DNA from: a virus | Reading direction: 5' to 3' (one strand) | Virus record (IMG/VR): IMGVR_UViG_3300006749_000190 | Span: 1 to 20,507 of that record | Length of the DNA: 20,507 nucleotides | Shown here: positions 1-20,507 of the stretch, one piece after another | How the letters are laid out: the number at the start of each line of letters is the position of its first letter | Position numbering within the stretch: the stretch's first letter is position 1 | The notes under the pieces: model-generated | The model's input: only the letters and a program-made list of their open reading frames with translations | Told to the model about the DNA's origin: nothing | Database searches by the model: none | Translations under genes and position numbers: made by a program

Positions 1-132
1 AGAGTTCAAATGCCTGACCAAATTACAACGAGTAATTTTGTCTACAATATGGCTAATTTAGATGCAGACGCACACACTGTTGCGATTGATGATGATATTG
101 GTTTGACAGTCGTACACGGAGACCTCGCATGA
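1..132 (+). CDS. 3' end of an unidentified virion gene (5' end outside window)
   Basis: The frame is open from the left edge and ends in TGA at 130-132. An in-frame ATG at 10 would allow a 40-residue protein, but codons continue upstream without a stop, so this is more likely the C-terminus of a longer gene. The last residues are acidic (the segment AIDDDIGLTVVHGDLA is at the end). The stop overlaps the ATG of the tail-fibre gene as ATGA, which suggests translational coupling and membership of the same tail or virion operon. No domain can be recognised in this fragment. Confidence 0.55.
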   Translation, partial: RVQMPDQITTSNFVYNMANLDADAHTVAIDDDIGLTVVHGDLA

Positions 133-1178
133 GTAAAGCAGCAGAACTCGCCGCACTGATTGGTTCGCAGACGGCGCAAAGTAATCGGAACCTTGTTATC
201 AACGGTGCGATGAACGTGGCGCAACGTGGTACGTCAGTAACAGGTATTGGTGGAGATGCAGACTATAAAACAATAGACCGATTTAGGTTAAACACGAGTA
301 ACACTGCTGGTCGGTTAACCATGTCACAATCATCTGTAACCGACTTGCCGGGGTTCGCAAACGCCTTAAAATTAGACTGCACGACAGCCGATACATCTAT
401 AGCTTCTACTGAAGTTGGCATAATACAATACAGGTTTGAGGGTCAAGACCTTCAACAACTCAAGAAGGGTACATCTAGTGCAGAACCAGTAACCGTTTCA
501 TTTTATGTGAAAGGAAACGCAAGCGCGACTTATACTTGTGAGTTTGAAGATTCTGACAATAGTTACAGGGCTAATAGTCAAGAATTTTCTGTGACTACTT
601 CATGGAATAGGGTGTCTTTGACTTATGTGGGCGATACAACAGGAACACTAGATGACGATAATGCACAATCCATGCAATTAAATTTTTGGTTTCACGCAGG
701 TTCAAATTTTACCAGCGGTACTTTTGCATCTAATACTTGGCAAACCGACCAAACAAAAAGAGTTGGAGACAATCAAACATCATTTTTTGACAGCACAGAC
801 AGAACATTAGAAATTACTGGCTTGCAGATGGAGATAGGCGAGGTAGCCACGCCATTTGAGCATGAGGACATAGGAACTACGTTAGCCAAGTGTCAACGGT
901 ACTTTCAAGTCCATTCTGGATTAAATATTAGAGGTTATGCTTCTGCTGGACTTACTAGAGTAGAAAACATGGTATCACTACCAGTAGAAATGAGGGCAGC
1001 ACCAACAAGTGCCATAATTACAAGTGGTAATAATACTAATGTTAGAAGCTCTCATACAACATATTCTGGTTTTAGACTAGGCACCACCACTGGTAATGCT
1101 ATTTTATCAGTTGAATCGGCAGCTGAGGGAATAGTGCATATTTCTGGTAGAACAGAAACATTAACGGCGGAGTTATAA
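129..1178 (+). CDS. Tail fibre / receptor-binding protein with carbohydrate-binding-type domain
   Basis: This 349-residue protein is of a type widespread in marine podoviruses. It opens with a short helical segment (about residues 1-20), then NRNLVINGAMNVAQRGTS (about 20-37) and an IDRFRL segment, typical of the start of a jelly-roll domain resembling carbohydrate-binding modules. The beta-rich domain runs to about residue 250 and closes with ITGLQMEIGEVATPFEH followed by LAKCQRYF, a signature I know from phage tail fibres. The last 90 residues are probably the variable tip. The role in host surface binding is inferred from family and position. The start overlaps the preceding stop (ATGA). 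Codons from about position 400 onward look more AT-rich than the first part, as is common in exchangeable fibre tips. Confidence 0.75.
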   Translation: MSKAAELAALIGSQTAQSNRNLVINGAMNVAQRGTSVTGIGGDADYKTIDRFRLNTSNTAGRLTMSQSSVTDLPGFANALKLDCTTADTSIASTEVGIIQYRFEGQDLQQLKKGTSSAEPVTVSFYVKGNASATYTCEFEDSDNSYRANSQEFSVTTSWNRVSLTYVGDTTGTLDDDNAQSMQLNFWFHAGSNFTSGTFASNTWQTDQTKRVGDNQTSFFDSTDRTLEITGLQMEIGEVATPFEHEDIGTTLAKCQRYFQVHSGLNIRGYASAGLTRVENMVSLPVEMRAAPTSAIITSGNNTNVRSSHTTYSGFRLGTTTGNAILSVESAAEGIVHISGRTETLTAEL

Positions 1179-1181
1179 ATT

Positions 1182-1355
1182 ATGGATGAAATGAATATTA
1201 CATCGGCAAAATATGTAACTGAAAATAAGATAATGATATTTGCCACCGTTGATGGTCAAGAGATGACAGTACCCACAGATTCAGCAAACACACACTACGC
1301 AGAAATCATGCGCCAAGTAGATGCTGGCGAGTTAACTATAGCTGATGCCGACTAA
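1182..1355 (+). CDS. Small tail-associated phage protein (57 aa)
   Basis: The ATG at 1182 lies 3 bases after the tail-fibre stop, and the TAA at 1353-1355 shares a base with the next ATG (TAATG). The 57-residue product contains KYVTENKIMIFATVDGQEM, then VPTDSANTHYAEIMRQVDAG and LTIADAD. This pattern (ATIDGxEMxVPxDxxNxHYxEIMxQVxxGxLTIxxA) is familiar to me from small proteins, or the C-terminal ends of fibre proteins, in marine phages. Its function is unknown; a tail-fibre accessory or assembly role is a guess from the neighbourhood. The perfect fit between two genes strongly supports that it is real. Confidence 0.8.
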   Translation: MDEMNITSAKYVTENKIMIFATVDGQEMTVPTDSANTHYAEIMRQVDAGELTIADAD

Positions 1356-1555
1356 TGAAGCTGGCAATGGAACCTGTACTCAAAACACAGATGGAACTTG
1401 AGGCACACGAAAAAGAGTGCGCCATCCGGTATGCCTCTGTGCAAGAGAAACTAGAGGGTTTAGACAAACGTATGTGGCGATTAGAAGCAATGATAATGGG
1501 TAGCACCGTAATGGTGGTAGCTATGGTAGTTACAGTATTTATGGGAATGAATTAG
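1355..1555 (+). CDS. XhlA/holin-like small membrane protein
   Basis: The 66-residue product has a hydrophilic, probably coiled-coil N-terminal half with the segment HEKECAIRY (18-26) and QEKLEGLDKRMWRLE. One strongly hydrophobic segment at about 47-64 (rich in Met and Val) is followed by only two residues. This architecture, a short coiled coil plus a C-terminal membrane anchor, is that of XhlA-type hemolysin or holin-associated proteins, and similar HEKEC-containing proteins occur in many phages. A role in lysis is possible but not shown, and no endolysin is visible in this window. The ATG overlaps the preceding TAA by one base. The next gene starts one base after this gene's stop. Confidence 0.6.
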   Translation: MKLAMEPVLKTQMELEAHEKECAIRYASVQEKLEGLDKRMWRLEAMIMGSTVMVVAMVVTVFMGMN

Positions 1556-1556
1556 T

Positions 1557-3326
1557 ATGGCAGAAGCTCCAAAAACTGGAACCAAACCAGTAGACCAATA
1601 TATGGGCGAACAAGCTGTTAATCCTTTGATGCCAAAACAAGGACTGTACAAGCCTAAAGACCAAGTTATCGGACAAGATGAACTTATTAAAGAAGGTTCG
1701 GGACAAGTAGACGACGAGCTACCCGACACCAGCCTGACTAAATCTATTGCACAAGGAGCGGAAAGAGTGCAAGCTCAGGCTCCTGCGCAAATGACCCCGC
1801 AGATGGCTGGTCCTGTGTCTGGGGTAGCCGACACAAGAGGCACTTTATCGGAAGAAGCGCAAGCTAAAGCTGCACAGGGTACCATAGGACAGCAAGCTAC
1901 AGCCGCACAGGGCACTGTTCAAGGTGCAATAGACCCTATGACAGGGCGCACAGTATCTGCCCAAGAACAGGCTACAGCGGCTACCGCCGATGCCCAATTC
2001 CTTGACCCGTATCAAGCAGCACAATCAGGATTCGTTAGCACCGTACAAGGTGCGACTATGCAGGTAACACCTGACATGACTGTAGAAGGACAACTTGCTA
2101 GGTTGTCACAACAGTTTTCTAATGGACAAGTTCCGTCTTGGGCAGCGGGGGCAATTCGTAATGCCAACGCGCAGATGGCCGCACGCGGTCTCTCTGCTTC
2201 TTCTATGGCCGGCGCGGCACTTACGCAAGCCGCTATGGAGTCTGCCCTCCCTATAGCTACGCAGGATTCTCAGACATATTATAAAACTGCTGTGCAGATT
2301 ATGTCTAATGAACAACAGGCACGCTTAGCTAACTCACAGAACAATATGAATATAGATTTGGCTAACACGTCAAATCGTCAACAAATGGCGCTTGCAAAAA
2401 TGCAAGTTAACGCTTCTTTGGCAGGTCAAGAACTCAGCAACCAACAGCAGACTAACATCCTCAACGCTGAAAAATTTGCCGAAGCCGCAAACATGACGTT
2501 TACACAAGAACAACAACGCGTGTTTGCAAACTCTAAGATGGTGGAAACACTTAATCTTAGCAATCTGTCTAACTCACAAGCCACAGCACTTGCTAATGCG
2601 GCTAGTCTAGCACAGATGGATATGGCGAATCTCAACGCTCGTCAACAAGTAGCTGTACAAAATGCGCAAGCATTTATGCAAATGGATATGGCAAACATGT
2701 CTAATGCACAGCAATCCGCAGTCATTGAACAACAAGCAAAACAACAAGCAATGCTTTCCGACCAAGCGGCGGCTAATGCGGCACAGCAGTTCAATGCTAC
2801 CTCGCAGAACCAAGTTAATCAGTTCTACGCTAGTCTCTCGCAAGACATTAATAAGTACAATGCTACTGCAAAAAATGCTTCTAGTCAGTTTAACGCTGGA
2901 CAAGCCAACGCCATGCAACAATTTGCCGCAACAATGGCTAACCAAAGAGAGCAGTTTAACGCAGCTAACGCTTTAGCAATTGAGCAAAGTAATGTACAAT
3001 GGCGTCGTGAGGTTAATACGGCAAACACTGCAACACAAAATGCCGCTAACCAAGTTAACGCTGCTAATTATCTATCAATATCAAATACAGCACTTAATAA
3101 TGTGTGGCAACAGTTTCGGGATGAAGCAGATTATGCGTACTCATCTGCAGAAAATGCACATGACCGTTCGTTCAATATGGCTATGGCAATTCTTGAAGCG
3201 GATGTTAACAGAGAAAATTACGATAAATACTTAGACCAACAAACTGCAACATCTATTGGTAGTTTTTTAACTACCATCGGTGCATCCTATCTGGGTGCAG
3301 CATATGGACAAGCACCATCAGGATAA
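1557..3326 (+). CDS. Gln/Asn/Ala-rich virion protein with 11-residue repeats
   Basis: This 589-residue protein is dominated by Ala, Gln, Asn, Ser and Met. Residues 1-110 are a low-complexity, probably disordered leader. Residues 170-230 look like a more ordinary helical domain (LARLSQQFSNG, then Gly/Ala-rich ARGLSASSMAGAAL). From residue 243 to about 528 the chain divides without a gap into 26 units of 11 residues, predicting a very long right-handed or hendecad coiled coil. The C-terminus (565-583) is moderately hydrophobic with glycines (IGSFLTTIGASYLGAAYG). Marine podoviruses often carry such a protein among the tail and internal genes, and I take it as structural. Whether it forms a fibre stalk, a needle or an internal core rod is unknown. 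No enzyme motif was seen. Confidence 0.7.
   Translation: MAEAPKTGTKPVDQYMGEQAVNPLMPKQGLYKPKDQVIGQDELIKEGSGQVDDELPDTSLTKSIAQGAERVQAQAPAQMTPQMAGPVSGVADTRGTLSEEAQAKAAQGTIGQQATAAQGTVQGAIDPMTGRTVSAQEQATAATADAQFLDPYQAAQSGFVSTVQGATMQVTPDMTVEGQLARLSQQFSNGQVPSWAAGAIRNANAQMAARGLSASSMAGAALTQAAMESALPIATQDSQTYYKTAVQIMSNEQQARLANSQNNMNIDLANTSNRQQMALAKMQVNASLAGQELSNQQQTNILNAEKFAEAANMTFTQEQQRVFANSKMVETLNLSNLSNSQATALANAASLAQMDMANLNARQQVAVQNAQAFMQMDMANMSNAQQSAVIEQQAKQQAMLSDQAAANAAQQFNATSQNQVNQFYASLSQDINKYNATAKNASSQFNAGQANAMQQFAATMANQREQFNAANALAIEQSNVQWRREVNTANTATQNAANQVNAANYLSISNTALNNVWQQFRDEADYAYSSAENAHDRSFNMAMAILEADVNRENYDKYLDQQTATSIGSFLTTIGASYLGAAYGQAPSG
2283..3140 (+). repeat. Array of about 26 degenerate 33-bp units encoding 11-residue repeats
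   Basis: Residues 243-528 of the 589-residue protein can be cut into 26 consecutive 11-residue units without indels. Examples are QARLANSQNNM, QMDMANLNARQ, QMDMANMSNAQ, AAQQFNATSQN, ASSQFNAGQAN and AMQQFAATMAN. Position 6 is Asn in 16 of 26 units. Position 4 is aliphatic in most of the first 15 units, while in the later part position 4 is mostly Gln and position 5 is often Phe. DNA copies are diverged but traceable: the string atggatatggc occurs at 2616 and 2682, and cagtttaacgc at 2886 and 2952, both exactly 66 bp (two units) apart. This suggests growth by unit duplication. Confidence 0.8.
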
Positions 3327-3340
3327 CATAAGAGGACAAT

Positions 3341-3613
3341 ATGTGGCAAATATTCGCAGCAAAACTTGCTCAAAATCTGCTTGGAAGTAAGACCGCTCAA
3401 GCTCCCGCAGTAGAAAAACCCACTCCATACAGCACATCAGGTTTTCGTCGTCCTACAGGCCGTAGAGGTTCACAAGCTGTTCGCTCACGTCCCGCATCTG
3501 TAGAACTAGATAGCAGCGCTAATTTTTCTGCAAGTTTAAAGAATGCGGTACACAAACGTATGCTACGAGAAACAAAAGATACTGTTAAAGTGGCTAAAGC
3601 AACAAAGGCATAA
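3341..3613 (+). CDS. Small basic virion-region protein, unknown
   Basis: A 90-residue protein not recognised. It starts 14 bases after the preceding stop with a clear Shine-Dalgarno GAGGA before the ATG. The N-terminus (MWQIFAAKLAQNLLG) is a short amphipathic or hydrophobic helix. The middle is Pro/Arg/Ser-rich (FRRPTGRRGSQAVRSRP), and the C-terminus is a Lys-rich helix (LRETKDTVKVAKATKA). The strong positive charge and the position among virion genes would suit a minor capsid or DNA-contacting internal protein, but this is inference only. The next gene starts two bases after the stop. Confidence 0.7.
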   Translation: MWQIFAAKLAQNLLGSKTAQAPAVEKPTPYSTSGFRRPTGRRGSQAVRSRPASVELDSSANFSASLKNAVHKRMLRETKDTVKVAKATKA

Positions 3614-3615
3614 TA

Positions 3616-4161
3616 ATGTTACAGGGTATTTCAGAAAATCTAACAATGCCATCGGGAAAAGAACGCTCTCGTTTTGATGTGCCTATTCCTGGGCAGTCGC
3701 TGACTAAGCCTCCTAAGCAATATCCTTGGGAAAGCCCCCCTATGTTTACAACACAGGATGAAGTCATTGGCTATTATATGGATAAATTTGAAGATGATGA
3801 AGTATTGTTTGGTCTTTTTGCATTGTTGGAATCTAAGATACCTATAACCACTATTGTAACTTCTATGGTTATGCACGGATTTGCAGAGGGTATGTATAGT
3901 CCTGACCTTGGCATTATTGTAGGCGAAGATTTAGGAAACATGATTATGCTTATCGCTGACGAAGCCGATATAGACTACGTGATTGGTCCTAAAACCAATG
4001 TTAGTGATGCAGTTAGAAATGCTGTACAATTAAAAGAATCTATTAAAGAACGCGAATCAACATTCATGCCACAAGTAGAAGAAAAAATTAAAGAATTAAA
4101 AGAAGACCAGCCCAAGGGCGGACTTATGGCACCTAAAGAAGCACCGATGGAGACAGAATAA
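3616..4161 (+). CDS. Unknown phage protein in the virion gene cluster (181 aa)
   Basis: The 181-residue product has a Pro-rich, basic N-terminus (to about residue 45), a central alpha-helical domain with MVMHGFAEGMYSPDLG and IIVGEDLGNMIMLIADEA, and a charged helical C-terminus ending in GGLMAPKEAPMETE. Proteins with this central pattern sit before the large internal proteins in several marine podoviruses. I recognise the type but know no function. AAAGG lies about 8 bases before the ATG, and the TAA shares a base with the next ATG. Co-translation with the 789-residue protein suggests a shared role in virion assembly. Confidence 0.7.
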   Translation: MLQGISENLTMPSGKERSRFDVPIPGQSLTKPPKQYPWESPPMFTTQDEVIGYYMDKFEDDEVLFGLFALLESKIPITTIVTSMVMHGFAEGMYSPDLGIIVGEDLGNMIMLIADEADIDYVIGPKTNVSDAVRNAVQLKESIKERESTFMPQVEEKIKELKEDQPKGGLMAPKEAPMETE

Positions 4162-6530
4162 TGGCATTTCTTGGCGGATTAATGAGCGGTACAAAAGGCG
4201 CTTTTATTAGGGGTAGCCTTGATACTGCTACGGATATTATTCAAGCTACCGCGGAACGTGATGAAGAAAGCATCCTAGAAAAAGTAAAAGGTTTTGGTGC
4301 TAAAAAAACAGCGTATGACGCTGGTGTATCAGAATATGCTAAACAAAAGAAAATAATTACAGAAGTAGCTCAAATAGTGGGGGCACAAAATGATGATTTT
4401 CTTAAAGATTTATCTCCCTCTGATTTAGAGGGATATGCACAATCTTTAATCTCTACTTCAGGAGCAAAAAATGCAGGGGATGCTATAAAATATTTTTTTG
4501 AAAATAGGGATAAATTAGGAATAGTAGACATTCCTTCTGTAGGAAGCCCATCTGTGTCCGATACTGCAGAACAAACAGACTCTATACTAAGTGGTAGTGC
4601 ACAAACAGAGAAACCAAAAACATTTATGGGTGCTTTAGGTAGAGTTTTTAGGGGACAATCTAGCGCAGAAACAGATGCTGCCGCCGCAGCAAGAATGGGT
4701 ATTAGCGTAGAGCAATATAAAAGAGTTATGAAGGGAGCTGTACCGCAGTTACCTGACCCTTCTGTTGCGTTAATTTTAAATAAAGACAATCCTTTAACTA
4801 AAACAATTACAGATTCACACACATCTATTCTTAGTATTTTTCGTAAGGATGGCGATAACGCCCTTATTACCCCAGATACAGTAATTAAACTAAGTGATGG
4901 CACAGAACTCAAAGGCGATGAAATATCCGCAAAATATATGTCATCTTACAAAGCCTTCTTAAAAGACAATAATGCTAACGTAGATACTATGTATGAATTG
5001 CAGAGTGCTATCGTAACTACATCTATTCCAGATACAAAAGTACGGCAGTATATTCAGTCATTTGATGATGAATTAGAAGACTTTAGGAATACTATATTTA
5101 ATCTTGATTTATCATCTGATGTTAGAAAACCCCTTAATAAGATATACACAGATGCAATTGATATGAAGCGTAAGATTGCACTAAATCCTGAGTTTGCTAA
5201 CGACATGAACGTAGCTACTCAGTATGAAGACGTAATTAAACAGGGCTTAGCCTTGATGACAGGTATTGAAAAGCCTTCTGATGGCACATTAAAGATGCCG
5301 GATGTTTTCATTAATGTTAATAAACAGTTGGAAAGATACGAAGCAATATTTGCAGACCCTGCTAAAAAAGAATTTATGGATGATAATGATATAGAAGCAA
5401 TGCGACAAGCACGTATACTTATAAACTCTGCAGCAACAAATGTAGAGGGAATAGACCTTATAGATGCCCTAGCTATTATCCAAGAGAAAGTAAATGAAAT
5501 TAGCATATCAGAAAAAGACCCTGCAGCTAATGGCACGGAATTTGAAAGAAGTGTTGCATATAATATGAAACTTCTTAAAGATGCAGGATTTGACGGAACT
5601 ACCGATGAAGCACGCAAAATTGCAGAACATCATGCAAGCGGCGATTCAAAGATTGGTAGCACATTCCAAGATAAAGGTTTTACCATGATGGTAACCTTGG
5701 ATAGCCAAGGTAACGTTATTACCGTACCCGTCCGACACAAAATGACTGTAGGTGGAAAAGAAACAGCACCTCCCCCAGTTGTTGCTGATGCTAACGAATC
5801 CATTGATAACACTTTAGCTTCTTTTAGAGCAATAGGACGATTAAATGTAGCTGTAAGAAGCGTTGCTTCAGGATTAGGGATTTTAGGTTTACAAGGAGAG
5901 GCAAGAATATACGCCACAGATTTTGCAGATTTCTTTGGAATGAGGGGAGTTGCTGAAGGACTTAAGGGTGCTGAAGCAGAGCAAGCAAGACGAGATGCCA
6001 TTAGTTTCCTTACAGCCGCAAAAGATGAATTGTTTAAAGACCCTCGCCTATCTGATAAAGATTTGGCTATGGTTACCGACTATGTAGGACTCCTTAACCA
6101 ACCAACTATTGGTTTTACGAGAAGTGTTAGTGCTCTTAACGGCCTAACACGTATTTTTGCCACGACACAGGCTATAGCTTACGCAGATAAATTTATTGAT
6201 ACTCCTGCAATAGAGTTTAAAGGAGATTTTGACCCACTTAATCCAACAGAAATAATGGATATATCTAAAGAATCAATTAGCACAATGGTATTAACAAATC
6301 TTTTAGAAACCAACAGAATACCGGGCGGTTCAAATCCTGCGGCTAAAATTAAAGAACTTAAGAAGTTTGATGAAGAAAACGGTACAAATAAAACTCAACA
6401 GTATATTCAAGTAATTGCGCCGTATGTAGATATAGCGCATAACGCTGGTATGGCTGTTATGGCAAGACGGAGAAGCCCAGAAGGTTACAAACGTAACTTT
6501 AAAACTGCAGGTCTTCCATCTGCTAATTAA
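4161..6530 (+). CDS. Large putative internal virion / ejection protein (789 aa)
   Basis: The 789-residue protein begins with a Gly-rich amphipathic segment (MAFLGGLMSGTKGAFIRG), followed by mostly alpha-helical, charged sequence with no enzymatic motif that I can see. The C-terminal third carries SFLTAAKDELFKDPRLSDKD, LAMVTDYVGLL and PAAKIKELKKFD. This region resembles the conserved end of internal proteins in other marine phages, where a domain for the head vertex or ejected DNA is followed by a Lys-rich helix. By size and position beside the 1060-residue protein it probably corresponds to one of the large internal (ejection) proteins of T7-like podoviruses, but this is inferred from gene order, not from sequence identity. 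No frameshift or break was found. Confidence 0.65.
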   Translation: MAFLGGLMSGTKGAFIRGSLDTATDIIQATAERDEESILEKVKGFGAKKTAYDAGVSEYAKQKKIITEVAQIVGAQNDDFLKDLSPSDLEGYAQSLISTSGAKNAGDAIKYFFENRDKLGIVDIPSVGSPSVSDTAEQTDSILSGSAQTEKPKTFMGALGRVFRGQSSAETDAAAAARMGISVEQYKRVMKGAVPQLPDPSVALILNKDNPLTKTITDSHTSILSIFRKDGDNALITPDTVIKLSDGTELKGDEISAKYMSSYKAFLKDNNANVDTMYELQSAIVTTSIPDTKVRQYIQSFDDELEDFRNTIFNLDLSSDVRKPLNKIYTDAIDMKRKIALNPEFANDMNVATQYEDVIKQGLALMTGIEKPSDGTLKMPDVFINVNKQLERYEAIFADPAKKEFMDDNDIEAMRQARILINSAATNVEGIDLIDALAIIQEKVNEISISEKDPAANGTEFERSVAYNMKLLKDAGFDGTTDEARKIAEHHASGDSKIGSTFQDKGFTMMVTLDSQGNVITVPVRHKMTVGGKETAPPPVVADANESIDNTLASFRAIGRLNVAVRSVASGLGILGLQGEARIYATDFADFFGMRGVAEGLKGAEAEQARRDAISFLTAAKDELFKDPRLSDKDLAMVTDYVGLLNQPTIGFTRSVSALNGLTRIFATTQAIAYADKFIDTPAIEFKGDFDPLNPTEIMDISKESISTMVLTNLLETNRIPGGSNPAAKIKELKKFDEENGTNKTQQYIQVIAPYVDIAHNAGMAVMARRRSPEGYKRNFKTAGLPSAN

Positions 6531-6539
6531 GGACATAAA

Positions 6540-9500
6540 ATGGCAAACACAGCACAACAACTAGGGCAGCAGTTTGGCGTAAATATACAGCCTTCACCTG
6601 CACCTGCACCTGCACCTGCACCCGTGGAAGAAGAAAGCACGGAAATTGAAATTCGTCCTGGCGTTCTTTTTGACCCTTCTATAGAGGATACACGAACTCG
6701 TGCACCTTTGTTTGGGTTAGAATTTTTAGAAGACGTTCCTGTTCTTGGTGACTTGCCGCCCAATATCGCAGCGGCGGAACCAGACCCTCGCTACAGACTT
6801 AAATCTGAAAAAATTGAAGAGGATACTACAGAACGACTTTCTAAAATAATAGGGGAAGAGGGCGGCACATATGACCCAGATGGAACAGAAATTAAAAATA
6901 TCATAGGTAATGAAGGATTAGCAGCCTTTGGATTTGTAGAAACTGTTGAAGAAGCTCGCAAACTTTATGAAAATATACATGGTAAAGGAAAAGTGCGTGT
7001 ATTTGAAGACACCAATCCCCGTACAGTCTTTAGTCCTCAATTCTATATATCCCTAGAACAAGATGACGGTACATTTACCCCCTTTTCAAGTCCTGTGCAA
7101 TCCACGGCGGACTATGCAAAAATGCTTAGTGGAACTGTTGGATATGATGTTGCCGCGGGTTCGGCTACGGTAGGGACTGCCTTTTCTACTGCCGCAGTTG
7201 TCACTGCTGCGGCCGCTCCCACTGGCCCTTTTGCACCTCTTTTGGGAGGGCTTACCTTTGGCTATATGTTGTACGCGGGTGGCGGAACTACAGAAAAATT
7301 TAAACAAGAAGTTTTAAAAGACCAATTGGGACTTGAAGCTAAAGAGGCAGACGAGGCTGAAACATTACTAGGTCAAATATATGACACTATAAACAGAGGA
7401 TACACCCCTTCTGGTTCTGCATTTGGAATAGAGTTTACAGGAGATAAATTTACTGACCAAGAAAGATTGGCTGCACAACTTGAGTTATTACTGGGTGGCG
7501 CGGGAGGTATTGTCACCAAGTTACGCCTAACTTTGGGAAGGAGAGGGCAAGCATTTTTAGAAGATACTGCTGCTTCATTAGATATTTATCCTAGTGCTCG
7601 CAAGGCACAAGAAGCATCTGTAGCAACTGGAGCTAGACCTGGAAGTGATGCAGCTAAAGTAGATGGCGTAGACATGACGCTTGTTGATGCGACAGGTCGA
7701 CAGGTAACTTTAGGAGGTATGACATTAAAAAGTGTCACCGATTCTCGTATCATAGGCCGTTTAAGTGGTTTGGCAGAACAAACTAGCGTTATCATACCTA
7801 GAAAAATTAGAGAGTCTACACAAAGTGCCGTAGATTATCTAAAAACATATAAAGATAATTTAGGAGGGGGAGACTTTGGACTCTTCCGTAGAAGCCTAAA
7901 TGATATGCAAGATTTTTTTTCAAAAAATAGAGATAAAACTCCCGAATATAAAAAAATTGGTACAAGCATACAAGAGCTAGATAAATTATTTAGGGCGCTT
8001 AGATTTGATGAAGCTAAGGGATTGTATGCAAGAGTTTTTGATTCAGTTGGCACCTCTTCGTATAACATGGGGCCGGCTATTGATAAAATTATAGCTAATA
8101 CGCGGACCATTGTTCCTGGACTGGATGATGCAGGAAAAAGAACTGGTTCTAATTTACAAATGCAAGCAGGAGAGCCTAATCTTTTTGATGCTATAGAAGC
8201 TGTAAAAGGTTTAGGCAATAAAGAAGCAGGAGGTGTTTTAACCTATCAAGGTATGGATGCCGCAATAGCGGCGTTTAATAAAGCAAATCCTGCTTACGCT
8301 ATTTCAAGAACTTCTAAAGATTATAATATAGACTCACCAGCAAAATTATTACACATGTTTGCTACTCGCTTCGGTGAAATGGGTTCTGATTTAGCGGCCT
8401 TGCCTAATCCTTCAACTGCAGCAAAAAATGCTAGGTCCACTGCAATGGAAATGCGAGAAACTCTTTTGGACATGATTGGTAACCCAGAAGGTGTAGATGA
8501 TGCAGTAAAGGCAAATATTCGTAATGACCTTAATGATGCTAACGCGTTTTACAAAGAAACGTATGATATTGTTGAAAAAGCACAAACACGTACAAAAACA
8601 AAAGTACTAAAGTACACTGAACCGGGCCAATTTTCACGAGATATTTTAGATAAAGGTAGAAATATAGCTACAGAGGAACTGCTAGAAGCACTTGGTAAAC
8701 AACAAGACTATGTAATGGCTAATCTAGCAAGGGCAAATGTAGTAAATAGTCCTATGGCTCTTACCAAATTACAAGATTCTTTTAAAGAGCTTGTAGACGC
8801 AAATATAGCGCTATCTATGCCTGGAAAAGCGGGTGAAAAATCTGCACCGACTGCATTACGGGATTTTTTTACTAACTTTAGTGATGATGAATTAGCCACA
8901 CTAGGATATGACAGGGCTGCAAAACAGCAAGCATTGCAAGACGCAGACCAATTAGCAGAACTAGCCTCTGGAGATTTTGTGGAAGTGGTAGGTAAAAATG
9001 CCGCTGACAATAGTCCTTTTTTATTACGATTTAAGAATGTTTTTAATGACCCATCCAAAATAAATGATAATTTAGGTAAATTAATCACAATTGCTCAACG
9101 AGAATCTGCTGGTGCTGGTATGGAAAATCTACGTAAAGGATTTTTTGATTACCTTGTTTCTACACAAAGTGGTGTTCTTAAACGTGTACAAAGTAACACC
9201 GCCTATTCTAAGGTAGGCGATTTTGAAATTGACTCTGCAAAACTTGGCGAACTTTTAGACCAAGCAATTGAAGTTGCCCCAAATCTTAGTAAAATATTAA
9301 ATGAAAAAGATATGGCGGTATTAAAAATGCTACAAAGTTATACAGCAACATTAAGTCGTTCTGGTGCAGATGCTGGTTCCGCATTGTCTGGTGCACAAAT
9401 TATTGGAGAGTTATTTACAATTGACCCCCTAAAACTTGGTCGGGGCCTAGCTCGCTTAGGTGCACAAAAACGCATAGCAACTTTATTTACAAATGATAAT

Positions 9501-9722
9501 CTTGTTTCTGCTGCTGTAGGACTAGGGTCTAAAGAAGTAGGCGGAACTAAAAGCACCATACTAAATTATTTTTTCGGACCAGGTTCTATAGGAACTATAG
9601 TAGCAAATATTGCTACTGGTGAATCTCCAGAAGCTGCCGAAACTCGCAAAATGTTGCAAGATGTTGACAGACCTTTGTCTGCTACTGAAGACGCACTTTA
9701 CAAGCAGTTTAGTATTAATTAG
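6540..9722 (+). CDS. Very large putative internal virion / ejection protein (1060 aa)
   Basis: The ATG is preceded by AAGGA at good spacing, 9 bases after the preceding stop. Residues 18-28 are a PAPAPAPAP stretch encoded by a hexamer repeat, leading into an acidic linker. Residues 200-248 are a Gly/Ala-rich hydrophobic region that could form two membrane-spanning segments (about 203-226 and 229-246, separated by PTGP). The remainder is long, charged and helical, with a second glycine-rich hydrophobic patch near the C-terminus (FFGPGSIGTIVANIATG). I see no transglycosylase or peptidase motif. It is the last gene of the + strand cluster. The size, position and hydrophobic hairpin suit a protein ejected into the cell envelope with the DNA, but this is inferred. 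Confidence 0.65.
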   Translation: MANTAQQLGQQFGVNIQPSPAPAPAPAPVEEESTEIEIRPGVLFDPSIEDTRTRAPLFGLEFLEDVPVLGDLPPNIAAAEPDPRYRLKSEKIEEDTTERLSKIIGEEGGTYDPDGTEIKNIIGNEGLAAFGFVETVEEARKLYENIHGKGKVRVFEDTNPRTVFSPQFYISLEQDDGTFTPFSSPVQSTADYAKMLSGTVGYDVAAGSATVGTAFSTAAVVTAAAAPTGPFAPLLGGLTFGYMLYAGGGTTEKFKQEVLKDQLGLEAKEADEAETLLGQIYDTINRGYTPSGSAFGIEFTGDKFTDQERLAAQLELLLGGAGGIVTKLRLTLGRRGQAFLEDTAASLDIYPSARKAQEASVATGARPGSDAAKVDGVDMTLVDATGRQVTLGGMTLKSVTDSRIIGRLSGLAEQTSVIIPRKIRESTQSAVDYLKTYKDNLGGGDFGLFRRSLNDMQDFFSKNRDKTPEYKKIGTSIQELDKLFRALRFDEAKGLYARVFDSVGTSSYNMGPAIDKIIANTRTIVPGLDDAGKRTGSNLQMQAGEPNLFDAIEAVKGLGNKEAGGVLTYQGMDAAIAAFNKANPAYAISRTSKDYNIDSPAKLLHMFATRFGEMGSDLAALPNPSTAAKNARSTAMEMRETLLDMIGNPEGVDDAVKANIRNDLNDANAFYKETYDIVEKAQTRTKTKVLKYTEPGQFSRDILDKGRNIATEELLEALGKQQDYVMANLARANVVNSPMALTKLQDSFKELVDANIALSMPGKAGEKSAPTALRDFFTNFSDDELATLGYDRAAKQQALQDADQLAELASGDFVEVVGKNAADNSPFLLRFKNVFNDPSKINDNLGKLITIAQRESAGAGMENLRKGFFDYLVSTQSGVLKRVQSNTAYSKVGDFEIDSAKLGELLDQAIEVAPNLSKILNEKDMAVLKMLQSYTATLSRSGADAGSALSGAQIIGELFTIDPLKLGRGLARLGAQKRIATLFTNDNLVSAAVGLGSKEVGGTKSTILNYFFGPGSIGTIVANIATGESPEAAETRKMLQDVDRPLSATEDALYKQFSIN
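6595..6618 (+). repeat. Hexamer microsatellite (cacctg x4) in the 1060-aa gene
   Basis: Four perfect tandem copies of cacctg run from 6595 to 6618 and are followed by caccc. They encode alternating Pro-Ala near the N-terminus (about residues 18-28). The unit is in frame, so slippage would change the linker length by two residues without breaking the gene. Confidence 0.9.
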
Positions 9723-9876
9723 AATCCATCCCAACACAAAAGCACCTATCTGACGGATAATCAAATAAGTGCTCTGTAAGTTCCACGTGACAGGTGGATA
9801 ACCACTCTGTTGTGACTATGGGCTTTGTATCAATGTTGTCCGGTGTGGCAGATAGCACACAAAACAACAACCACAC
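9715..9876 (-). CDS. Short gene between convergent modules (53 aa, GTG start)
   Basis: A 53-codon frame fills the gap between the two modules. The GTG at 9876-9874 lies 4 bases after the stop of the upstream gene, and the TAA (9717-9715) overlaps the end of the convergent 1060-residue gene by 8 bp. The product begins with a hydrophobic stretch (WLLFCVLSA), then TPDNIDTKPIVTTEWLSTCH, and ends DRCFCVGMDSN, with four Cys in all. A TTG at 9888 would add MDKA and give a more typical signal-peptide start (Lys before the hydrophobic run). It could be a small exported or membrane-tethered protein. I do not recognise a family. Support is positional plus the openness of the frame; the Shine-Dalgarno is weak. 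Confidence 0.45.
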   Translation of the reverse strand: MWLLFCVLSATPDNIDTKPIVTTEWLSTCHVELTEHLFDYPSDRCFCVGMDSN

Positions 9877-9880
9877 TGCC

Positions 9881-10183
9881 TTATCCAATATCCACTACAT
9901 CCATATTATTAACGCGCTGAACCAGCCCTCGGGAGGTTTGGCGCATTTGTTGTGCGGCACCCACAATAAAATTAGCGCTATCTTTGCTAATCTTGTAGTC
10001 ATTGCTAGCAAGCACAGGGATAGCATGTTGGTCTATAATATCGTCAGCCAACTCATCCCATGTGTATTCACTAAAAGAAGTTTCGCTATCGCCGCCTGAT
10101 ATTACAACAGCTATACCGTTTTTAGTTATGCTTAGGTGTACGTCTAGTTCACTCAGCACAGATAGTGTCTTGGTCGATGCCAT
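9881..10183 (-). CDS. Unknown small phage protein (100 aa)
   Basis: The 100-residue product reads as a folded alpha/beta protein: LDVHLSITKNGIAVVISGGD, then an acidic helical part (WDELADDIIDQHAIPVLASN), and a C-terminus with VGAAQQMRQTSRGLVQRVN. I know no family. The ATG lies inside the end of the upstream PD-(D/E)XK-type gene (35-bp overlap), with GAGG three bases before it, a rather short spacing. It is the penultimate gene of the - strand cluster. Confidence 0.65.
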   Translation of the reverse strand: MASTKTLSVLSELDVHLSITKNGIAVVISGGDSETSFSEYTWDELADDIIDQHAIPVLASNDYKISKDSANFIVGAAQQMRQTSRGLVQRVNNMDVVDIG

Positions 10184-10598
10184 TGGCCTCTTCCTTAAAT
10201 GCTTTAATTACATCTGATGAAAACAACTTCTGTATGTTAAGCAAGTACATTTGAGAAGCGTAGTTATCTCCACCCTTTACGGATTTCTTGTAGTCTAGGT
10301 TGTCGATAATTTTCTTAAGTGACTCCACAGGAAACACCAACGTAGCAAATACGCCATCACCGATGCACAGATTGTGGAACCAGTAGTCAGCTTCTGTAGC
10401 CGCAATGCCACTAGGCTTGCCATAAGACTGATACTCAATGGCAATGTTGCCGGTACGTGCCCACATGTCTCGCTCTGACTTCACTTCAATCTTCTTATCT
10501 TGAAGCATGTCAACGATAAGTTGCTCACGCACTTTACCGTATTGCAAATCAATATCAAACTTCTTACGGTCTTTAACTGCTGGTTCCAGATTTTCCAT
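10149..10598 (-). CDS. PD-(D/E)XK-like phage nuclease, putative
   Basis: The 149-residue product has the pattern FDIDLQYGKVREQ (14-26), IEVKSERDMWARTGNIAIE (37-55) and KPSGIAATEADYWFH (61-75). E38-V-K40 with upstream E25 fits a PD-(D/E)XK nuclease core, and proteins with this IEVKSE...TGN...SG...T.AdyW pattern are common in phages without an assigned substrate. The ATG at 10598 is preferred: GAG of AAAAGAG lies 8 bases before it, and the upstream gene's TAG is one base away. A TTG start at 10619 would overlap the upstream gene for no clear benefit. It may act in DNA repair, recombination or host DNA breakdown. The nuclease assignment is moderate and the function is unknown. Confidence 0.65.
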   Translation of the reverse strand: MENLEPAVKDRKKFDIDLQYGKVREQLIVDMLQDKKIEVKSERDMWARTGNIAIEYQSYGKPSGIAATEADYWFHNLCIGDGVFATLVFPVESLKKIIDNLDYKKSVKGGDNYASQMYLLNIQKLFSSDVIKAFKEEANGIDQDTICAE

Positions 10599-10599
10599 T

Positions 10600-10815
10600 C
10601 TATTCGCTCTTTTCTTCAAATTCTTTCACGGATGCAAGGAGCATCTTAGAAAACATATCCTGTGCAGCGGACAACTGGTCTAAATCAAACTTGGCGTTAG
10701 CAATTTTACTATTTACAGAACGCAACTGTTTCACTAAATACTGTTGACCATCTTCTAATTCAACAAAGTCATATTCTTTACCATCTATGGTAACCATTTG
10801 TTTTTCGTCTGACAT
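10600..10815 (-). CDS. DUF6447-like small protein
   Basis: The start at 10815 is chosen because GGAG lies five bases before this ATG; the longer frame from 10839 would overlap the upstream gene. The 71-residue product contains MVTIDGKEYDFVELEDG followed by a long helix (LVKQLRSVNSKIANAKFDLD, then AAQDMFSKMLLASVKEF). The pattern TIDGKEYDxxxL plus a helical tail of roughly 45 residues resembles the DUF6447 group, small proteins frequent in marine cyanophages and their relatives. The role is unknown. The family name is from memory of the motif and should be treated as likely, not certain. Confidence 0.7.
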   Translation of the reverse strand: MSDEKQMVTIDGKEYDFVELEDGQQYLVKQLRSVNSKIANAKFDLDQLSAAQDMFSKMLLASVKEFEEKSE

Positions 10816-10828
10816 TATATCTCCTATG

Positions 10829-11263
10829 TCAAGATGCACGACCTTTAAAAAAGTCTAATTGTTTAGCTACTAGGTCGTTAAGATTGGGGGGATTATAGTT
10901 CGGGCCTTTAAGGACTTTACCCTGTTCATTCTTTACAGGTTTGCCATCAACCATTTTGCTCATGTTTGATTTGTGTATTCTACTAAACGCCTCATCAATT
11001 GGCAAGCCAAAAGTTACAGCAAATCCTGATATAACGTACATAACATCGCACAATTCTTTAATAATCTTAGTGTGTAATTTCTGCGATACAAAGGAGGAGG
11101 TAGTCAGTTCTTCAATGGCATCCATAACTTCTTCACGCAGTTCTGCAACTTCTTCATCTATGAAAGACATACGTAGCATCAACTGATGTTTATTAAATTC
11201 TATGTCTATGGGCTGGTCCATAGCTGTTTGAAATTCTTCTACGCTTTTTTCCTTACTTCCCAT
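10829..11263 (-). CDS. MazG-like all-alpha nucleoside triphosphate pyrophosphohydrolase
   Basis: The 144-residue product carries the metal-binding signature of the MazG / all-alpha NTP-PPase superfamily: E38-x2-E41 (in DEEVAELREE), 28 residues, then E70-x2-D73 (in KELCDVMYVISGF). The following SRIHKSNMSKMVDGKPV and LKGPNYNPP are typical of the phosphoribosyl-ATP-pyrophosphohydrolase-like branch seen in phages. Such enzymes hydrolyse (d)NTPs to monophosphates and pyrophosphate; in phages they are thought to tune nucleotide pools or alarmone levels. The exact substrate cannot be read from the sequence. The ATG at 11263 is chosen for AAAGG seven bases before it rather than a TTG at 11287. It lies 13 bases before the DUF6447-like gene. 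Confidence 0.85.
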   Translation of the reverse strand: MGSKEKSVEEFQTAMDQPIDIEFNKHQLMLRMSFIDEEVAELREEVMDAIEELTTSSFVSQKLHTKIIKELCDVMYVISGFAVTFGLPIDEAFSRIHKSNMSKMVDGKPVKNEQGKVLKGPNYNPPNLNDLVAKQLDFFKGRAS

Positions 11264-11447
11264 TTTGTAACCTTTGTAAATTCTCAAAATAACAAGAATC
11301 GTAACCCCGCTGCCATTCTTTGCCGCGGAATGAATTAGTAGAATATGGATTGGATAAAATATGAAAGTATTTGTTACGCCTTTCTACTTTATAAAAAGAC
11401 CTGCGGCCTTCGTAGTAAAACCGTTCTACGGCAGAGTTTTTAGCCAT
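11253..11447 (-). CDS. Ribosome modulation factor-like small protein
   Basis: The 64-residue basic protein contains RFYYEGRRSFYKV and then NPYSTNSFRGKEWQRGYDSC. The spacing of G, N-P-Y, R, W and G-Y recalls ribosome modulation factor (RMF: G-x-x-A-G, C-P-Y, W-x-x-G-W). RMF drives 70S ribosome dimerisation and hibernation in bacteria. Similar NPYS...WxxGYD proteins occur in phages of marine bacteria, in my recollection, usually unannotated. The similarity is short and the function is inference. GAGG lies nine bases before the ATG. The gene overlaps the 40-residue gene upstream by 8 bp and the MazG-like gene by 11 bp. Confidence 0.6.
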   Translation of the reverse strand: MAKNSAVERFYYEGRRSFYKVERRNKYFHILSNPYSTNSFRGKEWQRGYDSCYFENLQRLQNGK

Positions 11448-11562
11448 TTTTATTTTCCTCTTTTTCTTTCACTTTCTGCCATTCGTCCCATTGTTCAGAT
11501 TTGCGGGGCGGATTACAGATTACATAATCCTTGCCTCGCTTCCATACTACCTTATTAGACAC
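11440..11562 (-). CDS. Very small protein (40 aa, GTG start)
   Basis: The GTG at 11562-11560 shares its first base with the upstream TAG (TAGTG), and the TAA at 11442-11440 overlaps the next ATG by 8 bp. The frame therefore links its two neighbours exactly. The product is KVVWKRGKDYVICNPPRKSE, then QWDEWQKVKEKEENKNG: a WKRGKDYxxxNPP segment followed by a charged helix. I recall similar short W-x-R-G-K-D-Y...NPPRKS...W proteins in marine phages but no function. It is well below usual gene-calling length limits and would normally be missed. Coupled translation with the upstream gene is likely. Confidence 0.7.
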   Translation of the reverse strand: MSNKVVWKRGKDYVICNPPRKSEQWDEWQKVKEKEENKNG

Positions 11563-11783
11563 TATTTCAACTCCATAGATTCAAAGATAAAATAACGATT
11601 AAGCACATCTAGTCTGTCCTGGTGGGCGGCCAGTTTGTCCAGTTCGTCTTGGACTGCCTCCATAATGTCAGAGTGCTCTCCGATGCCGGCAGGGTTATTT
11701 AGGTACACCTCTATGTTCGCTTGGTGTAGCGCAATACCTCCTTCAGCATTTTTCTTCAGTGCATTCAGCATCATATCTTTCAT
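11562..11783 (-). CDS. Conserved phage protein of unknown function (73 aa)
   Basis: The 73-residue product is MKDMMLNALKKNAEGGIALH, then ANIEVYLNNPAGIGEHSDIM and an acidic/amphipathic helix ending YFIFESMELK. The core NAEGxIAxHxANxExYLxNPAGIGEHxDxxEAxQxELDK is a pattern I recognise as strongly conserved among phages of marine bacteria, yet without a known role. It is predicted to be a helical hairpin. The Shine-Dalgarno AGGA sits eight bases before the ATG, just after the ribonucleotide reductase stop, and the gene's own stop overlaps the following GTG gene. It is probably co-expressed with ribonucleotide reductase. Confidence 0.8.
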   Translation of the reverse strand: MKDMMLNALKKNAEGGIALHQANIEVYLNNPAGIGEHSDIMEAVQDELDKLAAHQDRLDVLNRYFIFESMELK

Positions 11784-11794
11784 TTTAATCTTCC

Positions 11795-13735
11795 TTAAGC
11801 GGCTGTCAAGTCTACAATTTCACATACACCGGCAGTACAGGCCAACTCCCTGCCCCCTGATGTATTGTCTTCTTTTTCATATTCGGGCAACTCGCCCCAG
11901 TCAATTTTAGTGGGCATGCGTGTTACCATTTCATCGTATTCATCTTTTGTGCAATCTTGATACGGGGCTTGCTTGTACGTATGGTCGCTGAATGGCAGGA
12001 AGCTAATGCCCGACACTTCATCGAAGTGTTCGTACACCCACGCACCTACATCCATCCATTCATTTTCCTTCACTGAAATTGTTACGCTAGGCTTATGTTC
12101 GCACCAATGGCGCTGATACAAAAGCCACAGTTCTAGCTGTTCGATGGCAGTCATAGCAGTCCGTGTAACAGCCAACGAAGGCGACTTCATTGGGAAACTG
12201 AACACAGTTGTGCTGTCTGGCTTCATTACATCAGGCTCGTTGGGAATGCCGGCATCACGCATAAACTGTGTGAGCGGGTCTTTGTTATCACCTCGCACTG
12301 TACGGATGTAGTGGGGGTTATGCCTAGCGTGAATACCGCTGGCACTATCGACAAGCTGTGAAACAGTGCCACTAGGTTTTACACACGTAATAGCTGCAGA
12401 TTGTGCAATTTTTAACTGTTGTGCATACTCAGCGTTAGTGTCTATAGCCTCGTTACGCAGTAGCTCAAGAGTGCTAGAAATGTTCATACCGAGGTCGGGA
12501 CTGGTGCCGCTGAGAAGCGTACTGTCCATGATGCCAGTCAATGACACCCCTAGTAGCCGCTCTTCCTCAGTATTTGTTTTCCATATTTTACGCAGATATT
12601 TAAAATCTGTGAGTGTGGATTGAAAAGTGCCCAGTATGGTGGCCAGACGCACTTTGCGCTTCAATGTATCGGCAGTATCCGTAGCACGTGCCACCACTTC
12701 TGACAAATTACAGAACTGGTAGGGACGTAGCAGAATTTCGGAACAGGGATTACATCCAAAATCCTGTTCTGCATCACGCCGACCATTTTTAGCGGCTTGC
12801 TTTCTAGCAGACTCACGATTGAATATGCCACGCTCACCTGACTTAGATTCATACAGCGATACCCACTCACGCATAAATGTGCCCATCTCGGGCTTACCTT
12901 TGTAGGCTACGCTGTTGTTAGCCAGCGCACGTTGTCCTTCATTTTCCCACCACTGCCCAGACTTGGCATGTGCCATTTGGTCATCGTTAAGATTAGATAA
13001 TGAAATCAATGCACTGCGGCGCACACCGCCAACAACTACAACTTCACCAATCTTGCACATGATGTCATGGCACTCAATCGGATATAGCCTACGTCCTGCC
13101 GCGCCCTTGAACTTATCAATTACAAACTGAAAAAGTTCTTCCAAGGGTGCGGGGCCACTAGCGCGACCACCAAATGTTTTAAGGCGTTCACCAGCTGCAC
13201 GAACATCTGATGTATCCCACTTAGGAATCTGGCCGGCATACAGCAAAGATATCAATTCACGCAGAGATTTTGACCAACCAGGACGGCTGTCACCTACTTT
13301 GATTACGGTATCGGTTTCGTGCATAGCCTCATTGACTATGGGCATCTTTTCTATGTTGTGGCGCTCCACGGAGAAGCCTACGCCTGTACCGCACATAAGG
13401 ATGTACATAGTCTCATCAGAGGCTCTGGGACTGTCTACGGGCACGTAGGAGCAGTTGTATCCGCCCACATGACAGCGGTCTAAGGCAGGACCAGAGGTCA
13501 TCAGAGCACGCATACTAGGCATAATTTCTTGATTCAATACGGCTTCTTCTAGGTCGCCCCGTAACTCACTACCAAGGTTGTAGTCGTAATTATCACGCAG
13601 ATGCCTATCCATATAATCAAAATAGCGTGAAACGGTTTCTACCCATGTCTCACGCCTTTGTTCATCTTCTTTCCATCTTGCGTACCGCGACAACGCGATA
13701 AAATTTTGGTAGTCTGTTGGTAGTGCGTTATTCAT
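11795..13735 (-). CDS. nrdJ: Class II (adenosylcobalamin-dependent) ribonucleotide reductase, monomeric type
   Basis: The 646-residue enzyme reduces ribonucleoside triphosphates to deoxyribonucleotides with a B12-generated thiyl radical. The active-site loop is N329-P-C331-S-E333: Asn, radical Cys and Glu. C95 (in NCSYVPVD) and C342 (in FCNLS) match the redox pair that becomes a disulfide. The C-terminus carries C633-x4-C638 (ELACTAGVCE), matching the shuttle cysteines of the Lactobacillus-type RTPR. KPSGTVSQL and the following Ser-Ala-Ser-Gly-His segment fit the phosphate-binding region. It is somewhat shorter than the roughly 740 residues of the bacterial RTPR. No intein or split is present. 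The start overlaps the upstream gene by 8 bp. It supplies dNTPs for phage replication and ties the phage to host or environmental B12. Confidence 0.93.
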   Translation of the reverse strand: MNNALPTDYQNFIALSRYARWKEDEQRRETWVETVSRYFDYMDRHLRDNYDYNLGSELRGDLEEAVLNQEIMPSMRALMTSGPALDRCHVGGYNCSYVPVDSPRASDETMYILMCGTGVGFSVERHNIEKMPIVNEAMHETDTVIKVGDSRPGWSKSLRELISLLYAGQIPKWDTSDVRAAGERLKTFGGRASGPAPLEELFQFVIDKFKGAAGRRLYPIECHDIMCKIGEVVVVGGVRRSALISLSNLNDDQMAHAKSGQWWENEGQRALANNSVAYKGKPEMGTFMREWVSLYESKSGERGIFNRESARKQAAKNGRRDAEQDFGCNPCSEILLRPYQFCNLSEVVARATDTADTLKRKVRLATILGTFQSTLTDFKYLRKIWKTNTEEERLLGVSLTGIMDSTLLSGTSPDLGMNISSTLELLRNEAIDTNAEYAQQLKIAQSAAITCVKPSGTVSQLVDSASGIHARHNPHYIRTVRGDNKDPLTQFMRDAGIPNEPDVMKPDSTTVFSFPMKSPSLAVTRTAMTAIEQLELWLLYQRHWCEHKPSVTISVKENEWMDVGAWVYEHFDEVSGISFLPFSDHTYKQAPYQDCTKDEYDEMVTRMPTKIDWGELPEYEKEDNTSGGRELACTAGVCEIVDLTAA

Positions 13736-13904
13736 ATTGTGTCCTCACTTGTATCCTTCTAGGCACTATTCCCTCAACATCATAAAATAAATCGTCAAGG
13801 TACTCCTTCACGGTATCAGAAACTTCATCAATGTCTACATTGAATTCTTCTAAATTAATATCTGCATTAACTACAATATTAGCCCGAATTTTCCTTGCTG
13901 CCAT
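13728..13904 (-). CDS. Small unknown protein upstream of ribonucleotide reductase (58 aa)
   Basis: The ATG at 13904 lies inside the end of the DUF3310 gene (26-bp overlap), and the TAA overlaps the ribonucleotide reductase ATG by 8 bp. The product starts MAARKIRANIVVNADINLEE, continues with an acidic helical part (VSDTVKEYLDDLFYDVEG) and ends IVPRRIQVRTQYE, suggesting a beta-alpha-beta fold. Such short basic-start, KxxxYLxDxxYDVxGxxxxxIxVR proteins are seen beside replication genes in other phages; no function is known to me. Translational coupling to ribonucleotide reductase is suggested by the overlap. Confidence 0.75.
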   Translation of the reverse strand: MAARKIRANIVVNADINLEEFNVDIDEVSDTVKEYLDDLFYDVEGIVPRRIQVRTQYE

Positions 13905-14151
13905 TTTCCATTACACCAATCAATCGGTCTAGGTACCACCTAGCCTTCTGCAAATCCTCCACAGATTTGCCCTTGTAGCGTTCTCGCCACGTGTATTTGA
14001 GGGCATTGCCTTTGCAATACCCCCTGTATTCATCTGGAGTTAGGGCAGCTTCAATAGCTTCAATACATTCAAGCCCCTCAGTTTTATAATGCGCTGGGTG
14101 GTTAACATTATCTTCTGACATTCTTTGCCTCATATAATCTTCGTGTCGCAT
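13879..14151 (-). CDS. DUF3310 (SaV-like) protein
   Basis: The 90-residue product matches the DUF3310 / nucleotide-kinase-named phage family: NHPAHYKTEGLECIEAIEAA (17-36), a central YCKGNALKYTWR and the closing EDLQKARWYLDRLI. The family is very frequent in phages, almost always near replication genes, with no proven biochemical role despite the inherited name. The ATG at 14151 has AAGG six bases upstream, formed partly by the preceding stop codon. A second possible start at 14121 (MSEDNVNHPAHY, with GAGG six bases before it) would match the usual family N-terminus, so either or both may be used. Confidence 0.9.
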   Translation of the reverse strand: MRHEDYMRQRMSEDNVNHPAHYKTEGLECIEAIEAALTPDEYRGYCKGNALKYTWRERYKGKSVEDLQKARWYLDRLIGVMENGSKENSG

Positions 14152-14159
14152 TTTAAACC

Positions 14160-14336
14160 TTAGTCACACGACGACAACCGTGATACGATTGCCGTGTGCT
14201 TTCCGTCTTCTTCTGTTTTACTGACCACGCGTGTGTCATACGCGATTGTTGGGTAGGTGTTCTTGTAGTTGTCTATATATTCCTGCAACTCTGCAGGGCT
14301 ATCGGCTTCTATTCTATACCTAACATCTCTTGGCAT
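14160..14336 (-). CDS. Small unknown protein downstream of the methyltransferase (58 aa)
   Basis: The ATG at 14336 lies within the last codons of the methyltransferase gene (17-bp overlap), with AAGG nine bases upstream. The TAA at 14162-14160 forms part of the Shine-Dalgarno of the DUF3310 gene. The product is MPRDVRYRIEADSPAELQEY followed by IDNYKNTYPTIAYDTRVVSK and a final strand (GKHTAIVSRLSSCD). This looks like a compact beta-alpha-beta-beta domain. No family is recognised. Its exact fit between two clear genes supports it as genuine. Confidence 0.75.
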   Translation of the reverse strand: MPRDVRYRIEADSPAELQEYIDNYKNTYPTIAYDTRVVSKTEEDGKHTAIVSRLSSCD

Positions 14337-15192
14337 TTTCTACAACCTTTATTGATTCAGCAATTTGTTGTGCAATCTGCGGGACTATGGCGTTGCCTAG
14401 TCCTTTAAGTCTGTCCATCCTTTTGGATACCCCATTAGCCACTCTACCCACGTCGGGTTCAACTGCCCACCAGTTTTGCTCTGATTGTCTGTGTGTTGCA
14501 CTGCTACGTCCAGCGTGTCCATTGACACTTTGCCGTTCCGTATCCTGCCCCCCTGATAGCCGCCCTTGTAATCTCTGGTTGTCGGTGTTGGCCACATCCG
14601 TACTTGGTCCGCTAAGTTCGCCCCAAATTTCAAGTTGGGATTCGTCTTGCTGACTCTCCGCCCCTTCTCGTCCAGTTGCCGCGGTCCTCCCGTCACATCC
14701 GTTGTCCTCGGTGTAGCCCACAATCCAGACTCTATCTCTTCTGTGCGATGCACCGACGCCGCTAGCTGGAACAATAAACGTCCTTGTGGCGTAGCCTTCG
14801 GTTTCCAAGTCAAGGAGCACTTGGTCGAGGCCCAAGCTGACGTGACCATAAACGTTTTCGAAAACAACCCAAGTGGGTCTTTTGGATGCAACAATTTTGC
14901 GGATGTACGGCCAGATGTGGCGGTCATCCTCTTCGCCTTCGCGGCGTCCTGCTTGACTGAAGGGCTGGCAGGGGTATCCAGCTGTGAGGATGTCACAGTC
15001 TGGAACAAGTCGTTTTGGGTCATTTGCTAGTTCCTTTACATCTGACTTAATTGGTACATTATTCCAATGCTTCTTTAATATGTCCCGACACCACTCCTCT
15101 ATGTCGCAGAACATTACAGGTGTTGAAAGTCCAGCCCACTCAAATCCTAGAGCAAAGCCACCGATACCACTACATAAGTCTACGTGTCTCAC
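14320..15192 (-). CDS. C5-cytosine DNA methyltransferase
   Basis: The 290-residue enzyme transfers a methyl group from S-adenosylmethionine to cytosine C5. Motifs in order: I, DLCSGIGGFALGF (5-17); IV, GYPCQPFSQAGRR (72-84) with nucleophile C75; VI, F-E112-N113-V; VIII, HRRDRVWIV (150-158); a variable target-recognition stretch (about 165-240); and IX/X, VGRVANGVSKRMDRLKGLGN and AIVP (248-271). All key residues are present, so it should be active. The start is GTG, with a perfect AAGGAG six bases upstream at 15199-15204 that overlaps the upstream stop. No restriction endonuclease partner is visible, so this is probably an orphan used to evade host restriction or mark phage DNA. The recognition sequence is unknown. 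A second long frame lies inside it. Confidence 0.93.
   Translation of the reverse strand: MRHVDLCSGIGGFALGFEWAGLSTPVMFCDIEEWCRDILKKHWNNVPIKSDVKELANDPKRLVPDCDILTAGYPCQPFSQAGRREGEEDDRHIWPYIRKIVASKRPTWVVFENVYGHVSLGLDQVLLDLETEGYATRTFIVPASGVGASHRRDRVWIVGYTEDNGCDGRTAATGREGAESQQDESQLEIWGELSGPSTDVANTDNQRLQGRLSGGQDTERQSVNGHAGRSSATHRQSEQNWWAVEPDVGRVANGVSKRMDRLKGLGNAIVPQIAQQIAESIKVVENAKRC
14397..15023 (-). CDS. Nested +1-frame gene inside the methyltransferase (208 aa)
   Basis: A 208-codon frame lies wholly inside the methyltransferase gene, starting at the second base of its codon 57. It has its own ATG with AAAGGA eight bases upstream (15032-15037). The product reads as a protein type I know as free-standing in phages and prophages near C5 methyltransferases: MTATSGR (33-39), LTWKPKATPQGRLLFQL (71-87), WPTPTTRDYKGG (144-155) and LNPTWVEWLMGYPKGWTDL (188-206). 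Its MTATSGRT is the shifted reading of the enzyme's DDRHIWPY, and its C-terminus is the shifted reading of WAVEPDVGRVANGVSKRMDR. No function is known. It may be a true overprinted gene or an open frame kept by constraint on the methyltransferase. Recognition is from memory. Confidence 0.5.
   Translation of the reverse strand: MTQNDLFQTVTSSQLDTPASPSVKQDAAKAKRMTATSGRTSAKLLHPKDPLGLFSKTFMVTSAWASTKCSLTWKPKATPQGRLLFQLAASVHRTEEIESGLWATPRTTDVTGGPRQLDEKGRRVSKTNPNLKFGANLADQVRMWPTPTTRDYKGGYQGGRIRNGKVSMDTLDVAVQHTDNQSKTGGQLNPTWVEWLMGYPKGWTDLKD
15032..15037 (-). promoter_or_regulatory. Internal Shine-Dalgarno for the nested frame
   Basis: AAAGGA on the - strand, eight bases before the ATG at 15023-15021. 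It lies inside methyltransferase codons 53-54 (Lys-Glu of VKEL). This is the main local support for separate translation of the nested frame. Confidence 0.45.
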
Positions 15193-15202
15193 ATACGACT
15201 CC

Positions 15203-15460
15203 TTAATGTTGAGTTAATACAATATCCTCTTCGTCTCCATAACTTTCTTCGCCCATCTCCAATAGGCTCTGTACATCTTGGGTGGCGCTGTAGGCCATAC
15301 CCCTAGTTAATAGGGCATAGAATACCACATCTTCCTCGCTTAACCTATCGTCAGGGTGATGATATATCTCAATACCAAAGCCATCCTTTTCTTCCTGCTC
15401 ATGCCTAATGATAAGTGCAGAATCTCCTGGATTTAATTTCAGTTCTTGTGTTTCTGACAT
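15203..15460 (-). CDS. Acidic unknown phage protein (85 aa)
   Basis: The 85-residue acidic product has a beta-rich first half (LNPGDSALIIRHEQEEKDGF, then IEIYHH) and a helical part with VVFYALLTRGMAYSATQD, then an acidic tail. The segment xxxALLTRGMAYxA is one I have seen in small phage proteins of unknown role. AAAGG lies seven bases before the ATG. The gene overlaps the upstream endonuclease by 22 bp, and its TAA forms part of the methyltransferase Shine-Dalgarno, so methyltransferase translation probably follows from this gene. Confidence 0.7.
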   Translation of the reverse strand: MSETQELKLNPGDSALIIRHEQEEKDGFGIEIYHHPDDRLSEEDVVFYALLTRGMAYSATQDVQSLLEMGEESYGDEEDIVLTQH

Positions 15461-15792
15461 GTAGCTACCTTTATAAAATGCTCTGCGTCTACAACGACCA
15501 GAGGCTTCTTGTGGTTCATCTTAACTACCAATAATGGTTCTCCACCGGAGTCGTGACTGATAGCCTGTTCGTAGTAATTATACAGCGTTGTCATACGCTC
15601 TGTATTCTTGCATTCTATATCATATGGAAATTGATTGTAAGCTGCGGTAGACATCTGTACATCTACCCCATTAACGCCCATAGGGGTTGACCGCACATCA
15701 AGTGAAGTCAGCCCCTTTAGGATACCGAGTAACTGTTCAGCTACCCAATTCTGTAATTTACGTCCCTTGGCTTTCGCTGACCTCGGAGACAT
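15439..15792 (-). CDS. PD-(D/E)XK endonuclease, Holliday-junction-resolvase-like
   Basis: The 117-residue product has GRKLQNWVAEQLLG (10-23), LDVRSTPMGVNGVDVQ (31-46), FPYDIECKN (55-63) and PLLVVKMNHKKPLVVVDAEH (86-105). D44 with E60-C-K62 forms the PD-(D/E)XK catalytic set, and Q76 in YEQA fits the usual downstream helix. This arrangement is common in phage resolvase-like nucleases acting on branched DNA. The frame is open upstream to 15954, but that extension is a Lys/Arg/Ser-rich string lying in the shadow of the neighbouring gene, so the ATG at 15792 is chosen. No strong Shine-Dalgarno precedes it. It overlaps the upstream gene by 35 bp, which suggests coupled translation. Confidence 0.75.
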   Translation of the reverse strand: MSPRSAKAKGRKLQNWVAEQLLGILKGLTSLDVRSTPMGVNGVDVQMSTAAYNQFPYDIECKNTERMTTLYNYYEQAISHDSGGEPLLVVKMNHKKPLVVVDAEHFIKVATCQKHKN

Positions 15793-15994
15793 CCGTTTTT
15801 TCGATACGGACTTCGTGGATTGTTTCTGCTGAGAAGGCACAGACTTGCCCTTCGCAGTAGAGCGTGGGGAACGGGACGCCTTCTTTGAGTTCCGTAATGA
15901 AGTCATAGGCTTCCGCTTCACTTGTTTTGAAGATTTTGGCCGTAGCGTTGCCATCAGGTGTCCTATACTGTAGCGTCAGTGTCACGCCATTCAT
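15758..15994 (-). CDS. Small unknown protein between two nucleases (78 aa)
   Basis: The ATG at 15994 lies within the end of the Cas4-like gene (32-bp overlap). The 78-residue product is MNGVTLTLQYRTPDGNATAK, an acidic helix (TSEAEAYDFITELKEG), FPTLYCEGQVCAFSAETIHE and a charged tail. It looks like a small beta-alpha-beta domain with two Cys. It is unrecognised. The frame is open upstream to 16225, but that part is the shadow of the Cas4-like gene. No clear Shine-Dalgarno is present, so coupling to the upstream gene is assumed. Competing use of this region by an N-terminally extended endonuclease seems less likely. Confidence 0.65.
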   Translation of the reverse strand: MNGVTLTLQYRTPDGNATAKIFKTSEAEAYDFITELKEGVPFPTLYCEGQVCAFSAETIHEVRIEKTDVSEVSESQGT

Positions 15995-16847
15995 CGGTGA
16001 TGTGGGTGTACCAGACGTACTTTGGGTTCTTTCCCTTGCTTGGGAGTTGTCGTCTGAATTCAAGGTTCTTCCAGCAATGTTTTTTGTAGTCGCACCATGA
16101 GCATTCAATCCCCAATACCCGATTTCCGGTCTCTTTCTTGTAGAAAGATTCTGGAACATCAGAAAACTGTCGTTTAAACGGCTTAGTGGTGTCGATTGCA
16201 GAAATGGATTCCTGTATCTTATCATTTACTTCTTCCTTCTCAGGCTCATTATCAGGTGCTTCAGTGAAAGCAATTTCTCCAGTGGATTTGTTCAATGCAA
16301 TCCAACCTTTAAAAGGCTTTCCAGCACCCATTCCGTATCCGATGCCCTGCGCTACATAACCAAACGAATCATTAACTTTGATTTTATTGTAGCCATCAGA
16401 CGAGTTAAATTTATGCTCAAAAGCAAAGGGTGAGGCTGTCTTTATATCCCAAATACCATCGTCAAGTTCTACATCGTACTCGCCATTAATGGGTGTGCCA
16501 TCAGCGTCATACGATACTTTAGTATGCTTTGATTTAATATCAATACCCGCCGCTTCCATCAATGTGAACATGGCGGCTTCCATAAGGTCGCCCATAATCA
16601 TACGCATCTTAAAATCATACGTAGGTGTTTCGGGCTTTAGTCCTTTAGCTTGCAGATGCAACTGGCAAGATGGTCTACCGATGTTGCTCATACGCAATGT
16701 AAAGTCATCGTCACGCTTGGTGAATTGCTTCTCCATTGCGTCACGTGCGTATTGTGCAAACCTGTCAAGGGTGCGGGGAGACATCTCTGCCTCCCCACGA
16801 GCCGCCTTTGAAAGGAACGAAAGAAGGCGGCTTTGATTGGAATTCAT
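15963..16847 (-). CDS. Cas4/RecB-like PD-(D/E)XK exonuclease with Fe-S cysteines
   Basis: The 294-residue protein has the RecB-type nuclease core: GDLMEAAMF (86-94, with E90), GEYD125, WD134-I-K136-TAS and YVAQGIGYG (164-172, the QxxxY-like helix). It also has one early cysteine (C61 in SCQLH) and three late cysteines C249, C252 and C258 (ECSWCDYKKHCW). This 1+3 Cys layout is the [4Fe-4S] cage of Cas4 and AddB-type nucleases. Known members are DNA exonucleases. In phages they probably act in recombination, replication fork processing or host DNA degradation. No CRISPR array or other cas gene is present, so a CRISPR role is not supported. The start forms ATGA with the end of the upstream gene. 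Confidence 0.85.
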   Translation of the reverse strand: MNSNQSRLLSFLSKAARGEAEMSPRTLDRFAQYARDAMEKQFTKRDDDFTLRMSNIGRPSCQLHLQAKGLKPETPTYDFKMRMIMGDLMEAAMFTLMEAAGIDIKSKHTKVSYDADGTPINGEYDVELDDGIWDIKTASPFAFEHKFNSSDGYNKIKVNDSFGYVAQGIGYGMGAGKPFKGWIALNKSTGEIAFTEAPDNEPEKEEVNDKIQESISAIDTTKPFKRQFSDVPESFYKKETGNRVLGIECSWCDYKKHCWKNLEFRRQLPSKGKNPKYVWYTHITDEWRDTDATV

Positions 16848-17701
16848 GATGCCATTGACTCCGGCAGGTCATCGTTAAGGACATCATCCATAGTAACATC
16901 TGCTGAGTCTACGTCAACAATATTACCTTGTGAACGTAACGCTTTATCGTGGTCTTTCATTACGTCCTTGTTTTCAGATTCAACATAATTATTGAAATCC
17001 TGCAACAATTGTTGGTCATCCTCTGTAAAGTCCAGCGGACCATCACCCACTGAGAAAGTGCCAACATAGTACGTTACGGAACCATTTTTCTCTTTTTTCA
17101 AGAGAACATCCAAGTCATAATACAAGAATGGCTTACGTTGCGCAGTTAGCGCTTCCAATGGTACCGAAATGGGCATAAAGTTAGCCCCTCGTGCCTTCCA
17201 CAGAACCGGAACGCCAACCACTTCGCGCTTTTCTCCGTTAGCTGTGACAGCATCATTGAACGTAACCTTACCAAACAGCATACGGAAACATTTAATATCC
17301 TTCTGTTTAGTGGCTTGTTCTGCAGTCAGACTGTCCCGCTTTGCGGCAGGAACAGAACCACAGCGCATAGTGCCAATGGTATCTGGCACCTCAGTCTGTG
17401 GATAAAGATTGTGAGCCATAATTGATTTGGCTACAAACTCACCTTCTGCTTGGTCATAGTGAATGTACTGGTAACGCTGCATAAACAACTGAAACTTAAT
17501 TGTTTTTGCATATACATTCTCCCCCTCATGGTTAATCGTGAAATGACCTGCAGGAAGGGGTTTGCCATCGTCATCTTCATAGTCACGATTAATCTTCAGT
17601 AGTGTAAGTGAAGAGCCATTTTTAGGTGGCTGTTCCTGCCCAATAAGTTGAGCAATTTGTTCAAACGATAAGTTGTTTGCAACGGTAGGTAATGAAGTCA
17701 T
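16844..17701 (-). CDS. Putative phage ssDNA-binding protein (acidic C-terminal tail)
   Basis: The 285-residue protein has a beta-rich core (SLTLLKINRDYEDD, AGHFTINHEGENVYAKTIKF, VPVLWKARGANFMPIS, KPFLYYDLDVLL) and a long charged C-terminus, with the acidic DVDSADVTMDDVLNDDLPES next to the end. It sits between DNA polymerase and a Cas4-like nuclease. A folded DNA-binding core plus acidic tail is the layout of ssDNA-binding proteins such as T7 gp2.5, whose tail recruits polymerase and helicase. I cannot identify an OB fold from sequence alone, so the function is inferred. The ATG at 17701 is chosen because AAGGAG lies five bases upstream; a TTG at 17728 is rejected. Confidence 0.55.
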   Translation of the reverse strand: MTSLPTVANNLSFEQIAQLIGQEQPPKNGSSLTLLKINRDYEDDDGKPLPAGHFTINHEGENVYAKTIKFQLFMQRYQYIHYDQAEGEFVAKSIMAHNLYPQTEVPDTIGTMRCGSVPAAKRDSLTAEQATKQKDIKCFRMLFGKVTFNDAVTANGEKREVVGVPVLWKARGANFMPISVPLEALTAQRKPFLYYDLDVLLKKEKNGSVTYYVGTFSVGDGPLDFTEDDQQLLQDFNNYVESENKDVMKDHDKALRSQGNIVDVDSADVTMDDVLNDDLPESMAS

Positions 17702-17734
17702 AACCTCTCCTTTTTGAGTTAAGTGCAATTTATA

Positions 17735-19855
17735 TCACATTGCATGTCGGTAGTCAAATGAAAAGTCGTCCATATCAAGCCAGTTTTTTCCTATCTCGAT
17801 ATCAACCTCAAGAGGCACCAGCCACTTGGTATTATATGTTTCTTCGAAGGTTTTAGTAACCTTAGTCATAGCCTCATACGTGATGCTAGCAACTACATCA
17901 TCCTCCCCAGGAAATACATCCAGCACTATTGAGTCGTGAACTGTATTGATAACAAGAGATTTACAGCCCGAATCCTTAAGTGCATTGTGTAACGAAAGCA
18001 ACGCGAGCGGCACCACGCAACCACCAGCCATACCCTGCACAGGGTAGTTCTTGATGGAGGGCGCGTTGGATGCATTGCCAGAAGCAAGGCGTTTAGTATC
18101 AGGAAAAGCAAATTGCTGGCCTGTGAGCAGAGTAACATTGTTATGTATAATAGCTTCAGTCTGTAAGTCCTCATGCCATTTAGCCAGTTTTGGATACTTA
18201 TCAGTAAAGGCTTTGTAATATGCCATCTCGTTTGGCGTACCCGAGGTGCCGCCGTAGAGGGGCTTAAAGGTGTGGGCCTTTGCTGCCGTTCTCTCATCTT
18301 TTGTAACATCTTTTTCTGGCTTTTCAAATATGACTGATGCTGTGTATCTGTGGACATCTACCCCATCCATAATATCTTTTATCATCTGTTCATCACCACT
18401 CATCTGTGCGGCAATACGAAACTCTAGCTGGCTGTAGTCGGCCTGTAGTATAGAACCGCCGTTAAATCGTGAGATAACGACACGGCGCACAGGAAAAGTG
18501 TTCCCGCGTGGCTGGTTCTGAAAGTTGGGGTCAGACGACGACAGCCGTGTGGTACGTGTTATGCACTGATTAAACTTAGGATGCAAGATACCATTAGGCT
18601 TTACGTTACGTGCTATACCGCCAACAAAGCTGGACAAGTAGACATCTACGGCATTTAGCCGCACCGACGACGTAAGAAACTTCTCAGCATTAACGTTGCC
18701 CTTATTTCTAGCGGCCTTCATCAAGCGCAATAATGTCACTTTGTCTGTGGAAAAGCCACTGGCAGATATGTCCAAGACACCCTGTGGATTCATTGTGAGT
18801 CCGCCAATTTTAGGTAGGGGTATCTGCATGAACCCTGCACCGTCACAAACTTTACACTTGGTAGGCTTCTTCCACAGGTTACCATCAACCTTGGTCTTGT
18901 AGTATTCACCCCGCCCCTTGCAATACGTGCATTGCTCAGCACGTGTCTTGTGAACACGCGTTGTGAGATTGCGTACTGTCTCTGCAAACTTTGTGACGCT
19001 CATGTGAGGCCGTGGCAGCGGCTTGCCCTTTTCATTCAACCCAATGTTAAATGCCTCCGCCCACTTCTTCTTATCAGTAATACGGCGTGAGTAAATCAAC
19101 TCGCTAAGCTGTGCCGGTGACGCAAAGTTAATTATGCGGTCACCCATAACCTCATGGCACACGTCTTCCAACTGCATACGTAACTGTTGCCTTTCGACTT
19201 GATAATCAGAACGCACCTTGTGAAGTTCTTTAAAATCAATCTTGATACCGTTTTGTTCTAATGTTGCTAAAACGGGCAAGAATTTGTTCATAAGTTTCAA
19301 ATGCCTTTTGAGTGGTGCATTTCTGTCAGCACTATACAGGGCTTGTTGTGCAAAATATAGCTCACGTGTGGATATCACGTCCGCAATGCCGTACTCCTTA
19401 ACAGTATCCATAGGCATCTTGTCAAAGCCAATACCAGACTTGATGTACTCCTCAATCAAGTCGCCCTTCTTCTGTGCAACCTTACGGCGCTCACAGCTGT
19501 CAGCAAGGCTCACGCCCCAGTTCTGGCAGCGCAGTAGCAAGTATTCGGCAATCATGGTATCATACACATCGCCATCGTAAGTAAAACCCGACTCCCACAG
19601 CCAGACCAGGTCAAACTTAATGTTGTGACCAACTAAGAGTGTGGTGTTGTCAAGAATATTCTGTACATCGGCGTGTTGTATGTGTGTGTCTATCTGCTTT
19701 GTGTCGTGGTGAAACCAGTGGAACACCGGCTTATCATCACCAAAAGCATATTGCACGGACACAAGTTTGTTGTCCTTGTGAAACGGTGAGGGGTCAGTGC
19801 GCTTTGTCTCAGGATTAGTTTGAAACATTGTTTCAACGTCGAGTGTAGTAATCAT
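17735..19855 (-). CDS. polA: Family A DNA polymerase with DnaJ-type zinc finger
   Basis: The 706-residue replicative polymerase has an intact 3'-5' exonuclease: D6-x-E8 (exo I), H77-N78-x2-F81-D82 (exo II) and Y155-x3-D159 (exo III). Polymerase motif A is LQAD473YSQLEFR. Motif B is R522-x3-K526-x3-F530-x3-Y534-G. Motif C is VH640D641S. At the position of E. coli F762 there is Phe (F530). Between the exonuclease and the polymerase palm is an inserted zinc finger: C309-x2-C312 (CKGRG), then C334-x2-C337 (CDGAG), the CxxCxGxG repeat of the DnaJ central domain. This insertion is known from HMO-2011-type marine phages. No 5'-3' exonuclease domain is present. The ATG overlaps the helicase stop (ATGA). 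Confidence 0.95.
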   Translation of the reverse strand: MITTLDVETMFQTNPETKRTDPSPFHKDNKLVSVQYAFGDDKPVFHWFHHDTKQIDTHIQHADVQNILDNTTLLVGHNIKFDLVWLWESGFTYDGDVYDTMIAEYLLLRCQNWGVSLADSCERRKVAQKKGDLIEEYIKSGIGFDKMPMDTVKEYGIADVISTRELYFAQQALYSADRNAPLKRHLKLMNKFLPVLATLEQNGIKIDFKELHKVRSDYQVERQQLRMQLEDVCHEVMGDRIINFASPAQLSELIYSRRITDKKKWAEAFNIGLNEKGKPLPRPHMSVTKFAETVRNLTTRVHKTRAEQCTYCKGRGEYYKTKVDGNLWKKPTKCKVCDGAGFMQIPLPKIGGLTMNPQGVLDISASGFSTDKVTLLRLMKAARNKGNVNAEKFLTSSVRLNAVDVYLSSFVGGIARNVKPNGILHPKFNQCITRTTRLSSSDPNFQNQPRGNTFPVRRVVISRFNGGSILQADYSQLEFRIAAQMSGDEQMIKDIMDGVDVHRYTASVIFEKPEKDVTKDERTAAKAHTFKPLYGGTSGTPNEMAYYKAFTDKYPKLAKWHEDLQTEAIIHNNVTLLTGQQFAFPDTKRLASGNASNAPSIKNYPVQGMAGGCVVPLALLSLHNALKDSGCKSLVINTVHDSIVLDVFPGEDDVVASITYEAMTKVTKTFEETYNTKWLVPLEVDIEIGKNWLDMDDFSFDYRHAM

Positions 19856-20507
19856 GCTGTGTACCTACTCGTTGTTGCCTCAAGGTTAACCGGTATGTTG
19901 CCGTGGAAACCTGTGAGTTTGTTTTTTGATATGGTAAGGTAGCGGCGTGTGTCACTGCTATCGGCTACATCGGACTTACCGATACCGATAATCAAGTCAG
20001 CCTCCGCGGCCTTACCCGTCTTACTGTTCTCCATCATAGCATAAGTTACGTGCGTTTTGCCCTCAGCATCAGCAGATGCCTGACTTATACCAATACCGAA
20101 TACATCATGCCGCTTACAGACTTCACGAAACTTCAAGTAAATCTGTCGTAGCTTTTCATCGGTACGTGCAAATGTACCACTAACGTTCACCTTATCCAAC
20201 TGGTCTATGATAAGTATGTCAGGCTTGTGCCGCTCACAATACTTGTTAAGCCACTCAACACTGGCATCCACATTATCAAGCATACGCAGGTTCGGTGCTA
20301 TCTCTGTGAATTTACCTTTGGCTTGTGAACGGTGAGTATACAGCTGGTCCTCTGTGTAGCCGGTATAAGAAGACATAGCACGCATCATTGTGCGCACCGC
20401 TGGCTCCTCATTGGTAATGATGTGAACATCGGCGCCTTGTGCACAGAAGCCGTTGGGGGCTGTAGCCAGAGATACGTAGAAGCCCGTCTTGCCTGTTTCG
20501 GGACGAG
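19852..20507 (-). CDS. SF4 replicative DNA helicase, DnaB/T7 gp4-like (5' end outside window)
   Basis: The frame is open from the right edge to the TGA at 19852, giving 217 visible residues of the C-terminal RecA-like motor. A Walker A remnant RPETGKTGF opens the fragment, followed by NEEP and a basic helix. Walker B is PDILIIDQLDKV, then GIGISQASADAEGKTHVTYA and an arginine-finger region (DSSDTRRYLTISKNKL). This hexameric helicase unwinds DNA ahead of the adjacent polymerase. A GTG at 20397 could start a shorter frame, but it lies after the P-loop and would destroy the enzyme. Whether a primase domain is fused upstream cannot be seen. The stop overlaps the polymerase ATG (ATGA). Confidence 0.9.
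   Translation of the reverse strand, partial: RPETGKTGFYVSLATAPNGFCAQGADVHIITNEEPAVRTMMRAMSSYTGYTEDQLYTHRSQAKGKFTEIAPNLRMLDNVDASVEWLNKYCERHKPDILIIDQLDKVNVSGTFARTDEKLRQIYLKFREVCKRHDVFGIGISQASADAEGKTHVTYAMMENSKTGKAAEADLIIGIGKSDVADSSDTRRYLTISKNKLTGFHGNIPVNLEATTSRYTA

Follow-up and report, generated by a model that had tools for sequence, protein, structure and literature searches.

The window examined here, a viral DNA sequence of 20,507 nucleotides, carries on its minus strand a locus that very probably encodes a two-subunit C5 cytosine DNA methyltransferase of the M.EcoHK31I kind, with both chains read from one stretch of DNA. The first chain, alpha, is a methyltransferase reading frame of 290 amino acids (14320..15192) with a GTG start and the Shine-Dalgarno sequence AAGGAG at 15199-15204. 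The second, beta, is nested within it in frame +1 (14397..15023, 208 amino acids). It has an ATG start, preceded at a distance of eight bases by the Shine-Dalgarno sequence AAAGGA (15032..15037), which lies within alpha codons 52-54, and it ends 77 bases short of the methyltransferase frame. A sequence-only reading had proposed a frame of 208 codons inside the methyltransferase, with AAAGGA eight bases upstream of its ATG and an end ahead of the methyltransferase stop, and each of these points was borne out. The coincidences of motifs that it reported between the two frames, DDRHIWPY with MTATSGRT and DVGRVANGVSKRMDRL with WVEWLMGYPKGWTDL, are exact.

It had also judged a random open frame of this length to be very unlikely, and the simulations agree. 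When the codons of the methyltransferase were permuted synonymously, a +1 frame this long appeared once in 20,000 trials, and when they were resampled by the codon usage of the window it did not appear in 20,000. Between 7.7 and 9.0 stops are expected in a stretch of 208 codons; none is observed, and none of the permuted copies was free of stops.

By profile score, motifs and predicted fold, alpha is a C5 cytosine DNA methyltransferase. It matches PF00145 with an E-value of 2.6e-41 (142.5 bits, curated cut-off 22), although the match takes in only its residues 1-185 and only positions 1-185 of the 324 in the model, and it matches phrog_363 with 1.7e-72. In the alignment of relatives, motifs I (DLCSGIGG, 15157..15180, minus strand), IV (the catalytic PCQ in GYPCQPFS, 14956..14979, minus), VI (ENV), VIII and X (GNAIVPQ, 14377..14397, minus) are invariant or nearly so. 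The AF2 model, for which four rows from annotated records were left out of the input alignment, is confident for residues 1-167 and for the C-terminal helix, and a Foldseek search with it returned M.HaeIII and M.HhaI over about 168 columns. Residues 168-256 (14425..14691, minus) are modelled with a pLDDT below 50. They form a hydrophilic linker with 14.1% hydrophobic residues, compared with 32.7% in the catalytic part, and with 29% identity between relatives. Canonical enzymes keep their recognition domain and motif IX where alpha has this linker; judged by the PF00145 coverage and the predicted disorder, the alpha chain is without both.

The two frames were found together in every relative examined. 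A tblastn search with the nested product matched 223 phage records and 18 plasmid records. In each of the 17 records that were opened, a C5 methyltransferase occupies the same DNA and the nested frame lies in register +1 to it; these records come from phages of Paenibacillus, Lacticaseibacillus, Salmonella, Escherichia, Klebsiella, Burkholderia, Porphyromonas, Bacteroides and Microcystis and from plasmids of Streptomyces, Leptospira and Bacteroides. In the Streptomyces plasmid copy the last stretch of beta falls in a different frame, and in the Bacteroides plasmid copy the alpha match contains stops. An initial set of 160 viral contigs, half of them fetched by the alpha frame and half by the beta frame, has both frames in 160 of 160 cases. 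Dereplication of the viral loci left 104 methyltransferases, of which one (L128) is disrupted; in all others the longest +1 run measures 167-456 codons, while +2 runs do not exceed 115. Indels in L128 and in a further locus, L242, shift both frames and resemble assembly errors.

As a less biased test, two distant alphas served as queries irrespective of beta and yielded 160 further viral loci. Beta is present in the +1 register in all 160, with a stop inside the match in four; a stop within a match is seen in the distant homologues L307, L401 and L406. Eighty bacterial contigs from many phyla, fetched with beta, all contain alpha, and beta is in register +1 in 79 (72 contigs are clean, 7 have a stop in a match and 1 has an indel). 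As a control, PF00145 matches in ten bacterial genomes were examined, and two groups emerged. Canonical enzymes align with the whole of PF00145; their +1 runs are mostly 35-106 codons long with many stops, and they show at most a weak partial match to beta and never a full one. Where the PF00145 match in these genomes is N-terminal only and the sequence fits the alpha model throughout, beta is present.

The phage and plasmid records that were pursued, the two sets of 160 viral loci and the 80 bacterial contigs yielded no free-standing beta. A Porphyromonas phage record that lists beta alone was considered as a candidate and rejected, as alpha lies in the other frame, and in Paenibacillus phages that list beta as a gene of its own the methyltransferase likewise overlaps it in the other frame. 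The earlier reading had referred to a free-standing protein family and had suggested that it may have been born from methyltransferases by frame-shifting. Every homologue examined sits inside a methyltransferase, and a search in the viral, plasmid and bacterial sets for homologues outside such an overlap returned none; that part of the reading therefore fails, and the proposed origin of a free-standing family is left unsupported.

The other possibility it raised, true dual coding, is strongly supported by the conserved openness of the frame, by the loss of synonymous change and by the conserved start region. The frame is open in the same register throughout the relatives, with stops or an indel in a few of them. 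Fourfold degenerate sites at which the residue is the same (4,091 pairs) differ in 62.5% of cases before and 65.0% after the overlap, compared with 28.9% inside it. Synonymous change is thus halved exactly over the overlap, and the edges of this constraint are sharp, near alpha codons 50 and 270. With a beta HMM, real beta frames reach 157-338 bits, whereas 2,060 synonymous permutations stay at or below 147 bits, with a median of 83. Alpha codon 53, which lies in the Shine-Dalgarno sequence of beta, is AAG in 95 of 103 relatives and AAA in one, compared with 631 AAG and 762 AAA codons overall. The start of beta is conserved, usually with a stop just 5' of it.

Along the overlap the constraining frame changes: the first half of the DNA is governed by alpha and the second by beta. 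In alpha codons 58-160, position 3 is still the most variable, though its variability is reduced. In the linker and motif-IX regions the most variable position is alpha position 1, which is position 3 of beta, and therefore beta is the constrained frame there. Identity between relatives is accordingly higher for beta than for alpha, with 38% versus 29% in the linker and 80% versus 73% in the motif-IX region. Both frames are under selection, and genuine dual coding at 14397-15023 is close to certain.

Beta itself has no catalytic motifs, and neither Pfam nor the PDB recognises it; the PDB profile match to Csf1 is at chance level (E 0.2). It matches phrog_1008 with 5.7e-33, and so do all 61 of the aligned betas, the best with 1.6e-74. 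On these matches phrog_1008, which bears the name "DNA methyltransferase", is the beta family. Two further families of that name, phrog_31772 and phrog_10223, match beta as well, and the name of these PHROGs probably derives from the overlapping alpha gene. Modelled alone with AF2, beta gives a poor structure (pLDDT 50). Such low confidence might fit an obligate subunit, yet it counts as evidence for nothing.

The layout of beta can be read from its relatives. A conserved N-terminal part extending to about residue 100 is followed by one to six blocks, with a median length of 41 residues and beginning with W[PA]TP or a variant, and by a C-terminal end with the consensus LNPxWVEWLMGYPxGWTDL. In the window this end comprises residues 188-206 (LNPTWVEWLMGYPKGWTDL, 14406..14462, minus strand) and is nearly invariant. 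It resembles motif IX: hhalign aligns VEWLMGYPKGWT with LQGFPDWF, motif IX of canonical C5 methyltransferases. The match is statistically weak, with an E-value of 0.009 when just the tail is compared and 0.1 with whole beta, and it concerns a single template.

The window's beta has two of the blocks, here termed modules. Module 1, residues 102-143 (WATPRTTDVTGG...LADQVRM, 14595..14720, minus strand), belongs to a cluster found in 49 betas with varying neighbours; module 2, residues 144-187 (WPTPTTRDYKGGYQGG...KTGGQ, beginning WPTPTTRDYKGG; 14463..14594, minus strand), belongs to a cluster found in 36. In 250 betas we counted 613 modules, which form 148 clusters and occur in 184 arrangements. 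The N-terminal parts match at 85% identity or more in 187 pairs of betas, and 98 of these pairs have mutually different modules. We prefer this count to the converse test, in which modules shared at low N-terminal identity are scored, because misaligned N-terminal parts may inflate the latter. The same module cluster was never observed twice in one beta, compared with 15 expected cases, or 7.6 when each module arrangement is counted once. Exchange, variable number and non-redundancy are the behaviour that target-recognition cassettes would show. Since phages exchange the modules and no beta holds the same one twice, we infer from this behaviour and from their position that they are such cassettes. 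The largest number of modules, six, occurs in the 362-codon run of L070, and a 456-codon run in L068 carries between its modules an extra segment of about 100 residues that is unlike a module.

Beta is likely to be a subunit of the methyltransferase. The sequence-only reading, supported on the point of dual coding, did not recognise that the nested frame probably encodes what the enzyme itself lacks. In the mechanism that we propose, alpha would be translated from its own GTG. It would contribute SAM binding and catalysis through a domain that contains motifs I-VIII and X, and its residues 168-256 would form an unfolded linker that is largely a by-product of the beta frame. Beta would be translated from the internal ATG with its own ribosome-binding site and would supply a small DNA-recognition domain made up of the N-terminal part, the interchangeable modules (two here) and the motif-IX-like end. 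The two chains would bind each other and assemble into one C5 methyltransferase, in which each module probably adds one target sequence. The assembled enzyme may methylate the phage's own DNA as protection from host restriction. As a possible history, the recognition part of a canonical enzyme may have slipped into the +1 frame and may then have been extended upstream over the catalytic part by internal initiation.

Related arrangements are known. The gene for the small subunit of M.EcoHK31I, an enzyme with the target YGGCCR, reportedly lies within that for the large subunit in a different frame (Lee, Kam and Shaw, 1995). M.EcoHK31I consists of two polypeptides, the large one with motifs I-VIII and X and a predicted recognition domain, and the smaller one with motif IX (PMC3404938). 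Alpha likewise has motifs I-VIII and X without IX, and the gene for the putative small subunit is nested in another frame here, as is reported for M.EcoHK31I. The two differ in that the corresponding region of alpha is a hydrophilic, unconserved and disordered linker, while one to six exchangeable modules are found in beta. In M.AquI the two subunit genes are not known to be nested. This naturally split C5 enzyme has motifs IX and X and half of the variable region on its second subunit (PMC3404938). It shares with our locus, as interpreted here, the division of a C5 methyltransferase over two subunits but not the place of motif X, which here is in alpha. The phage enzymes of SPR, phi3T, SPbeta and H2 have several tandem target-recognition domains in one chain. 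Titles cited in PMC8936443 describe them as multispecific C5 methyltransferases. They are similar in being phage-borne C5 enzymes with several recognition domains, but consist of one polypeptide in one frame, whereas the cassettes proposed here are on a second, overprinted polypeptide. Several recognition domains between motifs VIII and IX of one chain are absent from our locus, where the modules are in the +1 frame. A search of the open-access literature for nested or dual-coding phage methyltransferases found only mentions of M.EcoHK31I. Split C5 enzymes are known, but that literature did not yield a broad family of nested genes whose modular recognition part lies in an overprinted frame; absence there is no proof of novelty.

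The strongest rival to the two-subunit reading is that beta is a real but separately acting protein, such as an anti-restriction factor, a regulator or a toxin, that is nested by happenstance. Selection shows that the protein is made, not what it does, and this alternative can also point to the lack of a recognised domain and to the poor model of beta alone. Against it, beta was never seen without alpha, although a protein acting independently would be expected to turn up alone at times; alpha is without exactly the part that beta appears to carry, and the full-length canonical methyltransferases in the same genomes are without beta. We consider a separate protein unlikely. A programmed frameshift that fuses the catalytic part of alpha to the modules, so that no separate beta exists, would explain why the catalytic part, the modules, motif IX and motif X follow one another in the DNA as they do in canonical single-chain enzymes. 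It is highly improbable, however, as a conserved Shine-Dalgarno sequence and start belong to beta itself, usually with a stop just upstream, and as constraint begins at this start site, about 110 codons ahead of the modules; with motif X in the alpha frame, two opposite shifts would be needed. That the open frame is an untranslated by-product of codon bias and conserved methyltransferase residues has next to no probability: these residues do force some +1 similarity (hence the median of the permuted copies), but observed beta scores always exceed this null, synonymous change is halved, canonical methyltransferases have closed frames, and the second half of the overlap conserves beta better than alpha.

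The neighbouring genes of the window that were tested match models for DUF3310, RusA-like proteins, a Cas4-domain exonuclease and DNA polymerase A, or have no match, and no restriction enzyme gene was recognised among them. A ribonucleotide reductase with a match to the B12-dependent (class II) insertion domain (11795-13735), a Cas4-like exonuclease (15963-16847) and a family A DNA polymerase (17735-19855) belong to a replication and nucleotide region that surrounds the methyltransferase. The nested methyltransferase of two unrelated phages, L001 (2396-3070) and L178 (2335-3207), is followed at a short distance downstream by a phosphoadenosine phosphosulfate reductase gene.

Annotation usually gives only one of the two overlapping proteins. 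In the Porphyromonas phage L172 (1323-2186) beta is annotated as a hypothetical protein and alpha is unannotated over it, the public annotation of the plasmids L168, L169 and L171 has alpha only, and both frames are annotated in some Paenibacillus phages and in E. coli phage K1H.

Prokaryotes seldom encode two essential, structured proteins in a long overlap on the same strand. The nested arrangement described here spans plasmids and contigs of Streptomyces, Leptospira, Bacteroides and Bacillota as well as marine, enterobacterial and cyanobacterial phages. We lean towards the view that it represents a class of C5 methyltransferases spread through phages and bacteria, in which exchangeable recognition cassettes sit on a second protein whose frame overprints the catalytic gene. 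Every cassette swap would then also rewrite the linker of the other chain, and specificity would evolve as modules are traded inside DNA that codes twice. Phage methyltransferases of this type that are annotated as "orphan" would each be half an enzyme, should beta prove to be the specificity subunit, and assays on the protein of the annotated gene alone would fail. The beta modules would then offer a direct handle on predicting the methylation targets of phages and on the way in which overlapping genes tolerate the exchange of cassettes.
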